The notes under the pieces are model-generated. The model was not told the DNA's origin. It was given only the letters and a program-made list of their open reading frames with translations, and ran no database searches. Below are positions 1-64,000 of a DNA stretch of 64,000 nucleotides, one piece after another. Each line of letters starts with the position of its first letter. Position 1 is the first letter of the stretch. Position numbers and translations under genes: made by a program. This stretch comes from Flavobacteriales bacterium (GTDB lineage: Bacteria > Bacteroidota > Bacteroidia > Flavobacteriales_G > Salibacteraceae): positions 1-64,000 of the forward strand of contig JABMOM010000045.1 of the NCBI GenBank assembly GCA_013204105.1, written 5' to 3'.

Positions 1-702
1 GACGTCGCACTTGTTGGCGGCGGTGGTTTTCCGCAACCCGGAGAAATCTCACTGGCCCACAATGGGGTCCTCTTCCTCGACGAGCTTCCAGAATTCAAAC
101 GGACTGTGCTCGAAGTAATGCGTCAACCCATGGAGGAGAGAAGGGTCACCATTTCGAGGGCACGTTTATCGGTGGATTATCCTGCGGCTTTCATGCTGGT
201 AGCCTCCATGAACCCATGTCCTTGTGGCTTCTACAATCACCCGGAAAAAGACTGCGTTTGTCCACCCGGAGTAGTCCAGAAATACCTCAATAAAATCTCC
301 GGCCCTTTGCTCGACCGCATCGACATTCATATTGAAGTAACCCCAGTGAATTTCGAAGAATTGTCAGACAAGCGTTTAGCCGAACCCAGTGATGCTGTGA
401 GGAAGCGCGTTATGGCATCTCGGCAGATCCAAGAACGACGTTTTGAAAGTGTCGAGGCCACCTATTGCAACGCTCAAATGAGTAAGCAATTGATTACTAG
501 GCATTGTGCTCTAGATGAAACAAGTCAGGGTCTCCTTAAGAAAGCCATGGATCGATTAGGCCTATCTGCACGGGCTTACGACCGCATCCTCAAAGTAGCC
601 CGAACGATTGCGGATCTAGACGCCTCACAAAGCATTGGAACAGAGCATATTGCAGAAGCCATTCAATTTCGCAGCCTAGATCGGAATGACTGGGCTGGGT
701 AA
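1..702 (+). CDS. comM: ComM/YifB-family Mg-chelatase-like AAA+ ATPase, C-terminal part (5' end outside window)
   Basis: The reading frame is open from base 1, so the N-terminal LonC-like domain and Walker A lie upstream of the window. The visible 233 residues start inside the AAA+ core: GGGG-PQPGEISLAH, then the Walker B stretch GVLFLDELPEF (residues 22-32). A Cys-rich NPCPCG...CVC segment and the Mg-chelatase C-terminal helical domain follow. ComM-type proteins are hexameric helicases that promote branch migration during natural transformation; the role here is inferred from family only. It ends in TAA, with 205 noncoding bases before the next gene. Confidence 0.9.
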   Translation, partial: DVALVGGGGFPQPGEISLAHNGVLFLDELPEFKRTVLEVMRQPMEERRVTISRARLSVDYPAAFMLVASMNPCPCGFYNHPEKDCVCPPGVVQKYLNKISGPLLDRIDIHIEVTPVNFEELSDKRLAEPSDAVRKRVMASRQIQERRFESVEATYCNAQMSKQLITRHCALDETSQGLLKKAMDRLGLSARAYDRILKVARTIADLDASQSIGTEHIAEAIQFRSLDRNDWAG

Positions 703-907
703 GCGACCTTGCCACCTCGTCTTTTTGGGCATGCGCGTGGGCCGTATATTCGTAATCCTTTAAAAATTTAAAGCAAACAACTCGACTAACCGTCGCTAAG
801 CCCTGGGCAAACGAGTCTTTACGCAGCGCTTTGTTGCTTTTAAGTGACGCCTATCATTTTTAAACCAACTGTCGAAGCTGTATTTTGTGGAATCAATTGA
901 TAATCAG

Positions 908-2920
908 ATGAAAAATCTATACTTCTTACTGATCTCTCTTCTACTCATCGCTCCTCTTACAAGTGGCGCTCAATGCATCTCAACTGTGCAGGTGGGCAAC
1001 TACACTGCCAGCGGCAGCACATTCAACCAACAGCAGATTTTCTCTTGCAACTTCGCGGGAGACTACGCCATTGTGAATATCCCTGTAGGCATCTGGACGT
1101 TCAGTACCAGCGTATCCACGGATTACATCACCCTAACCAATACTTCCAACGTCGTATTGGCGACAGGAGCAGGTTCCTTGCAATTTGGCGCAAGCTCGGC
1201 GATGACCGTGAGGATGCATATTTTCCAAAATTCATCCTGTGATGAGCAATTCAGCTGTCGAAATTCCTACGTGCAACAAAATGCGATTCCTATTCCACAA
1301 ATAAGCGCAAGCGACACCTTCGTCTGTGATGGAGACGGCCCGGTTACATTGACTGCAACCAACTTGTTCGGCACCCAAACGTATTGGTATGCTGGATCCT
1401 GCAATTCAACGCCCATCGACTCGGGTAGTTCAACGGTAGTGGATCCCGCCAGCACTACGACCTATTATTCCAACAATCAATTCAACGGAGGCGTAGGCGA
1501 GTGCGATTCGTTCACCTTAAATATCACTCCGATTCCATCGGTAGTCTTCTCATCGGTGCAAGATGTGCTGTGCAATGGTGATTCTACGGGTTCTATCACC
1601 GCAAGCACCTCCAACGGCAGCTCGCCATATAGTTATGCATGGAACTCTGGACAAACAAGCGCGACCATCTCTGACCTGCCCCCTGGAGTCTATGAGGTCA
1701 TCGTCATCGATACGTTCGGCTGCTCTGACACCAACGATGTTACGATCAGCGAGCCAGATGCCCTGGCTTCTACCATGGCCATACTTAGTGAACCCGATTG
1801 CTTCGGTGATCAGACCGGTTCGGCTCAAGTCAGCGTCACCGGAGGCATTGCGCCATACATCTATTCATGGTCTAACGGCGACCCAGATGATTTGATTGAC
1901 AATGTAGGGGCGGATACGTATTTCGTAGACATCCTTGACTCCAATGGCTGCGTATTGAAAGACACGGCCATCATTACGCAACCTGCTGATATCACGCTAG
2001 CCCTATCGCAATTGGTCAATGTCGATTGCAATGGAGGGTCAAGTGGCTTCATGGAAGTGCTTGCTTTTGGGGGTGCCGGAAGTTTGACGTTTAACTGGTC
2101 CACCGGATCGACGTCTCCGTCTATCAGCAATCTGTCGGCAGGGGTTTATACGGTCACCATCTCTGACACCAATGCGTGTGAGAAGGTCTACTCAGACACG
2201 ATCAACGAGCCCGTTCCGCTTCAAACTTCTTTTGACGTTACGGACGCTACGTGCCATGATTCAGACGATGGTAGTGTAACCGTATCCAATACGGGCGCTA
2301 CTGCTCCCTATGCCTATGCCTGGTCAACGGGTGGGGCTACCAACAGCATCAACACCCTCGACACAGGCAGCTACGTCGTCACCATCACCGATGACAGCGG
2401 ATGTGTATACGAAGAAAGCGTTGTCGTAACTTATCTGAACGAAGACCCCATCATCCCGCTGGACAGCACCGCTAAATTATGCGCGGGTTTTGAGATTACG
2501 TTGGATGCAGGAAATGAAGGCGGATCGTTCAACTGGTCTACCGGCGCTAGTTCACAAAGTATTCAAGTGGACTCTGGAGGTGCATACACGGTCGTAGTCA
2601 TCGACGGCAACGGCTGTTCAAGCGCAGCCACCGTACTTGTAGTGGAAGATGCCTGCGTTGGGATACAGGAGAACACTTTCGAAGCTGGGCTTAGCCTCTT
2701 TCCTAACCCAACCCAAGGTGAGCTGAATGTAATCTTAGGGTCAGGACGCAAAGGAAACACCGCACTGCGCGTATTGACTTCAGATGGACGCGTGGTCTTG
2801 CAGCACACCTTCAATGCTGATCAAACCAGCCTCAACTTAAGCGATTTGAGCAAAGGGATTTACTTTATTCAAGTCGAGCAAGAAGGTGGAACCGCTACAC
2901 AACAAATCATCGTACAGTAG
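908..2920 (+). CDS. T9SS-exported adhesin-like protein with SprB repeats
   Basis: A 670-residue secreted protein. An in-frame GTG lies 21 bases upstream (887), but the ATG at 908 starts directly at a good signal peptide (MKNLYFLLISLLL, cleavage near SGAQ), so I prefer it. The middle holds four to five SprB-type repeats, each with a C-(N/F/H)-G/D-D-GS opening, an Y(A/S)WS(T)G core and an end like G-Y-V-T-I-D-GC. The last 75 residues are a type A T9SS sorting domain (LFPNPTQGELNV ... GIYFIQV ... QIIVQ), predicting export by PorSS and surface attachment or release. Likely role: adhesion or gliding-associated surface protein. No partner genes are adjacent. Confidence 0.85.
   Translation: MKNLYFLLISLLLIAPLTSGAQCISTVQVGNYTASGSTFNQQQIFSCNFAGDYAIVNIPVGIWTFSTSVSTDYITLTNTSNVVLATGAGSLQFGASSAMTVRMHIFQNSSCDEQFSCRNSYVQQNAIPIPQISASDTFVCDGDGPVTLTATNLFGTQTYWYAGSCNSTPIDSGSSTVVDPASTTTYYSNNQFNGGVGECDSFTLNITPIPSVVFSSVQDVLCNGDSTGSITASTSNGSSPYSYAWNSGQTSATISDLPPGVYEVIVIDTFGCSDTNDVTISEPDALASTMAILSEPDCFGDQTGSAQVSVTGGIAPYIYSWSNGDPDDLIDNVGADTYFVDILDSNGCVLKDTAIITQPADITLALSQLVNVDCNGGSSGFMEVLAFGGAGSLTFNWSTGSTSPSISNLSAGVYTVTISDTNACEKVYSDTINEPVPLQTSFDVTDATCHDSDDGSVTVSNTGATAPYAYAWSTGGATNSINTLDTGSYVVTITDDSGCVYEESVVVTYLNEDPIIPLDSTAKLCAGFEITLDAGNEGGSFNWSTGASSQSIQVDSGGAYTVVVIDGNGCSSAATVLVVEDACVGIQENTFEAGLSLFPNPTQGELNVILGSGRKGNTALRVLTSDGRVVLQHTFNADQTSLNLSDLSKGIYFIQVEQEGGTATQQIIVQ
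1561..2650 (+). repeat. SprB repeat array inside the T9SS adhesin
   Basis: Tandem degenerate repeats of about 70-75 codons begin near 1561, 1791, 2017, 2240 and (more divergent) 2470. Each has a conserved Cys near the start, a Trp-Ser in the core and a Gly-Cys or Ala-Cys near the end. They are similar at protein level but clearly diverged in DNA, so this is an old expansion. Confidence 0.7.
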
Positions 2921-2948
2921 ATAAAGAATACACAAACCACAGAGCGCG

Positions 2949-2988
2949 CCGCCGGATCCTTGAATATTTCAGGACTCCGGCGGTGTCG
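2949..2988 (+). terminator. Long GC-rich hairpin after the SprB-repeat gene
   Basis: Eight perfect GC-rich pairs (CCGCCGGA with TCCGGCGG) continue inward through TCCT-GAA / TTC-AGGA to a three-base loop. Only a weak T-tract follows (TGTCGTTTCC), so this may be a weak intrinsic terminator or an mRNA 3'-end stabiliser. It lies between the stop at 2920 and the promoter-like box at 3014. Confidence 0.6.
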
Positions 2989-3013
2989 TTTCCGAGCGAT
3001 AGCGGGATATAGC

Positions 3014-3021
3014 TACCTTCG
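3014..3021 (+). promoter_or_regulatory. Bacteroidota -7 box variant TACCTTCG
   Basis: TACCTTCG differs from the Bacteroidota -7 consensus TAnnTTTG at one base. It ends five bases before the ATG at 3027, so transcription would start at or very near the start codon. I see no clear -33 TTTG. The same octamer precedes the starts at 42504 (+) and 28322 (-). Confidence 0.4.
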
Positions 3022-3026
3022 CCCCC

Positions 3027-3776
3027 ATGATCAGAGGAAAGAAAGTGGTGGTGGTAATGCCTGCGTATAATGCGGAAAAGACACTCAAAACAACGTACGA
3101 AGAACTTCCCTTCGACATCGTTGATGATGTCGTGCTGGTGGATGATAAAAGTTCAGATCACACCTCTGAACTCGCACGGCAGATCGGAATCAAGCATGTA
3201 ATCACGCACGAGCAAAATCTCGGCTATGGCGGTAATCAGAAGTCTTGCTATCGCAAAGCGCTGGAACTCGACGCTGACATTACGATCATGGTACATCCAG
3301 ACTATCAATACACGCCAAAGTTGGTCCCCGCTATGGCTGACATCATTGCAAGCGGACTCTATGACGCCGTTTTGGCAAGCCGAATTCTAGGGAAGGGTGC
3401 CTTGCGAGGAGGAATGCCTATGTACAAATACATAGCAAACCGCTTCCTTACATTGACCCAAAACATCCTCATCGGTCAAAAATTAAGTGAGTATCACACC
3501 GGGTATCGAGCGTTCTCGAAACGCATCCTTCAAACCATCGACTTTGAATCCAATTCGGATGACTTCGTATTTGACAATCAAATGATCTGTCAAGTCTTCC
3601 ACGCCGATTTCGAAATCGCAGAAGTGACTTGTCCCACCAAATATTTCGAAGAAGCATCCTCGATCAACTTTGCCCGAAGCACGACCTACGGACTGGGTGT
3701 ACTGAAAACCTCTATGCAATACTGGGCTAGCAAACGTGGCTTGATTAAGCCACGGATCTTTCAGGCCAAGAAGTAA
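3027..3776 (+). CDS. Family 2 glycosyltransferase, polyprenyl-phosphate sugar transferase type
   Basis: A 249-residue GT2 protein. The GT-A fold starts at VVVVMPAYNAEKTL, with nucleotide-sugar motif VDDKSSD near residue 37 and MVHPDYQY near residue 90, the usual acidic site of this DPM1-like group. No C-terminal membrane pair is apparent, so it probably works at the membrane surface, charging undecaprenyl or dolichyl phosphate. The PAP2 gene follows after 4 bases and then an ArnT-like transferase, so the three probably supply and use a lipid-linked sugar for envelope modification. The exact sugar cannot be read from the sequence. Confidence 0.85.
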   Translation: MIRGKKVVVVMPAYNAEKTLKTTYEELPFDIVDDVVLVDDKSSDHTSELARQIGIKHVITHEQNLGYGGNQKSCYRKALELDADITIMVHPDYQYTPKLVPAMADIIASGLYDAVLASRILGKGALRGGMPMYKYIANRFLTLTQNILIGQKLSEYHTGYRAFSKRILQTIDFESNSDDFVFDNQMICQVFHADFEIAEVTCPTKYFEEASSINFARSTTYGLGVLKTSMQYWASKRGLIKPRIFQAKK

Positions 3777-3780
3777 TGAT

Positions 3781-4425
3781 ATGATCTCTACACTCCGCTC
3801 GTTCCGTTATTTTCTCCTTCCATTTGCCTTGTGGATAGCGGTAGGGCTAACCGTCATATTCGTAACCGACAAAGAGGCGTTGCATGTTGGGATCAACCAG
3901 TTCCACCATCCGATCTTCGATGCCTTTTTCAAGTATACTACCTACCTCGGTGACGGTGTTTTTGGCGCCTTTATCGTTCTTCTCGGTTTTGTCTACCGGA
4001 TTCGCTACGGCGTAATCGGTCTTATTGGGCTTGCGGGTTCAGGCCTTTTAACGCAAGTCTTGAAGCGACAGGTATTTGGAGATCACTTCAGGCCATCAGC
4101 AGTCCTTAAACATCTTTCTGAACTACACTACGTGGATGGCGTCGAGTTGCACGCTCACTTCTCCTTTCCATCGGGTCATTCAACCGTTTCCTTTGCCATT
4201 TTCTTATTCCTGGCGTTCGTCGCGCGAGATCGCCGATTGCAATTGTTATGCTTCATTCTTGGGCTGACGGTGGCGTTCAGCAGGGTCTACATCAGTCAGC
4301 ACTTCTTTGAAGACATCTTCGTCGGCAGCATCATTGGAACAGTGATCACCTTGCTTGCCATCCACTTATTACAGCACCGAACTTGGGGAGAAAAAGGGCT
4401 CGTAGCAATCTTTGATCGATCGTGA
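3781..4425 (+). CDS. PAP2-superfamily membrane phosphatase
   Basis: A 214-residue protein with about six membrane segments and the complete PAP2 signature: KRQVFGDHFRPS (motif 1), FPSGHST (motif 2, catalytic His) and SRVYISQHFFEDIFVG (motif 3). Such enzymes remove phosphate from undecaprenyl pyrophosphate, phosphatidic acid or lipid A on the periplasmic side. Between a polyprenyl-phosphate GT2 and an ArnT-like transferase, a role in recycling lipid carrier or trimming lipid A phosphate is plausible (inference). Its TGA stop overlaps the next ATG as TGATG. Confidence 0.88.
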   Translation: MISTLRSFRYFLLPFALWIAVGLTVIFVTDKEALHVGINQFHHPIFDAFFKYTTYLGDGVFGAFIVLLGFVYRIRYGVIGLIGLAGSGLLTQVLKRQVFGDHFRPSAVLKHLSELHYVDGVELHAHFSFPSGHSTVSFAIFLFLAFVARDRRLQLLCFILGLTVAFSRVYISQHFFEDIFVGSIIGTVITLLAIHLLQHRTWGEKGLVAIFDRS

Positions 4426-6044
4426 TGCGAAGGGATCATATCGCATTGTTCTTCCTTAGCGCCTTGTTCTTTTTGCCCTTTCTTGGTCACGTCCACCTCT
4501 TTGATTGGGACGAAATCAATTTCGCGGAAAGTGCGCGCGAAATGCTGCTCACCGGGAATTGGTTCCAAGTACAGATCAACTTTCAACCCTTCTGGGAAAA
4601 ACCTCCCCTGTTTTTTTGGATGCAAGCCTCTGGAATGCGTATCCTGGGTGTTGGTGAATACGCAGCTCGATTGCCGAATGCCATTGCCGGAATACTAACA
4701 CTTCAGGTAATATTTATAATTGGTAAACGGTGGCACGACCGCACGATGGCTTGGACGTGGGTCCTCCTGTATCTAGGAAGCTTTTTACCCCACCTATATT
4801 TCCGATCCGGCATCATCGATCCTTGGTTCAACCTCTTTATCTTCTTGTCGGTATACCACCTATTTCTGGTGCTCGAACACGGGGAACAACATCGTTCAAG
4901 GAACGCGCTTTTAGCCGGGTGCTTCAGTGGATTAGCGATCCTTACTAAAGGACCGGTTGGGCTTCTGCTTCTTATGCTGACGTTCCTGGTTTGGCTGAGC
5001 TTCAAACGCTTCCGAGTTCGCGTGCCCTGGAAGGAAGTAGGCCTGTTCGCTGTCGCTTGTTTTGGGGTGACTACGCTCTGGTTTGGCTACGAGACACTAA
5101 CGAATGGCCCTTGGTTCCTCCAAGAGTTCTTCGCCTATCAGCTGGACTTACTCTTGCATCCTGTGGCCGGACACAAGCAACCTTTCTTCTATCATTTTGT
5201 AGTCGTACTGATCGGATGCTTCCCCTTATCGATCATTGCCCTTCCTGCCTTTTCTCGTCACTTCAAGGGTGACGATCACAGGTTTTCAACGTGGATGAAG
5301 TACCTTTTTTGGGTAGTGATGATCCTTTTCTCCATCGTCACCACTAAGATTGTCCACTACAGCTCGATGGCCTATTTGCCCCTTGCTTATTTAGCTGCGC
5401 TGGTCATTCAACGCACCGTTCAGTCCAAGACGGCACTTCCGTTGTGGATACGCAACTGGATTCTTATCCAAGGCGCCATCCTTGGCGCAGCCATCGCGCT
5501 CGTTCCAATTGCCATTTCCTTCAAAGATGTGTGGATTGGTTGGGTCCTTGACCCCTTCGTTGTGGGCAACCTGGCGGTAAACGTTCCCCTTGGAGGTTGG
5601 GAATGGCTGATCGGAGTAGCGTATATTTCTGTGATTCTCATCGCTGTGGTTTCGCTGCGAACTGACCCGATGAGAGGACTGCGTATCCTCACCCTGGGTT
5701 CGGCGCTAACCATCTTCACGACCTTACTTGTTATTGTTCCTAAGATTGAACGTTTCAGTCAAGGTGCAGCGATCGAGTTCTTTGAACATCACAGCAAAGA
5801 GCCGGTATACTTTGAAACGTTTGGATACAAGAGCTATGCGCACTACTTCTATGGAAGGATTACGCTGGAGAATGCGCATACGATGAGCGAGCACGGGCTG
5901 CGCCGAGCAGATAGACCGGTAATGATCTCCGTGCGCGTTAATCGACTCGACAAATTCAAAGAGGAATACCCTCGAGCCACTTTCCTATACGAAGCCGGCG
6001 GATTTCACTTTTACCGTTTGATTCCAGATCAATCCAAGACTTGA
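4425..6044 (+). CDS. ArnT-like GT83/GT39 family membrane glycosyltransferase
   Basis: A 539-residue GT-C protein with a dozen or so hydrophobic segments. The first periplasmic loop has the catalytic-type motif [15 protein letters not shown] followed by [10 protein letters not shown], matching ArnT-family enzymes that move a sugar from undecaprenyl phosphate to lipid A or another acceptor. I chose the ATG at 4425 (TGATG coupling with the PAP2 stop) over the GTG one codon earlier. The C-terminal soluble part (from about residue 440) is short. The stop lies 16 bases inside the convergent secA 3' end, with no terminator between them. Confidence 0.85.
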
Positions 6045-9000
6045 AGGATCTCCCAGAATCCCTGCTCAACCTTTTGCTCTGCCATCTTGAATTTCACCAC
6101 TTGGGTCTCCCCTGACTTTACGTCGCGAATCTCAACCCGATCATTTCGACCTGGCTTTTTAATCACTTTTACCGGTTCGCGCCTTACCTCACTCTGCCCT
6201 CCAGAATTCGTCGAGACGTTCGTGGCTTGATTCGGATTAGCTGTGACATCACGGCGAGTGGCCGATACATTGTCCAACGCGGGGTCTGGCTGTTGGCCTT
6301 GGGTAGCATGCGCTTGATCAGCTTGTTGATTTGGGAGCGATGCTCGGAAAAGGAAGCTGACAATGTCTTTGTTCACCTTCTCCATCAACTTCTCAAAGAG
6401 GCCATATGACTCAAATTTGTAGATGAGGAGCGGATCCTTTTGTTCGTACCTAGCGTTCTGTACGGATTGTCGCAAGTCATCCATGTCCCTCAGGTGTTCT
6501 TTCCAGTGCAGGTCGATCATCGCCAACGTTGAAGCCTTCTCCAATTCTAGTCGGATGTTTCTTCCTTCCTTAGCGATCGCCTCTTCCATGTTCACCACTA
6601 ACGGCAGTGCCTTCTTTCCATCGGTCAACGGAATCTCGATGTTACGGTATTGCTCTCCTTGAGTCTCGTGCACGCGCTGAATCACCGGAAGCGCGAGTTG
6701 ACTGATGAACTGGCTCTTCTTTTGATAATGCTCAATCGCCTTGGAGAACACCACGTCGATCATTTCTTCTGGCGATTGCTCCAAGAAGTCCCCTTCCTTA
6801 ATGGGCGACTGAATGGTAAGCGTTCGATATAATTCCAATTCGAAGCCTTCGTAATCTCTAGCTTCTTGATATTCATTCACAATTGCCGAACAGACATCAT
6901 GGATTGCGTTCGCCGTTTCCACGCCCATGCGCTCTCCGAAGAGCGCATACCGACGTCTGCGATAAATCACTTCTCGCTGTGAATTCATTACGTCATCGTA
7001 TTCGAGCAAGTTCTTTCGAATACCGAAGTTGTTCTCCTCCACTTTTTTCTGTGCTCGCTCAATGCTATTGCTGACCATTCGGTGTTGAATTACCTCACCT
7101 TCTTCGAGACCCATGCGATCCATCAGCTTGGCGATGCGTTCAGAACCAAAAAGTCGCATGAGGTTATCCTCCAACGAGACAAAGAATTGAGAAGATCCAG
7201 GGTCCCCCTGTCGACCTGCCCGACCTCGAAGCTGACGGTCAACCCTTCTTGACTCATGTCGCTCTGTTCCAATGATCGCCAATCCACCGGCATCTTTTAC
7301 GCCTGTGCCCAATTTAATATCGGTTCCACGTCCCGCCATGTTTGTAGCAATCGTAACCGTTCCCGATTTACCCGCCTCTGCAACGACCTCCGCTTCCTTT
7401 TGGTGCAGTTTCGCGTTAAGCACCTGATGTGGAATCTTTCTCATCTTGAGCATTCGGCTCAGTAACTCGGAGATTTCAACGGAAGTTGTTCCAACCAAAA
7501 TAGGTCTCCCTGCGTTGCGCAGTTTCTCAACCTCGTCAATGACTCCGTTGTATTTTTCACGAGCAGTTTTGTAGACCAAGTCCTCCTTATCTGCACGCTG
7601 AATCGGACGGTTCGTTGGAATGACTACCACATCCAATTTATAGATCTCCCAGAATTCTCCGGCCTCCGTTTCTGCTGTACCCGTCATACCTGACAGCTTG
7701 TTGTACATGCGGAAATAATTCTGAAGGGTGATCGTGGCGTAGGTCTGGGTAGCAGCCTCAACCTTGACATTTTCTTTCGTTTCAATCGCTTGGTGAAGAC
7801 CGTCTGAATAACGTCGTCCTTCCATGACTCGACCGGTTTGTTCGTCGACGATTTTGACCTTCTCTTCCATGACGACATATTCCACGTCCTTTTCGAACAA
7901 TGCATACGCTTTGAGCAGTTGGTTCACCGCATGAATGCGTTCCGCCTTTTCCGCATAATCCGTGATGAGTCTGTCTTTTTCAATCGCCCTTTCATCTACA
8001 TCTGGAACACGCTGATCCAAGTCTGAAAGGTGTGAACTGATGTCTGGCATGATGAAGAAAGTGGGGTCATCCCCTTGATCCGTAATCAAGTCGATTCCTT
8101 TCTCCGTCAGTTCAATGCTGTTGTGTTTCTCGTCGATCACAAAGAACATCTCATCATCTACGAAGTGCATCTCCTTGCTCTGATCTTGCATGTAGTAATT
8201 CTCCCACTTCTGAAGCGTGGTTCGAATTCCTGGCTCACTCAGGTATTTGATCAATGCTTTGTTTTTCGGAAGTCCGCGGTAGCAGCGTAGCAATTGTTCT
8301 CCGCCCTTCTTCAGGTCGGCTTCTAACTGCTTCTTGTTGGTGGTATTCGTTTCATCAGATGCCAACAATTTCTTCGCTTCTGCAAGCAATTCTGTGATCA
8401 GTTTGCGCTGGGCACCAACCAATCGTTCCACCCTTGGTTTCAGGTTGAGGTACTCTTGCTGATCCCCTTTTGGAGTAGGTCCTGAGATGATTAAAGGCGT
8501 ACGCGCATCGTCAACAAGAACCGAGTCAACCTCATCCACAATCGCATAATTATGCACCTGCTGCACTAGGTCTTGGGTACGACTGGCCATGTTGTCGCGC
8601 AAGTAGTCAAAGCCGAATTCGTTGTTCGTGCCGTAAATGATGTCTTTCTTATAAGCTAGGCGACGCTCCTCACTGTTGGGCCTATGTTTGTCGATGCAGT
8701 CGATGGTCAATCCATGGAATTCAAAGATCGGGCCCATCCATTCGGAGTCACGGCGTGCGAGGTAATCGTTTACCGTTACCAAATGAACGCCTCTACCCGG
8801 AAGGGCGTTGAGGTATACGGGTAAGGTCGCGACCAATGTCTTTCCTTCACCGGTAGCCATTTCAGCAATCTTTCCTTGGTGCAATACCATACCGCCGATG
8901 AGCTGAACATCATAGTGGAGCATGTCCCAGATGATCTCAATTCCTGCGGCGTCCCATCGATTCTTCCAAATCGCTTTTTCTCCCTCTATGCTAACGTGCC

Positions 9001-9439
9001 CTTTTTCAGCGGCAATTTCACGGTCTGAATCTGTCGCGGTGACGGTAATGGTCTCATTCTCCTTGAACCGTCTCGCGGTTTCCTTCACTACCGCAAATGC
9101 TTCCGGAAGGATATCATCGAGGACCGCCTCTAGGTCTTCGGTCAATTGCTTTTCAAGTTTGTCAACCTCTTGATAGATCTCCTCCTTCTCCTGGATTTCG
9201 ATATTGTCTTCCTCGGTTCTCAGTTTCAGTTCAGCAATCTGGTCATTCACCCCCTTGGTCTCCAAAGCGATTTTATCCTTGAAGGCCTGGGTCTTTGCCC
9301 GGAGTTCATCGTGACTCAACGATGCGTAAGAAGAGAAGTGTTGGTTGATCTCTTCTACCCTAGGGTTGAGATCCTTGATGTCTTTTTCACTCTTATTTCC
9401 GAAAACCGAGTTGAGAAGTTTATTGACAATGTCAAGCAT
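6029..9439 (-). CDS. secA: Preprotein translocase ATPase SecA
   Basis: The 1,136-residue motor that drives proteins through SecYEG. Walker A is in [14 protein letters not shown] and Walker B in [15 protein letters not shown]; the SecA preprotein cross-linking domain and the second helicase domain ([24 protein letters not shown]) follow. It is longer than the roughly 900-residue E. coli protein because of inserts typical of Bacteroidota, including a charged N-terminal coiled region and an insert around residues 330-470. The C terminus lacks the usual zinc CxCxnCH tail and instead ends in a [16 protein letters not shown]-type segment. Monocistronic; a TAACTTTG box lies upstream at 9528-9535. 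Confidence 0.97.
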
Positions 9440-9527
9440 GGTGTATTCTATTGAGCATCCTCTTGGTCAATCACTTTGCCAAAGGGCAATTCATGACATT
9501 CTGCCATTCGTTTGTACCAAAGGGCGC

Positions 9528-9535
9528 CAAAGTTA
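9528..9535 (-). promoter_or_regulatory. Putative secA promoter -7 box (TAACTTTG)
   Basis: On the minus strand this reads TAACTTTG, a full match to TAnnTTTG. It would give a leader of about 80 bases before the secA ATG at 9439, long enough for leader regulation, but I could not identify a specific structure. No good TTTG was found at the -33 spacing. Confidence 0.45.
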
Positions 9536-9573
9536 CGCAGAATCGGAGGGTGTGTAACGGAAATTTAGGGCAA

Positions 9574-9600
9574 TGAAAAAGCCCCCTTTAGGAGGCTTCT
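9574..9600 (-). terminator. Rho-independent terminator of the DUF2795 gene
   Basis: Reading the minus strand, AAGCCTCC-TAAA-GGGGGCTT forms a stem with a four-base loop followed by TTTTTC. It lies 23 bases after the stop of the minus-strand DUF2795 gene and separates it from secA. Confidence 0.75.
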
Positions 9601-9622
9601 CAAATGTCAGTTTTATACGGCG

Positions 9623-9844
9623 TCAGTACTCGTCCTCATTGAAGAAGAAGTCATCCTTTGTCGGATAATCCGGCCAGATATCTTCGATCGTTTCGTAGCT
9701 CTCACCCTCGTCCTCTAGAGCCTGAAGATTCTCTACAACTTCGAGTGGTGCTCCCGTTCGCATAGCGAAGTCGATCAACTCATCTTTCGTCGCTGGCCAA
9801 GGTGCATCCTCCAGATATGACGCCAATTCTAGTGTCCAATACAT
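9623..9844 (-). CDS. Small acidic DUF2795 family protein
   Basis: A 73-residue cytoplasmic protein rich in Asp and Glu. The segment LASYLEDAPWPATKDELIDFAMRTG and the acidic DIWPDYPTKDDFFFNEDEY tail match the short DUF2795 proteins common in Bacteroidota. No function is established. It has its own well-formed promoter (TTG-N19-TATTTTTG at 9877-9907) and its own terminator, so it is a compact single-gene unit that is probably well expressed. Confidence 0.85.
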   Translation of the reverse strand: MYWTLELASYLEDAPWPATKDELIDFAMRTGAPLEVVENLQALEDEGESYETIEDIWPDYPTKDDFFFNEDEY

Positions 9845-9876
9845 TGATTCCTAATTAAACAGTCCTTACCAAGCCG

Positions 9877-9907
9877 CAAAAATATCATTTTGACCAAAGG
9901 ATGCAAG
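9877..9907 (-). promoter_or_regulatory. Bacteroidota-type promoter of the DUF2795 gene
   Basis: Minus strand: CTTG at -33 (9907-9904), exactly 19 bases of spacer, then TATTTTTG (9884-9877), a full match to TAnnTTTG. The predicted leader is about 25-30 bases. One of the two cleanest promoters in the window. Confidence 0.65.
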
Positions 9908-9951
9908 CGGAATTTAAAATGGTGAATACACCTGTTTATCAGAGCGTTAGA

Positions 9952-10500
9952 TCAACCTCTCGGCTTCCATGGTATCTCTTCGGCCCCCAATTCCAGCGTG
10001 AGCATGCGAGATAAGACGAAAAAATAGTCAGAAAGTCTGTTCAAATAGCGTAAAATCAATGGATTGACATTCTCATTATCACTCAAAGCAGAGCACGAGC
10101 GCTCGGCCCTACGACAAACGGTCCGGCAAACGTGCGCAGCAGATACAGATGGATGACCGCCAGGAAGAACAAAGGAGCGCATCTCCGGCAATTTTTCCTC
10201 CATTGCATCCATGCGCTCTTCCAGGTAGCTTACATCACCTTCATTGATCATGGGCAATTCCATCTTATTTTTCACAGGATCGGCGGCAAGCTGAGACCCC
10301 AATGTAAAGAGCTCCTCTTGGATCTTGAGTAAATCACTGCGGTGCTTAGGGCCGATCAATCCATCGCGCAATGCGCCTATGAAGGCATTCAACTCATCCA
10401 CCGTTCCATAGGCCTCAATGCGGAGGTGGTGCTTGGCTAATCGCGTACCGCCCAATATGCCGGTAGTGCCTTGGTCGCCCTTCTTGGTATAGATCTTCAT
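9952..10500 (-). CDS. PduO/CobA-type cob(I)yrinic acid a,c-diamide adenosyltransferase
   Basis: A 182-residue ATP:cob(I)alamin adenosyltransferase. The N terminus MKIYTKKGDQGTTG is the family's ATP-binding start, so I begin at 10500 although the frame stays open to an ATG at 10602. Further signatures are EAYGTVDELNAFIG, VLPGGH...AHVCRTVCRRAER and LNRLSDYFFVLSR. It makes adenosylcobalamin from cobalamin, probably for a B12-dependent mutase elsewhere. No other cobalamin genes are nearby. The start region is divergent from the DMT exporter gene. Confidence 0.92.
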   Translation of the reverse strand: MKIYTKKGDQGTTGILGGTRLAKHHLRIEAYGTVDELNAFIGALRDGLIGPKHRSDLLKIQEELFTLGSQLAADPVKNKMELPMINEGDVSYLEERMDAMEEKLPEMRSFVLPGGHPSVSAAHVCRTVCRRAERSCSALSDNENVNPLILRYLNRLSDYFFVLSRMLTLELGAEEIPWKPRG

Positions 10501-10539
10501 GGTGTCAACATTAATGAAACTGCACGGTAATGCAAAGGT

Positions 10540-10547
10540 TACTTTTG
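10540..10547 (+). promoter_or_regulatory. Putative -7 box (TACTTTTG) for the DMT exporter
   Basis: TACTTTTG is a full match to TAnnTTTG, 22 bases before the TTG start at 10570. No TTTG at the -33 position, so support is partial. Confidence 0.4.
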
Positions 10548-10569
10548 AACGCAGAATCTGCGATAGCAA

Positions 10570-11484
10570 TTGAACATCAATTTCAGCAATAAAGTTGTCC
10601 AATGGGTGACACTTTCTCTACTTGCCATCACTTGGGGTAGTTCGTTCATTCTGATGAAAAAAGGCTTGATCTACTTCTCCCCACAAGAAGTAGCCGCCTA
10701 CCGGATCACGGCCGCAATGCTTGTTTTGCTTCCCTTTTCTCTTCCGAACCTAAAAATGCTCAAAGGAAATTTTTTTCCCCTTTTGGCGTCAGGATTGTTC
10801 GGAAATGGCATTCCAGCTTTTCTGTTTGCCATCGCACAAACCGAAATTCCAAGCTCGCTGAGCGGCATCTTAAATTCGCTTACCTCGCTGTTTACCCTCT
10901 TGATCGGCATCCTGTTTTTCCGAGTCGCTGCCGTCCGTTTTCAGATTGCAGGGGTGGTGGTTGCTTTGATCGGCGCCTTGGGGTTGATCGGTTTTGCCAC
11001 GCTCATGGATTTTGGAATTTACGGCAAATACGCCACCTTGGTCATCATCGCCGCGGGCTGCTATGGCATCGCCGTGAACATCATCAAATTTTACTTGCAC
11101 GACGTCAAGCCCGCGCACATCACCTCTTTGTCTTTTTTACTCATCGGCCCTGGTGTCGCGATTTATCTCTTGACAGGGACTGAACTAGTGGAAAAAGTTA
11201 CCAGCGTGCCTGGGGCATGGTTAGGCTTGTTTTATCTCTCTCTCTTGGGAATTGTAGGAACGGCCATTGCTGTGATCATATTCAATCGTCTGATAAAGGA
11301 GACCACGGCCGTATTCGCTAGCTCAGTCACCTACTTGATTCCCGTGGTCGCAGTAGCGTGGGGCTTATTTGACGGCGAAACCATCGACCTAGAACAAGTC
11401 CTGTTCATGGTTTTGATCCTGGTGGGTATTTTCCTGATCAATAGCAGTGCGCCAGGACGTTTTTTCAATAGAATCTTCCGCTAG
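10570..11484 (+). CDS. EamA/DMT superfamily transporter
   Basis: A 304-residue inner-membrane protein with ten hydrophobic segments arranged as two EamA repeats; the first repeat has ITWGSSFILMKKGL and the second YLIPVVAVAWGLFDGE. Such proteins export amino acids or small metabolites; the substrate is unknown. The only start that keeps the first membrane segment intact is TTG at 10570; the next in-frame ATG lies after residue 28, inside the first helix region. It is divergent from the adenosyltransferase gene and followed after 18 bases by a small membrane-protein gene. Confidence 0.85.
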   Translation: MNINFSNKVVQWVTLSLLAITWGSSFILMKKGLIYFSPQEVAAYRITAAMLVLLPFSLPNLKMLKGNFFPLLASGLFGNGIPAFLFAIAQTEIPSSLSGILNSLTSLFTLLIGILFFRVAAVRFQIAGVVVALIGALGLIGFATLMDFGIYGKYATLVIIAAGCYGIAVNIIKFYLHDVKPAHITSLSFLLIGPGVAIYLLTGTELVEKVTSVPGAWLGLFYLSLLGIVGTAIAVIIFNRLIKETTAVFASSVTYLIPVVAVAWGLFDGETIDLEQVLFMVLILVGIFLINSSAPGRFFNRIFR

Positions 11485-11502
11485 CACTGTGTACCTTTCC
11501 GC

Positions 11503-11796
11503 ATGAAATTGAAACGCGTGTTCATCATTATTGGTGCTTCATTGCTCTTGCTCGAAGCCCTCTGCTTCATCCTCGCTCCTGCAGCACAAACAGAACCTGC
11601 TGCACTCTTGGTAAATCTTGAATACATGCCCTATATGTTAGCAGCGATGACCATTTCATTCGTAGCTTTCTTTACCCTGTTATTTGCGCTTATACTCTTC
11701 ATTTTACGCGGGGCCATCAAGCAAAACTTGTTTGGCATGTTCCTGATGCTGGTAGCATTTGTACTTCCTATTGGCCTTTACTATGCTCTGTATTAG
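11503..11796 (+). CDS. Small four-helix membrane protein, unknown function
   Basis: A 97-residue hydrophobic protein with an N-terminal signal-anchor-like helix, then helices around residues 45-65 and 70-95. I recognise no family. TACCTTTC sits three bases upstream of the ATG and may be a promoter box, or the gene may be cotranscribed with the exporter 18 bases upstream. Its 3' end overlaps the convergent GT-C-like gene by 29 bases. Confidence 0.6.
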   Translation: MKLKRVFIIIGASLLLLEALCFILAPAAQTEPAALLVNLEYMPYMLAAMTISFVAFFTLLFALILFILRGAIKQNLFGMFLMLVAFVLPIGLYYALY

Positions 11797-13597
11797 TCAA
11801 CTCTGTTACCCACAAATTGTCAACGTAAATTACGTTCATCTTTTGAGAGTTCTTCCACAGATATAAAGAACATCCATTCGTTAGAAACTCTTTAGGAATA
11901 GTGCTCGTCATTTGGTGTTGCGCCCATTCATTTCCATCAGAATGTAGCAATATTTGAGCGCCTTTCCAAAGGGACTTATCCTTGTTCTCAAGCACCCAAT
12001 AAATAGTGTCAGGATAATCCGATAAAAAATCAAAACTTACTGAAACCGGCATGTCACCTTCTCGAATCTTAGAGTTTACCTCTAACTGATTTCCAAAGCG
12101 CGAGATATCCGTAATCACATTTGAATACCTTCCAGACTTTACCTTTTGGCTAGATAGAGATTGTGGAAGGGATCGATGATTGTAGTATTCGAAGTCACAC
12201 CCAATTGAAAGTTCATCACTTCTTGACCCTGTTGTTTGGCAATAATCATCAGGTTCCTCAAAAAACGCGACCCTTCGAGAGCCTAGGACTAAATGTTCAC
12301 CTTTACTTAGTCCATAACTTACACGTTCACGATCTGTGTAAAGCGACTTGTTTTTCTCCCCATAAAACATATGCGCCGTGTGAAATAGAGCCCCCAAGAA
12401 TAAGATCCATGCGAACCCATAACCAAGCTTCCAGTTTTTCCATTTCACTTCTAACAAATGAAGCGTGATAGTCAGTACAAGAGGAAATGCGAAATAAAAA
12501 GTATACGAAATGGGCGGTTTGACTGAGAACAAATAACTTGAAAAAATGATGGCCATAGAAATGAGTACAACTTTTCTCAGCTTCACCCCCCACCTACCTT
12601 TTAGTGCAATTAAAGTGCCTATAGAATAGAGGGAATGAAACGCGCTAATAAAGACCAATAACGCAGCTAGTGGCAAAAGAAAGTATTGATGCTCCACCTG
12701 TCCAAGCAACAATTCTATATGGGACGAATAGCGGGCAATTTCAAACGTACCCATTGAAAAAAAACGCCATATAAACTGAGGCGCTAACAGTATATTACTC
12801 GGATTAAAAACAATGTTCGATTCAGTGCCTCCAAACGGGCTATCTAGCATCCACTCAAACGTTGGTATCAACGTCAGAATAGGAATACTCGCACCAATCA
12901 AAAAAAACACGACGTCTTTGCGAAATCGCTTCCAATCTTCTAGGTCAAGAATAAACAACCAAAGACCGAATGGGCCAATCAGCACCCAAGACATGTGGAT
13001 TTGAAACATCCATGTGAGGCTAAACCCCATCAATCCATAAGCCAATGATCGTCCAATCAATGGTTTTTCATACATACCAACTCGGTCCAGGAAAGGAATA
13101 AAGAATAAAATAGCCCCTACAAGAACATACGACGTGTTTATAACATGGGTGGAAAAATGAAGAACCCAAGGCATCGTCAATACATAGGTCCTAATAAACC
13201 ATTTCGGGAGTCCTGGCATCCTTTTCTCCAGAACCCAAATTAAGAATAACAAAACGCTAAAAGTGAGCAGATTGAGAAACAGAATCGGAGCCTCTGGAAT
13301 CAGCAATAAATTAAGAGGGAAGGCGATTAATGTTGCCATAAGCCCTCCTGGGATCCTCGACTGTACTTTGTACATAGAATCAGGACCCCATGCTGGCCAG
13401 AATTCCGAAGAAAATGCCTTCACTCCGATCAGGTAGCACTGAATCTCATCCGTATCCCAAAATTTTTCCGTTAAGCCATAGATGGTTCGAAAGAAAAAGA
13501 AAGCAATCATCAGTGCGTACATGCGCATAGGTTTCGCAAATGCCCAGCTCAAAACATCCCTTGGGAAGCCCCATAATCTTTTAGCTCGTCCTCTCAT
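11768..13597 (-). CDS. GT-C-like integral membrane protein, possible mannosyl-type glycosyltransferase
   Basis: A 609-residue protein with about ten to twelve membrane helices in residues 25-430, then a roughly 170-residue extracytoplasmic C-terminal region that looks beta-rich (GNQLEVNSKIREGDMPVSVSF and YWVLENKDK-type strands). The first loop has WDTDEIQCYLIG, which fits the acidic loop-1 motif of GT-C glycosyltransferases. I find no specific family match. Base composition is visibly more AT-rich than the flanks (many A/T runs), suggesting transfer or relaxed codon use. It is convergent with and overlaps the small membrane gene at 11503-11796. Confidence 0.6.
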   Translation of the reverse strand: MRGRAKRLWGFPRDVLSWAFAKPMRMYALMIAFFFFRTIYGLTEKFWDTDEIQCYLIGVKAFSSEFWPAWGPDSMYKVQSRIPGGLMATLIAFPLNLLLIPEAPILFLNLLTFSVLLFLIWVLEKRMPGLPKWFIRTYVLTMPWVLHFSTHVINTSYVLVGAILFFIPFLDRVGMYEKPLIGRSLAYGLMGFSLTWMFQIHMSWVLIGPFGLWLFILDLEDWKRFRKDVVFFLIGASIPILTLIPTFEWMLDSPFGGTESNIVFNPSNILLAPQFIWRFFSMGTFEIARYSSHIELLLGQVEHQYFLLPLAALLVFISAFHSLYSIGTLIALKGRWGVKLRKVVLISMAIIFSSYLFSVKPPISYTFYFAFPLVLTITLHLLEVKWKNWKLGYGFAWILFLGALFHTAHMFYGEKNKSLYTDRERVSYGLSKGEHLVLGSRRVAFFEEPDDYCQTTGSRSDELSIGCDFEYYNHRSLPQSLSSQKVKSGRYSNVITDISRFGNQLEVNSKIREGDMPVSVSFDFLSDYPDTIYWVLENKDKSLWKGAQILLHSDGNEWAQHQMTSTIPKEFLTNGCSLYLWKNSQKMNVIYVDNLWVTELTNTEHSKGQ

Positions 13598-13637
13598 TCT
13601 GTGTTCTCCAAGCTTCTAATATCTCAAAATATACCAA

Positions 13638-13865
13638 TCATTGATAACTGATGATCGTCGCAAACATAACCATCACTCCAATCGTACCCCACCATTCACG
13701 CTCTGGAATTCTACGACCAACAGGCCATGTGATAAACCCGCAGAGCAACGGGAAGCCAAAGAAACCAATCGCCGTAAACACCTGTGAGAATGGCCAATGC
13801 TGAATGCGAAACAACACCCCCAGCAATCCGATCAGCGCCAGAAGAATTAGTCCTATGGTGTTCAA
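13638..13865 (-). CDS. Small membrane protein with a GldL-like helical hairpin
   Basis: A 75-residue protein with three hydrophobic segments. GVLFRIQHWPFSQV resembles the GALFKIQHWPGA-type segment that follows the first helix in GldL and related Bacteroidota membrane proteins. It is far too short to be GldL itself and lacks the cytoplasmic domain. Function unknown. It lies 40 bases upstream of the GT-C-like gene on the same strand, so the two may be cotranscribed, and it is divergent from rplU. Confidence 0.6.
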   Translation of the reverse strand: MNTIGLILLALIGLLGVLFRIQHWPFSQVFTAIGFFGFPLLCGFITWPVGRRIPEREWWGTIGVMVMFATIISYQ

Positions 13866-13901
13866 TGTTTTACGCCTAACTTGATCTTATTCACAATACA
13901 G

Positions 13902-13932
13902 TTTGTTGATAATTCCAAAAGCATTACTTTTG
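13902..13932 (+). promoter_or_regulatory. rplU promoter (TTTG-N19-TACTTTTG)
   Basis: TTTG at 13902-13905, exactly 19 bases of spacer, then TACTTTTG at 13925-13932: a perfect match to the Bacteroidota consensus. The predicted leader before the rplU ATG (13961) is about 20-25 bases. The best promoter in the window, as expected for ribosomal protein genes. Confidence 0.8.
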
Positions 13933-13960
13933 CGCCCCTTTTACAAGTAAAATCAAAGCT

Positions 13961-14536
13961 ATGTACGCAATTGTAGATATAGCAGGGCAACAATTCAAAG
14001 TTGAAAAAGACCAGAAGGTTTACGTTCACCGATTGGATGCCGAGGCAGGAAACAAGGTTCAGTTTGACCGTGTGCTCCTCATCGACGACAACGGGAATAT
14101 AAACATCGGCGCCCCAGCTATCAACGGTGCAGCAGTTAATGCAACCGTTTTAGAACACCTTAAAGGTGACAAAGTAATCGTCTTCAAGAAGAAGCGAAGA
14201 AAAGGTTACAAGAAGAAGAATGGACACCGTCAGTATTTGACAGAGATCCAGATCAACGACATCGTAGCGAGCGGTGCAAAGCCAGTGGCTAAAGCTGAGA
14301 AGGCTGCACCGAAGGCGGAGGCTAAGAAGGAGGATGCTCCTAAGGCTGAAGTAAAGAAAGAAACAGCTCCTAAGGCAGAAGCCAAAAAGGAAGCTCCAAA
14401 AGCTGAGGCAAAGAAAGAAGCATCGGAAGATCTCGCTTCTATGACCGTAGCTCAACTCAAAGAAATGGCAAAAGTCAAAGGCATCTCTGGAATTTCTTCC
14501 ATGAAGAAGGCCGATTTGATCGACGCCCTGAAATAA
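13961..14536 (+). CDS. rplU: 50S ribosomal protein L21 with long C-terminal extension
   Basis: Residues 1 to about 103 are canonical L21 (MYAIVDIAGQQFKVEKDQ ... KKKRRKGYKKKNGHRQYLTEIQI), which binds 23S rRNA domain II. The protein then continues to 191 residues instead of the usual 100-105: a Lys-Ala-Glu repeat region (four to five KAEAKKE-like units, residues about 110-155) and a folded-looking end (SMTVAQLKEMAK-KGISG...KKADLIDALK) that resembles a SAP or Rho-N helix-loop-helix. The extension may bind RNA or partners (inference). rpmA follows after 20 bases. Confidence 0.95.
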   Translation: MYAIVDIAGQQFKVEKDQKVYVHRLDAEAGNKVQFDRVLLIDDNGNINIGAPAINGAAVNATVLEHLKGDKVIVFKKKRRKGYKKKNGHRQYLTEIQINDIVASGAKPVAKAEKAAPKAEAKKEDAPKAEVKKETAPKAEAKKEAPKAEAKKEASEDLASMTVAQLKEMAKVKGISGISSMKKADLIDALK

Positions 14537-14556
14537 TTCGAAAAGACTAGGAAAGC

Positions 14557-14820
14557 ATGGCACACAAAAAAGGTGTAGGTAGTTCCAAGAACGGACGCGA
14601 ATCAGCAAGTAAACGACTCGGAGTAAAGATCTTCGGAGGTCAGGCAGCCATTGCGGGGAACATCATCGTTCGCCAGCGAGGCACACAACATCACCCAGGT
14701 GAGAATGTAGGTATGGGCAAGGACCACACCCTCTTCGCGCTTATGGATGGTGTAGTTCAATTCAGAAAAAGAGGCGGCGACAAGTCATTCGTATCTGTCC
14801 AACCATTGGCAGAGAAGTAA
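14557..14820 (+). CDS. rpmA: 50S ribosomal protein L27
   Basis: An 87-residue L27 starting [16 protein letters not shown] with the typical GG(D/Q)[14 protein letters not shown] and [17 protein letters not shown] motifs. L27 reaches toward the peptidyl-transferase centre. There is no Firmicutes-type N-terminal prepeptide. Same transcript as rplU, ended by the terminator at 14845. Confidence 0.98.
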
Positions 14821-14844
14821 ACCGCTGTTAAATCATAACAAAGG

Positions 14845-14879
14845 TCCCGATCTTGCCTCTGGCAAATCGGGATTTTTTG
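14845..14879 (+). terminator. Rho-independent terminator of rplU-rpmA
   Basis: TCCCGAT pairs with ATCGGGA, with an inner TTGCC-TCT-GGCAA stem, followed by TTTTTTG. A strong intrinsic terminator 24 bases after the rpmA stop. Confidence 0.9.
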
Positions 14880-14923
14880 TGTTGTTTCGTTTCGTAATTC
14901 ATTTGAAATAGCTCCGCTCAACC

Positions 14924-16192
14924 ATGTTACACATCGCACACATCAGGGAAAACCGTCAAGCAGTCATAGATGCCCTGAAGAAGAGAAACATCGATGCGGC
15001 AGCGGTCGTTGATGAAGTGCTTGACGTTGACGAACAACGCAGAAGCACGCAACAAGCCCTGGATGGCAACCTCGCTGAAGCCAAGAAAGTTGCCGCCGAG
15101 ATCGGCATGCTCTTCAAGCAAGGAAAAACGGATGAGGCCAATGCAGCTCGAGCGCGCACCGGTGACCTCAAGCAGTTGAACCAAGAACTTGACGGAAAGC
15201 TAAAAGAGCTGGAACTGAAAATGACATCCCTTCTGTCTAGCATTCCGAACACCCCCCACGAAAGTGTCCCCGCTGGAAAAGACAGCGAAGACAATGAAGT
15301 AGTGCGCACGCACGGTGAAGCTACCCCCCTCGCACACAAGACCCCACATTGGGAGTTGACTACCCGCTATGGACTCATCGATTTTGAAACAGGCGTCAAG
15401 ATCACTGGCGCCGGATTCCCGATTTATACCGGAAAAGGAGCAAAGCTGCAACGCGCCCTCATCCAATTTTTCCTCGATGAAGCCGAAGCCGCAGGCTTTA
15501 CGGAAGTCATTCCACCGTTGTTGATCAACGCCGCATCTGGATTCGGCACAGGTCAGCTGCCCGATAAGGATGGCCAGATGTATCACGCCACAGAAGACGA
15601 CCTTTTCTTGATCCCAACGGCAGAAGTACCCATCACGAATATGTACCGGGATGAAATGATCGACGAAGACCGTTTGCCGATCAAGAACGCAGGTTATACC
15701 CCTTGTTTCCGAAGAGAAGCCGGGTCTTATGGAAAAGATGTGCGCGGACTAAACCGCCTGCATCAATTTGACAAAGTAGAGATCGTACAGATCCAAAAGC
15801 CCGAACTTTCCTACGCGACGCTAGAGCTGATGGTAACGCACGTTGAAAGCCTGCTGCAAAAACTTGAATTGCCCTACCGCGTACTCCGACTCTGCGGCGG
15901 CGATATGGGATTTACCTCCGCCTTAACCTTCGACTTAGAAGTGTTCTCAGGCGGTCAAGACCGCTGGTTGGAAGTGAGTTCTGTATCGAATTTCGAGACT
16001 TACCAGGCGAACCGAATGAAGTTGAGGATCAAACGAAAAGACGGCAAAAAGGAATTGGCACACACCCTCAATGGAAGCGCGCTGGCATTGCCAAGAATCA
16101 TGGCCGCTCTGCTAGAGAACAACTATGACGGAGAACAAATTCGCATTCCTTCCGTATTAGTACCTTACACCAAATTCGACTCCATCCAATGA
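14924..16192 (+). CDS. serS: Seryl-tRNA synthetase
   Basis: A 422-residue class II synthetase that charges tRNA-Ser and tRNA-Sec-type acceptors. The N-terminal long coiled-coil arm (residues about 30-105) binds the tRNA variable arm. Class II motifs are visible: motif 1 near GFTEVIPPLLI, motif 2 PCFRREAGSYGKDVRGLNRLHQFDKVE-like (about residue 265) and motif 3 LNGSALALPRIMAALLEN near the end. Full length for the family. The terminal TGA overlaps the next ATG (ATGA), coupling serS to a lipoprotein gene. Confidence 0.98.
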   Translation: MLHIAHIRENRQAVIDALKKRNIDAAAVVDEVLDVDEQRRSTQQALDGNLAEAKKVAAEIGMLFKQGKTDEANAARARTGDLKQLNQELDGKLKELELKMTSLLSSIPNTPHESVPAGKDSEDNEVVRTHGEATPLAHKTPHWELTTRYGLIDFETGVKITGAGFPIYTGKGAKLQRALIQFFLDEAEAAGFTEVIPPLLINAASGFGTGQLPDKDGQMYHATEDDLFLIPTAEVPITNMYRDEMIDEDRLPIKNAGYTPCFRREAGSYGKDVRGLNRLHQFDKVEIVQIQKPELSYATLELMVTHVESLLQKLELPYRVLRLCGGDMGFTSALTFDLEVFSGGQDRWLEVSSVSNFETYQANRMKLRIKRKDGKKELAHTLNGSALALPRIMAALLENNYDGEQIRIPSVLVPYTKFDSIQ

Positions 16193-16761
16193 GGACTTTC
16201 GCCCTTCTTCTAACCTCCATCTCGCTCGCTGCGTCTCTTGTATCGTGCAATCAGCAGGTCAAGGAAGAGCGACTTCAGCGCGTCGATAGCTTGGGAATTC
16301 ACCTGAATTTTGTTGCTGAAACCTTGCATGATTTTGATTCCGTCATGCTCATGAATCGCATCGGCGACGTCGATCGGACCAGCACTTGGGTGTACGACAA
16401 TGTTACCGATACCCTTGATCGCAAACCAGGGATTGCTTTTGGCGATTTCCAAAGAACCAAGAAATACTTGACGCAAGCACTCACGCGTTATGGCGAAGTG
16501 AGTAGAGAATTACGCTACAGTGAACAGCAACTCGAAAACCTGCGCAAGGATGTGAAGGAGAGTTTTTACAGTGAAGCAGAATTCGCAGGATACTTCAAGA
16601 CCGAATCGCGCTCCATTGGCAACTTGGTCAATGCCACGGATGAGTTAAAGGAAAAATACGACTCAAGCAATGGTCAGTACACCGCGCTTAAGCCAATGCT
16701 AAACGAAATCGTGGACTCCATAAAATCGGTGATTTATGCTCCTGGGTCGGGCACTCGATAG
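16189..16761 (+). CDS. Putative lipoprotein of unknown function
   Basis: A 190-residue protein with a lipoprotein signal (lipobox SLVSC, Cys at about residue 20) followed by a mostly helical, charged chain; residues about 85-170 look coiled-coil (REL-YSEQQLENLRKDVKE). No family recognised. The ATG overlaps the serS stop by four bases and its own 3' end overlaps the TPR gene by 26 bases, so the three are probably translated from one mRNA. Envelope anchoring is predicted; function is not. Confidence 0.75.
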   Translation: MRTFALLLTSISLAASLVSCNQQVKEERLQRVDSLGIHLNFVAETLHDFDSVMLMNRIGDVDRTSTWVYDNVTDTLDRKPGIAFGDFQRTKKYLTQALTRYGEVSRELRYSEQQLENLRKDVKESFYSEAEFAGYFKTESRSIGNLVNATDELKEKYDSSNGQYTALKPMLNEIVDSIKSVIYAPGSGTR

Positions 16762-18586
16762 AGCCTTCCTCACAGGAGTGTTCATCCTGGTCGGAAGCAT
16801 TCTTCAAGCGCAAGGAACGACGGATGAGCAGCTTGCCGCACACTATTTCAGGGAAGGAGATTTCGACAAAGCCGTCATTTACTATGAACGGCTCTACGGC
16901 ACTCGGCCAACGGACGACCACTACAACTATTATTTCAACTGCCTATTGGCACTCGAGGAGTGGAAAGAGGCAGAGAAATTAGCGGAAGAGCAGTCGAGAA
17001 TGCATCCCGCGATTTACCGTTATCGGGTAGACGTCGGCAAAGTATTCCAGCGACAAGGGAACGACGACAAGGCTGCAAAGCATTTTCAAAAGATCATCAA
17101 GACAACGTCAAAAGCATCCGTAAACCAGGTGCTTGACCTTGGGAAAGCATTCTCGGAGATCAACGAAGATGCCTTGGCATTGGAAGTCTATTACCAAGCC
17201 CGAAAGGAAATGGGCAACTCCTATCCCTTCCACTTTCAAATTGCTCAGGTCTTAGGTCAACGAGGCGATATAGAAGGGATGATCAACGAGTACCTCGATG
17301 TGCTCCAAGTCAGCGAGGGCTACCTGCAAAGCGTCCAGAACACGCTCAACCGCGTCATCGGTTTTGATGAGGAAAACAAATACAGTGAGGTGCTCGAACA
17401 ACAACTGATGCTAAGAGTGCAGCGCGATCCTGAATCCGATGTCTATGCCCAGATGCTCATCTGGATGTTGATGGAGCAGAACAAATTCGATGCGGCCATG
17501 ATACAGGTTCAAGCATTGGACAAACGAAACCGCGAAGATGGCCAGCGCGTCCTCAACTTAGCGAAGACAGCGCTGAACAACTACAAGTACAATGTTGCCA
17601 TAAGTGGTTATGACTACGTGAAGGCAAAAGGCCCAGGGAATTACTACTATGTGGAGTCTACCATCGGGCTGCTCCGCGCTCAAAATGATAAGGTGACACA
17701 AGGGGCGTACTCCGCCGAAACGATCCAATTGCTAACCGCAGACTATGCTTCAACGCTGAATGAGTTCGGCCGTCAGCCCTCCACTTGGGAGATCGTACGC
17801 GACTATGCGCATGTGAAGGCGTTCTATGAAAGCAAGTACTCTTCCACGGCCATTGCTGAATCAGTAGCCCTCTTGAAGAATGGTCTGTTGATCCCCAGAT
17901 TGAACGAACAACAATTGGCAGAGCTCAAAATCAAACTCGCAGACATCTACGTGCTCGCAGGATACATTTGGGATGCCTCCATCTTATACGGACAGGTCGA
18001 AAAACGCTTCAAGTACGACGAGCTCGGATTTGAAGCCAAGCTCAAGAACGCCAAGGTGTTTTACTATTCCGGAGATTTCGGTTGGGCACAAGCGCAATTG
18101 GATGTCCTCAAAGGAAGCACGTCCAAACTTATCGCGAATGATGCATTGGAGCTCTCCATCTTCATATCTGAAAATACGGGCTTGGATACCACTACCGAGG
18201 CGTTGAGCGTCTTTGCCAAATCCGAGTTGATGCTTGCGCAGCATAAATATGACAGCTCGCTCTATATGCTCGAGCTGATCGAATCCAATTTTCCAGGGCA
18301 CGCCCTTTCGGATAATATTCTTTTTCAACGCGCTCGAATCGCGGAAGAACAGGGTGAACACCAGAAGGCAATCGACAACTACCTCAGGGTACAGGAAGTG
18401 TATGCAAGTGACATCCTCGCGGACAATGCGCTCATCGCAGTGGGTAAGTTGTATGAGGGCGCGCTCAAAGACAACAACAAGGCAATGGAGATCTACCAGC
18501 AGATCCTAACCGAATACCCAGGGAGTCTTTTCGTGGTAGAAGCACGCAAACGATTCAGGAGTCTTCGCGGAGACTTCATTCCGTAA
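16736..18586 (+). CDS. Secreted/periplasmic tetratricopeptide-repeat protein
   Basis: A 616-residue protein. Its short signal peptide (hydrophobic FLTGVFILVGSILQAQ) predicts export to the periplasm. The mature chain is built of TPR-like helical pairs throughout, clearest near residues 30-60 (HYFREGDFDKAVIYYERLYG), 105-150 and 530-610 (AEEQGEHQKAIDNYLRVQEVY; NNKAMEIYQQILTEYPGS). Such proteins are scaffolds for envelope complexes, including gliding and T9SS accessory factors. The start overlaps the preceding lipoprotein gene, suggesting the two form a complex (inference). Specific partner unknown. Confidence 0.8.
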   Translation: MLLGRALDRAFLTGVFILVGSILQAQGTTDEQLAAHYFREGDFDKAVIYYERLYGTRPTDDHYNYYFNCLLALEEWKEAEKLAEEQSRMHPAIYRYRVDVGKVFQRQGNDDKAAKHFQKIIKTTSKASVNQVLDLGKAFSEINEDALALEVYYQARKEMGNSYPFHFQIAQVLGQRGDIEGMINEYLDVLQVSEGYLQSVQNTLNRVIGFDEENKYSEVLEQQLMLRVQRDPESDVYAQMLIWMLMEQNKFDAAMIQVQALDKRNREDGQRVLNLAKTALNNYKYNVAISGYDYVKAKGPGNYYYVESTIGLLRAQNDKVTQGAYSAETIQLLTADYASTLNEFGRQPSTWEIVRDYAHVKAFYESKYSSTAIAESVALLKNGLLIPRLNEQQLAELKIKLADIYVLAGYIWDASILYGQVEKRFKYDELGFEAKLKNAKVFYYSGDFGWAQAQLDVLKGSTSKLIANDALELSIFISENTGLDTTTEALSVFAKSELMLAQHKYDSSLYMLELIESNFPGHALSDNILFQRARIAEEQGEHQKAIDNYLRVQEVYASDILADNALIAVGKLYEGALKDNNKAMEIYQQILTEYPGSLFVVEARKRFRSLRGDFIP

Positions 18587-18621
18587 CTTACCTTTCATTG
18601 TTAGTTACTTTCCTTTTGACA

Positions 18622-18653
18622 ATTGGGCCAGCCTTTGCTTTTAGCTAGCTTCG
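18622..18653 (+). promoter_or_regulatory. Putative ftsX promoter
   Basis: ATTG at 18622-18625, about 20 bases of spacer, then TAGCTTCG (one mismatch to TAnnTTTG) at 18646-18653, nine bases before the ftsX ATG. This implies a very short leader. Confidence 0.5.
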
Positions 18654-18662
18654 TCTTTACTT

Positions 18663-19541
18663 ATGGCAAAACATGCAGAAGAAAATTTTCAGAAACGAAG
18701 GCTCAGAGGGTCATACATTTCTGTAATCCTGAGTGTTTCGCTTGTGCTGTTCACCCTTGGGCTTTTGGGGTTGGTGATGCTATACGCGCAGAAACTGAGC
18801 ACTCAGGTCAAGGAGAACATCGGATTTACCATCTACCTCGAAGATGACGTAAAAGAAGTGGATGTGCAGCGCTTACAAAAGGCGATTGACATCTCTCCGT
18901 ACGCCCTTACTACTGAGTATATTTCAAAGGAAGATGCCGTTGGCCTGCTCAAAGAAGACCTCGGTGAGGACTTTATGCAATACTTGGATTACAATCCGCT
19001 CCTCGCCAGTATTGAGGTAAAGCTCAGAGCCGACTACGCCCATCCTGACAGCTTGGCAAATATCAAAGCGCAGCTTTCACGGAGCTCGAAGATCAAGGAG
19101 ATCTTCTACGAAGAGTCACTCGTCAAGATCGTTCAGGAAAACATTCAGCGCATAGGCGCCTTGATGGGAGGCTTCTCTTTGCTTTTATTAATAGTCGCCA
19201 TTGCATTAATTAACAACAGTATACGCCTCTCCATTTACAGCAAGCGTTTCTTGATCAAGAGCATGCAACTGGTAGGAGCAACCCAAGGATTCATTCGCAA
19301 GCCATTCGTTCAACGTGGCATCGTACACGGCATTTACAGTGCCCTCATCGCCATTCTTTTGATCATGGGATTGATGTATTATTCACAGCAGTATTTACCC
19401 GATCTCATCCAGATTCAGGACATCGAGATTTTGGCGTATCTATTTGTGATCGTATTGGTCTTGGGAATTGTAATTTCGTGGGTCTCTACCAGCTTAGCGG
19501 TGCGTAAATTCATACGAACACGAAGCGACAAATTGTATTAA
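18663..19541 (+). CDS. ftsX: Cell-division ABC transporter permease FtsX
   Basis: A 292-residue protein with the FtsX layout: a cytoplasmic N terminus, TM1 (about residues 20-42), a roughly 110-residue periplasmic domain (TIYLEDDVKEVDVQRL ... YDLDYNPLLAS-type core), then three more helices ending in VRKFIRTRSDKLY. With FtsE it activates peptidoglycan hydrolases at the septum. ftsE is not in the window. It begins a conserved Bacteroidota cluster with DUF3098, uppP and truB; DUF3098 follows after one base. Confidence 0.92.
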   Translation: MAKHAEENFQKRRLRGSYISVILSVSLVLFTLGLLGLVMLYAQKLSTQVKENIGFTIYLEDDVKEVDVQRLQKAIDISPYALTTEYISKEDAVGLLKEDLGEDFMQYLDYNPLLASIEVKLRADYAHPDSLANIKAQLSRSSKIKEIFYEESLVKIVQENIQRIGALMGGFSLLLLIVAIALINNSIRLSIYSKRFLIKSMQLVGATQGFIRKPFVQRGIVHGIYSALIAILLIMGLMYYSQQYLPDLIQIQDIEILAYLFVIVLVLGIVISWVSTSLAVRKFIRTRSDKLY

Positions 19542-19542
19542 G

Positions 19543-19773
19543 ATGAGCGAAGAGAAAGACCTACAGGAATTCCCATTGGGACGACAGAACTTCATTCTCA
19601 TTGCAACCGGTGTGGTTGTGGTGATTATTGGATTCTTTTTGCTAAGTGGCGGAGGTGCAGACGACGTTTCCTCCTACAGTCCAGACATCTTCAATTTCAG
19701 AAGAATGGATCTCGCCCCTTTGACCATCCTTTTGGGGTATGGTATTGTGATGTGGGGTATCATTAAAAAATAA
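19543..19773 (+). CDS. DUF3098 small membrane protein
   Basis: A 76-residue protein with two membrane helices (residues about 17-36 and 57-74) separated by a short loop containing YSPDIFNFRRMDLAP, characteristic of DUF3098. It is found beside ftsX and uppP in many Flavobacteriia, so a link to cell division or wall-lipid recycling is suggested by position only. Confidence 0.85.
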   Translation: MSEEKDLQEFPLGRQNFILIATGVVVVIIGFFLLSGGGADDVSSYSPDIFNFRRMDLAPLTILLGYGIVMWGIIKK

Positions 19774-19776
19774 GCA

Positions 19777-20562
19777 TTGGGTATACTAGAGGCGATCATC
19801 CTTGGCATCATTCAAGGCCTGACAGAGTTTTTACCCGTCAGCAGCAGCGGTCACCTCGAGATCGGTAAAGCACTTCTAGGTGACAACAGCCTCCCTGAAG
19901 AAAGCTTGATGATGACCGTGGTGTTGCATTTCGCTACCGCCTTGAGTACGGTAGTGGTTTTCCGCAAAGACGTAATAGAACTTCTGCGGGGCTTGTTTCA
20001 ATTCAAATGGAACGACCAAAGCATCTTTTCCTTCAAGATCATTCTTTCGATGATTCCCGCAGCGGTGATCGGCGTATTCTTCAACGATCAAATCGAGGCC
20101 CTTTTCTCTAAGCAGATAACGATGGTTGGGGTCATGTTACTTTTTACCGGCGTTCTCCTTTTTCTAGCGGATCGTGCAAAGCACACAGAAAAAAACATCG
20201 GCTATGTAGACGCAATTCTAGTCGGTATAGCACAGGCTGTCGCCATTTTACCGGGCATCAGTCGCAGTGGAGCAACCATCTCGACGAGCGTGCTGCTGGG
20301 GATCGATCGAGGCAAGGCCGCCCGCTTCTCCTTCTTGATGGTGGTTCCTTTGATCTTCGGGAAAATGGCAAAGGACCTAGGCGATGGAGCCATCGCGCAG
20401 AGCAGCTTAAACATCGTTCCATTAATCGCTGGTGCCGTGGCAGCCTTCCTCGCGGGTTTGATCGCGTGCAGATGGATGATCCATCTGGTCAAAAAAAGTC
20501 AACTCAAGTACTTTAGCTTCTATTGCTTCATCGTCGGGGCAATTGCGATTGTTTTAGGATAA
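19777..20562 (+). CDS. uppP: Undecaprenyl-diphosphate phosphatase UppP/BacA
   Basis: A 261-residue membrane enzyme that converts undecaprenyl pyrophosphate to the monophosphate carrier for peptidoglycan and LPS synthesis. Both inverted-repeat signatures are present: GLTEFLPVSSSGHLEI near the start and LPGISRSGATIS near residue 160, with catalytic Glu, Ser and Arg. The start is TTG at 19777, where family members normally begin; no ATG lies nearby upstream. It is three bases after the DUF3098 stop and nine before truB. Confidence 0.95.
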   Translation: MGILEAIILGIIQGLTEFLPVSSSGHLEIGKALLGDNSLPEESLMMTVVLHFATALSTVVVFRKDVIELLRGLFQFKWNDQSIFSFKIILSMIPAAVIGVFFNDQIEALFSKQITMVGVMLLFTGVLLFLADRAKHTEKNIGYVDAILVGIAQAVAILPGISRSGATISTSVLLGIDRGKAARFSFLMVVPLIFGKMAKDLGDGAIAQSSLNIVPLIAGAVAAFLAGLIACRWMIHLVKKSQLKYFSFYCFIVGAIAIVLG

Positions 20563-20571
20563 CATTCCCCA

Positions 20572-21309
20572 TTGGAAAAACCAGATCAACAAACCGCTTT
20601 TGGACACACCCTTTTGATTGATAAACCCATTGAATGGACATCCTTCGATGTGGTGAACAAGCTGCGATATGCTGCAAAACGCATTACTGGAAGAAAGCGA
20701 ATTAAAGTCGGCCATGCGGGCACCCTCGACCCACTGGCAACGGGTTTGGTCCTTGTCTGCGTTGGCAAGGACACGAAAACCATCCATGGATTGATGGGGC
20801 TTTCAAAACAATACACCGGGACCATGAGGCTTGGAGCTACGACTCCCTCTTACGACCTTGAAACGGCCGAAGACGGCTCATTCCCTCTTCCAGAAAACGA
20901 CCCTGCCGCCATTCAAAGCATAGCCAGCACATTTGTAGGCGACATTGATCAAATGCCTCCCGCATTTTCTGCAAAGAAGGTAGACGGAATAAAGGCTTAT
21001 AAACTGGCGCGAAAAGGCAAGGAAGTAAACTTGAAAGCAGCACGCATTCACATCGAGCGCTTCGATGTCAATTGCGACCTTTTTCCAGACTTATCCTTTG
21101 TGTTGGATTGCAGCAAAGGCACTTACGTACGAAGTCTCGCTCATGACCTCGGCAAAGCACTCGGTTCAGGAGCGCACCTCACCTCCCTCCGTAGAACGCA
21201 AATTGGAGACTTCTCCATCGGTGAAGCGCACACGATTGAAAGCGCTATGACCGCCCTCGAAGAGGCCTTCACACTGCATGAACATTCCGATTCCGAAAAG
21301 CGTATTTAA
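20572..21309 (+). CDS. truB: tRNA pseudouridine(55) synthase TruB
   Basis: A 245-residue enzyme making pseudouridine 55 in the T-loop of tRNAs. The catalytic Asp is in VGHAGTLDPLATGLVLV (about residue 45). LLIDKPIEWTSFDVVNKLR at the start and FSAKKVDGIKAYKLARKG mid-protein are typical. The start is TTG at 20572. The usual C-terminal PUA domain of the E. coli protein is essentially absent, as in many Bacteroidota. Part of the ftsX-DUF3098-uppP-truB string. Confidence 0.95.
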   Translation: MEKPDQQTAFGHTLLIDKPIEWTSFDVVNKLRYAAKRITGRKRIKVGHAGTLDPLATGLVLVCVGKDTKTIHGLMGLSKQYTGTMRLGATTPSYDLETAEDGSFPLPENDPAAIQSIASTFVGDIDQMPPAFSAKKVDGIKAYKLARKGKEVNLKAARIHIERFDVNCDLFPDLSFVLDCSKGTYVRSLAHDLGKALGSGAHLTSLRRTQIGDFSIGEAHTIESAMTALEEAFTLHEHSDSEKRI

Positions 21310-21313
21310 ATAT

Positions 21314-21321
21314 TAAGTTTG
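21314..21321 (+). promoter_or_regulatory. Putative queA promoter -7 box (TAAGTTTG)
   Basis: A full match to TAnnTTTG, five bases after the truB stop and 44 before the queA ATG. The -33 position reads TTCC rather than TTTG at 19-base spacing. The same octamer serves the polyprenyl synthetase gene at 25679. Confidence 0.5.
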
Positions 21322-21365
21322 CAACCCTTTTTTAGGGGCAGTTAAACACAAACGCATAATCATCT

Positions 21366-22418
21366 ATGAAGCTTTCTCAGTTCAAATTTGACCTTCCTAA
21401 GGAGCTCATCGCAGAATACCCTTCAGAGCACCGCGACGAATCACGCTTGATGGTGGTCGACGTCAAGAAGGGAACGATCGAACACAAGGTATTTAAGGAC
21501 GTTGTGAACTATTTTGATGAAGGCGATGTAATGGTTTTGAATAACACCAAAGTCTTCCCGGCCCGCCTCTACGGGAACAAAGAAAAGACTGGTGCTAAGA
21601 TCGAAGTGTTCTTGCTCCGCGAATTGAATCGCGAGAGCCGCCTTTGGGATGTCCTCGTTGACCCAGCCCGAAAGATCCGAATCGGAAACAAACTATACTT
21701 TGGCGAAGACGATTCCCTTGTGGCTGAAGTCATCGACAACACAACCTCAAGAGGTCGCACGCTGCGCTTTTTGTTTGACGGGAGTTACGAAGAATTCCGA
21801 GAGACGTTGATGAGCCTTGGAAACACGCCTCTTCCTAAATACATCCAGCGCGATGTTCAGCCTGAAGATGAAACCCGCTACCAAACCATCTACGCAGAAA
21901 AAGAAGGTGCTGTTGCAGCGCCCACAGCTGGATTGCACTTCAGCCGAGAGTTGTTGAAGCGACTTGAATTGAAAGGCATCGACTTCGCAAAGCTCACCCT
22001 TCACGTAGGACTTGGGACCTTCCGCACCGTAGAGGTGGAAGATCTCACGAAACACAAGATGGACTCGGAGCAAGCTGAGATCGAGCAGGAATGCTGCGAT
22101 GCGGTGAACAGTGCAAAGAAGAGGAAGAAACGCATCTGTGCTGTTGGAACCACTTCCATGCGCGCGATGGAAACCTCGTTTTCAACCGATAACGAGCTCA
22201 AGCCTTTTTACGGGTGGACAAACAAATTCATCTTCCCTCCATACGACTTCAGCGTAGCGGATAGCATGATCACCAATTTCCACATTCCAGAATCGACATT
22301 ATTGATGATGATCTCTGCATTCGGAGGCTATGACCTGATCATGGAAGCCTACAAACTCGCCATCAAAGAGAAGTATCGCTTCTACAGCTATGGCGATGCC
22401 ATGTTGATCTTAAGATAG
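21366..22418 (+). CDS. queA: S-adenosylmethionine:tRNA ribosyltransferase-isomerase QueA
   Basis: A 350-residue enzyme that transfers ribose from SAM to preQ1 at position 34 of tRNA during queuosine synthesis. Family markers: [12 protein letters not shown] at the N terminus, [34 protein letters not shown] and the C-terminal YGDAMLI. Full length for the family. ispD follows after two bases, so they are probably cotranscribed. Confidence 0.97.
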
Positions 22419-22420
22419 CA

Positions 22421-23104
22421 TTGACACGGTCTGTCGTCATCGTAGCAGGAGGCAAGGGAACGCGTATGCAAAGCGACTTGCCAAAGCAGTTTATGTTGCT
22501 TCTTGATTCTCCCGTCTTGATGCACACCCTTGAACGATTCGCGATGACCTATGAAGACATCGAGATCGTGCTCGTTTTACCCGAAGATCAAATCTCCCTG
22601 TGGAAGAGCATGTGCCATCAAATGGATTTCGATGTTCCCCACACCGTGGTTTCCGGAGGTGACACGCGGTACGCTTCGGTCAAGAATGGCCTGGCCAAAT
22701 GCGCAGACGAGGGCATTGTCGGCATTCATGACGGGGTGCGCCCGCTCATAAGTCCAACATTGATTGAGCGTTGTTACGACGCTGCGCTGGAGCACGGATC
22801 CGCATTGCCCGTACTACCCGTCACCCAAAGCCTGCGAAAGCTAGAGGGCACGAGCAGCGCCCCCATTTCACGCGAAGGCGTCGTATCCGTGCAAACCCCC
22901 CAGTGTTTTGACCTCGCTGAAATAAAGAAGTGTTACGACGCCCCCTATGACCCGTCGTTCACAGATGACGCGACCGTGTATGAAAAGGCCGGTAATACGG
23001 TCCATCTCATAGAAGGTGAGGCTTCCAATCTGAAGATCACCACTCCGTGTGACATGCAGATGGCCGAAGCCCTCCTCGCTCCGGGCAAGAAAGCCAAGCG
23101 CTGA
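22421..23104 (+). CDS. ispD: 2-C-methyl-D-erythritol 4-phosphate cytidylyltransferase
   Basis: A 227-residue MEP-pathway enzyme joining CTP and MEP. The nucleotide-binding start VVIVAGGKGTRMQSDLPKQF, IHDGVRPLI, and TDDATVYEKAG are diagnostic. The start is TTG at 22421, where the beta-strand of the Rossmann-like core begins in homologues; no ATG is available before it. It lies two bases after queA. Presence of IspD shows isoprenoids come from the MEP route, feeding the polyprenyl synthetase at 25709. Confidence 0.95.
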   Translation: MTRSVVIVAGGKGTRMQSDLPKQFMLLLDSPVLMHTLERFAMTYEDIEIVLVLPEDQISLWKSMCHQMDFDVPHTVVSGGDTRYASVKNGLAKCADEGIVGIHDGVRPLISPTLIERCYDAALEHGSALPVLPVTQSLRKLEGTSSAPISREGVVSVQTPQCFDLAEIKKCYDAPYDPSFTDDATVYEKAGNTVHLIEGEASNLKITTPCDMQMAEALLAPGKKAKR

Positions 23105-23108
23105 ACCC

Positions 23109-23116
23109 TACCTTTG
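23109..23116 (+). promoter_or_regulatory. Putative rlmN promoter -7 box (TACCTTTG)
   Basis: A full match to TAnnTTTG ending four bases before the rlmN ATG at 23121, which would make the mRNA leaderless. No clear -33 box; that stretch lies inside ispD coding sequence. Confidence 0.45.
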
Positions 23117-23120
23117 TTTC

Positions 23121-24185
23121 ATGTTATCTGAGAAAAGGAACATCCGTTCGCTGAGCACTTCTGAGCTCGTCGCCTTCTTTGCGGAGATCAATCAGCCGCG
23201 TTTTCGCGCCGATCAGGTCGAACAATGGTTGTGGCAAAAGCAAGTGAAAAGTTTCGATGAGATGACCAACCTCCCCAAGGAAGTACGTCCTCAGCTTGAA
23301 GCACACTTTGTGGTAAATGAACTCACGATTGCCGAGGAACAATTGAGCAACGACGGCACCGTGAAGTTGGCCTTTAAATTACACGACGGCCGCGTTGTGG
23401 AAGGTGTTTTGATCCCTGCAGGAGATAGAATGACGGCTTGTATTTCATCTCAAGTCGGCTGCAGCCTCGCCTGTAAATTTTGTGCCACAGGCCGCCTCAA
23501 ACGAATGCGCAACCTTGATCCAGATGAGATCTTTGATCAGGTTGTTGCTGTGAAGGCGATGGCAAAAAAATACTACGACAAACCCCTGACCAACGTCGTC
23601 TATATGGGCATGGGCGAACCCTTGTTGAACTATAAAAATGTGCTCACGAGTATCGACCGAATCAGCGATGATGTCGGATTGGGCATGTCCCCGAAGCGCA
23701 TCACGGTTTCTACCGCTGGTATCTCGAAAATGATTCAGAAACTCGCAGAAGACAAGGTGCGCTTCAGACTTGCACTTTCGCTCCATGCCGCCAATGATGC
23801 CAAGCGAAGCGAGATCATGCCGATCAACGAACAAAACAGCCTCGACAGCTTGGCTGAGTCGCTTGCATACTTCCATGAGAACACACGGAATCGCGTCACC
23901 TACGAATACATCATTTTCAAAGGATTCAACGACACACTCAAGGATGCGGACGAACTCATATCTTTCCATAAGAAAATACCAGGACGGGTCAATATCATCG
24001 AATACAACCCTATCGATGAGGGAGAATTTGAACAGGCGGACCCAGAAAAGGTAGACGCCTTTGCTAAGCATTTGGAACGAAACGGGGTCAATGTTAACAT
24101 ACGTAGAAGTCGTGGAAAGGACATCGATGCAGCGTGCGGACAACTGGCGAATAAGAACCAAATTGCCAATGAAGTGGCGCCGTAA
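23121..24185 (+). CDS. rlmN: Dual-specificity RNA methyltransferase RlmN
   Basis: A 354-residue radical-SAM enzyme that methylates C2 of A2503 in 23S rRNA and A37 of tRNAs. The cluster motif is CSLACKFCATG (CX3CX2C, about residue 115), followed by VVYMGMGEPLLNYKNV. The second catalytic Cys is in AACGQL near the C terminus. The frame is open further upstream, but that stretch overlaps ispD and reads as non-homologous, so the ATG at 23121 is chosen. The 3' end overlaps the next gene by 17 bases. Confidence 0.95.
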   Translation: MLSEKRNIRSLSTSELVAFFAEINQPRFRADQVEQWLWQKQVKSFDEMTNLPKEVRPQLEAHFVVNELTIAEEQLSNDGTVKLAFKLHDGRVVEGVLIPAGDRMTACISSQVGCSLACKFCATGRLKRMRNLDPDEIFDQVVAVKAMAKKYYDKPLTNVVYMGMGEPLLNYKNVLTSIDRISDDVGLGMSPKRITVSTAGISKMIQKLAEDKVRFRLALSLHAANDAKRSEIMPINEQNSLDSLAESLAYFHENTRNRVTYEYIIFKGFNDTLKDADELISFHKKIPGRVNIIEYNPIDEGEFEQADPEKVDAFAKHLERNGVNVNIRRSRGKDIDAACGQLANKNQIANEVAP

Positions 24186-25653
24186 TTTCTACTTGCTTTT
24201 TGCCGCAACATTCCTCGTTCCAGGAATGCAAGCACAAGATTCCCTTATCCAGTGGAGCCCTTCGATTTCCGTTCCAAAGAGCGAGGACATCCTAGATTTT
24301 ACCTTGGTAGATGATACCGTCCCTGTCTTGATAAGCCAATTCGGTGAAGCCCTCATCATGCGGAATTTCACGGACGGTGAAGACGACAAACCTCTGTTCA
24401 TCCGAAGCGCAGGTGACGCTAGTCTCGTTGCAAAAGACATTAATGGTGATGTGGTGACCATGCTCGAACGCACCGGTCAAAGCAGCGACGGCACATTTAG
24501 GCTTTCACGCTCCCGCCTCTCTTCTGGAAGCGTGACGAGGTTTTACACGCACGATTTTCACTTGAACCGGAAGGCACAGAATGGCTTGCAGAACCCATTG
24601 ATACTCGCCGTCTCAGAACATGGAGAAATGGTCGCCGTCTGCCAACAACAAATCTTTCAACGGGCATCAAAAGGTGAATTTAACATCTTGATTAGCGGCG
24701 CGGAGCAATCCAGGTTGTTTCATCTGCCCAGCGATTATGCCAGTGATGATATCGAATTGCTTGGGGCCACCATTGACACAGCTGGAATCGTTTATCTCGG
24801 AGTAGTGGCAGGAGTCAAGCTCAACAGCCCATTCCGAAAGCGTTACCTTATTTATTCTTTTAATCCCCTTGACAGCGTTCTCACAGAATTTGATCTCAGC
24901 TCTCAAGATCTCTTCATCCGAGACGTAGTGATTCATGCCTCTGATGAAGGTCTTTACGTCGCCGCGCTTTACAATTCCGATCCGCTGGAAGAGCGGAAAT
25001 CTTCCGGCTTCGTATTCATCAAACTAACCGCCGATGCAAAGGAGATTGAACAGCGTATCATTTCCACCTTCGACGCTTCCTTCGTGGAAGAGTACGAAGG
25101 CGCTGAAGCCGGGAATAGCGCCAGCGTCGACAACATTTATATACAAGACATTCTGCACCTCGGTCAAAATCCTGTGCTGGCCGTTGAGAAACACTATCAA
25201 GACCAGCTTTGCACAGCTGACCCTAGGACGGGCATGATGAACTGTACTGACCAATTCCATTTTCAGGCCATCGCACTGATCGACATTCACGGTCAGCGCA
25301 CCTTGATGACCATCGACCGGCATCAGATCGATTACGACAAAAAAAGCCCTTACTCATCTCACGCTTCAACTGCTCTGGGGGAAGGGGAACAATTGTTCCT
25401 TTACAACGATCATTTTAAAAATGAAGGCATCCGCTCTGAAAAGGTCATGAACAATCCCAATCGCTCCGTTCCGCGATTTGTGCGAATTAGACCCTCTGGT
25501 GAGTTTGTTTCCGCTACTTTGACCAACGATCGACAGACGGAGTATGTGTTTACCCCTCAATTTGGCATCCTTTGGCATGAGCAGACGGTATTCATTCTTT
25601 CCATGAACAACCGCAACCTGCGCGCAGGGGCGGTGTCGACCACCGAACTTTAG
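24169..25653 (+). CDS. Secreted protein of unknown function
   Basis: A 494-residue protein that I do not recognise. It begins inside the end of rlmN with a clear signal peptide (RRNFYLLFAATFLVPGMQAQ), so export to the periplasm or surface is expected. The rest looks beta-rich with regularly spaced short strands (for example VAKDINGDVVTMLER and GLYVAALYNSDP), compatible with a beta-propeller-like fold. There is no T9SS sorting domain and no membrane anchor at the end. It sits between rlmN and the polyprenyl synthetase; context gives no clear role. Confidence 0.75.
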   Translation: MKWRRNFYLLFAATFLVPGMQAQDSLIQWSPSISVPKSEDILDFTLVDDTVPVLISQFGEALIMRNFTDGEDDKPLFIRSAGDASLVAKDINGDVVTMLERTGQSSDGTFRLSRSRLSSGSVTRFYTHDFHLNRKAQNGLQNPLILAVSEHGEMVAVCQQQIFQRASKGEFNILISGAEQSRLFHLPSDYASDDIELLGATIDTAGIVYLGVVAGVKLNSPFRKRYLIYSFNPLDSVLTEFDLSSQDLFIRDVVIHASDEGLYVAALYNSDPLEERKSSGFVFIKLTADAKEIEQRIISTFDASFVEEYEGAEAGNSASVDNIYIQDILHLGQNPVLAVEKHYQDQLCTADPRTGMMNCTDQFHFQAIALIDIHGQRTLMTIDRHQIDYDKKSPYSSHASTALGEGEQLFLYNDHFKNEGIRSEKVMNNPNRSVPRFVRIRPSGEFVSATLTNDRQTEYVFTPQFGILWHEQTVFILSMNNRNLRAGAVSTTEL

Positions 25654-25678
25654 CCTCAACATTCGGTTATAATTAATG

Positions 25679-25686
25679 TAAGTTTG
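25679..25686 (+). promoter_or_regulatory. Putative promoter -7 box (TAAGTTTG) of the polyprenyl synthetase gene
   Basis: A full match to TAnnTTTG, 22 bases before the TTG start at 25709. No TTTG at the -33 position. Confidence 0.5.
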
Positions 25687-25708
25687 AGCGCAAATTCACC
25701 ACGGACTC

Positions 25709-26683
25709 TTGAGTAAACTGGAACAGATCAAAGCCCCGATAGCAGGGGAAATGGACAGCTTTGAGGATAAGTTCCGCTTGTCAATGAAGAGCAATGTCGC
25801 CCTACTCGACAAAATCACTCATTATATCGTCAAGCGGAAGGGAAAGCAAATCCGACCCCTTTTCGTCTTCCTTTCCGCCCAAGCCATGGGCGGAATCACC
25901 GAGAGCACGCATCGGGGAGCGTCTTTGATTGAACTGCTTCACACCGCCACCCTCGTCCACGATGACGTGGTCGATGACGCATTCGAACGCAGGGGTTTCT
26001 TTTCGATCAACGCCCTGTGGAAGAACAAGATTGCTGTACTCGTCGGAGATTATTTGCTTTCCCGAGGTCTTCTACTGGCCATTAAGAACAAAGAATTTCG
26101 ACAACTCGAGATCGTATCTACTGCGGTGGAACAAATGAGTGAAGGCGAATTGCTTCAAATCCAGGAAAGTCGAGGCGTAAACCTCAAAGAAGAAGTCTAT
26201 TTCGAGATCATCCGCCAAAAGACCGCTACGTTGATTGCCAGCTGCTGCGCGTGTGGAGCGTCATCCGCTGGGGCGGATGACGAGATGATCGAACGGATGC
26301 GTCAGATCGGTGAGCACATCGGCATTTCATTTCAAATCAAAGATGACCTCTTTGACTATGGACTTGGCGGAAAGATTGGCAAACCAACCGGCAATGATAT
26401 CAAGGAAAAAAAGAGCACCCTGCCGCTTATTTATGCCCTGAACAACTCGGATCCCTCCACACGTAAGAAGATGCTGCGCATCGTCAAAAGGAACAGCAAA
26501 AAAAAGGCGGATGTGGACGAGGTGATTGATTTTGTTCTAAGCTCTGGAGGCATAGAATACGCGGATCGAAAAATGCGCGAAGTCGCAGCGCAAGCCATTC
26601 AAAAACTCGATACATTGCCTGTGACTGACGCCCGAGATGCCCTCAAAGAATTAGTTCAGTATACGATGGATCGAGAGAAGTAG
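25709..26683 (+). CDS. Polyprenyl (octaprenyl-type) diphosphate synthase
   Basis: A 324-residue all-alpha trans-prenyltransferase that elongates allylic diphosphates with IPP. The first aspartate-rich motif is VHDDVVDDAFERRG (about residue 85) and the second is FQIKDDLFDYG (about residue 210). The KGKQIRPLFVFL stretch near residue 43 matches the IPP-binding region. It most likely makes the menaquinone side chain. TTG at 25709 is the start that fits homologue length. IspD upstream supplies the same pathway. Confidence 0.92.
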   Translation: MSKLEQIKAPIAGEMDSFEDKFRLSMKSNVALLDKITHYIVKRKGKQIRPLFVFLSAQAMGGITESTHRGASLIELLHTATLVHDDVVDDAFERRGFFSINALWKNKIAVLVGDYLLSRGLLLAIKNKEFRQLEIVSTAVEQMSEGELLQIQESRGVNLKEEVYFEIIRQKTATLIASCCACGASSAGADDEMIERMRQIGEHIGISFQIKDDLFDYGLGGKIGKPTGNDIKEKKSTLPLIYALNNSDPSTRKKMLRIVKRNSKKKADVDEVIDFVLSSGGIEYADRKMREVAAQAIQKLDTLPVTDARDALKELVQYTMDREK

Positions 26684-26820
26684 GGAACGCCTATTGCGTT
26701 AGAAGGCTTCAGTGAAACTATAAGCACGTCCATTAAGGTTGTCGGTTTATCAGCCTGCTTCCACCGTTAGGTTTTATCATTGCGCCCGAATCGCTACATC
26801 TGATTAAAATCAATGTAATT

Positions 26821-27051
26821 ATGAAAAAGAATCTACTCGTATTCGGACTGGTCACTCTCTTTGGGCTCGGCCTTGCTTCTTGCAACAAATGTCAAACTTG
26901 CAGCGATTGCACAGATGGCGTCGAGCGGACTGATGAAAGTGGCAACGCAGTTGACGAGCTTGAAATTTGCGAAGATGATGCAGACAGCAAAGAAGAGTAT
27001 GATGCTAGCATAGCATTGCTGGAATCATTTGGAGGTTGTAAGTGCAAATAA
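26821..27051 (+). CDS. Small cysteine-rich lipoprotein
   Basis: A 76-residue protein: signal peptide, lipobox LASC (Cys21), then Cys at 24, 27 and 30, giving a CxxCxxCxxC run that includes the lipidated Cys, and further Cys at 50, 73 and 75. The mature part is strongly acidic. The spacing suggests metal binding or disulfides, but no family is recognised. It is monocistronic, followed at once by a strong terminator. Confidence 0.75.
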   Translation: MKKNLLVFGLVTLFGLGLASCNKCQTCSDCTDGVERTDESGNAVDELEICEDDADSKEEYDASIALLESFGGCKCK

Positions 27052-27070
27052 GAGCCTCGAACTTTTAATT

Positions 27071-27098
27071 AAAAGCCCTGAAATTCAGGGCTTTTTTT
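27071..27098 (+). terminator. Rho-independent terminator after the Cys-rich lipoprotein gene
   Basis: AAAGCCCTGAA pairs with TTCAGGGCTTT around a tiny loop, followed by seven T. A strong intrinsic terminator 20 bases after the stop. The A-run on the other side could let it work in both directions. Confidence 0.92.
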
Positions 27099-27137
27099 AT
27101 GTCCTATATCCGCAATTTGATGCCCCCTTTGACCTAC

Positions 27138-28322
27138 TTAAGTGAAAGCGTTCTCTCCGGTAATGTCCAAGCCCGTAATGAGCAGATGAATGTCATGTGT
27201 TCCCTCGTAGGTCAAGACCGATTCGAGGTTCATCATGTGCCGCATGATCGGGTACTCATTGGTAATCCCCATTCCTCCTAAGATCGTTCTCGATTCACGC
27301 GCGATGTGGATGGCAATCTCAACGCTATTCCGCTTGGCCATCGATATCTGTGCTGAGGTAGCGCGCCCTTCGTTTTTCAATTGTCCAAGGCGATGCACCA
27401 TGAGTTGGGCCTTGGTAATTTCCGTGACCATTTCGGCCAATTTCTTTTGTTGCAGTTGAAACCCCCCGATCGGTCGACCGAATTGCTTTCGCTCTTTTGA
27501 ATACCTCAATGCGGCGTCATAGCAATCCATCGCCGCTCCGATGGCCCCCCAACTAATGCCATAACGCGCTGAGTCTAGGCAGCCTAATGGAGCGCCTAGC
27601 CCAGATTTATTGGGCAGAATATTCGCTTTTGGAACCCGGACGTCTTGAAAGACAAGTTCACCCGTATCAGAGGCGCGCAGCGACCATTTCCCATGCATAG
27701 TAGGCGTCGTAAACCCTTCCATTCCTCGCTCAACAATCAGCCCGTGGATGCGGCCTTCTTCGCTCTTAGCCCATACGATGGCAATGTCTGCAAAGGGGGC
27801 GTTGGAAATCCACATCTTGGCGCCATTCAAAATGACGTCATCGCCATCGTCCTTGAAATTCGAAACCATAGCTCCCGGATTACTTCCGTGATCTGGTTCT
27901 GTCAATCCAAAACATCCGATCATTTCTCCCGATGCAAGTTTTGGCAGGTATTTCATTTTCTGCTCCTCAGACCCATAGGCGTAGATAGGATACATGACCA
28001 ATGAACTCTGAACGGAAGCAGTACTTCTCAATCCGCTGTCCCCACGCTCAAGCTCCTGCATGATCAGTCCGTAAGAAATATGATCCAATCCTGGGCCTCC
28101 ATATGCTTCTGGAATATACGGTCCGAAAGCTCCGATATCAGCCAACCCTTGAATCAAATGCCTTGGGAATTCGGCTTTTTCATACGCCTCTTCAATAATC
28201 GGAGATACTTCTTTCTTCACCCATGCCCGTGCCGCATCCCGTATGAGCTTATGCTCTTCGGTGAGCAGGTCATCCAGGTCGTAGTAATCGACTCCTTGAA
28301 AACGGTCTTCTCTGTTCGCCAT
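27138..28322 (-). CDS. Acyl-CoA dehydrogenase, glutaryl-CoA dehydrogenase type
   Basis: A 394-residue flavoenzyme. The N-terminal helix domain starts with YYDLDDLLTEEHKLIRDAARAWV; the FAD-contacting GCFGLTEPDHGSNPGAM and the C-terminal catalytic Glu in LTYEGTHDIHLLITG match glutaryl-CoA dehydrogenases, which oxidise and decarboxylate glutaryl-CoA to crotonyl-CoA in lysine and tryptophan breakdown. The ATG at 28322 is preferred over one two codons earlier. Interestingly, the window ends with an ACMSD-type gene, also of tryptophan catabolism, but far away. Confidence 0.9.
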   Translation of the reverse strand: MANREDRFQGVDYYDLDDLLTEEHKLIRDAARAWVKKEVSPIIEEAYEKAEFPRHLIQGLADIGAFGPYIPEAYGGPGLDHISYGLIMQELERGDSGLRSTASVQSSLVMYPIYAYGSEEQKMKYLPKLASGEMIGCFGLTEPDHGSNPGAMVSNFKDDGDDVILNGAKMWISNAPFADIAIVWAKSEEGRIHGLIVERGMEGFTTPTMHGKWSLRASDTGELVFQDVRVPKANILPNKSGLGAPLGCLDSARYGISWGAIGAAMDCYDAALRYSKERKQFGRPIGGFQLQQKKLAEMVTEITKAQLMVHRLGQLKNEGRATSAQISMAKRNSVEIAIHIARESRTILGGMGITNEYPIMRHMMNLESVLTYEGTHDIHLLITGLDITGENAFT

Positions 28323-28341
28323 GATCATCTCATTTACAGCA

Positions 28342-28349
28342 CGAAGGTA
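28342..28349 (-). promoter_or_regulatory. -7 box variant TACCTTCG upstream of the acyl-CoA dehydrogenase gene
   Basis: Minus strand TACCTTCG, one mismatch to TAnnTTTG, 19 bases before the ATG. The same octamer occurs at 3014 and 42482. The divergent DUF4271 promoter lies 57 bases away. Confidence 0.4.
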
Positions 28350-28405
28350 GAAGAATCACCCACTGAAAATGTTCGAATCTCAACTTCCATCCACATAATT
28401 GGAAC

Positions 28406-28413
28406 TAGCTTTG
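28406..28413 (+). promoter_or_regulatory. Putative promoter -7 box (TAGCTTTG) of the DUF4271 gene
   Basis: A full match to TAnnTTTG ending six bases before the ATG at 28420. If used, the transcript starts at about the A of the ATG. This also argues against the upstream TTG at 28399 as the start. Confidence 0.5.
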
Positions 28414-28419
28414 TGGATC

Positions 28420-29091
28420 ATGGAATGGATCGAATCCGTTGTTCACGACCGAGACCCTTGGTTCATCTCTTTTGGCCTGATCCTATTGCTTTTAGGGGCG
28501 ATCCGACAAAGTGAAGGCGCACGCCTACGGATTTTCCTCCGTTCGTTTCTGAATCCATCTCTGCTCATCCAACAAGTACGGCAAGAACGTGCATATAACC
28601 GAGTGACTCTTCCGATCCTGCTGATCGTAATTGCGGTAATCGGGCTCTTCGTTTTCCAAGTCTTACATCATTTCGCGTTGATGGAAATGGATGCTTTTAT
28701 GAACGGGTTAAGCGCAGTGGTTGGCGTCATTGTCGGTGTCACTATTCTTCGATCGATTGCATACCTCGGGTTTGCCCTCACCTTCGGTCTGATGGGAACG
28801 TATCGCCTGCATAATCTACAATGGCTACTGCACAATTTTATCCTTGCCCTGTTTTTACTTCCCATCAGCATCGTGATCGCATTCGGCCCAATGCAATGGG
28901 CTACTCCCCTCGTTTATATAGGTCTGGGAGCCCTCTTACTCACCTACCTTATCCGTGCATTCCGCTTATTCGGAATGGCGCAATCTGACATTCACACTCC
29001 GTGGGTATATAATGTTTTGTACCTTTGCGCGCTCGAAATTATGCCGCCAATATTGGTGGTGGTCAGTGTTTTGAGACAGGCGGAAGGTTAA
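28420..29091 (+). CDS. DUF4271 membrane protein
   Basis: A 223-residue protein with about six to seven hydrophobic helices. The layout, LLLLGAIRQSEGARLRIFLRSF near the N terminus and YNVLYLCALEIMPPILVV at the C terminus, is that of DUF4271, a Bacteroidota-specific family. In this phylum it typically sits directly upstream of hemD and rnpA, as here (hemD starts 22 bases later). Function unknown. Confidence 0.82.
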   Translation: MEWIESVVHDRDPWFISFGLILLLLGAIRQSEGARLRIFLRSFLNPSLLIQQVRQERAYNRVTLPILLIVIAVIGLFVFQVLHHFALMEMDAFMNGLSAVVGVIVGVTILRSIAYLGFALTFGLMGTYRLHNLQWLLHNFILALFLLPISIVIAFGPMQWATPLVYIGLGALLLTYLIRAFRLFGMAQSDIHTPWVYNVLYLCALEIMPPILVVVSVLRQAEG

Positions 29092-29113
29092 CGGAAAACA
29101 AGTTAGATTCAGC

Positions 29114-29881
29114 ATGAGCAGCGAAGCGAAGACAAATAATAAGGTTAAGACAATCTTAGTCAGTCAGCCCAAGCCAGAAGGGGATAAATCTCCCTATTTT
29201 GATTTGGCCAAGAAATTCAAGTTGAAGATCGACTTCCGTCCATTCATTCACGTGGAAGGACTTTCGGCACAAGAATTCAGGAAGCAACGGATTCAGGTAT
29301 TGGATCACAGTGCCATCATTTTCACTTCTCGTAACGCAGTTGATCACTTCTTTCGCCTTTGTGGAGAGTCTCGCGTTACCGTACCTGAAACGATGAAGTA
29401 TTTCTGCATGTCAGAGGCCATTGCCTACTACCTCCAGAAATACGTGGTCTACCGAAAGCGTAAGATCTTCGTTGGTGAGCGCCGTTTCAGCGATTTGATG
29501 CCCTTGATCAAAAAGCATGGTGGCGAGCGTTTTCTGCTTCCATCCGCAGACAAACTGAAAGAAGACATTACTAGGCAGCTTGAGGACTCTGAAATCAGCT
29601 TCACTCGCGCCATCTTTTATCGAACTGTGATCAGCGACCTGAGTGACCTTGAAGAAGTAAAGTATGACATGCTTGTATTCTTCAGTCCTAGCGGCATTAA
29701 GTCTTTGTTCCACAATTTTCCCAGCTTCGTTCAGGGGGAAACCAAGATTGCTGCGTACGGCACGACGACGCACAAAGCAATTGAGGAGCATAGCCTTCGC
29801 TTGGATTGCTCTGCCCCAACTCCCGACTATCCGTCTATGACGGCGGCCATCGCCTCATACGTCAAAGGGGCTGGTAAGTAA
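29114..29881 (+). CDS. hemD: Uroporphyrinogen-III synthase family protein
   Basis: A 255-residue two-domain protein of the HemD fold. TILVSQPKPEG opens the first domain; SAIIFTSRNAVDHFF, ERFLLPSADKLKEDI and DMLVFFSPSGIKSLF are the typical core strands, and AAYGTTTHKAIEEHSL is the second-domain cleft. It should cyclise hydroxymethylbilane to uroporphyrinogen III for haem. HemD sequences are poorly conserved, so the exact assignment is moderately sure. Probably cotranscribed with DUF4271. Confidence 0.82.
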   Translation: MSSEAKTNNKVKTILVSQPKPEGDKSPYFDLAKKFKLKIDFRPFIHVEGLSAQEFRKQRIQVLDHSAIIFTSRNAVDHFFRLCGESRVTVPETMKYFCMSEAIAYYLQKYVVYRKRKIFVGERRFSDLMPLIKKHGGERFLLPSADKLKEDITRQLEDSEISFTRAIFYRTVISDLSDLEEVKYDMLVFFSPSGIKSLFHNFPSFVQGETKIAAYGTTTHKAIEEHSLRLDCSAPTPDYPSMTAAIASYVKGAGK

Positions 29882-29910
29882 ACCCCTTTTCTTTTTACGA
29901 CCTTTGGGCA

Positions 29911-30309
29911 ATGCACCCAGAGCTTGACTTTTCTTTTCCGGTTGAGGAGCGGCTGAAACACAAGAAGCTTTTCGAAGACCTCTTCACCAAGGGAAATCGC
30001 GTGTTCAAGCATCCCGTGCTCGCCGTATGGTCAGAGGTTGAATTGCCAGAAGACGTTCCGATCCAGGCCGGCTTCGTGGCTCCAAAAAAGCATTACAAGA
30101 CCGCTGTTCAACGCAATCGCATCAAGCGTTGGATGAAAGAAGCCTTCCGCACCCAAAAAGCAACACTCGAACAATCGATCTCCGCTTCAGGAAAACAAAT
30201 TGCTGTGCTTTTCATCATGGTCAAAACGGATAACATCTCTTATGACGTTCTTCGGCCTAAAATCCTTTTACTTTTACAAGAAATTGGGAAGGGACAGCAT
30301 GGTAAGTAG
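29911..30309 (+). CDS. rnpA: Ribonuclease P protein component
   Basis: A 132-residue basic protein that assists the RNase P RNA in maturing tRNA 5' ends. The RNR-like motif [16 protein letters not shown] (about residue 67) and [13 protein letters not shown] near the start are diagnostic. A GACCTTTG sequence, one mismatch from TAnnTTTG, ends four bases before the ATG. rpmH is not next to it, a common Bacteroidota arrangement. The 3' end overlaps yidD by 11 bases. Confidence 0.95.
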
Positions 30310-30511
30310 ACTTTTCATCCTTTTAATTCGCATTTATCAGGGCGCGATCTCCCCCTTTTTTCCAGCGACCTGTCGATATACTCCCACCTGTTCCGAGTAC
30401 GGCGTGCAAGCCATACAAAAGCATGGCCCAATCAAAGGTGGGTGGCTCACATTAAAACGTTTCGGTTCGTGCCATCCCTGGGGAGGCAGCGGGTATGATC
30501 CAATTCCATAA
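30299..30511 (+). CDS. yidD: Membrane protein insertion efficiency factor YidD
   Basis: A 70-residue Yid[27 protein letters not shown] with its Cys pair, then the C-terminal [15 protein letters not shown] motif, is complete. It supports YidC-dependent membrane insertion. The ATG at 30299 lies inside rnpA; the longer open frame upstream does not match the family. The next gene starts nine bases downstream. Confidence 0.95.
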
Positions 30512-30520
30512 AGCAACACT

Positions 30521-32197
30521 ATGAAGGCGTTATCCAAAAAGACGATTATCCTGCTATCGATGCTTACCATTGGGTTCGTGTCGTCTGGCTACATCGACAG
30601 TTATTTTGAAATTTCTAAAAACCTAGACATTTTCAGCAGCGTATACCGAGAGGTCAACGTGAACTACGTCGAAGAAACCAATCCTGGTAAATTGGTTAAG
30701 ACGGGCATCGATGCCATGCTCGGCTCGCTTGACCCCTACACCAACTACATAGCGGAGGCAGACATCGAAGATTACCGCTTCATGACAACCCATGAATATG
30801 GAGGAATTGGGGCTTTGATTGGTACGCGCAATGGTCAAATCATGATTACGGAACCTTACGAAGATTCACCTGCAGACAAAGCAGGATTGGAGGCTGGTGA
30901 TGTGATCATTGCCGTAGAGGATGAGCGTGCAGAAGGAAAGTCGACTTCGGAACTAAGCAGCATGCTGAAAGGAGAGTCTGGAACGGAAGTGAAACTTACC
31001 GTCTACCGGGCCGCCACAAATGAGGAAATCCAAACGACCATTGTACGCGAGAAGATCAAATTAGACGATGTGCCTTACTACGGTATGATCGATGACGAAG
31101 TTGGATACATTAACCTTCGGGGGTTCACCCAAACGGCTAGCCGGGATGTAAAACAAGCCTTTGATGCCCTGAAGGATGAGGGAATGAACAAAGTAATCCT
31201 CGATTTGCGGGGCAACGGGGGAGGACTCCTCCATGAGGCTGTGAACATCGTTAACTTCTTTGTTCCAAAAGGCGAAAAGGTGGTAGAAACCAAAGGGAAG
31301 GTCAAGGATCACTATAGCCTTCACCGAGCTTTGAACGCCCCTTTAGACTTAGATATACCGCTCGTGGTATTGATCGACGAAGGTTCAGCATCCGCATCAG
31401 AGATCGTCTCGGGAACCCTCCAAGACCTTGATCGCGGTGTGGTAATCGGACAAAACAGTTTTGGAAAAGGCCTGGTACAAAATACGACCAACTTGAGCTA
31501 CAATTCCATGCTCAAGATGACCATTGCGAAGTACTATACACCAAGCGGCAGGTGTATCCAGCGCATTGACTATGGCAAACGAGACGAGCGGGGCAAAGCG
31601 GTCGAAGTTCCCGATTCACTGACTACCAATTTCACCACTAAAAATGGCCGTATCGTAAAAGATGGCGCAGGGATCACCCCAGACATCGCAATAGAAATCG
31701 AAGCCTACAGCGATCTGCTGGCAACATTGATGGGTGAAAACATCGTTTTTGATTTTGCCACCGATTATTATTTCCAACATGACAGCATTGATTCACCCGA
31801 AAAATTCGCGCTGACAGACGAAGAATTTGAAGCCTTTGTGGGCTATGCCCTGTCCAAAGACTTTGAGTACCGCACGAGTAGCACAGAAATGATGAAAGAA
31901 CTTCAGGAAGTCATCGAAGAAGATGAATTCTGGGAAGAGGTGAAAGGAGAGTATGAGCACCTTTCGGCCAAATTAGAGCGCGATAAGCGTTCGGACATGT
32001 TCAAATTTCGTCATGAAATTCAAATCATCCTTGAGAATGAAATCGTCGGACGTTACTACTTCTCTAAAGGACGCGTTCGGGCATACATGAAGTACGATCC
32101 AGAGGTGTTAAAGGCGCTTGAAACCTTGCGCAATAAAGAATTCTACACTTCCGTTTTAGAAGGAACCTGTGCGGAATGCCTCACGAAAAAAGGATAA
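30521..32197 (+). CDS. S41-family C-terminal processing peptidase with PDZ domain
   Basis: A 558-residue periplasmic protease of the CtpA/Prc group. It has an N-terminal signal or anchor (IILLSMLTIGFVSSGYI), a helical pre-domain, a PDZ domain (about residues 85-165, EDSPADKAGLEAGDVI), then the protease core: DLRGNGGGLLHEAV, the nucleophile Ser in EGSASASEIVSG and the catalytic Lys in NSFGKGLVQ. The C-terminal 150 residues are helical and specific to this subgroup. It cleaves at protein C termini. A second, different S41 gene is at 55730. Confidence 0.93.
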   Translation: MKALSKKTIILLSMLTIGFVSSGYIDSYFEISKNLDIFSSVYREVNVNYVEETNPGKLVKTGIDAMLGSLDPYTNYIAEADIEDYRFMTTHEYGGIGALIGTRNGQIMITEPYEDSPADKAGLEAGDVIIAVEDERAEGKSTSELSSMLKGESGTEVKLTVYRAATNEEIQTTIVREKIKLDDVPYYGMIDDEVGYINLRGFTQTASRDVKQAFDALKDEGMNKVILDLRGNGGGLLHEAVNIVNFFVPKGEKVVETKGKVKDHYSLHRALNAPLDLDIPLVVLIDEGSASASEIVSGTLQDLDRGVVIGQNSFGKGLVQNTTNLSYNSMLKMTIAKYYTPSGRCIQRIDYGKRDERGKAVEVPDSLTTNFTTKNGRIVKDGAGITPDIAIEIEAYSDLLATLMGENIVFDFATDYYFQHDSIDSPEKFALTDEEFEAFVGYALSKDFEYRTSSTEMMKELQEVIEEDEFWEEVKGEYEHLSAKLERDKRSDMFKFRHEIQIILENEIVGRYYFSKGRVRAYMKYDPEVLKALETLRNKEFYTSVLEGTCAECLTKKG

Positions 32198-32226
32198 GCA
32201 GTAACTTACCTTCCTGAACCTAACCT

Positions 32227-33816
32227 ATGCTGCTAAAACAGGAATATCACCGTTGGATTTACCTCGGTGCACTTGGGCTCATTGCCATCGGACTGCCATT
32301 GTCCAAGGCTTTTATGAGTATTGGTGGCATTGCGTTGGCCATTAACTTCATCCTCGAAGGCCAATATCGATCGAGGCTTCGGCGATTAGTACAACAGCCG
32401 GTCCCAACGCTGTTCATCGCATTTTACCTGCTTCACGTCCTGTCCATCTTGTGGAGTTCAGATCTGGATCGCGCATTATGGGACCTACGCGTGCGTCTTC
32501 CATTGCTTCTTTTCCCTCTGGTAATCCCACTTTCCAAACCACTTGAGAAATCGGAATTCCGATCGATCGTCTTGTTGTTCACAGCGGCAGTTATCGCCAC
32601 TTCCTTCCTCTCGACGTGGGAGTTCCTGCGCATCAAGGATGACCCCGCCGCAGACTATCGCACGATCTCCCTGTTCACCTCTCACATCCGCTACTCATTG
32701 ATGGTGTGTATTGGTTATCTCTTTCTGCTCAACCTCGCCTGGAACGCAAAAGGCAGGCCCATCATCCGATGGACCGCCGTTCTGTCTGCGCTCTGGTTGA
32801 GCGTCTTCATCTTCATCCTGCAGTCGATGACCGGCATCGTGATTTGGTTTCTGTGCAGCTACTTGATGTTGTTTTACACCCTAGCCTTTATCCGTCAACA
32901 ACGATCGAAGACGGTTAGCCTCACCATACTAACGCTCGCCCCACTTATGGTCGGTGCATACTTGCTCTTTCAAGTCGACGCCTACTACCCAGACCATCGG
33001 CCAGATATTACCGCCTTAGAAACGCACACCGCCGGTGGTGAGGCCTACATTCACAAGCCAGAAAAGGCAACCCTGGAGAACGGCAATTACATCCACCTCT
33101 ACATCGCCTACCACGAATTGGAGAGCCAGTGGAACGAACGAAGCGATATCCCGTTTTGGGGAGGCGAAGATCATACGGGGCAACCGATCGAAGCAACGTT
33201 GATGCGATACCTTACCAGCAAAGGATTACGAAAAGATTCGGTCGGTGTAAACTCGCTAACGCAGGAGGACATCCTCGCCATAGAAAACGGCGTGGCGAAC
33301 GTGCGTTTCACATACGGAAACCCGATCGATAACAGGATCTACACGGTGATCTGGGAAGTAGACCGTATGATCAATGAAAAGCGCGTACAAGGCCATTCGG
33401 TGACGCAGCGTTTCGTCTATTGGCGCACTGGGTGGCATATCCTAAAAGAAAATTGGCTGGTTGGTGTTGGAACCGGTGATGCGCCTCTAGCCTTTGAAGA
33501 AATGTACGAACGCATTGGTTCTAACCTGAGTGAACAAAACCGACTGAGGGCTCATAACCAGTACCTCAGCGTTGGAATTTTGCTTGGATTGGCTGGAATG
33601 GTGCTTTTCATCTTGGCAATCATTGCCCCGTTTCTCCTATTGAAGAACGCCAACACCTTCCTGTACATCGGATTCTCGATCGTCATCTTTGCAAGTATGT
33701 TGAATGAAGATACCTTAGAGACGCAGGTTGGCGTGACGCTGTACGCCTACTTTAGCTTCCTTCTGCTTTACGCTTCCCGTTCGCTTTCGGACTCCTTTTC
33801 CATGACCTCTCGGTAA
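32227..33816 (+). CDS. O-antigen ligase/polymerase-like membrane protein
   Basis: A 529-residue protein with about ten helices. A large extracytoplasmic loop spans roughly residues 245-390, and the Wzy_C/RfaL-type region (WHILKENWLVGVGTGDAPLAFEEMYERIG ... LRAHNQYLSVGILLGLAGM) carries the RxHNxYL motif of O-antigen ligases. It would join polysaccharide to lipid A-core or another acceptor in the periplasm. Its 3' end overlaps the convergent GT4 gene by 49 bases. TACCTTCC lies 12 bases upstream as a possible promoter box. Confidence 0.85.
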   Translation: MLLKQEYHRWIYLGALGLIAIGLPLSKAFMSIGGIALAINFILEGQYRSRLRRLVQQPVPTLFIAFYLLHVLSILWSSDLDRALWDLRVRLPLLLFPLVIPLSKPLEKSEFRSIVLLFTAAVIATSFLSTWEFLRIKDDPAADYRTISLFTSHIRYSLMVCIGYLFLLNLAWNAKGRPIIRWTAVLSALWLSVFIFILQSMTGIVIWFLCSYLMLFYTLAFIRQQRSKTVSLTILTLAPLMVGAYLLFQVDAYYPDHRPDITALETHTAGGEAYIHKPEKATLENGNYIHLYIAYHELESQWNERSDIPFWGGEDHTGQPIEATLMRYLTSKGLRKDSVGVNSLTQEDILAIENGVANVRFTYGNPIDNRIYTVIWEVDRMINEKRVQGHSVTQRFVYWRTGWHILKENWLVGVGTGDAPLAFEEMYERIGSNLSEQNRLRAHNQYLSVGILLGLAGMVLFILAIIAPFLLLKNANTFLYIGFSIVIFASMLNEDTLETQVGVTLYAYFSFLLLYASRSLSDSFSMTSR

Positions 33817-34886
33817 AGCGCAAGCGTCTTGCGAGCGGTCTCTTCTTTGCTAAATCGCTGTACCGTCTTCAAGCCTTCTTCCGTGCAGTGCTTGCGGAAA
33901 GCTTCATCGTGGATCATACGTTCCACAGCTGATGCCAGTTCCGCTTCAGACCCCACCTTGCACAGAAGTCCATTCTTCTCGTGTTCAATGATTTCAACAA
34001 TTCCTCCAGCCGCCGTCGCAACGACAGGAGTGCCGCTCGCGATCGCATCCAAAATGGAAGTCCCCAACCCTTCTGTACTCGAGGTTATGAGAAAAACGTC
34101 CAGCTCACGCAACAACTCAGGAACATTGTTTCTAAATCCAGTTAAATGGATGTGTGCCTCCATCCCGGTGGCCTCAATTTCTTCTTCAATTTCCTTGCGC
34201 GACGGCCCTTCACCGATGGCGATGAAACGCACTTTAGCCCCTGATTCTATCATTCGCTTGGCCGTTCGGATAAAGCTTGGGTAATCTTTATGGGGCGCGA
34301 GAGCTGCCACATTGCCCACCAGAGCATGGTCTTCAGGAATGTTGAACTCCTCTCGTAAGCTGACTCCCACTTCTACGTTTTCGAAGCGTGATAGGTCAAC
34401 CCCTGAGTGGACAACGGTAAGTTTCGAATCGTCTTCCACAGACATCGCCATGATATCGCGAATAGCATGAGAGACGCAAACAATCTTCTTGATGTTGGGA
34501 TGATTGTACTTAAACAATGACATCGAGGTGCCTTGTATGGCGAAATCCACCCTTCGAGACACGACGATCGGAATGTCGTTGTTTGTCAATACCGAACTGA
34601 GCACTGCAAAATTGTGGGCATGAGAATCGTGCACGTGGACCAAGTCAATGTTTGACCTTTTGCAAACGTGTGTCACACGAAATGCCACCATCGGATTCGC
34701 AGAGAATCCTTTATAGTAGGTCACATGTGGAAAGTGATGCTTCAAGCAATATTTGTGCACTGGAGAATTGAACGGACACATGATCACCTGTTCAATGCCA
34801 AGCACCTTAAGTTCTTCGGCGAGATAAATGAGCTGTTGCTCACCGCCACGCCACGTCTTCGGTGATGTGATGTGTAAAACCTTCAT
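33768..34886 (-). CDS. Family 4 glycosyltransferase
   Basis: A 372-residue GT-B enzyme. The N-terminal acceptor domain starts KVLHITSPKTWRGGEQQLIYLAEEL; the C-terminal donor domain holds the EX7E motif in SSTEGLGTSILDAIASGTPVVATAAGG and GIVEIIEHEKNGLL. Probably an LPS-core or glycan-building transferase at the cytoplasmic membrane; the sugar cannot be inferred. Its ATG overlaps the stop of the GT2 gene by four bases, so the two work from one transcript with murF-alr and tdk. Confidence 0.9.
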   Translation of the reverse strand: MKVLHITSPKTWRGGEQQLIYLAEELKVLGIEQVIMCPFNSPVHKYCLKHHFPHVTYYKGFSANPMVAFRVTHVCKRSNIDLVHVHDSHAHNFAVLSSVLTNNDIPIVVSRRVDFAIQGTSMSLFKYNHPNIKKIVCVSHAIRDIMAMSVEDDSKLTVVHSGVDLSRFENVEVGVSLREEFNIPEDHALVGNVAALAPHKDYPSFIRTAKRMIESGAKVRFIAIGEGPSRKEIEEEIEATGMEAHIHLTGFRNNVPELLRELDVFLITSSTEGLGTSILDAIASGTPVVATAAGGIVEIIEHEKNGLLCKVGSEAELASAVERMIHDEAFRKHCTEEGLKTVQRFSKEETARKTLALYREVMEKESESEREA

Positions 34887-35644
34887 GCCTTTTCAGACTG
34901 CAATTCGAGGAGTTTGCGGTAGCGAAGGTAGGTCGCGAAAGCCGAGTTCTTTGCGATCACCCACCCGTAGTACCCATCTAGAAATCCGAGTTTGATTACA
35001 TACGCCTTAATGAACTTCGCTGCAGTTTTAATCAGAATCTTGGGTCTATTGGAGCGAACGCCCTCTGCATACTTCGCCTTCGATGAAATGGCGCTGAATT
35101 TTTGAATCTGAGCCAAGTGCTCTTCCTCGGAATAAAACGAATAATGCAATAAATCGCCATTCAGTTTGCCCGCCTTTCGTCCTAAACTCATTTCATAGCG
35201 GTCGTGGGGATTTGTCCCTGTCCAAGCTCCCTGTCCCTTTCTAAACAAGCGTAGCTTGGTGTCAGGATACCATCCTCCGTGTCGAATCCATTTGCCGCAA
35301 AAATTGGTCAGCCGGTTCATCGTGTACCCGTCATGCTCAAATCGGTTTAGCGCTTCCTCAATGGAAGCTTTGAGTTCCGCGCCCAACGCTTCATCGGCGT
35401 CCAACGAAAGAATAATCTCGTGACTGGCTTGTTCAATGGCGAAATTCTTTTGCTCAATATGACCCAAAAATAATTGTTCAACGACCCGTGCACCTAAGGA
35501 TTCAGCAATCTCCTTGGTGCGATCCGTAGAGAGCGAATCAACCACCACGACCTCCTTTGCCAATCCGGCAACGCTTTCGATACATCGACCGATGTTGCGT
35601 TCCTCGTTGAGCGTGATAATGACTACTGAGAGGTCCTTCATCAT
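34883..35644 (-). CDS. Family 2 glycosyltransferase, WaaE/KdtX-like
   Basis: A 253-residue GT2 enzyme. SVVIITLNEERNIGRCIESV and VVVDSLSTDRTKEIAESLGA give the nucleotide site, and LSLDADEALGAEL the acidic metal motif. The FCGKWIRHGGWYPDTKLRLFRKG stretch and the Cys-less helical tail match the LPS-core beta-1,4-glucosyltransferase WaaE group. It starts with two adjacent ATG codons; the first overlaps the murF-alr stop as ATGA. Confidence 0.88.
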   Translation of the reverse strand: MMKDLSVVIITLNEERNIGRCIESVAGLAKEVVVVDSLSTDRTKEIAESLGARVVEQLFLGHIEQKNFAIEQASHEIILSLDADEALGAELKASIEEALNRFEHDGYTMNRLTNFCGKWIRHGGWYPDTKLRLFRKGQGAWTGTNPHDRYEMSLGRKAGKLNGDLLHYSFYSEEEHLAQIQKFSAISSKAKYAEGVRSNRPKILIKTAAKFIKAYVIKLGFLDGYYGWVIAKNSAFATYLRYRKLLELQSEKA

Positions 35645-38103
35645 TCGTGTAGGTATATCCTGCGCACGCGTTCGGGAATCTTGGTTAGTATCTCATAAGG
35701 AATCGTGCCCAGTTTTGCGGCCATTGCGGTAATCGAATCATTTCCTTCAAAAATGACTACTTCATCCCCTTCTTTTGCTTGTGTATGGGAGACGTCAATC
35801 ATCGTCATGTCCATGCAAATATTTCCGATGATCGGACATGGAATGCCTTGCCATAGGATATTCCAATTTCCATCACTGAGTCGCCGGTCTAGGCCATCCG
35901 CAAATCCGAGCGCTATTGTGGCCACCCGCCGAGCGGCATCTGCTCTTCCCTTCCTCGCATACCCCACTGAATCACCGGCATTCACTTCTCTGATTTGAAC
36001 AATGTAGCTCTTCAGAGAGCCGAGTGCATTGAGGAATCGATTCTCTTCGTTGCCACTGAACCCGTAAAGCCCAATGCCTAGTCGAACCATTTCGTAATGG
36101 AATTCAGGAAAACGAAGCACGCCAGTTGAGTTGAGCACGTGACGATCAGGTTGATAACCCAATGCCGCCACTACTTGGCTGTTCATGATGTCGAATCGCT
36201 CAATCTGCTCTCGTGTGAATGCATCGTGCGTTGCTTCGTCGGTGGCAGAGAGATGCGTAAAAATGCTGGCTACGCTAATAAACGGTGAGCTCGCAATGAG
36301 TTCTAAAGCTTCTTTGAGTTCCTGTTTTTCAAAACCCAACCTGTGCATGCCCGAGTCTAGCTTCAAATGGACTGGATAGCGTTCAAAGAAGTGGCGCATA
36401 CTTCTGGCTGCTCGAATGAAGTCCTTCAAGGCATTCAAGGAATAAATCTCAGGCTCCAATTCGTGTTGGATCATGCTCTCATACGAAGTTTTGCTGGGAC
36501 TCATGACCATGATCCGCAGGTTGATGCCCTTCTCCCGAAGCAGCATCCCTTCATCGGCATAAGCCACTACGAGGTAATGCACGGTCCGCTGGGATTGGAA
36601 AAAATGCGCGATTTCATACCCTCCACTTCCGTACGCAAAAGCCTTGACCATCACCATCACTTTGGTGTCCTCGGCTAGTTTGGATTGGAAGTAATTGAGG
36701 TTTTCCCCCAATTTCTGTAAGTCGATTTCAAGGGTTGTGATGCGTTGCTTCGCTTGCAGTCGATTGACCAACTTTTCCAGTCGGAATTGCCTGGCTCCTT
36801 TCACCAAAATCGCCTTATGCTTCAAGGTCTTCAAGTCCAACTGATCCCAATACTCATCCAAGGACGCAAAGCACTGGACCTTGATCGGAGCAAACAGGTC
36901 CTTATGCATCGCGATCTCAGGGCCAATGGCAATCAGGTGCGTTACCTCCGCTTCGAGTAGCATTTGTGCTATCTCCTGGTACGTATTTCCGAAGCTCTGC
37001 ATTTCCTTGAGATCACTCAAAATCACCCACTTATCGCGATCCGAGTGGGTCACGAGTTGATCTACCGAAGCGCGCAGTGAATGCAGATCAGAATTGTACG
37101 TATCATCGATGATCAGTGAATCTTCGATGCCTTGTTTCACCTCCATCCGCATGGCAATAGGTGACAACAATTCAAATCGATCGAGTACCGAATTATCCGT
37201 TTTGCCAAGCGTCCAAAGCATGGCGAAACAATGACCAGCATTCTCAATGCTCGCACGGTCAGTAAACGGAATGGAAAATTTGAATTGCTTCCCTTCGACC
37301 TTGGCTTGCAATTGCGTTTGATCATTCGACTGCTCAAATACTCTCAATTGAATTTGGGCCTTCTCTCCTTTCATCGACCAGAATACACATCGTTCACGCT
37401 CTTCTTTTGACAACCACTTCACCCATTTGTGGTCGGCGCATGCGCTGACTTTTTGGGCTGCTTTGAAGAGGCGCCACTTTTCTCCAAATTTCTGTTTGTC
37501 TGAACCAAAGTGGGCAGAGTGCGCGTCACCTAAGTTGGCCATGATTCCCAAGGTTGGACGCAAAATTTCCTCTAGCCGGTCCATTTCACCTGGTCTGGAG
37601 ATGCCGGCTTCGAAGATTGCCAAGCTGTCGTTGCTGCTCAATTCGAACACCGAAAGTGGAACCCCGATTTGAGAGTTGTAACTCTTTGGGCTTCGACAAA
37701 TTTGGAACTCACTTTCAAGCAATGCGTTGAGCCATTCCTTTATGATTGTTTTTCCGTTGCTTCCAGTAATTGCGATGACCGGTACGTCATAGTTATCCCT
37801 ATGCTCCGCCGCGATGCGCTGCAAGGCTTCGACCACATCATTCACGACAATAAAATTGGCCCTGCCCGCATACCGCTCAGCAATCTCCTCATCGGTGATT
37901 AAAAAATGATGCACTCTATAGTCGAGCAGTTCAGGAATGAAATCATGCCCATCGAAACGCGCTCCCTTTAGCGCCGCAAATAAGGCGTCATCGCGCTTAA
38001 GGATGCGATGATCCGCATTGATCCGGCCGACCTTTGAGCCGGGGAAAGCGATGTATGCCTTACCTCCACAGAAGTCTGCTATGCTTTCGATCGTATAATT
38101 CAT
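35641..38103 (-). CDS. Bifunctional UDP-MurNAc-tripeptide D-Ala-D-Ala ligase / alanine racemase
   Basis: An 820-residue fusion typical of Bacteroidota. Residues 1 to about 450 are MurF-like (ATP loop [35 protein letters not shown]). Residues about 455-820 are alanine racemase, with the PLP Lys in [27 protein letters not shown], the second catalytic Tyr in DSVGYARKG and [13 protein letters not shown]. It supplies D-Ala and attaches D-Ala-D-Ala to the peptidoglycan precursor. It shares four-base overlaps with tdk upstream and the GT2 gene downstream. Confidence 0.96.
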
Positions 38104-38681
38104 CTGTTCATCACATTCGTGTTAAAACAAGCTCGACACAACGGTTGATACTCATTGAGTTCTCCCAATTCAACCAATCGATCACTCGTAATGATGCGAT
38201 GGGAATGATTCGCATGTGAGCCACAATTTACGCAGATCGCATGGACCTTGGTCACGTATTCTGCGATGGCCATAAGACCGGGCATGGGGCCAAAGGGGCG
38301 GCCTTTGTAGTCCATGTCAAGGCCCGCTACAATCACGCGTTTGCCCATGTTGGCCAATTGGTTGCATACGCTGACGAGTTCGGGATCAAAGAACTGAGCC
38401 TCGTCTATCCCAACTACTTGCGCTTCATTGGACAAGATCAGGATGTTGCCAGAGCTTTCTACCGGTGTTGATGGAATGCTATTTTCATCGTGCGAAACCA
38501 CCGCTTCTTCGTCATAGCGTACGTCCATTTCGGGTTTGAAGATCTCGACCTTTTGCCCCGCAAATTTTGCCCTTCTCAAGCGTCGGATAAGTTCCTCTGT
38601 CTTGCCGGAGAACATGGATCCGGAGACGACTTCGATCCATCCGTATTTGTGTTTTGTTTTGCCTGTAAATTCCAGGAACAT
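38100..38681 (-). CDS. tdk: Thymidine kinase
   Basis: A 193-residue type II thymidine kinase. ATP loop [31 protein letters not shown]; catalytic Glu in [11 protein letters not shown]; four-Cys zinc lasso AICVNCG ... PLCRACF. I start at 38681 (MFLEFTGK, the usual family start) rather than at an ATG seven codons earlier. It salvages thymidine to dTMP. First gene of the minus-strand run tdk, murF-alr, GT2, GT4, all linked by four-base overlaps. Confidence 0.95.
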
Positions 38682-38809
38682 TGCGCCTTGAATTGGGTTC
38701 AATCAGATATTACGAATCTATCTGAATTGTTTGAATCCCACTCGATATGCCACCATTAACCTTTCGTTGTTCCTGAAAAATTATCACCTCATCAAAATTG
38801 CAATACACA

Positions 38810-38838
38810 ATTGCGATCTTTGATCTGCGTTAGATTTG
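38810..38838 (+). promoter_or_regulatory. Putative promoter of the coiled-coil/M28 gene pair
   Basis: ATTG at 38810-38813, 17 bases of spacer, then TAGATTTG (full match to TAnnTTTG) at 38831-38838. It ends one base before a first ATG (38840) and seven before a second (38846), so the mRNA would begin at about the second ATG. Confidence 0.5.
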
Positions 38839-38845
38839 CATGTAC

Positions 38846-39463
38846 ATGAATGACCTCCTCCAAAAGATAGACCGACTGGAACGCCAGATCCAAGAAAAGG
38901 AAAACGAACTTCAATTGATCAAAGACGACCTTGAAGCCATACGCGCAGCGTTAGAAACCATGCTGGAAGAACAGCAATCTCAAAACCTACCGGAAGCAAT
39001 AGAAGAAGCTTCTCCAGCAGTTGAAGCCATCGCCGAAACATCGGCGGAAGAAGCATCTACAACTGAAGAGGTGGAAGCCCCATCAGAAGCGCCTGCAAAT
39101 GAGGAGCAACAGCACGAAGCGATCATGCGCACCATTGAGGAGTTTTCGAAGGCGCACGCAGGCCAACCCAAGCCAGGTCCTCATGCCGGTGATACCCTCA
39201 CCCTCAGCGATCGGGCTGGCACTTCAAAATTGCAAGACCTGAAAAAAGCCTTTGGCATCAACGAGCGTTTTCTCTATGCAAATGAGCTCTTTAATGGGGA
39301 CATGTCTGCCTTCACACGCGCATTGGAGGAGCTCAATCATTTAGAATCCCTGACGGATGCAGCGCGACTTATGGACGAAAACCTCTCTCAGAAATACAAA
39401 TGGGACAGCGAGAATGATACGGTGATCGCGTTCCGATCCACCGTTTCACGCAGATTTGCATGA
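38846..39463 (+). CDS. Coiled-coil protein of unknown function
   Basis: A 205-residue soluble acidic protein. Residues 1 to about 42 form a regular coiled coil (DRLERQIQEKENELQLIKDDLEAIR); residues about 50-95 are a Glu/Ala-rich low-complexity linker; the C-terminal third (LQDLKKAFGINERFLYANELFNGD...FTRALEELNHL) resembles the C-terminal segment of small Bacteroidota proteins of unknown role. I prefer the ATG at 38846, because the promoter box ends at 38838; an ATG at 38840 is possible. It overlaps the M28 gene by four bases. Confidence 0.75.
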   Translation: MNDLLQKIDRLERQIQEKENELQLIKDDLEAIRAALETMLEEQQSQNLPEAIEEASPAVEAIAETSAEEASTTEEVEAPSEAPANEEQQHEAIMRTIEEFSKAHAGQPKPGPHAGDTLTLSDRAGTSKLQDLKKAFGINERFLYANELFNGDMSAFTRALEELNHLESLTDAARLMDENLSQKYKWDSENDTVIAFRSTVSRRFA

Positions 39464-40725
39464 TGCGATCCTTTTTCTTAAGTCTTCTTCTAAGCCTTCC
39501 CATGCTAAGCCTGGCGCAGGACAGCGCCTTTGTGCGTCAAATGATTGATTCGCTTTGTGCCCCTCGATACCACGGGCGGGGCTACGTACTCAACGGGGAC
39601 GTCAAGGCTGCCGATTTTCTGGTTCGCCAATGCAAGTCCATCGGATTGGCTCCCCTGAAGGGCTCGTTTACCCAAGCTTTTGAATTGGGTGTAAACACCT
39701 TTCCCGGTGCCATGGACTTGTCGATTAACGGCACGCTCCTTAAGACCGGAGAGGACTACATCCCAAACCCTAATTCATACGCGCTGCATGGTAATTTTAA
39801 CGCCTTTCCTTTAAAGCCGAAGTGGACAGATAAGCGCGAAAAGCTTTTCAAACTATCGCTGAAGGAAAGGATAAATGAAAGCATAGTGGTGCTAGACGCA
39901 ACGGATGATTCTCCCGCCAATCAAGCCTATATAGCTCGCCTAGGAGAAAATCCAATCAATGCAAAAGGATATGTGGTGCTGACGGATAAAAAACTGACTT
40001 GGTCGGTTGGGCGGCGCATGTATACCATCCCCATACTGGAGGTGACAAAGGATTCGGTAGACAAAAAGATTCGCTCCGTTTTCCTTGATATGGACCAAAC
40101 CTGGGTAAGCGACTATCAAACTAAGAATGTAACGGCATCTATCCCTGGAAGGAAAGACTCCATGTTCATTTTTACTGCACACTATGATCACCTGGGTCGA
40201 ATGGGTGCCGACACGTACATAGCAGGAGCGAGTGACAATGCAAGTGGAACTGCGATGCTGCTCGACCTAGCGCGTTACTATAAAATGCACCCCCCGGAGT
40301 ACACTACGGTCTTTATTTGGTTCGCGGGAGAAGAAGCAGGGCTCGTCGGCTCAACCTACTTTGTTGACAATAGTCCTATTGATCTGAAAAAGATCAAATT
40401 CCTGCTTAACCTTGACTTGATGGCCGACGCAAAGACGGGAATCACGGCTGTGAACGGAAAGATTTTTTCGGATCAGTTTGACAATTTGGTCCGGGTGAAC
40501 AACGAGGTCAGCGCCCTTCCTACGATCAAGGCAAGGGGTTCAGCTGCTAACAGCGATCACTATCCTTTTTTCCAAAAGGACGTTCCCTGTTTTTTCATCT
40601 ATACGATGGGGGATTACAAGCATTATCATGACATTCACGATGTGCCTGAGAATATTCCCCTCACCAATTACAAGAAGGTTTTTGATCTGATGACCGCATT
40701 TGTAGCACGCGGTCTTGATTACTGA
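39460..40725 (+). CDS. M28-family secreted aminopeptidase
   Basis: A 421-residue zinc peptidase with a signal peptide (FFLSLLLSLPMLSLAQ). A PA-like insert precedes the catalytic domain. The two-zinc site is visible: AHYDHLG (His), GASDNASGTAMLLDLA (Asp), WFAGEEAGLVGS (Glu pair), LDLMAD (Asp) and NSDHYPF (His). It should release N-terminal amino acids from peptides outside the cytoplasm. Two ATG codons (39460, 39463) both couple to the upstream gene. It ends exactly next to the convergent 40726 gene with no spacer. Confidence 0.9.
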   Translation: MMRSFFLSLLLSLPMLSLAQDSAFVRQMIDSLCAPRYHGRGYVLNGDVKAADFLVRQCKSIGLAPLKGSFTQAFELGVNTFPGAMDLSINGTLLKTGEDYIPNPNSYALHGNFNAFPLKPKWTDKREKLFKLSLKERINESIVVLDATDDSPANQAYIARLGENPINAKGYVVLTDKKLTWSVGRRMYTIPILEVTKDSVDKKIRSVFLDMDQTWVSDYQTKNVTASIPGRKDSMFIFTAHYDHLGRMGADTYIAGASDNASGTAMLLDLARYYKMHPPEYTTVFIWFAGEEAGLVGSTYFVDNSPIDLKKIKFLLNLDLMADAKTGITAVNGKIFSDQFDNLVRVNNEVSALPTIKARGSAANSDHYPFFQKDVPCFFIYTMGDYKHYHDIHDVPENIPLTNYKKVFDLMTAFVARGLDY

Positions 40726-41679
40726 TTAACGCTTTATGGTCACGCTTCCACGAGCGTTCTGATCCACATAAGGTAAGCCATCATCCCCCACGGCGCGTAT
40801 CTCATAGAAGTATACCCCGTTCGGAAGTGCATTACCGAATCGATCGACACCATTCCAACGTACATTGATATCCCGTGATTCGAAGACAATTTGGCCGCTT
40901 TGGGTTGCAATCTGAAGGAAGAAGTCCTTCACACCATAGCCTTCGATGGTCATGTGTTCGTTGAATGGATCTCCATTTGGCGTAATCATCTGGCGAGCTT
41001 CGTGTGTGAAGTAGGCTGTAGTTGAAGCTTCGGGAGCTGTATGCTGCTCGGCTGGAGTAACTACCTCAACGTCTCGTTTTTGATTCGATGGTTGCTCAGC
41101 CACTTGTTGCTCTGGGCCGCGTTCTTCTGTCTTCTCTTGCGTGCTCGTTGCGGTGGCCAGGGCTTTTTCATGCTCAAACGGCTCACTGCTTGCTATGCCG
41201 TCGTTAAGACCGCCCTTAGCAAGCGCGGGATTGGATTCGATCGGCAAGATCTCGCTTTCGTTTGCAGTGATTTCTTGGATGCCCGGCTCTTCGATTGATA
41301 CCAGCTCCCCATCTGTCGAAACCTCAATGGCTTCAGAAACCTTGTTCACGCTTGCAGGACTTGCTGCAATGGCTGTAGCAGCATGCTGTGTCGTAGGCTC
41401 GGAACCGATGGTCTCCGTAGTTTCTATAGTTGCCTCGTGAGCAACACCGGTTTGATAGTTGATTTCCGCTATGGTAGCTGCAGTCATCAATCCTGCAAAT
41501 CCTATTACGGCGGCTGCCTTCGCTAGGAAAGTTGTCCCTCCCGCTGCTCCAGAAGCTGCCGCTCCAGCCTGACCCAAGGATGCTTCGATCCCGCTCCAGA
41601 CTTTTGGACTGACATCCATCTCATGGGAGGCAAACGCCTCTCGGAAGATGTCTTCAATGTTATGTTCGTTCTTCGTCAT
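40726..41679 (-). CDS. Membrane protein with anti-sigma-like N terminus and a gliding-motility-type C-terminal domain
   Basis: A 317-residue protein. Residues 1 to about 45 (NIEDIFREAFASHEMDVSPKVWSGIEASL) look like the short cytoplasmic sigma-binding helices of Bacteroidota anti-sigma factors; one membrane helix follows (about residues 50-70); a long Glu/Ala/Ser-rich linker; then an end domain (MITPNGDPFNEHMTIEG ... VRWNGVDRFGNALPNGVYFYEI) of the gliding-motility-associated (T9SS type B-like) family. It overlaps the upstream ECF sigma gene by one base (TAATG). Most likely the membrane partner of that sigma factor. Confidence 0.7.
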   Translation of the reverse strand: MTKNEHNIEDIFREAFASHEMDVSPKVWSGIEASLGQAGAAASGAAGGTTFLAKAAAVIGFAGLMTAATIAEINYQTGVAHEATIETTETIGSEPTTQHAATAIAASPASVNKVSEAIEVSTDGELVSIEEPGIQEITANESEILPIESNPALAKGGLNDGIASSEPFEHEKALATATSTQEKTEERGPEQQVAEQPSNQKRDVEVVTPAEQHTAPEASTTAYFTHEARQMITPNGDPFNEHMTIEGYGVKDFFLQIATQSGQIVFESRDINVRWNGVDRFGNALPNGVYFYEIRAVGDDGLPYVDQNARGSVTIKR

Positions 41680-42215
41680 TATATGTTCTCTCGTTCGACG
41701 ATGATATTCATCAAATATGTTCGCGCTTTGCGAAATTGCGTTTTCGAGGTGCTTTCCGTCACACCTAACTGCTCAGCGATCTCTTGGTGCGAGTACCCTT
41801 CGATCGCAAACATGTTGAACACCGTTCGGTACCCAGCAGGCATGTTCTCGATCAAGGTCATCAGTTCCTCCACCCTCAGTTTTCCAACAGATTTTTCTTC
41901 GTCACCAGCTAAATACTCAGCTTCGGAGATATCTGCGTCAATCTGCATCCGGTTGGATTTTCGAATGTGATCCAGACAGGTATTCACCATCGTCCTTCGG
42001 ATCCATCCTTCGAAACTTCCCTCGCCTTTGAATTTGCTCAGGTTGGAAAACACTTTAATGAATCCATCCTGCAACCAATCCTCTGCCAGTTCGACGTCGG
42101 AAGCGTAGCGCATGCATACCGACATCATCTTTCGCGAAAACTTGTCAAATAACGCTTTTTGCGCCTTCTGATCGTTCTTCAAACACTGCTCAATTAGCTG
42201 ATTGTCTGTCATCAT
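41679..42215 (-). CDS. ECF-type RNA polymerase sigma factor
   Basis: A 178-residue sigma-70 family protein with region 2 (DQKAQKALFDKFSRKMMSVCMRYASDVELAEDWLQDGFIKVF-like, residues about 15-60) and region 4 (YRTVFNMFAIEGYSHQEIAEQLGVTESTSKTQFRKAR, about residues 120-165); regions 1 and 3 are absent. It directs RNA polymerase to alternative promoters. The membrane protein next in the operon is the probable regulator. CAGTTTTG, one mismatch from TAnnTTTG, lies five bases upstream of the start. Confidence 0.92.
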   Translation of the reverse strand: MMTDNQLIEQCLKNDQKAQKALFDKFSRKMMSVCMRYASDVELAEDWLQDGFIKVFSNLSKFKGEGSFEGWIRRTMVNTCLDHIRKSNRMQIDADISEAEYLAGDEEKSVGKLRVEELMTLIENMPAGYRTVFNMFAIEGYSHQEIAEQLGVTESTSKTQFRKARTYLMNIIVERENI

Positions 42216-42481
42216 CAGGCCAAAACTGAGAATAAGATGTGATTTGAGGTAAAAAAGTTGCCCAGAGTAAAAAATCCTAACCGAGTGCTGCAGCCATAAA
42301 GGCTATGAGCGGATATCGAACAGGGTGCGCTATGAGGTCTTAACGACGGTACCATTGACCGCAAAGAAGGGGAAAATGAAGCAGCCAACGCGTCAAAACT
42401 TCCTTCGGCATTGAACAGTTGGTCATCTATCTTCAAAAAACCATTCCTCTTTAACGCATCAGCATTTCCCCTTCGGGTTAC
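42216..42481. other. Intergenic region between the divergent sigma-factor and epimerase-CBS genes
   Basis: The longest gene-free stretch, 288 bases in all, including the promoter box at 42482. It has a minus-strand open frame of 96 codons (42505-42215), but its Ser/Pro-rich, hydrophobic-tailed product looks like read-through of noncoding DNA, so I do not call it. No repeat, terminator or RNA gene was recognised. Confidence 0.5.
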
Positions 42482-42489
42482 TACCTTCG
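42482..42489 (+). promoter_or_regulatory. -7 box variant TACCTTCG of the five-gene ulosonate-like operon
   Basis: TACCTTCG, one mismatch from TAnnTTTG, 14 bases before the ATG at 42504. The same octamer precedes the genes at 3027 and 28322. No convincing -33 TTTG at 19-base spacing. Confidence 0.4.
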
Positions 42490-42503
42490 CTTGACTATCA
42501 TCC

Positions 42504-43502
42504 ATGAAGATCTCCGCTTCGGTATATTCCAGTAAGGAAACTTCCCTTGAACAGCTGATCAAGGACCTCGACCAACACGGTATCGATTATTTCCACATCG
42601 ACTGCCGGGACAACCCTCAGGTGTTTGATGACATCGAAGAGATTCGCCGTTATAGCGACACTCCGATCGATCTTCATTTGATCACCGCGAACCCCGAACA
42701 GTATTTTGAGCGCATCAACGCCTTGAAGATTGAATTCGTAACGCTTCAACATGAAGACTTGAGTGGATACGTATATACGGGTGGATGCTCAGCAAGCATG
42801 GGGCTGAGCATTATATCAGATACGGAAATTGATGTTTTCGACCCCACTCATTACGACTTCATTCTGATGATGGCGACCATTCCAGGGGAGAGCGGCGGTC
42901 GGTTTGATAAGATCAATTTTAGGAAGATCAGGCGTTTCAAACGTCGTTTCCCGGAAAGGGGCATTCACGTGGATGGTGGTGTCAACGCGGAAGTGAGTTT
43001 CATCCTTAGAAACATGGGCGTACACGCCTCGGTGGTTGGGTCGTACCTCTTCAAGAATTTGCCCATCGGCGCTGCCTTGCTGAATCTGAAACTTCACGAT
43101 ATTGAGAGTCACTACACCGTAGGCGATTTCATGCGTAGTCGCGAGGAAACACCCATCGTTGGACCGGCAGATCGAAGTTTACGCGCTGTGTTGCAGACCA
43201 TTGAAGACTACAAGCTAGGCTTCACCATTTTAGAAGACACCGAGCAGCGGATCGAAGGCATCGTCAGTAATGCGGACCTACGCAGAGAAGTGCTGCGCAA
43301 TGTGGATCACCCGGAGCAGATGGAGGTAACCGCGATGATCAATCGCTCTCCGATTGCCATAGAGGATCACATGACCGTGAGTGCCATGCTGCTCTATTTG
43401 AAAGAATTTGATTTTCCAATCAATTACCTTCCGGTGGTTGATGGTGATAAAAAAGTGAAGGGTGTTGTATCCTTCCTCAACCTTGTAAAAGGCGAACTAT
43501 GA
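42504..43502 (+). CDS. Ribulose-phosphate 3-epimerase-like domain fused to two CBS domains
   Basis: A 332-residue fusion. Residues 1 to about 195 are an RPE-type TIM barrel that keeps the metal and catalytic positions: His31 and Asp33 (FHID), His58 (IDLHLI) and Asp157 (HVDGGVN), plus IPGESGGRF at the phosphate loop. Residues about 205-332 are a tandem CBS pair (EGIVSNADLRREVL; PVVDGDKKVKGVVSFLNL). CBS pairs normally follow the SIS domain in the Kdo enzyme KdsD; here they follow an epimerase. It could convert ribulose 5-phosphate to xylulose 5-phosphate or act on another ketose phosphate, with nucleotide control. It overlaps the next gene by four bases. Confidence 0.8.
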   Translation: MKISASVYSSKETSLEQLIKDLDQHGIDYFHIDCRDNPQVFDDIEEIRRYSDTPIDLHLITANPEQYFERINALKIEFVTLQHEDLSGYVYTGGCSASMGLSIISDTEIDVFDPTHYDFILMMATIPGESGGRFDKINFRKIRRFKRRFPERGIHVDGGVNAEVSFILRNMGVHASVVGSYLFKNLPIGAALLNLKLHDIESHYTVGDFMRSREETPIVGPADRSLRAVLQTIEDYKLGFTILEDTEQRIEGIVSNADLRREVLRNVDHPEQMEVTAMINRSPIAIEDHMTVSAMLLYLKEFDFPINYLPVVDGDKKVKGVVSFLNLVKGEL

Positions 43503-44497
43503 TCATTCATTTGAGACCGAATGTCTCCGAACAGGAGGCGCATCGTTTCGCAGCTATGACTACCTCCGCCATCTTTCACGATGGCGAACGTTTTGTCTTG
43601 GTGACCCCATCAAAGCTGCAGGAAATTCCTGCGGAAATCGAACCCAGCGCTGAAGCACATTGGGCCATGGATTCCGATATCCAATTGGCCAGTCGAAGCT
43701 ATTCCGCGCCCACGCGCACCGTTCAATTGGGACAGCAAGCCATCGGCGGTGAAACCAACAACACGATGGTAATCGCAGGGCCGTGTTCTGTTGAATCCGA
43801 GGAGCAGATAAGACAAAGCGCCGAACTGATGAAGGAACTTGGCATCCATGGCCTTCGTGGGGGATGTTACAAGCCCCGAACTTCTCCCTATTCTTTTCAA
43901 GGACTCGGACGAGAAGGCTTGCAATTGCTCGCTAAAATGAGGGAAGAGTATGGATTTGTCATCGTAAGCGAGGTGCGGGATGCAACCCACGTGGATGACG
44001 TCATCGCCTTCGCTGATGTGATCCAGATCGGCGCAAAAAGCATGTATGATCACGGTATTCTCAAGGCTTGCGCAAAGACAGACAAAGCCGTTCTCATCAA
44101 GCGGGGCTTTGGAACAACATTGCAAGAGTTCGCGCAAGCCGCCGAATTTGTGCTTTCAGGGGGAAACCCAAACGTAATGCTGTGCGAACGTGGGATCAGA
44201 ACATTCGAAACAAAGACGCGGTTCACGCTTGATCTCTGCGGTGTTGCCTGGCTCAAGGAGCACATCAACCTTCCGATCATCTTAGACCCGTCTCATGCAC
44301 TCGGCTACCGCTACGGCATCGAAGACCTCAGTAAAGCATGTGTTGCCATGGGTATTGACGGCTTGCTCGTCGAAGTCCACCCCGACCCCTCAGTGGCAAA
44401 GAGCGACGCAGCACAACAACTTTACCACGACCAGTTTCGGCACCTCCTCAAAGCCATTAAGCCGGTGGCAGAAGCGGTAGGACGGCACATTGTATGA
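43499..44497 (+). CDS. Class I-beta DAHP-synthase-like enzyme
   Basis: A 332-residue protein. Residues 1 to about 75 form a small ferredoxin-like N-terminal domain as in Thermotoga-type DAHP synthase; the TIM barrel follows. Key motifs: GPCSVES (94-100), KPRTSPYSFQG (from 125), LCERGIRTFETKTRFTLDL, DPSHALGYR and LLVEVHPDPSVAKSDAAQQL. KPRTS marks erythrose 4-phosphate use (DAHP), whereas Kdo8P synthases have KANRS. It condenses PEP with an aldose phosphate. DPSHALGYR replaces the usual DPSHGTGKR. Coupled by four-base overlaps on both sides to the epimerase-CBS gene and a KdsC-like phosphatase. It may start the shikimate pathway or make a ulosonate. Confidence 0.88.
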   Translation: MIIHLRPNVSEQEAHRFAAMTTSAIFHDGERFVLVTPSKLQEIPAEIEPSAEAHWAMDSDIQLASRSYSAPTRTVQLGQQAIGGETNNTMVIAGPCSVESEEQIRQSAELMKELGIHGLRGGCYKPRTSPYSFQGLGREGLQLLAKMREEYGFVIVSEVRDATHVDDVIAFADVIQIGAKSMYDHGILKACAKTDKAVLIKRGFGTTLQEFAQAAEFVLSGGNPNVMLCERGIRTFETKTRFTLDLCGVAWLKEHINLPIILDPSHALGYRYGIEDLSKACVAMGIDGLLVEVHPDPSVAKSDAAQQLYHDQFRHLLKAIKPVAEAVGRHIV

Positions 44498-45135
44498 TCT
44501 ATCTTAAAGAGAATATTGCCTACTTAAAAAGCTTGGATACCGAGCTTGACCTCAGTGAAGATCCGACGCTTTCCGAACTGGAGACGCTGGCTGAACAACT
44601 CGGTATCCCCCTGGATGTCCTTTTACTGAGGAGCATGCAACACACGGATCTTCCTTGGAGTGACATCCGATTCGTTTTCTTGGATGTAGATGGTGTTTTA
44701 ACAGAAGGAGGCATGTTCTACACGGAGAGCGGCGATGAATTCAAACGCTTTGACACGAAGGATGGTATGGCCATCAAACAAGCCATGCAGAAAGGCATCA
44801 CATTTGGCATCGTTTCGTCCGGGGTAAATCAATCCATCATCCAACACCGAGCTGAGATGTTCGGAATCGAGCACGTGTACGTCGGTACGGATCCAAAGCT
44901 TGAAATCGCTGCACAATGGCTAGATAAACTAGGCCTTTCATGGGAGCAGGTAGGGTATATCGGAGACGATATCAACGACCTACAGATGTTCGACAAATCC
45001 CGCATTGCCGCCTGTCCTTCTGACGCCACCCAACCCATAAAAGAAGCCGCGGATTTTGTGCTTCAGTCCAAAGGCGGACACGGTTGTGTGCGTGAATACT
45101 TGCGCTGTTTTCCTCCATTGATTGAGGTGCTATGA
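44494..45135 (+). CDS. KdsC-like HAD phosphatase with an extra N-terminal domain
   Basis: A 213-residue protein. Residues about 58-213 are a HAD-IIIA phosphatase of the KdsC/CMP-sugar phosphatase type: nucleophile Asp64 in FLDVDGVLTEGGMFY, FDTKDGMAIK, VSSGVNQSII, and GYIGDDINDLQMF. KdsC itself removes phosphate from Kdo8P. The first 55 residues are not part of that family; NIAYLKSLD ... DPTLSELETLAEQLGIPLDVLLL resembles the second half of an XRE/Cro repressor domain. It overlaps the DAHP-synthase-like gene and rsmI by four bases each. The substrate is probably a ulosonate phosphate. Confidence 0.85.
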   Translation: MIYLKENIAYLKSLDTELDLSEDPTLSELETLAEQLGIPLDVLLLRSMQHTDLPWSDIRFVFLDVDGVLTEGGMFYTESGDEFKRFDTKDGMAIKQAMQKGITFGIVSSGVNQSIIQHRAEMFGIEHVYVGTDPKLEIAAQWLDKLGLSWEQVGYIGDDINDLQMFDKSRIAACPSDATQPIKEAADFVLQSKGGHGCVREYLRCFPPLIEVL

Positions 45136-45830
45136 GCGGAATACTGACCCTGGTCCCCACCCCAATCGGCAATTTGGACGATATCACCTTTCGTGCGGTC
45201 CAAGTCTTGAAAACGGTTGACCTCATCCTCTGTGAGGACACAAGGCATTCGGGAAAGCTCTTACAGCATATCGGTGTCGAAAACAAGCTGAGTCCTTTCC
45301 ATCAACACAACGAACACAAAGTTACTGAGCGACTCGTGGATCAATTGATCGGCGGAACCAATATGGCCTTGGTTACGGACGCAGGAACCCCGGGCATCAG
45401 CGACCCTGGATACCTTTTGGTGCGTGCTTGCATAGAACGCGACATCAGAGTAGAAGTGCTCCCTGGTGCAACCGCTATCATCCCCGCCATCGTTGGCTCC
45501 GGTCTGCCCTGCGAGAAATATCTATACCTGGGCTTCCCACCTCAAAAGAAAGGCAGGCAAACATTTTGGAGAGAACTAACTGATACAGAGCACACAATGG
45601 TCATGTATGAATCGCCCCACCGGATTCAAAAAGCACTGAGAGAGGCCGCAGAGGTTTTCGGAAATGAGCGGAGAGCTTGTGTGGTGAGGGAATTAAGCAA
45701 AGTGTACGAGTCCTATCACCGAGGCACGCTGGAAGAGCTGCACGCTTTGGGAGAAGCGCAAGCCTATAAAGGGGAGATCGTGTTGGTCATTGAAGGAACA
45801 CATCACGCAGAAAAACGAAAGAAGGGATGA
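45132..45830 (+). CDS. rsmI: 16S rRNA (cytidine1402-2'-O)-methyltransferase
   Basis: A 232-residue SAM-dependent tetrapyrrole-methylase-fold enzyme. LTLVPTPIGNLDDITFRAVQVLK at the N terminus, LCEDTRHSGKLL, ALVTDAGTPGISDPGYLLV and LPGATAIIPAIVGSGLP are diagnostic for RsmI. It 2'-O-methylates C1402 in the P site of 16S rRNA. It is slightly short because the C-terminal helical extension of E. coli RsmI is absent. Coupled by ATGA overlaps to genes on both sides. Confidence 0.95.
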   Translation: MSGILTLVPTPIGNLDDITFRAVQVLKTVDLILCEDTRHSGKLLQHIGVENKLSPFHQHNEHKVTERLVDQLIGGTNMALVTDAGTPGISDPGYLLVRACIERDIRVEVLPGATAIIPAIVGSGLPCEKYLYLGFPPQKKGRQTFWRELTDTEHTMVMYESPHRIQKALREAAEVFGNERRACVVRELSKVYESYHRGTLEELHALGEAQAYKGEIVLVIEGTHHAEKRKKG

Positions 45831-46849
45831 AAGCGATTGTATTGATAAAGGACGGCACGGCAGGCGAAGCATTTGAATTTCAAACACTTGAAATCCCCCG
45901 ACCAAAAGAGGGAGAAGTACAAATCAAGGTGAGTCATTTCGGACTCAACTATGCAGACATCATGGCCCGTAGGGGGCTGTACAATGACCGTCCAGCTCTA
46001 CCGTGCGTTTTAGGCTATGAAGTCGTAGGTGAAATCACCGCTGTCGGCGATAACGTTCACAACCTCGCGGTGGGAGATAGCGTTGTCGGGTTCACTCAAT
46101 TTGGTGGCTACGCTGAATATGCCATTGCTGAGGTCCAAGGTGTTGTGCGCATCGACTCAGCCATTGACAAAGCCGCCGCTACCGCATTGGCAACTCAGTA
46201 TTGCACCGCTTGGTTTGCGGCTTGCCACATGATCAACCTCAAAAAGGGCGATCGCGTTTTGATTCACGCAGCAGCAGGTGGCGTGGGGACGGCCTTGGTC
46301 CAGATTGCCAAGTGGAAGGGTTGCGAAGTCTTTGGAACTGCAAGCAAACCTGAGAAATTGGAATACTTGAAGCGCTTAGGCGTGGATCACGCGATCAACT
46401 ATGCCACCCATGATTTCGTGACAGAAGTGGAGCGCATTTGCGGTAATGCCCGCATCGATGTGGCATTCGACCCCATTGGCGGATCAAATTTTAAGAAGAG
46501 CATGAAATTATTAGGCGCTGGGGGACGCATAGTTCCGTTTGGCGCAAGTGAATGGAGCGCATCCAAAGGAGGGTTGATCGACAAGATCAAGCTTGCGTTT
46601 GGATTCGGGTTCTTGCACCCCGTTCCCATGATGATGAATTCGAAAGCGGTGATCGGAGTGAACATGTTGCGCATCGGACAACACAAATCCGCCTACCTAA
46701 ATGCGTGCATCAATGAGGTCTATGACCATTTCCAACAAGGTATTCTCAAGCCTAGTGTCGATTCCATCTTCGATGCCGCGGACATCGCCAAAGCACATGA
46801 ACGACTAGAAGGTCGCGGCTCCATCGGGAAGGTAGTCGTGAAATGGTGA
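45827..46849 (+). CDS. Medium-chain dehydrogenase/reductase, quinone oxidoreductase (VAT-1-like)
   Basis: A 340-residue zinc-independent MDR protein. It has the N-terminal GroES-like domain (NYADIMARRGLYNDRP, LGYEVVGEITAVGD), the NADP site GVGTALVQIAKWKGCEVFGTAS, and the VAT1-type insert GGRIVPFGASEWSASKGG ... FLHPVPMMMNSKAVIGVN. It probably reduces quinones or enones with NADPH. It is last in the five-gene operon and ends base to base with the convergent 46850 gene. Confidence 0.88.
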   Translation: MKAIVLIKDGTAGEAFEFQTLEIPRPKEGEVQIKVSHFGLNYADIMARRGLYNDRPALPCVLGYEVVGEITAVGDNVHNLAVGDSVVGFTQFGGYAEYAIAEVQGVVRIDSAIDKAAATALATQYCTAWFAACHMINLKKGDRVLIHAAAGGVGTALVQIAKWKGCEVFGTASKPEKLEYLKRLGVDHAINYATHDFVTEVERICGNARIDVAFDPIGGSNFKKSMKLLGAGGRIVPFGASEWSASKGGLIDKIKLAFGFGFLHPVPMMMNSKAVIGVNMLRIGQHKSAYLNACINEVYDHFQQGILKPSVDSIFDAADIAKAHERLEGRGSIGKVVVKW

Positions 46850-47764
46850 TCAGAATGTGAACTCTTTTTTGAACGACGCGAGTCGATCCCGCAGCACCCC
46901 CAATCCCTCTGCTGGATCAGCCAAATTTCCTGCAGCGGTATCCACTTTGAGCTCCCTCAATTTCATGTTGTTATTGATGAATATCATCTCCATTTCAGGG
47001 TACAATTCCTTCAGTACTTCTACGATGTCGTTGATGCTATAATTATGCTCAACCAGGTTGATCGTTCCCGTCTGTTTTTGATCGTTTAGGACGTCGTGCA
47101 AGTGCTTGCTGACCGTGTCGATAAAGATAAATGGTCGATGCTGTTCCCCGGTTCCGTGGACATTGATCGTTCCCCGGAAATTGGCCTCAAAGAGTAGTTT
47201 ATTGATGACCGCATCAAAGCGCATGCTCTTGTTGTACCCATATACATTTCCACATCGGATGATGTGTGTCTTCACCTTGTCTTCCAACCTTCGTACATGC
47301 TCCTCGCCGCGCATTTTGGAAATGCCGTAGAAGGTTTTGGGGTTCAACTCAACGCCCAAGCCCTTTCGTTCCTCACCTGACCCATAGACAGATACTGAAC
47401 TCAAGTAGATCAATCGCTGTACGTCACTCTCTTCCACGGCGTATGTTACCTCTGCCGTTCCCCAATGGTTCACTTGCTCAAAAAGGTGTGCGTCCTGATC
47501 TGCAAAAGGGGTAGTCACTTTTGCCGCTAGGTGAAACACGGCGTCAGCATTGCGTACCGCTTTACGGAGATTTCTGCTGTCTAGGATGTCCCCTTCAATG
47601 AAATGAAAGCGCTGATCCAATTTCAAGATTCCGATGAAGGCGTTGTAATTATGCCTGCTCAGGTTGTCGTAGATCGTAACTCGGTCAATGGAAGGGTCTT
47701 CTAGCAATGCTTCACACAATGCTGTGCCTATGTATCCCGCTCCTCCTGTTATCAATACTCTCAT
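46850..47764 (-). CDS. NAD-dependent epimerase/dehydratase (extended SDR)
   Basis: A 304-residue extended short-chain dehydrogenase. It has the NAD fold MRVLITGGAGYIGTALCEAL, the DILDSRNL stretch, and the catalytic set SSVSVYGSGEE ... YGISK (Tyr-x-x-x-Lys). FLNNN-type ends typical of UDP-hexose epimerases are partly retained. It likely modifies a nucleotide sugar for cell-surface polysaccharide. Nine bases separate it from cysH upstream on the same strand. Confidence 0.85.
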   Translation of the reverse strand: MRVLITGGAGYIGTALCEALLEDPSIDRVTIYDNLSRHNYNAFIGILKLDQRFHFIEGDILDSRNLRKAVRNADAVFHLAAKVTTPFADQDAHLFEQVNHWGTAEVTYAVEESDVQRLIYLSSVSVYGSGEERKGLGVELNPKTFYGISKMRGEEHVRRLEDKVKTHIIRCGNVYGYNKSMRFDAVINKLLFEANFRGTINVHGTGEQHRPFIFIDTVSKHLHDVLNDQKQTGTINLVEHNYSINDIVEVLKELYPEMEMIFINNNMKLRELKVDTAAGNLADPAEGLGVLRDRLASFKKEFTF

Positions 47765-47773
47765 GCACCTTTC

Positions 47774-48451
47774 TTATTTGCTGACTAATTCGGTATGAAG
47801 GCCGCACTCATTCTTGCTCTGACCGAGCCATCGCCCTCCACGTTCATCTCCTATGCTCGGTTTCACTGTACATGGCTCACAGCCAATGCTCACGTAGCCT
47901 TCTGCATCTAAAGGGTGTCGAGGCAACTCCAACGCCGATATGTACTGCCATATTTCTTGTTTAGACCAGTCTAACATGGGGTGGTATCGGGACCCTCCTT
48001 GGGGGGTGTGCTCAAATTCCTGCAGGGCCTTGCGATTGGCGTTTTGGTCTGCCCTGACCCCATTGACCCAAACATCAAAACGCTCCAAAAGGGGCTGCAT
48101 CGGCTGCGTCTTGTTGAGGAAGCAACAGTAGTCTGGATCCGACGTGAAAAAGAATTTTCCCTTTGCATCGCGCTGTTGGACCTTGGGAACATGGCTCTCC
48201 ACGTTCACCACGTTCAATCGAAACGTCGCGGCTATGTGATCTCTAAACTTGAGCGTCTCCGGAAAATGAAAACCCGTTTGAATGAAGTACACGGGCATCT
48301 CGGGCGCAATGCGACTGAGGACGTGGAGCATGGGCAAGCTGTGGGTTTGAAAAGAAGAGCTCGCAAAAAATGTCCTTCCCTCGTTCCGAAATTCTTGGAC
48401 GTGGTCTTTGATCCGGAGGATCTTCTGTTGAATTGCGGATGTTAATTCCAT
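47774..48451 (-). CDS. cysH: Adenylylsulfate (APS) reductase, CysH family with Fe-S cluster Cys
   Basis: A 225-residue assimilatory sulfonucleotide reductase. It carries both cluster Cys pairs (DYCCFLNK and GCEPCT) of the iron-sulfur APS-reductase type and the catalytic Cys in NECGLHTELVSK at the C terminus. It reduces APS (or PAPS) to sulfite with thioredoxin. No sulfate adenylyltransferase or sulfite reductase gene is nearby, so its regulon is elsewhere or scattered. Confidence 0.92.
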   Translation of the reverse strand: MELTSAIQQKILRIKDHVQEFRNEGRTFFASSSFQTHSLPMLHVLSRIAPEMPVYFIQTGFHFPETLKFRDHIAATFRLNVVNVESHVPKVQQRDAKGKFFFTSDPDYCCFLNKTQPMQPLLERFDVWVNGVRADQNANRKALQEFEHTPQGGSRYHPMLDWSKQEIWQYISALELPRHPLDAEGYVSIGCEPCTVKPSIGDERGGRWLGQSKNECGLHTELVSK

Positions 48452-48502
48452 GTTTTCACCGCGCGTTGAATTGCGTTACAAAGGTTAGCCTTCGGTCGCG
48501 AT

Positions 48503-49339
48503 TTAATCAAGTCTCAAGTTGTCAATTAAGCGGACATCTCCCGCATAGGCTGCTATGACTGCCTGATAGACTCCAGGGTCGCCATCTTTCCTAGGTAAAA
48601 AGGTCGCGGGGTCGATGATGTCGAAGTATTCGAGGCGCAGGTGCGCATTGGTTTCAAACAACCGTTGCACCTCGGCTCGAATGGCATCCAATCCCTGTTT
48701 GCCAAGTGCTTGCGCGGCCTTCGTTAAGACTTCGTACAACAAGGTGCTCGCGGTCCTTTGAGCCGGGTCGAGTCTTCGATTTCTCGAGCTCATGGCGAGC
48801 CCGTCTGGCTCTCTCACCGTTGGCATTCCCTTGATCTCTATCTCGGAGCCCAGTTGTTTGGCCAGCTGCTTTATGACTTGCAATTGTTGAAAATCCTTTT
48901 CGCCAAAAAACGCCATGTCAGGCCGAACGGTCTCGAATAGGATGTGCACCACTTGACCCACTCCTCTAAAATGACCTGGCCTGAATGCGCCTTCGAACCT
49001 GTTTTCCATTGCGCCAAAGTCATGGATGTAGCGATCCAATTCCGTCCCCGCAGGATATATCTCTGATCGGGTGGGCAAAAATGCCAGGTCACATCCCGCT
49101 GCTTCCAGGGTTTTGAGGTCCCGTTCGGTATCGACCGGGTACTTCTCGAAGTCCTTCGGGTCATTGAACTGGGTCGGATTGACGAATATGCTTGCAACGG
49201 TAAAGTGCCCATCTCGATTCGACGCCGCTACTAAGGAAGCATGTCCATCATGCAAGGCACCCATTGTAGGAACAAACCCCACCTTCCTATCTCGGGGGAT
49301 CAATCGATCGATCTCTTGTTTAGTCTTGGCTACGAACAT
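48503..49339 (-). CDS. panC: Pantothenate synthetase
   Basis: A 278-residue enzyme joining pantoate and beta-alanine with ATP. The HIGH-type motif is in VGFVPTMGALHDGHASL, and FVNPTQFNDPKDFEKYP, FFGEKDFQQLQVI, GMPTVREPDGLAMSSRNRRL are diagnostic. The start MFVAKTKQEIDRL is at 49339; the frame stays open upstream, but that part is the antisense of the next gene. It is divergent from the glycogen-synthase-like gene, with the promoter region between them. Confidence 0.96.
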   Translation of the reverse strand: MFVAKTKQEIDRLIPRDRKVGFVPTMGALHDGHASLVAASNRDGHFTVASIFVNPTQFNDPKDFEKYPVDTERDLKTLEAAGCDLAFLPTRSEIYPAGTELDRYIHDFGAMENRFEGAFRPGHFRGVGQVVHILFETVRPDMAFFGEKDFQQLQVIKQLAKQLGSEIEIKGMPTVREPDGLAMSSRNRRLDPAQRTASTLLYEVLTKAAQALGKQGLDAIRAEVQRLFETNAHLRLEYFDIIDPATFLPRKDGDPGVYQAVIAAYAGDVRLIDNLRLD

Positions 49340-49359
49340 TGGACAAAGACAGCTTCTTA

Positions 49360-49390
49360 TTGACGCGAAGCCGCAATTTGCGTAAATTTG
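49360..49390 (+). promoter_or_regulatory. Putative promoter of the glycogen-synthase-like gene
   Basis: TTG at 49360-49362, 20 bases of spacer, then TAAATTTG at 49383-49390 (full match to TAnnTTTG). Predicted leader about 45 bases to the ATG at 49442. Confidence 0.6.
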
Positions 49391-49441
49391 CAAGACTTTT
49401 TCTCCGAGGAGAGTTCTTTTCTTAAAACCAAGGATGAATTT

Positions 49442-50272
49442 ATGAGTAATTACGACCGCGTTCTGTACGTTTCCCACGAGATCAACCCCTACCTTCCTGA
49501 AAATTACATGTCCTACATGGGCCGCCAGCTGCCGCAGGAGGCACAGGACTTCGGCAAGGAGATCCGCTTGTTTATGCCCCGCTTCGGCTGCGTGAATGAG
49601 CGTCGTCACCAATTGCATGAAGTGATTCGGCTTTCGGGAATGAACTTGATCGTAGATGATACGGATCACCCCTTGATCATCAAGGTAGCTTCGATCCAAC
49701 CGACCAGGATGCAGGTATACTTCATCGACAACGAAGAGTATTTCAAGCGTAAGTCTACCTTCTTCGATGAGGATGAGAAATTTTTTGAAGACAACGATGA
49801 GCGTTCTATCTTCTTCTGCCGAGGCGTTTTTGAAACGGTCAAGAAGTTAGGTTGGATGCCTGAAATCATTCATTGCCATGGATGGTTCAGCGCTTTAATG
49901 GCCATTTATCAAAAAACATTTTACGCCGATGATCCACTCTTTGGCGACGCCAAAGTGGTGTTCTCCATTTACGACGAGGACTTTGAAGAGAAGCTAGATC
50001 CGCGCTTCATTGAGAAGTTGAAGTACGATGGCATCGAAGGGGAGGACATCGAGATCATGCAAGATCCGACCTATGATAATTGGGTGAAGCTGGCTGCCAA
50101 GTATTCTGACGCCATCGTCTACGGATCTGAGTATGTTAGCGATGAAATAAAGTCGTATGTGGAGACGTTAGGCAAGCCTGTGCTCGATGCACAACCTGAA
50201 GAAAACCTAATGAGCGTATTCGATGATTTCTACACTAGGGTCATGGAAGAAAACTCAGTGATCGCAGAATAA
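49442..50272 (+). CDS. Glycogen/starch synthase-like protein, N-terminal catalytic domain only
   Basis: A 276-residue protein matching the N-terminal GT5 domain (VLYVSHEINPYLP, EIRLFMPRFGCVNERR, PEIIHCHGWFSAL). It has no C-terminal donor-binding domain, so it cannot act alone as a normal GT-B synthase. Such short forms, next to DUF4270 and glmS, recur in Bacteroidota; they may need a partner or be regulatory. The ATG at 49442 is preferred over a TTG at 49388. It is followed after four bases by the DUF4270 gene. Confidence 0.8.
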   Translation: MSNYDRVLYVSHEINPYLPENYMSYMGRQLPQEAQDFGKEIRLFMPRFGCVNERRHQLHEVIRLSGMNLIVDDTDHPLIIKVASIQPTRMQVYFIDNEEYFKRKSTFFDEDEKFFEDNDERSIFFCRGVFETVKKLGWMPEIIHCHGWFSALMAIYQKTFYADDPLFGDAKVVFSIYDEDFEEKLDPRFIEKLKYDGIEGEDIEIMQDPTYDNWVKLAAKYSDAIVYGSEYVSDEIKSYVETLGKPVLDAQPEENLMSVFDDFYTRVMEENSVIAE

Positions 50273-50276
50273 GGGA

Positions 50277-51671
50277 GTGAAAAATATACCTCTACGAAAC
50301 ATCATTCGACGGTTTGCCTCTTGGCGAGCCGTTGTTTTTTTCGGTCTAATCTTGGCGCTGATTGGGTGCAAGAAGAACGCCTTGATCGGCCCTGAAATCC
50401 AGCCCGACGGATACCTCGATTCACTCACATTAGTCGACACGTTCAGCATAGAGGCTCGAACAATCCTTCTCGACCCGCAAGGGTCAACGCGCTTTCAAAA
50501 TTTTGCAGGCCGTATTCAAAACGATGTTTTTGGAAAAGCAGAAGCCAGCCTCTTGATGAACTTTGCGTTGGAATCTGAAAATATTTTTCTCGAACTCCCT
50601 GCCTCTGACTATACGGTGGAGGAGCTTACCCTTACCGTATTCCCGATCAACGCATACGGAGACCTGACCGATAGCCTCAGGCTTAACATCTATCAGATCG
50701 AGGAGCTGATGAACATAGACAGCGCATATACATCCAATCGGTCCTTCCGCCTCGATGACCTCCCTGTCGGATCTGAGACCATCGCTTATGCCTCTAAAGA
50801 AGAACTAGCAGCCCTTTACGTTTTGGATCCGAACGATTCAACAGATGTGGCATTTGAAGGCGTAAAGATTGCTTTGTCTAAGGATCTTGGGTCCTATCTA
50901 CTCCAAGGGATCGGCACAAGCTATTCCACTTCCTCTTCCTTTCTTGAATTCTTTGGCGGACTTGCCATCGTGCCTGAGTACGATGATCCTTCCGCCGAGG
51001 GTGCATTGTACAACATTGACATCGCTAGTGGAAGTGCAGGCCTCCAATTGAAGTACAGCTACGTGCCAGAAGACGATCCTGATACCATCATTTACGAAAC
51101 CCTCGACTACAACGTCGTAAGTTCCAATACCCGTTTCAATAAGTTCGACTTAGACTATACAGGAAGCGCCGTTGAGCAGGCGCTGGCAACTGCCTCTGGA
51201 GCGGACAAGATTTATGTACAGGGCATGTCTGGGGTAAAAGCGAAAATTGAAGTGCCTCACATCGAGCAATTCATCGAGCGAACAGATGCTGCCATCCATC
51301 GGGCACAATTGATCTTCGAGTCGGATGAAACACAGCCTGAAGGGCTTGCATACTCAAACCAGCTTTACTTGCTCGACTACGAGATTGATCCTGCCTCCGG
51401 AGACACCATTGAAACCTTGACCTTAGACTTTGCCTACAATCAAACGCGCTATGGGGGTGTGTATGACGAAGGCAACGGGACGTATACATTTGACGTTACA
51501 CGACAGGTACAAAAGATGATCGAACTGCAGCAACGCGGGGAAGACATTTACCTTGGTTTTACTTTGAATGCACAGGTTCCTGTTCTTAATGGAAACGTGC
51601 GGGGCCAAAATGTCTTGAAAGGATCAGATAATATTGCTCTGAAAGTTTACTATACGGATATAAGCGAATAA
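50277..51671 (+). CDS. DUF4270 family lipoprotein
   Basis: A 464-residue lipoprotein (lipobox LIGC) that starts with GTG at 50277. The PGS-type N-terminal part (LIGPEIQPDGYLDSLTLVDTFSIEARTILLD) and beta-rich chain with repeated YNIDIASG and FDLDYTGSAVEQAL segments are typical of DUF4270, a Bacteroidota surface-lipoprotein family of unknown role. It sits between the glycogen-synthase-like gene and glmS, suggesting a link to cell-envelope sugar metabolism. Confidence 0.85.
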   Translation: MKNIPLRNIIRRFASWRAVVFFGLILALIGCKKNALIGPEIQPDGYLDSLTLVDTFSIEARTILLDPQGSTRFQNFAGRIQNDVFGKAEASLLMNFALESENIFLELPASDYTVEELTLTVFPINAYGDLTDSLRLNIYQIEELMNIDSAYTSNRSFRLDDLPVGSETIAYASKEELAALYVLDPNDSTDVAFEGVKIALSKDLGSYLLQGIGTSYSTSSSFLEFFGGLAIVPEYDDPSAEGALYNIDIASGSAGLQLKYSYVPEDDPDTIIYETLDYNVVSSNTRFNKFDLDYTGSAVEQALATASGADKIYVQGMSGVKAKIEVPHIEQFIERTDAAIHRAQLIFESDETQPEGLAYSNQLYLLDYEIDPASGDTIETLTLDFAYNQTRYGGVYDEGNGTYTFDVTRQVQKMIELQQRGEDIYLGFTLNAQVPVLNGNVRGQNVLKGSDNIALKVYYTDISE

Positions 51672-51673
51672 TT

Positions 51674-53515
51674 ATGTGTGGAATTGTCGGCTATACAGGT
51701 AAGAAAGAGGCATACGACATTCTCATCAAAGGACTTCAACGCCTTGAATACCGCGGATATGACAGCGCGGGCGTTGCTTTGACGAATGATAGTATCATCG
51801 TGCACAAGTGCAAAGGCAAGGTTGCAGACCTCCAACGACATATCGGAGATGGCGACGTTTCTGGACATTCAGGTATCGGCCATACGCGTTGGGCAACCCA
51901 CGGCGAGCCAAACGACGAAAACGCCCATCCACACACGTCCATGTCAGGTGAGCTAGTACTCATCCATAACGGAATCATCGAGAACTACGACAGCATCAAA
52001 AAAGAGTTGCTTGCTAGGGGTTATACCTTTCAATCAGACACGGACACGGAAGTCTTGGTCAACCTGATCGAAGAGATCAAGCGCCAAGAAGACATCTCCT
52101 TGAGTGAGGCAGTGCGCATGGCTTTGAATGAAGTGATCGGTGCTTACGCCATTGTCGTGATGTCCAAGTCCGAACCAAACACACTAGTCGCAGCCCGCAA
52201 GAGCAGCCCGTTGGTTATAGGCATTGGAGCAGAGGGCGATTTCTACGTCGCTTCCGACGCTACGCCCATCGTTGAGTACACAAAAAATGTGGTGTACTTA
52301 GAAGACGGCGAAATTGCCGAGATCAAGCCTGGAAAAGAATTAAAGCTCTTTACCATGGCGAATCAGAAGGTAACCCCATACATCCAAGAGCTAGAGATGC
52401 ATCTTGAGCAATTGGAGAAAAGCGGCTACGAGCATTTCATGTTGAAGGAGATCTTCGAGCAACCTCGAAGCATCCACGACAGCATGCGTGGTCGATTGAA
52501 CGTCCAACAAGGCTTGGTTCATTTAGGCGGCGTAGCAGACTATGAGCAACGCATGATCAACGCACAGCGCATCATCATCGTGGCTTGCGGCACTTCTTGG
52601 CACGCAGGTCTGGTAGGCGAATACCTGATAGAAGACCTCGCGCGCATTCCGGTAGAAGTGGAATACGCTTCTGAATTTCGCTATCGAAACCCGATCATTT
52701 CTGAACGCGATGTGGTCATTGCCATTTCACAATCCGGCGAGACAGCCGACACCCTGGCCGCATTAGAACTTGCCAAATCCAGAGGAGCCACTATCCTCGG
52801 TGTTTGCAATGTAGTTGGATCATCGATTGCACGCACAACCCATGGCGGATCCTATACCCACGCTGGTCCCGAAATTGGCGTGGCGAGTACCAAAGCGTTC
52901 ACTTCTCAAGTCACGGTATTGACCCTACTGGCGTTGATGCTTGGAAGTAAACGAGGTACGATAGAACGCAGCCGATACCAACGCCTGCTGTATGGTTTAG
53001 AAGCTATCCCAGAAAAGGTCGAGCGCGCATTGAAAACCGACAAACTGGTAGAAGAGATTTCCGCAAAATTCAAGGACGCTAGCAACTTCCTATACTTAGG
53101 ACGAGGCTATTGTTTCCCTGTGGCTCTAGAAGGTGCGCTTAAGTTGAAGGAGATTTCCTACATCCACGCTGAGGGTTATCCTGCAGCAGAGATGAAGCAC
53201 GGTCCTATCGCGCTCATCGATGAAGAAATGCCCGTCGTAGTAATCGCCACCAAAGGTCCTTCCTATGAAAAGGTTGTAAGCAATATCCAAGAAGTCAAAG
53301 CGCGGAAAGGGGTGGTCATCGCCATCGTGACCGAGGGCGACGAACAAGTCAAGGAAATGGCAGATTATACAATCGAGATCCCGGAAGTAGATGAAATTTT
53401 CACTCCGCTTGTCGCCTCTGTTCCGCTTCAATTGCTGTCTTATCACATCGCCGTTATGCGTGGATGCAATGTAGATCAGCCCCGGAACCTCGCCAAGAGC
53501 GTCACGGTAGAGTAG
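51674..53515 (+). CDS. glmS: Glutamine-fructose-6-phosphate aminotransferase (isomerizing)
   Basis: A 613-residue enzyme that makes glucosamine 6-phosphate from fructose 6-phosphate and glutamine. Cys2 (MCGIVGY) is the glutaminase nucleophile; the N-terminal amidotransferase domain spans about 1-235, and two SIS domains (ACGTSWHAGLVGEYL; GRGYCFPVALEGALKLKEISY) follow, ending in VTVE. It is two bases after DUF4270, so the three genes share one transcript. Its product feeds peptidoglycan and lipid A. Confidence 0.97.
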   Translation: MCGIVGYTGKKEAYDILIKGLQRLEYRGYDSAGVALTNDSIIVHKCKGKVADLQRHIGDGDVSGHSGIGHTRWATHGEPNDENAHPHTSMSGELVLIHNGIIENYDSIKKELLARGYTFQSDTDTEVLVNLIEEIKRQEDISLSEAVRMALNEVIGAYAIVVMSKSEPNTLVAARKSSPLVIGIGAEGDFYVASDATPIVEYTKNVVYLEDGEIAEIKPGKELKLFTMANQKVTPYIQELEMHLEQLEKSGYEHFMLKEIFEQPRSIHDSMRGRLNVQQGLVHLGGVADYEQRMINAQRIIIVACGTSWHAGLVGEYLIEDLARIPVEVEYASEFRYRNPIISERDVVIAISQSGETADTLAALELAKSRGATILGVCNVVGSSIARTTHGGSYTHAGPEIGVASTKAFTSQVTVLTLLALMLGSKRGTIERSRYQRLLYGLEAIPEKVERALKTDKLVEEISAKFKDASNFLYLGRGYCFPVALEGALKLKEISYIHAEGYPAAEMKHGPIALIDEEMPVVVIATKGPSYEKVVSNIQEVKARKGVVIAIVTEGDEQVKEMADYTIEIPEVDEIFTPLVASVPLQLLSYHIAVMRGCNVDQPRNLAKSVTVE

Positions 53516-53543
53516 GATTCAAGCCACGATTTTCCTGCGGCAT

Positions 53544-54077
53544 TTACTGATCAGCCCATTCTGGCTTGTCCGTATCAGGATCAAATAGTTCATCCAAATA
53601 ATAGGCACGGCGATAGCTGGTAGTGTCTGCCCAAAGCGGCTCACTCATGGTTTTATTCATAATGGACTTGACGTAGCCTTTGCCCATGTTGCCGCTTTTG
53701 TGCGATCTATTCAAGTAGCAATGACCCAACTCGTGAAACATAACCACTTCCTTTAGGTGGTCGTTCAGCCCGTTCCAGCAGTCAGGTTTGATGATGATAT
53801 ACTTCTGCAAGGAGTCTACCTCCTTTGCCTTATAGCAAACGGCACAAGTATGACCCACTAGGTTTTCGTTTTCTGCCTCCCAATCCACAACGAGGTTGTC
53901 TATTATGATAGAATCTATCCCTCTTTGTTGGCCTGCACTTAAAAAAGAATCAATGTATACCTGAAACTCAGCCGGCACATTGTATTCTATGGGTTGGCTA
54001 ATATCCCGATCGATTTCGCTCTTTGTACAGCCCCAAATAAGGGTTAGAACTAGCGCATAGCGCAGGGCCTGTTTCAT
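53544..54077 (-). CDS. Putative metallopeptidase-like lipoprotein with HExxH
   Basis: A 177-residue lipoprotein (signal peptide, Cys at IWGC). The mature part contains EVVMFHELGHCYLNR, a complete HExxH zinc motif with a further His, and two Cys (CAVC) near residue 79. I recognise no specific family, but the motif and size fit a small extracytoplasmic zinc protease or a matrix-metalloprotease-like fold. The convergent glmS ends 28 bases away, with no terminator seen. Confidence 0.65.
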   Translation of the reverse strand: MKQALRYALVLTLIWGCTKSEIDRDISQPIEYNVPAEFQVYIDSFLSAGQQRGIDSIIIDNLVVDWEAENENLVGHTCAVCYKAKEVDSLQKYIIIKPDCWNGLNDHLKEVVMFHELGHCYLNRSHKSGNMGKGYVKSIMNKTMSEPLWADTTSYRRAYYLDELFDPDTDKPEWADQ

Positions 54078-54225
54078 AGGATAATTTTAGTAAAAGTATC
54101 CTTTTCAAGAATCCAACTTACACCTCCGCCAACAACGCTTCGGTCATACCGCTTCAGGCGTAATTAAACGCCCTGGCAAATGACATCGTAATCTGGTCAC
54201 AGAAGTGAAGGCAATAGAATGAAGA

Positions 54226-54633
54226 CTAGCAGTCGTCAGACATTTCCTGCTCATTGCCGTCCTCGTCATAGTACTTCCAAGTAGACCGAGCCCGTTGTCC
54301 GCGCATGAAGTATCCTTCTTCTACCAGCTGGCCATTTTCGCCGTAGCGCTTCCACAAACCGTGTTTGTCGCCCTCCTTGAAGGCCCCTTCCCAATGCGGC
54401 TGCCCATTCTTATGGAAGGATCTATACCTTCCAACTTTAGCGCCTTTCTGGTAGCTTTCTTCAGACAATAGTTGGCCATTATCGAAGTAATATCGGCACA
54501 AGCCATCCCTTACTCCTCCATGATAGGAGATTTCCGAAAGGACTTTTCCATTCGCCCAGAAATCAGTTTTAACCTCTGGTTGGCCGTATCCAACAAATGG
54601 GATTAGAAGGAATAGATACAAGAGTCGATGCAT
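54226..54633 (-). CDS. MORN-repeat (YwqK-like antitoxin-fold) secreted protein
   Basis: A 135-residue protein with a signal peptide (LLYLFLLIPFVGYGQ) and five MORN-type units of about 22 residues: YHGGVRDGLCRYYFDNGQLLSEE, YQKGAKVGRYRSFHKNGQ and so on. Such repeats are common in small extracytoplasmic proteins of Bacteroidota; the YwqK name comes from an antitoxin but need not apply. No partner toxin is seen nearby. It lies between the HExxH lipoprotein and sodA. Confidence 0.7.
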   Translation of the reverse strand: MHRLLYLFLLIPFVGYGQPEVKTDFWANGKVLSEISYHGGVRDGLCRYYFDNGQLLSEESYQKGAKVGRYRSFHKNGQPHWEGAFKEGDKHGLWKRYGENGQLVEEGYFMRGQRARSTWKYYDEDGNEQEMSDDC

Positions 54634-54698
54634 GATGCCAAGCTACACATAATCAAGCTGGCCCTCCCCTCATAAATCAAGTATGCTGCATCTTGAAA

Positions 54699-54731
54699 AC
54701 AAAAAAAGGGCTCCCCTGGGGAAGCCCTTTA
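54699..54731 (-). terminator. Rho-independent terminator of sodA
   Basis: On the minus strand, AAAGGGCT-TCCCC pairs with GGGGAGCCCTTT around a one-base loop, followed by seven T. It lies 24 bases after the sodA stop (54755). Confidence 0.92.
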
Positions 54732-54754
54732 CATTTTGATGGCTAAAAGCCCTA

Positions 54755-55363
54755 TTACTTGTTGGCTGCATAACGCGCCGCCACTTCATCCCAATTCACA
54801 ACATTCCAGAATGCAGAGATGTAATCTGGTCGTCGGTTTTGGTAATTGAGGTAGTAAGCGTGTTCCCAAACATCCAGTCCTAGGATCGGCGTGCCTCCGC
54901 ACGTCACACCTGGCATTAACGGATTGTCTTGGTTGGGTGTTGAGCAAACCTCAACCTTGCCGCCTGGGTGCACACATAGCCAAGCCCATCCTGAGCCGAA
55001 CTGCGTCGCCGCTGCCTTCGAGAAAGCATCTTTGAACCCATCAAATGATCCATAAGCTGCGTTGATCGCGTTGGCTAGATCTCCGCTTGGAGCACCGCCT
55101 CCATTCGGAGACATGACCTTCCAAAAAAGGCTGTGGTTCCAATATCCACCGCCATTGTTGCGAACGGCTCCGTTGCCCATGTCGAGGTTCTTAATAATGT
55201 CGTCGATCGACTTTCCGTCGAGGTCAGTTCCTCCGATCGCGTCGTTCAATTTGCTCGTATATCCCGCATGATGCTTGCCATGGTGTATTTCCATTGTGCG
55301 CGCGTCGATGTGTGGTTCCAATGCGTCGTACGCATAATCGAGTGATGGTAATTCAAATGCCAT
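54755..55363 (-). CDS. Iron/manganese superoxide dismutase
   Basis: A 202-residue SOD. His ligands HHGKHH (about residue 28) and NHSLFW (about residue 76), and Asp/His in DVWEHAYYL (about residues 160-164), complete the metal site. [10 protein letters not shown] is the usual dimer region. The choice of iron or manganese cannot be settled from these residues alone. It removes superoxide in the cytoplasm. Monocistronic; a strong terminator follows. Confidence 0.97.
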
Positions 55364-55499
55364 TTTACTAATTGTTTAATGATTTGACTTCAATGAATTC
55401 AACACAGGATCCTTCCCAATGTTCCATCCGGCTGTGCTTTGAATTCGTTTAACTTCGTCCAAAGGTTTTAAAACTAAACGAGTTAACCCCTACCTCACG

Positions 55500-55727
55500 A
55501 TGAAAAAACTGTTACTATCTCTTACCGTGCTAGCACTTATTGCCTCGGCTTGCGGTGCAAGTGATGAAGATCGTGCGAAAGCACAAGCAGAAAACGAAAA
55601 AGCGGTGAACGAAAAAGTGAATGAATTGCTGGAGAGTATTCCAACCGAAGCTGCTGCCACATCAGACAGCGTCGCCATAGATATGGATTCTGCGGCTGCA
55701 GATACTACTGCTGCCCCCGTAGAATAA
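55500..55727 (+). CDS. Small lipoprotein of unknown function
   Basis: A 75-residue lipoprotein: MKKLLLSLTVLALIASAC with the lipobox Cys, then a short acidic and Ala/Thr/Ser-rich tail (DEDRAKAQAENEKAVNEK, TAAPVE). There are no further domains. Its stop lies two bases from the convergent S41 stop. Confidence 0.75.
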   Translation: MKKLLLSLTVLALIASACGASDEDRAKAQAENEKAVNEKVNELLESIPTEAAATSDSVAIDMDSAAADTTAAPVE

Positions 55728-55729
55728 GG

Positions 55730-57244
55730 TCATCGAAGAGCAGGTGAACCTCGCTTGGCCGAACGCAATTGATCCATTGCTTGTATCACAAAAGGATCGG
55801 TTTGATTCAATATTCGAAAATAGGTCTGATCGCCAAAAAGGCTACGGGCAATCAAGGCCTGAATGCGAAGCGTGATCCGGTCGATCGAACGGGTCCATTC
55901 CTTTTCATTGATCTCCACTCCTCTGTGGTCTAAATACAACCGGAGTCCGCTAGCGAGGGTGTCAGAAGAAAGGACGTTTGAAAATTCATGTTCATCAACC
56001 GCGCTCAGCCAAGCGTAATGTCTATCCCTCCAGTGGTACGCAAACTCAGTCAGCATTGCGCCATGCACCAACTCGGCAAAGAACCAGGTGACGCCCGTCG
56101 TATCTCGTTCCACATTTATGTCTGGATCAATACCGCCGATCAAAGTGTCAGGTAAATTCGTTTCCGAACCGCTAAGGCTTTGGTAGGGTCGTTGGATGCT
56201 TCGCCCATTCGGGGTATAGTAACGGGCTACCGTCAATCGCGTAGCGCTCCCATCGTTCCACTCGTTTTGTTCTTGAACTAAGCCTTTACCGTACGAACGT
56301 TTTCCAACGATCCACCCTCTTTGGAGGTCTTGGATAGCTCCAGCCATGATTTCAGAGGCGCTGGCACTATAGCCGTCAATGATGATGGATAAGGCAACGC
56401 CTTCAAACGCTCCATCAGAAGTAGCTAGGTAATCCCGGCGAGGCCTACTCTTGCCCTCGGTGTAGGTAATCACCACTCCATCTGGGAGGAATTCATCGGC
56501 AAGATTCACCGCGGCGTCGAGGTAGCCTCCTCCGTTGCCCCTGAGGTCCAAAACAAAACCCTTCGTATTGGTGGTCTTCAGAGGATAGACTCGTTCTTGA
56601 AATTCTTCATAGGTAGTCTTTGAAAACCGCGCTAGCTTCACGTAGATGGTCGAATCGTCCAAGAGGTAGATTGCATCAAAGCTGCTGATCGGAATCGCCC
56701 CGCGGAGGATCTGATAACGGAGCACCTCACTGCTGCCTCGCCGTTGTACCCCCACTTGAACGGCACTGCCTTCAGGGCCTTTCAGCAAGCCCATTACCTT
56801 TCGGTTGTTCAATCCCGTTCCGGCTATCACCACCGAATCTACTTCGACGATGCGGTCCCCAGGCAGCAAACCCGCCGCTTCCGAAGGTCCTCCGGGAATG
56901 GTATTCACCACATATATGGAATCGTTGCGCAAATTGAACTGCACCCCTATGCCTTCGAATCCTCCGTCGAGCGGTTCATTCATCGTTGCCAGGTCTTCCT
57001 CGGGAATGTAATAGCTGTGGGGGTCGAGCCGTTGGAGCAGGTAAGCAACTACCTCATCTTCCAAGCGGGCTTTGGAAATAGTATCGACGTAATCGTTCTC
57101 TACGTATTGAAGGATCTGCTCAATCTTTTGCCATCCAGCCGTCTGCTCGGTTCTTAGGAACGGGTTCCGCAGGCCACTGCCTAGCCAGAGACCAATGGCC
57201 ATGCTCACTGCCAAAAGTAGCGGTATGTGCGCGCGTTGTTTCAT
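55730..57244 (-). CDS. S41-family peptidase (second copy, different subgroup)
   Basis: A 504-residue protein with an N-terminal membrane anchor (IPLLLAVSMAIGLWLGSG). PDZ domain at about 95-165 (GGPSEAAGLLPGDRIVEV); the catalytic region is DLRGNGGGYLDAAVN, Ser in SASASEIMAGAI, Lys in RSYGKGLVQEQ. Compared with the protein at 30521 it has a shorter C terminus and different loops. It is cotranscribed with the dCMP deaminase gene 18 bases upstream. Confidence 0.92.
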   Translation of the reverse strand: MKQRAHIPLLLAVSMAIGLWLGSGLRNPFLRTEQTAGWQKIEQILQYVENDYVDTISKARLEDEVVAYLLQRLDPHSYYIPEEDLATMNEPLDGGFEGIGVQFNLRNDSIYVVNTIPGGPSEAAGLLPGDRIVEVDSVVIAGTGLNNRKVMGLLKGPEGSAVQVGVQRRGSSEVLRYQILRGAIPISSFDAIYLLDDSTIYVKLARFSKTTYEEFQERVYPLKTTNTKGFVLDLRGNGGGYLDAAVNLADEFLPDGVVITYTEGKSRPRRDYLATSDGAFEGVALSIIIDGYSASASEIMAGAIQDLQRGWIVGKRSYGKGLVQEQNEWNDGSATRLTVARYYTPNGRSIQRPYQSLSGSETNLPDTLIGGIDPDINVERDTTGVTWFFAELVHGAMLTEFAYHWRDRHYAWLSAVDEHEFSNVLSSDTLASGLRLYLDHRGVEINEKEWTRSIDRITLRIQALIARSLFGDQTYFRILNQTDPFVIQAMDQLRSAKRGSPALR

Positions 57245-57262
57245 CGCTTCGTTGCAAACACC

Positions 57263-57718
57263 TTATTCATCTTCATTGACCAATTGACTTACTTCTAACC
57301 CTGCCTTTTGCAAGAACTCAATGCCGCTGGTGTCCTTGTAAGAGTAATGATACACAAGACGTTTGATCCCTGCTTGCAAAATCAATTTACTGCAGTCTTT
57401 GCACGGGGAATGCGTGAGGTACAACGTTGCTCCCATGGCATTGTTGGTAGTACGCGCTACTTTTAGGATGGCGTTGGCTTCGGCATGAAGAACGTACCAC
57501 TTGGTAGCACCATTTTCATCCTCACACTCGTTTTCAAACCCCGTGGGGGTGCCGTTGTAACCATCCGCTATGATGGTAGAATCCTTGACGATGATGGCGC
57601 CGACTTGCTTCCTTTTGCAATGGCTCAATTTTGCCCATTCAAAGGCCAACCGCAGGTAGGCTTTATCATACCTAAGCTGCTTGGCAATTTTCTGATCCGG
57701 AGTTTTTTCATCGCGCAT
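57263..57718 (-). CDS. Deoxycytidylate deaminase (dCMP/ComEB family)
   Basis: A 151-residue zinc deaminase. Zinc and catalytic residues are in LHAEANAILK (His-Glu) and SPCKDCSKLI (two Cys). It converts dCMP to dUMP for dTTP synthesis. Minus-strand TACATTTG ends four bases before the ATG, another leaderless-type arrangement. The S41 gene follows on the same strand. Confidence 0.93.
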   Translation of the reverse strand: MRDEKTPDQKIAKQLRYDKAYLRLAFEWAKLSHCKRKQVGAIIVKDSTIIADGYNGTPTGFENECEDENGATKWYVLHAEANAILKVARTTNNAMGATLYLTHSPCKDCSKLILQAGIKRLVYHYSYKDTSGIEFLQKAGLEVSQLVNEDE

Positions 57719-57722
57719 CGGG

Positions 57723-57730
57723 CAAATGTA
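57723..57730 (-). promoter_or_regulatory. Putative promoter -7 box (TACATTTG) of the dCMP deaminase gene
   Basis: Minus strand TACATTTG, a full match to TAnnTTTG, with four bases between it and the ATG at 57718. No good -33 box. Confidence 0.5.
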
Positions 57731-57792
57731 CAGCTAGCCTTTCGCCTTACCATACCGAAAAAACAACCTTTCAACCATTCAACACACCGAGC

Positions 57793-57823
57793 ATTGACAA
57801 TTCAACGTCATGCCCTTTATTTG
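57793..57823 (+). promoter_or_regulatory. Putative promoter of the S9 peptidase gene
   Basis: TTG at 57794-57796, exactly 19 bases of spacer, then TTTATTTG (one mismatch to TAnnTTTG) ending at 57823, 22 bases before the ATG at 57846. Confidence 0.5.
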
Positions 57824-57845
57824 TGGGATATATAAACCGCATACG

Positions 57846-59822
57846 ATGAAAATGAAACACATCTCAATCCCCGCACTCGCATTGTCAGCAATCATGTTGG
57901 CTTCTTGTGGAGGAGGGACAGAAGAAAAACACGAAGAAGAAGCAATGGCTGAAGTCACCGCACCTCTGATCCCACTGGAGGATTTTTTCAAGAATCCTGA
58001 ACGTACCTCGTACCAGATTTCTCCGGATGGTTCCCACTATTCCTACCTCGCCCCATGGGAAGACAGAAAAAACATTTTTGTAGAAGACATCGCCACGGGT
58101 GAAACCAAGCGCGTTACATCTCAGTCTGACCGCGATATTGCCGGTTATTTCTGGCCCAACAACAGCACCCTCGTATTCATGCGTGATGATGGGGGAGACG
58201 AAAATTGGTACTTAGTTGCGACAGACGTTGCGACAGGAGAAGAGCGCGCATTGACCAAAATGGAAGGCGTCCGTTCACAGATTATCGACGATTTAGAAGA
58301 TCTCCCGAATGAAATGATTGTCGGCTTGAATAAGCGCGACCCACGCATCTTTGACCCATACCGACTCAACTTGGAAACGGGTGAAATGACGATGATCGCT
58401 GAGAATCCAGGCAACATTACTGGCTGGATGACAGACCACGCCGGTAAATTACGCATCGCCATCACTACTGATGGAGTGAATACTTCACTACTGTATCGTG
58501 CGACTGAGAAGGATGCTTGGACATCTGTGAAGACCACCAACTTCAAAGAAAGCCTCTCTCCTCGCTTCTTCACGTTCGACAACAAGAACCTTTACGCGAC
58601 CTCCAACATCGGTCGTGATAAAGAGGCGGTTGTGATCGTAGATCCTACGACGGGAGAAGAACTGGAAGAGCTCTATGCCAATGAGACCAATGACGTAAGT
58701 GGCCTTTCTTACTCTCGTAAAGACAAGAAACTGCTCAGTGCAATGTACACTGCGGATAAGGCAAAGCGTCACTTCTTTGATGAAGATGCCAAGGCTACCT
58801 ATGAGCGCTTGCTAAAGGAGCTCGACGGCTACGAGGTTGCTATTACATCTCGCACCAAGGACGAAGACAAGCACATCATTCGAACGTATAGCGATCGTTC
58901 CTTGGGCGCCTACTACCTCTATGATGAGGTCACCGACGCGCTGACAAAACTCGCAGATGTGAGCCCTTGGATCGACGAGACGAACATGGCATCGATGAAG
59001 CCTATTCAATATACCTCACGTGATGGCCTTACTATCCATGGCTACCTCAGCTTACCAAAAGGTCTTGAGGAGGCGAAAGGAATACCTGTTGTGGTAAACG
59101 TACACGGAGGGCCTTGGGCTCGGGACAATTGGGGATTCAACCCAGAAGTTCAGTTCCTGGCCAACAGAGGGTATGCTGTGCTTCAAATGAACTTCCGTGG
59201 ATCCACTTCTTACGGTCGTAAGTTTTGGGAAGCCTCCTTCGATCAGTGGGGTCTAAGCATGCAAGAAGATGTGCAAGACGGCGCTCAATGGTTGATTGAT
59301 CAGGGCATCGCAGATCCAACTCGAATTGCCATCTACGGTGGAAGCTATGGTGGGTACGCCACCTTGCAAGGACTGGTAAAGGATCCTGAATTCTATGCCT
59401 GTGGTGTAGATTATGTCGGTGTTTCTAACCTGTTCACTTTCATGAAGGGAATTCCAGAGTATTGGAAACCATACCTCGTCATGATGTACGAGATGGTAGG
59501 TGATCCAAGTAATCCTGAAGATAGCGTGCGCATGGTAGCTACTTCTCCTGCCTTGAATGCAGATAAGATTACCGCGCCTTTGTTCGTAGCCCAAGGGGCA
59601 AACGATCCTCGCGTGGTGAAATCAGAGGCTGACCAGATGGTTGAAGCAATGCAGGCGCGCGGCGTCCAAGTCCAGTACATGGTCAAGGACAACGAAGGAC
59701 ACGGCTTCCGCAACCAGGAAAACAAGTATGATTTCTACAACGCGATGGAGCAGTTTCTAAAAGAGCACATCGGTGGACGAAGCGCTGAGCCCGCAGCCGA
59801 AGAAGCGGTAGCCGCTAAATAA
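57846..59822 (+). CDS. S9-family prolyl oligopeptidase-like lipoprotein
   Basis: A 658-residue protein. The start at 57846 gives a lipoprotein signal (LALSAIMLASC); an upstream ATG (57810) would add twelve unlikely residues. Residues about 40-390 form a beta-propeller; the alpha/beta-hydrolase domain follows, with Ser in YGGSYGGYATL, Asp in QGANDPRV and His in NEGHGFRNQENK. It cleaves oligopeptides outside the cytoplasm. It has a strong terminator downstream. Confidence 0.93.
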   Translation: MKMKHISIPALALSAIMLASCGGGTEEKHEEEAMAEVTAPLIPLEDFFKNPERTSYQISPDGSHYSYLAPWEDRKNIFVEDIATGETKRVTSQSDRDIAGYFWPNNSTLVFMRDDGGDENWYLVATDVATGEERALTKMEGVRSQIIDDLEDLPNEMIVGLNKRDPRIFDPYRLNLETGEMTMIAENPGNITGWMTDHAGKLRIAITTDGVNTSLLYRATEKDAWTSVKTTNFKESLSPRFFTFDNKNLYATSNIGRDKEAVVIVDPTTGEELEELYANETNDVSGLSYSRKDKKLLSAMYTADKAKRHFFDEDAKATYERLLKELDGYEVAITSRTKDEDKHIIRTYSDRSLGAYYLYDEVTDALTKLADVSPWIDETNMASMKPIQYTSRDGLTIHGYLSLPKGLEEAKGIPVVVNVHGGPWARDNWGFNPEVQFLANRGYAVLQMNFRGSTSYGRKFWEASFDQWGLSMQEDVQDGAQWLIDQGIADPTRIAIYGGSYGGYATLQGLVKDPEFYACGVDYVGVSNLFTFMKGIPEYWKPYLVMMYEMVGDPSNPEDSVRMVATSPALNADKITAPLFVAQGANDPRVVKSEADQMVEAMQARGVQVQYMVKDNEGHGFRNQENKYDFYNAMEQFLKEHIGGRSAEPAAEEAVAAK

Positions 59823-59851
59823 AAGGTTTCATTTTCCTTAGATGGAGAATT

Positions 59852-59881
59852 AGCCGGTTTCCTTTTGGAGCCGGCTTTTTT
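59852..59881 (+). terminator. Rho-independent terminator of the S9 peptidase gene
   Basis: AGCCGG-TT-TCC pairs with GGA-G-CCGGCT around a TTTT loop, followed by six T. It is 29 bases after the stop; its end reaches the stop of the convergent OmpA-family gene. Confidence 0.88.
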
Positions 59882-60404
59882 ATTGCTCAACGATGGAAAA
59901 CTCCACCCTTCTGTTGACGCTTCTGCCCTTTTCTATAGCATTGGCAGCAATGGGCTTGGATGCTCCGAAGCCCTGACAAACAATCCTCTTAGTGGGCACC
60001 CCTTTCGCTACCAAATAGGCTTTTACCGCTTCCGCACGCTTTAAGGAAAGCGATTGGTTTTGTTTCAGGTCACCGACATTGTCCGTATGCCCGTCGATCT
60101 TGATGTTGATTTCTGGACTTTCGACCAATTCACGCGCGAGCTGATCCAATTCATCATTTTGCCGCGACAAATCGCTTGCCCCTGATTCAAAGACGATGGA
60201 ATGCAGTTCGTATGGCACGCCAGGCTCTTCCTCCGAAAGCATGGTATAATAGTGATGCTTGAACCCTGATTCATCCATCATCTCTATCGTCTCCATATCA
60301 ATCGATTGCTTCGGAAGCTTTCGGAAACGGAAGTAACCATCCGCGCTTTGATCGTCTGAATTCGACATGGCGTAAGGCTCGTTTTCATCATCCAAGAGTA
60401 CCAT
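59880..60404 (-). CDS. 3' fragment of broken copy A: OmpA C-terminal domain
   Basis: Open from an internal ATG, 174 codons. It contains the OmpA/MotB peptidoglycan-binding domain (INIKIDGHTDNVGD, SLSLKRAEAVKAYLVAKGV, FGASKPIAANAIEKGRSVNRRVEFSI). It would have no signal peptide of its own, so it is unlikely to be a functional separate gene. Confidence 0.6.
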   Translation of the reverse strand: MVLLDDENEPYAMSNSDDQSADGYFRFRKLPKQSIDMETIEMMDESGFKHHYYTMLSEEEPGVPYELHSIVFESGASDLSRQNDELDQLARELVESPEINIKIDGHTDNVGDLKQNQSLSLKRAEAVKAYLVAKGVPTKRIVCQGFGASKPIAANAIEKGRSVNRRVEFSIVEQ

Positions 60405-60482
60405 CTCTACGTAATCACTGTCCGGCTGATGATCAACTTTAACGATGTACTCTTCCTCGTCGAGTTGTGTAAATAGGAATGC

Positions 60483-61583
60483 TCAGCTTTGGTCGGTAAT
60501 GGCGCTTCTCAACAATGATTTCCTCGGCGTATAAAGCCCTACGCGAACCCCTTCTTTGCCTATAAGGAAGGTCTCGCGATCCACCACCTTTCCAGTCATG
60601 GTAGACTTACCACGCTTTACCATTACAACTAAATCTTGATCCGTGAGGATCCTCAACCGTTTGGATTCCGGATCATTCGCTTTGAAGCTGAAAAGATTAT
60701 GACCCAAACTAATGGGCTTCCCGATGATGCTGCCATCTCTGTTGTAGATGAACATGTCGATCAGGATATTGGCGTCATCCTGTGCAATGCGTACGAGATT
60801 GATATCAGATGGGTCTATATCATCCATCTTGAAGACCCCGTATTCGTCTGTTGTCACGTTTGCTGTCTCCTCGAGGCCGTCATTCAGCAATGCTAGATCG
60901 AAATCACTTATCGGCTTGCCATTTCGTTTTCGAACCCGGCCAATGATCATTGCGCCTTCCTCCATGGCTGTTACCTTGCTGAGTAGCTCACTTTTTCCGG
61001 ATGGTGTTATTTCCTCGACCTTTACCGGATTTACATTTCCGATTTCCTTCGAATTATCAGCCTCCTCCGCTACTTCAGTAGGTACTTCTTCTACGTCGAT
61101 CGAAGGCTGAAATCTCTCGGTTAAATAGAGGGCGAACTTTTCCTTTTTTGCATTGGCACCAATCAGCATGAAGTGCTTTTTTTTCGGATGCATCCCAAAT
61201 ACTTCGATCGCGTAATCGCCCTGGGCTCCTACAAACCGCTCGCATCCGAGTGGTTCGAGTATTTCAAATCCATTCACCGTATCCAAGTAGGCCACATAGA
61301 TGAGGGGGTCTGAGATATTTCCCCAGTTAAACCCTGTGGAAACTGTCACTTTGAGTTGATTGCCTGCCGGATAGACCCTAAACCATGCGCCATAGTGAAT
61401 ACTGTCTGAGGCACAAAACGATCCAACAGCTCCCCATGAAATTTTCTTGGTCTCAAAATCCTTTGGGACAGGAGTATATTCTGTCTTGAGGATCTTCGAC
61501 TTGTTGATGACAAAATCAGCTTGGCCGAACACAAATAATGTGCTGAAAAGCAGGATGGCGCAAGCTAAAAGATTCTGTTTCAT
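60483..61583 (-). CDS. 5' fragment of broken copy A: signal peptide, unknown domain and CarboxypepD_reg-like region
   Basis: 366 codons up to the internal TGA. Signal peptide LLACAILLFSTLFVFGQA; an N-terminal domain shared with copy B (PKDFETKKISWGAVGSFC); and two peptidase-regulatory-like repeats (MIIGRVRKRNGKPISDFDLALLNDG; MTGKVVDRETFLIGKEGVRVGLY). Translated alone it would lack the peptidoglycan anchor. Confidence 0.6.
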   Translation of the reverse strand: MKQNLLACAILLFSTLFVFGQADFVINKSKILKTEYTPVPKDFETKKISWGAVGSFCASDSIHYGAWFRVYPAGNQLKVTVSTGFNWGNISDPLIYVAYLDTVNGFEILEPLGCERFVGAQGDYAIEVFGMHPKKKHFMLIGANAKKEKFALYLTERFQPSIDVEEVPTEVAEEADNSKEIGNVNPVKVEEITPSGKSELLSKVTAMEEGAMIIGRVRKRNGKPISDFDLALLNDGLEETANVTTDEYGVFKMDDIDPSDINLVRIAQDDANILIDMFIYNRDGSIIGKPISLGHNLFSFKANDPESKRLRILTDQDLVVMVKRGKSTMTGKVVDRETFLIGKEGVRVGLYTPRKSLLRSAITDQS

Positions 61584-61596
61584 GGGGTCGATGGCG

Positions 61597-61604
61597 CGAA
61601 AATA
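61597..61604 (-). promoter_or_regulatory. -7 box variant TATTTTCG upstream of copy A
   Basis: Minus strand TATTTTCG, one mismatch from TAnnTTTG, 13 bases before the ATG at 61583. Confidence 0.35.
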
Positions 61605-61687
61605 CGACTGAAAATAAAACTTCTAACGGCAGAAGGCATCAGCTTTGAACGCGTCCGTGTTTACGGCGTTCCTTACCATAAGTTGTC

Positions 61688-62782
61688 TCAGTCGACAACC
61701 TTGAATTCAACCCTTCGGTTTTTCTTTCTCCCTTCTTCTGTATCGTTGGAAGCGATCGGATCACTCTCCCCTAATCCCTTGAAGGTCATCCGATTAGCGT
61801 CAATGCCTTTGTTGATCAAATAATCAACCACCGCCTTTGCTCTGTTCTCCGAAAGAATTTGATTCATTGTGCTCGAACCTTGATTGTCTGTATGCCCGAA
61901 CACCGCTATCTTGACGGAAGTCATCTTTTGCAGCTGGGTTGAGAGGCGATTCAATTCTTCAAACGAAGACTCCAAGAGGTCCGCAGATCCGTACGCGAAA
62001 AGGATGTTCTTCAATACAATGGACTTCCCAATACTCATGTCGCCGAAGTCACTCGGAAGCTGCATGCGCGTGTCTTTGACCTCCATCCGCTTCATTTCAA
62101 CCATTTCTTGTGGGAGCGAATTAAACTTGAAGAAGCCATCGGCCCCCATGTCATCGGAATTCGCAACAGTGCTTGGAACGTTGAACTCATCCACGATCAC
62201 AATTTCGGTAAAGTCCTTTTCCTGATCACTCGTCACTTTGATATCCCAATCGTCAGATTCTTGTATAACAAAGGAAAAGATGCCGTTCTTGTCCGTAACC
62301 GATGAAGACATGAGTTGTCGCTCCTTATTATAAAGGCCCACTTCTACCCCAGATCGGCCAAATAAGAACGTCTGCTTGTCCACTACCCTACCTATGATGC
62401 CTTTCTTGCCGGAAGCCACTTGCAACGAATAGTCTTTGGGTGCAAGGAGTTTGATGAATTCCGCTAAGCCTTTGTCAACCCCAAAGCCGTACAGCTGATC
62501 ACCGATGCGGGTAGATCGGCTCTTGATGCTTCCCTTCTCATCGATCAAGAACATAGCTACTTCAAGCTCTGTATCCTCTGACTCAATGCGCGTCATGTAC
62601 ACCTGATCAGCATCCAATTTTTCAAAGTTGAATACGCCTTGCGCATTCGTGAGGGCACTGGCCACCAATTGTTGGGACTCGTCGAGCAAGCTAACCTTCA
62701 CATCGGCTTGTTCCTTTCCTTCCTTGTTCAGCACCCGTCCAAAGATTTTGTGGAGTACAGATGCTGTCTCCTTCTCTTCCAC
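61688..62782 (-). CDS. 3' fragment of broken copy B: CarboxypepD_reg-like repeats and OmpA domain
   Basis: 364 codons from an internal GTG that is unlikely to be a true start. It has two regulatory-like repeats (IFGRVLNKEGKEQADVKVSLLDE; IIGRVVDKQTFLFGRSGVEVGLY) and a C-terminal OmpA domain (VKIAVFGHTDNQGSS, LSENRAKAVVDYLINKGI, LGESDPIASNDTEEGRKKNRRVEF). Confidence 0.6.
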   Translation of the reverse strand: MEEKETASVLHKIFGRVLNKEGKEQADVKVSLLDESQQLVASALTNAQGVFNFEKLDADQVYMTRIESEDTELEVAMFLIDEKGSIKSRSTRIGDQLYGFGVDKGLAEFIKLLAPKDYSLQVASGKKGIIGRVVDKQTFLFGRSGVEVGLYNKERQLMSSSVTDKNGIFSFVIQESDDWDIKVTSDQEKDFTEIVIVDEFNVPSTVANSDDMGADGFFKFNSLPQEMVEMKRMEVKDTRMQLPSDFGDMSIGKSIVLKNILFAYGSADLLESSFEELNRLSTQLQKMTSVKIAVFGHTDNQGSSTMNQILSENRAKAVVDYLINKGIDANRMTFKGLGESDPIASNDTEEGRKKNRRVEFKVVD

Positions 62783-62814
62783 TTTTTTCAGCGGCTCAAA
62801 ATCATCCGTGCTGC

Positions 62815-63264
62815 TTATGGCAAAACGGCGCTTGTCCTCCTTGCCACTACCAAAACGTAATACGTTTCATCTTTCGACAAGCCCGTAGACTCAATCGAGT
62901 AGATGCCATCATTACCGGTATGCTCCACGCAGCATACCTCTTGAAGGGACCTTCCTGATTTCGTCTCGACCACTTTTCCGAAGTAGATCACCGGGTCCTC
63001 TAAATTACCCATGTTGCCCCCGGTATGGACGTTGAATTTTGCTTTGTCAGACTTCACTTGGAGTTCAAACCAAGCACCGAAAGCTGGAGATTGAACGCAT
63101 GAACTTTCCAAGGCATTCCAAGACAAAGGTTGCGTTTGCATGTCCTTGGGAAAGGGTTTGTAGCCCATTTTGACCTTTCGGGCATCGTCGATCCGGTAGT
63201 CCATCTGCGCAGATGCAGAACACAATATGAATAAAGCCAGTAGCGTCGAAAAGATTGTCCTCAT
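62815..63264 (-). CDS. 5' fragment of broken copy B: signal peptide and N-terminal domain
   Basis: 149 codons: signal peptide IFSTLLALFILCSASAQ, then the domain shared with copy A (PKDMQTQPLSWNALESSC ... GNMGNLEDPVIYFGKVVETKSG ... CVEHTGNDGIYSIES). The last six or so residues (RTSAVLP) are out of frame relative to the paralogue. TAATTTTG lies 17 bases upstream. Confidence 0.6.
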   Translation of the reverse strand: MRTIFSTLLALFILCSASAQMDYRIDDARKVKMGYKPFPKDMQTQPLSWNALESSCVQSPAFGAWFELQVKSDKAKFNVHTGGNMGNLEDPVIYFGKVVETKSGRSLQEVCCVEHTGNDGIYSIESTGLSKDETYYVLVVARRTSAVLP

Positions 63265-63281
63265 AGCGTGGAGTTGTCAAA

Positions 63282-63289
63282 CAAAATTA
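63282..63289 (-). promoter_or_regulatory. Putative promoter -7 box (TAATTTTG) of copy B
   Basis: Minus strand TAATTTTG, a full match to TAnnTTTG, 17 bases before the ATG at 63264. A CTTG lies upstream but at a longer spacing than usual (23 bases). Confidence 0.45.
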
Positions 63290-63365
63290 GCAGAACCATT
63301 CACCCAGCGCTACAAGGTCAAGCTTTGGGCAAGGAATTCTATTTTCGAAGCCAAACTCCACGTCT

Positions 63366-64000
63366 ATGCTCAAGATCGACATGCACACCCATATCCTGCC
63401 TGAACGGCTCCCTCGCTTTGCCGACAAGTTCGGTTATGGAGACTTCATTCACCTGCAACCTAGAGAAGACGGGGCGGCGGACATGATGAAGGGGGATACC
63501 TATTTTAGAACGATCCAACCCAATTGCTGGGACCCAGACCTCCGAATCGGAGAATATGCCGAAAACCTGACCCAGGTGCAGGTTGTATGTACCATCCCCG
63601 TCATGTTTAGCTATTGGGCGAAAGGCAAGGATTGCTTGGAGCTTTCGCAATTCCTGAACGATGACATTGCCAAGCTGGTGGAGAAGCATCCGAAGCATTA
63701 CATCGGCCTAGGAACTATCCCTATGCAGGATACCGATTTGGCCATTCAAGAACTCAGGCGACTGAAAGAAGAACTCAACATCCCGGGCATTCAGATCGGA
63801 AGCAACATCAATGACCTCAACCTGAATGAAGAACGCTTCTTCCCCATTTTCGAAGCCTGCCAGGAATTAGACTTGGCAATCATGGTGCATCCTTGGAACA
63901 TGATGGGCATGGAAAGCATGCCCAAGTATTGGCTTCCTTGGCTGGTCGGAATGCCAGGTGAGACTTCGCGTGCTATGTGCTCCATGATCTTCGGAGGCAT
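63366..64000 (+). CDS. ACMSD-type amidohydrolase (2-amino-3-carboxymuconate-6-semialdehyde decarboxylase), 3' end outside window
   Basis: The frame is open from the ATG at 63366 to the window end, 211 codons. The N terminus MLKIDMHTHILPERLPRF provides the first two metal His of the amidohydrolase fold; VVCTIPVMFSYWAKGKD, GLGTIPMQD and IMVHPWNMMGMESM (third His) match ACMSD, which decarboxylates ACMS in the kynurenine route of tryptophan breakdown. The remaining third of the protein lies beyond base 64000. It is divergent from OmpA copy B. Confidence 0.88.
   Translation, partial: MLKIDMHTHILPERLPRFADKFGYGDFIHLQPREDGAADMMKGDTYFRTIQPNCWDPDLRIGEYAENLTQVQVVCTIPVMFSYWAKGKDCLELSQFLNDDIAKLVEKHPKHYIGLGTIPMQDTDLAIQELRRLKEELNIPGIQIGSNINDLNLNEERFFPIFEACQELDLAIMVHPWNMMGMESMPKYWLPWLVGMPGETSRAMCSMIFGG

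Follow-up and report, generated by a model that had tools for sequence, protein, structure and literature searches.

Kdo is the sugar that anchors lipopolysaccharide (LPS), and in the canonical pathway it is supplied through KdsD, KdsA, KdsC, and KdsB, with WaaA acting downstream. KdsA is regarded as the standard Kdo 8-phosphate (Kdo8P) synthase of LPS bacteria and as an antibacterial target. In Escherichia coli, kdsD precedes kdsC-lptCAB. The locus described here, three open reading frames at positions 42504-45135 of a Flavobacteriales contig, resembles this pathway in the order of its roles (a CBS-tagged enzyme, a PEP condensation, and a HAD phosphatase), in the later-acting KdsB and WaaA, and, across its relatives, in linkage to kdsB and, in most gammaproteobacterial loci, to kdsC-lptCAB. 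Unlike the canonical enzymes, however, the first protein has a barrel of the ribulose-phosphate 3-epimerase (RPE) type in place of the SIS domain, and the second is of the type I-beta 3-deoxy-7-phosphoheptulonate synthase (DAHPS) type, with a KPRTS motif and none of the KdsA insertions.

All three genes lie on the plus strand of the window, the 64,000-nt stretch that we analyzed, which is part of one contig of a 3.1 Mb assembly (96% complete). We propose that gene 1 (RPE-CBS; 42504-43502) encodes a KdsD substitute forming arabinose 5-phosphate, that gene 2 (DAHPS-like; 43499-44497) encodes a PEP condensing enzyme substituting for KdsA, and that gene 3 (KdsC-like HAD; 44494-45135) encodes a ulosonate-phosphate phosphatase. 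The genes are joined by ATGA overlaps at 43499-43502 (genes 1 and 2) and 44494-44497 (genes 2 and 3), and are referred to below as the trio. The frames and the four-base overlaps match the initial annotation exactly, and Pfam/NCBIfam searches confirm the families. Two other features of the window were recorded. Divergent from the trio, positions 40726-42215 encode an ECF sigma factor adjoining a protein with a type IX secretion CHU_C domain, a pair that is kept beside the trio within the genus. On the minus strand, positions 35641-38103 hold a single 820-aa ORF that appears by eye to be a Mur-ligase-like and alanine-racemase-like fusion.

RPE abstracts a proton from the carbon adjacent to a carbonyl and adds it back on the opposite face, with the help of two aspartates and a metal. 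Gene 1 (332 aa) shares with this enzyme the barrel, the His/Asp/His/Asp site, and the phosphate-binding glycines: the Pfam model Ribul_P_3_epim matches residues 2-183 (5.7e-21), and the metal and catalytic residues H31, D33, H58, and D157 are common to gene 1 and the genome's own RPE. In contrast to RPE, gene 1 is only 26% identical to that protein, has lost six residues from the capping active-site loop after the catalytic Asp, and carries an added CBS pair of the KdsD type; it also scores below the cut-off of the rpe equivalog model (71.8 of 212.6 bits). The CBS pair (8.4e-11) spans about residues 204-329 (43113-43490, plus strand). A SIS isomerase domain was sought in gene 1 and none was found; the KpsF/KdsD model TIGR00393 matches the CBS part only. 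In the AlphaFold (AF2) model (mean pLDDT 91.0), the barrel matches RPEs and the CBS pair matches that of an arabinose-5-phosphate isomerase (4o9k), which we take to have been solved with CMP-Kdo. Gene 1 is conserved across the 43-sequence alignment A3; the four site residues and the six-residue loop deletion are features of the RPE-like proteins as a group, and a VIA-align comparison gave nothing further on its CBS part.

Gene 2 (332 aa) belongs to the type I-beta DAHPS family, exceeding the curated cut-offs of the 3-deoxy-7-phosphoheptulonate synthase model PRK08673 (NCBIfam; 362 bits against 335) and of TIGR01361 (310 against 267.75) and carrying KPRTS; against the KdsA model TIGR01362, it stays below the cut-off (129 of 314 bits). 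The KPRTS motif (residues 125-129; 43871-43885, plus strand) is invariant in 34 trio sequences and is of the DAHPS type, and the corresponding motif in KdsA of trio-free relatives is KANRS or KDNRS. When fold matches to the AlphaFold model (mean pLDDT 91.9) are ranked, the DAHPSs of Thermotoga, Pyrococcus, and Aeropyrum come first and KdsA follows. With the type I-beta enzymes of T. maritima (1rzm) and P. furiosus (1zco), gene 2 shares the fold, KPRTS, and the aligned metal and PEP residues; unlike them, it has a divergent N-terminal domain, is not the sole DAHPS of its genome, and falls in a clade of its own. In our tree, the trio DAHPS-like proteins form this clade of 86 sequences apart from both I-beta DAHPS and KdsA. 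Their identity is 36-42% with I-beta DAHPS from related genomes and 28-36% with KdsA. Their invariant residues include IGAK[SA]MYD, against VGARN[ST]QN in DAHPS and the IPA-type sequence in KdsA, and TRFTLDLCG, against TRNTLDLNA in DAHPS. Such trio-specific differences cluster where the lining of the active site is expected. The KdsA arginine aligned there is presumably Arg106 of Aquifex KdsA, and structures in which Arg106 is mutated are among the fold matches of gene 2.

Gene 3 (213 aa) is a member of the KdsC/YrbI subfamily (TIGR01670, 130.8 bits; cut-off 106.95). Its score against the KDN-9-phosphatase equivalog is slightly better but below the cut-off (138 of 180 bits), and it carries an N-terminal extension of about 55 residues. 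A second KdsC-like copy lies elsewhere in the source genome among unrelated genes, and KdsC is kept beside the trio HAD in several gammaproteobacterial loci as well, exceeding the KdsC equivalog cut-off in L109. Because KdsC is retained alongside it, the trio HAD may have another substrate.

The trio is a strongly conserved block, found in many Bacteroidota families and one gammaproteobacterial lineage. Our relatives sample comprised 60 genomes, 55 of which (17 with the trio, 38 trio-free) entered the KdsA comparison. In this sample, 12 of the 13 genomes belonging to the genus encode full-length RPE-CBS. The other members of the family lack it, and four distant families of the class have it again (44-46% identity). 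In all of these, the DAHPS-like and HAD genes come next unless the contig ends, and the genes around the trio in the distant families are entirely different. The relative in G043 (L056:4660-5577) is shorter (35% identity), with a degenerate CBS part and with its DAHPS-like and HAD partners intact. When 84,980 species genomes were scanned, 392 encoded RPE-CBS relatives were confirmed. Among the best 80 of these 392 loci, a DAHPS-like gene comes next in 75, with the ATGA overlap between genes 1 and 2 in 68, and the HAD gene follows in 68; most of the remaining loci end at a contig boundary or belong to genomes with the DAHPS-like gene at another site. Each of the four loci that lack an adjacent copy comes from a genome with a trio-type DAHPS at such a site. 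The Bacteroidota loci come from Flavobacteriales, Crocinitomicaceae, Saprospiraceae, Cyclobacteriaceae, Marivirga, and others, and the gammaproteobacterial loci from the lineage with Thiohalophilus and Halorhodospira, including the cultured Thiohalophilus thiocyanatoxydans DSM 16326. The gammaproteobacterial DAHPS-like sequences group together in one clade (support 0.99), next to L108, L116, L118, and L123, whose records are mostly labeled Flavobacteriales. This placement suggests horizontal transfer; since the support at the trio root is weak (0.71), its direction is a suggestion only.

The distribution of the trio is complementary to that of KdsA. In the source genome, a PF00793 search, which finds KdsA in the relatives, returned the trio enzyme and a DAHPS fusion only, with no KdsA, and no SIS-type KdsD was found. 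The DAHPS fusion (L002) has, by eye, the C-terminal extension of the chorismate-mutase (CM) fusion type, and the genome also holds a canonical RPE, KdsB, and WaaA. KdsA is missing from 16 of the 17 trio genomes and present in 35 of the 38 trio-free ones, of which G053 was counted from a contig-edge fragment (Fisher 5e-10, a test that ignores shared ancestry, 12 of the 17 trio genomes belonging to one genus); absence here means absence in HMM searches of genomes that are often incomplete MAGs. KdsD exceeds its cut-off in none of the 17 trio genomes and in 17 trio-free genomes. Searches of another 42 trio genomes yielded neither a full-length KdsA nor a KdsD over the cut-off, with a few contig-edge fragments left unclassified. 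Among 58 relatives of Thiohalophilus, KdsA is missing in 7 of 7 trio genomes and in 6 of the 51 others (Fisher 6e-6, again regardless of ancestry). The exclusion recurs in several families and in another phylum. To distinguish KdsA from the trio enzymes in these comparisons, we used frame length, score, and position, together with the sequence itself wherever the DNA had been retrieved.

These results bear on whether gene 2 could be an ordinary aromatic DAHPS that is a chance neighbor of an RPE paralogue and a phosphatase, the plain alternative named in the initial annotation. Its scores over the cut-offs of the DAHPS models agree with that explanation. However, nearly all trio genomes have a second DAHPS (a CM-type fusion or type I-alpha), and the trio enzymes form a separate monophyletic subfamily at the identity to I-beta DAHPS given above. 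Together with the conservation of the block, its linkage to kdsB, and the exclusion of KdsA, this leads us to reject the alternative as extremely improbable. Besides the aromatic DAHPS, the trio enzyme is the sole PF00793 candidate for a Kdo8P synthase in trio genomes with KdsB and WaaA, with the exception of G006.

Genes for the later Kdo steps are retained. All 17 trio genomes in the relatives sample encode KdsB, one of them, a 78% complete assembly, as split fragments, and WaaA was found in 51 of the 55 trio genomes searched. The KdsB columns conserved in trio-free genomes are kept in the sampled trio genomes, with conservative changes except for one W/V difference. Furthermore, kdsB adjoins the trio in all ten distinct gammaproteobacterial loci, and in most of them it occupies the position that kdsD has in E. 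coli. Specifically, the trio is divergent from kdsB-kdsC-lptC-lptA-lptB in L109, L110, L112, L114, L117, and L210, and from kdsB, seen up to the contig end, in L115; the order is trio-kdsB-glycosyltransferase in L119 and trio-glycosyltransferase-kdsB in L113 and L209, where the glycosyltransferase of all three loci resembles, by eye, an LPS heptosyltransferase. In L111 and L130, two further loci from the Bacteroidota-type set, kdsB lies within a few kilobases of the trio. The intact KdsB residues, the retained WaaA, and the linkage to kdsB/kdsC-lptCAB or a glycosyltransferase favor Kdo or a near-identical ulosonate as the product. As such, the seven-carbon, DAH-like product suggested in the initial annotation is not favored.

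A broader form of that idea is that the trio makes some other 3-deoxy-ulosonate (for example, a C7 sugar built on erythrose 4-phosphate or threose 4-phosphate, or else a C8 stereoisomer) that replaces the Kdo of the lipid A-core and is tolerated by KdsB and WaaA. Several features are consistent with it: KPRTS and the overall DAHPS family of gene 2, active-region residues that differ from both DAHPS and KdsA, the slightly closer score of gene 3 to the KDN-9-phosphatase model, the retention of KdsC beside the trio HAD, and the metal-to-phosphate spacing of RPE, which would fit the C1-C2 enediolate of a tetrose 4-phosphate. Yet the conserved columns of KdsB show no trio-specific change, and lineages that otherwise have their downstream genes in common differ in whether they carry the trio or KdsA. 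We therefore consider another ulosonate rather unlikely.

Altogether, trio genomes without KdsA and KdsD keep WaaA and, where sampled, KdsB, nearly all have another DAHPS, and some of them link the trio to kdsB. For these reasons, we think it probable from the comparative sequence evidence that the trio is a non-orthologous replacement of KdsD and KdsA, supplying KdsB and WaaA with Kdo or with a very close analogue of it. The suggestion in the initial annotation that the genes stand in for kdsD-kdsA(-kdsC) is thus supported by the second DAHPS of the source genome, the absence of kdsA and kdsD, the retention of kdsB and waaA, and the conservation of the block.

A further alternative limits the replacement to gene 2. 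The DAHPS-like enzyme alone might replace KdsA; RPE-CBS would then be an epimerase of pentose phosphates, under regulation, that increases the supply of precursor, and arabinose 5-phosphate would come from an isomerase that escapes detection. The catalytic residues of RPE are indeed retained in gene 1, and the trio-free genome G036 has only a partial, low-scoring SIS gene, so unusual isomerases can fall under the cut-off. On the other hand, KdsD is over the cut-off in no trio genome tested, the CBS pair of gene 1 is of the KdsD type, six residues are gone from the loop by the catalytic Asp, and a canonical RPE is present elsewhere in the genome. In our judgment, such a division of roles is improbable.

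A role for gene 1 in making the acceptor sugar phosphate is further supported by a parallel arrangement. In trio-free relatives without KdsD, an aldolase of the TAL/FSA type fused to the same CBS pair directly adjoins kdsA, and in most such loci a KdsC-like HAD gene then follows the FSA-CBS gene. Of the KdsA-bearing trio-free genomes in the 55-genome sample, 17 have a SIS-type KdsD, to which G036 with its partial SIS gene is added, and 16 have FSA-CBS, with the fragmented G053 in addition. This block resembles the trio in placing a CBS-tagged sugar-phosphate enzyme by a PEP condensing enzyme and a HAD, and differs in that its core is a class I aldolase and its condensing enzyme is a true KdsA, with KDNRS. 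One kind of CBS pair is thus found on three unrelated cores, each partnering a PEP-condensing enzyme, which supports the assignment of gene 1. E. coli FsaA cleaves arabinose 5-phosphate into glyceraldehyde 3-phosphate and glycolaldehyde (PMC6900487), so the reverse reaction could make arabinose 5-phosphate, and FSA-CBS is a candidate for a second non-SIS source of this sugar.

The kdsA-FSA-CBS block was seen at L084:4539-7123 and also in L083, L085, L087-L089, L092, L095, and L215-L220, all from Bacteroidota without a SIS-type KdsD, and in most of these loci with a divergent KdsC-like HAD gene behind it. The KdsA proteins partnered with FSA-CBS in L083, L084, L085, and L086 have KDNRS and not the usual KANRS. 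G006 carries both the trio (L050) and a kdsA/FSA-CBS/HAD block (L086:4412-6895), which are similar in base composition. Contamination as the origin of its two systems was not supported by the composition test, and the contigs look like one genome. The two systems can therefore coexist, and G006 is possibly an evolutionary intermediate.

In the proposed replacement pathway, gene 1 would epimerize ribose 5-phosphate at C2 to arabinose 5-phosphate, instead of ribulose 5-phosphate at C3, which would shift the two-aspartate, metal-enediolate mechanism of RPE by one carbon; alternatively, it would form arabinose 5-phosphate by 1,2-isomerization of ribulose 5-phosphate. Nucleotide-based control of gene 1 through the CBS pair is plausible, and a pair of the KdsD type may respond to CMP-Kdo or another nucleotide of the pathway. 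In the next step, gene 2 would condense arabinose 5-phosphate with PEP to Kdo8P, which the gene 3 HAD, or the retained KdsC, would dephosphorylate, and KdsB and WaaA would proceed as usual. No published description of the trio was found in the literature searched, which did not cover subscription journals, so absence is not proven. On balance, we lean toward a widespread and previously undescribed KdsA-free route to Kdo, with an RPE-fold enzyme for arabinose 5-phosphate (possibly a ribose-5-phosphate 2-epimerase), a Kdo8P synthase of the DAHPS family, and horizontal transfer between Bacteroidota and Gammaproteobacteria.

The replacement reading can be tested in cultured strains, namely T. thiocyanatoxydans DSM 16326, Marivirga sericea DSM 4125, and Brumimicrobium salinarum LHR20. 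If it is true, many proteins that would at present be labeled "DAHP synthase" or "ribulose-phosphate epimerase" need a corrected annotation, and the trio would be a clean case of one pathway step refilled by unrelated folds with the regulatory CBS pair kept. Taken with the FSA-CBS block, the supply of the Kdo precursor would then be a story of repeated enzyme replacement around one sensor domain. A module that makes KdsA dispensable would explain the absence of this enzyme in marine and freshwater groups of Bacteroidota and in one lineage of Gammaproteobacteria.
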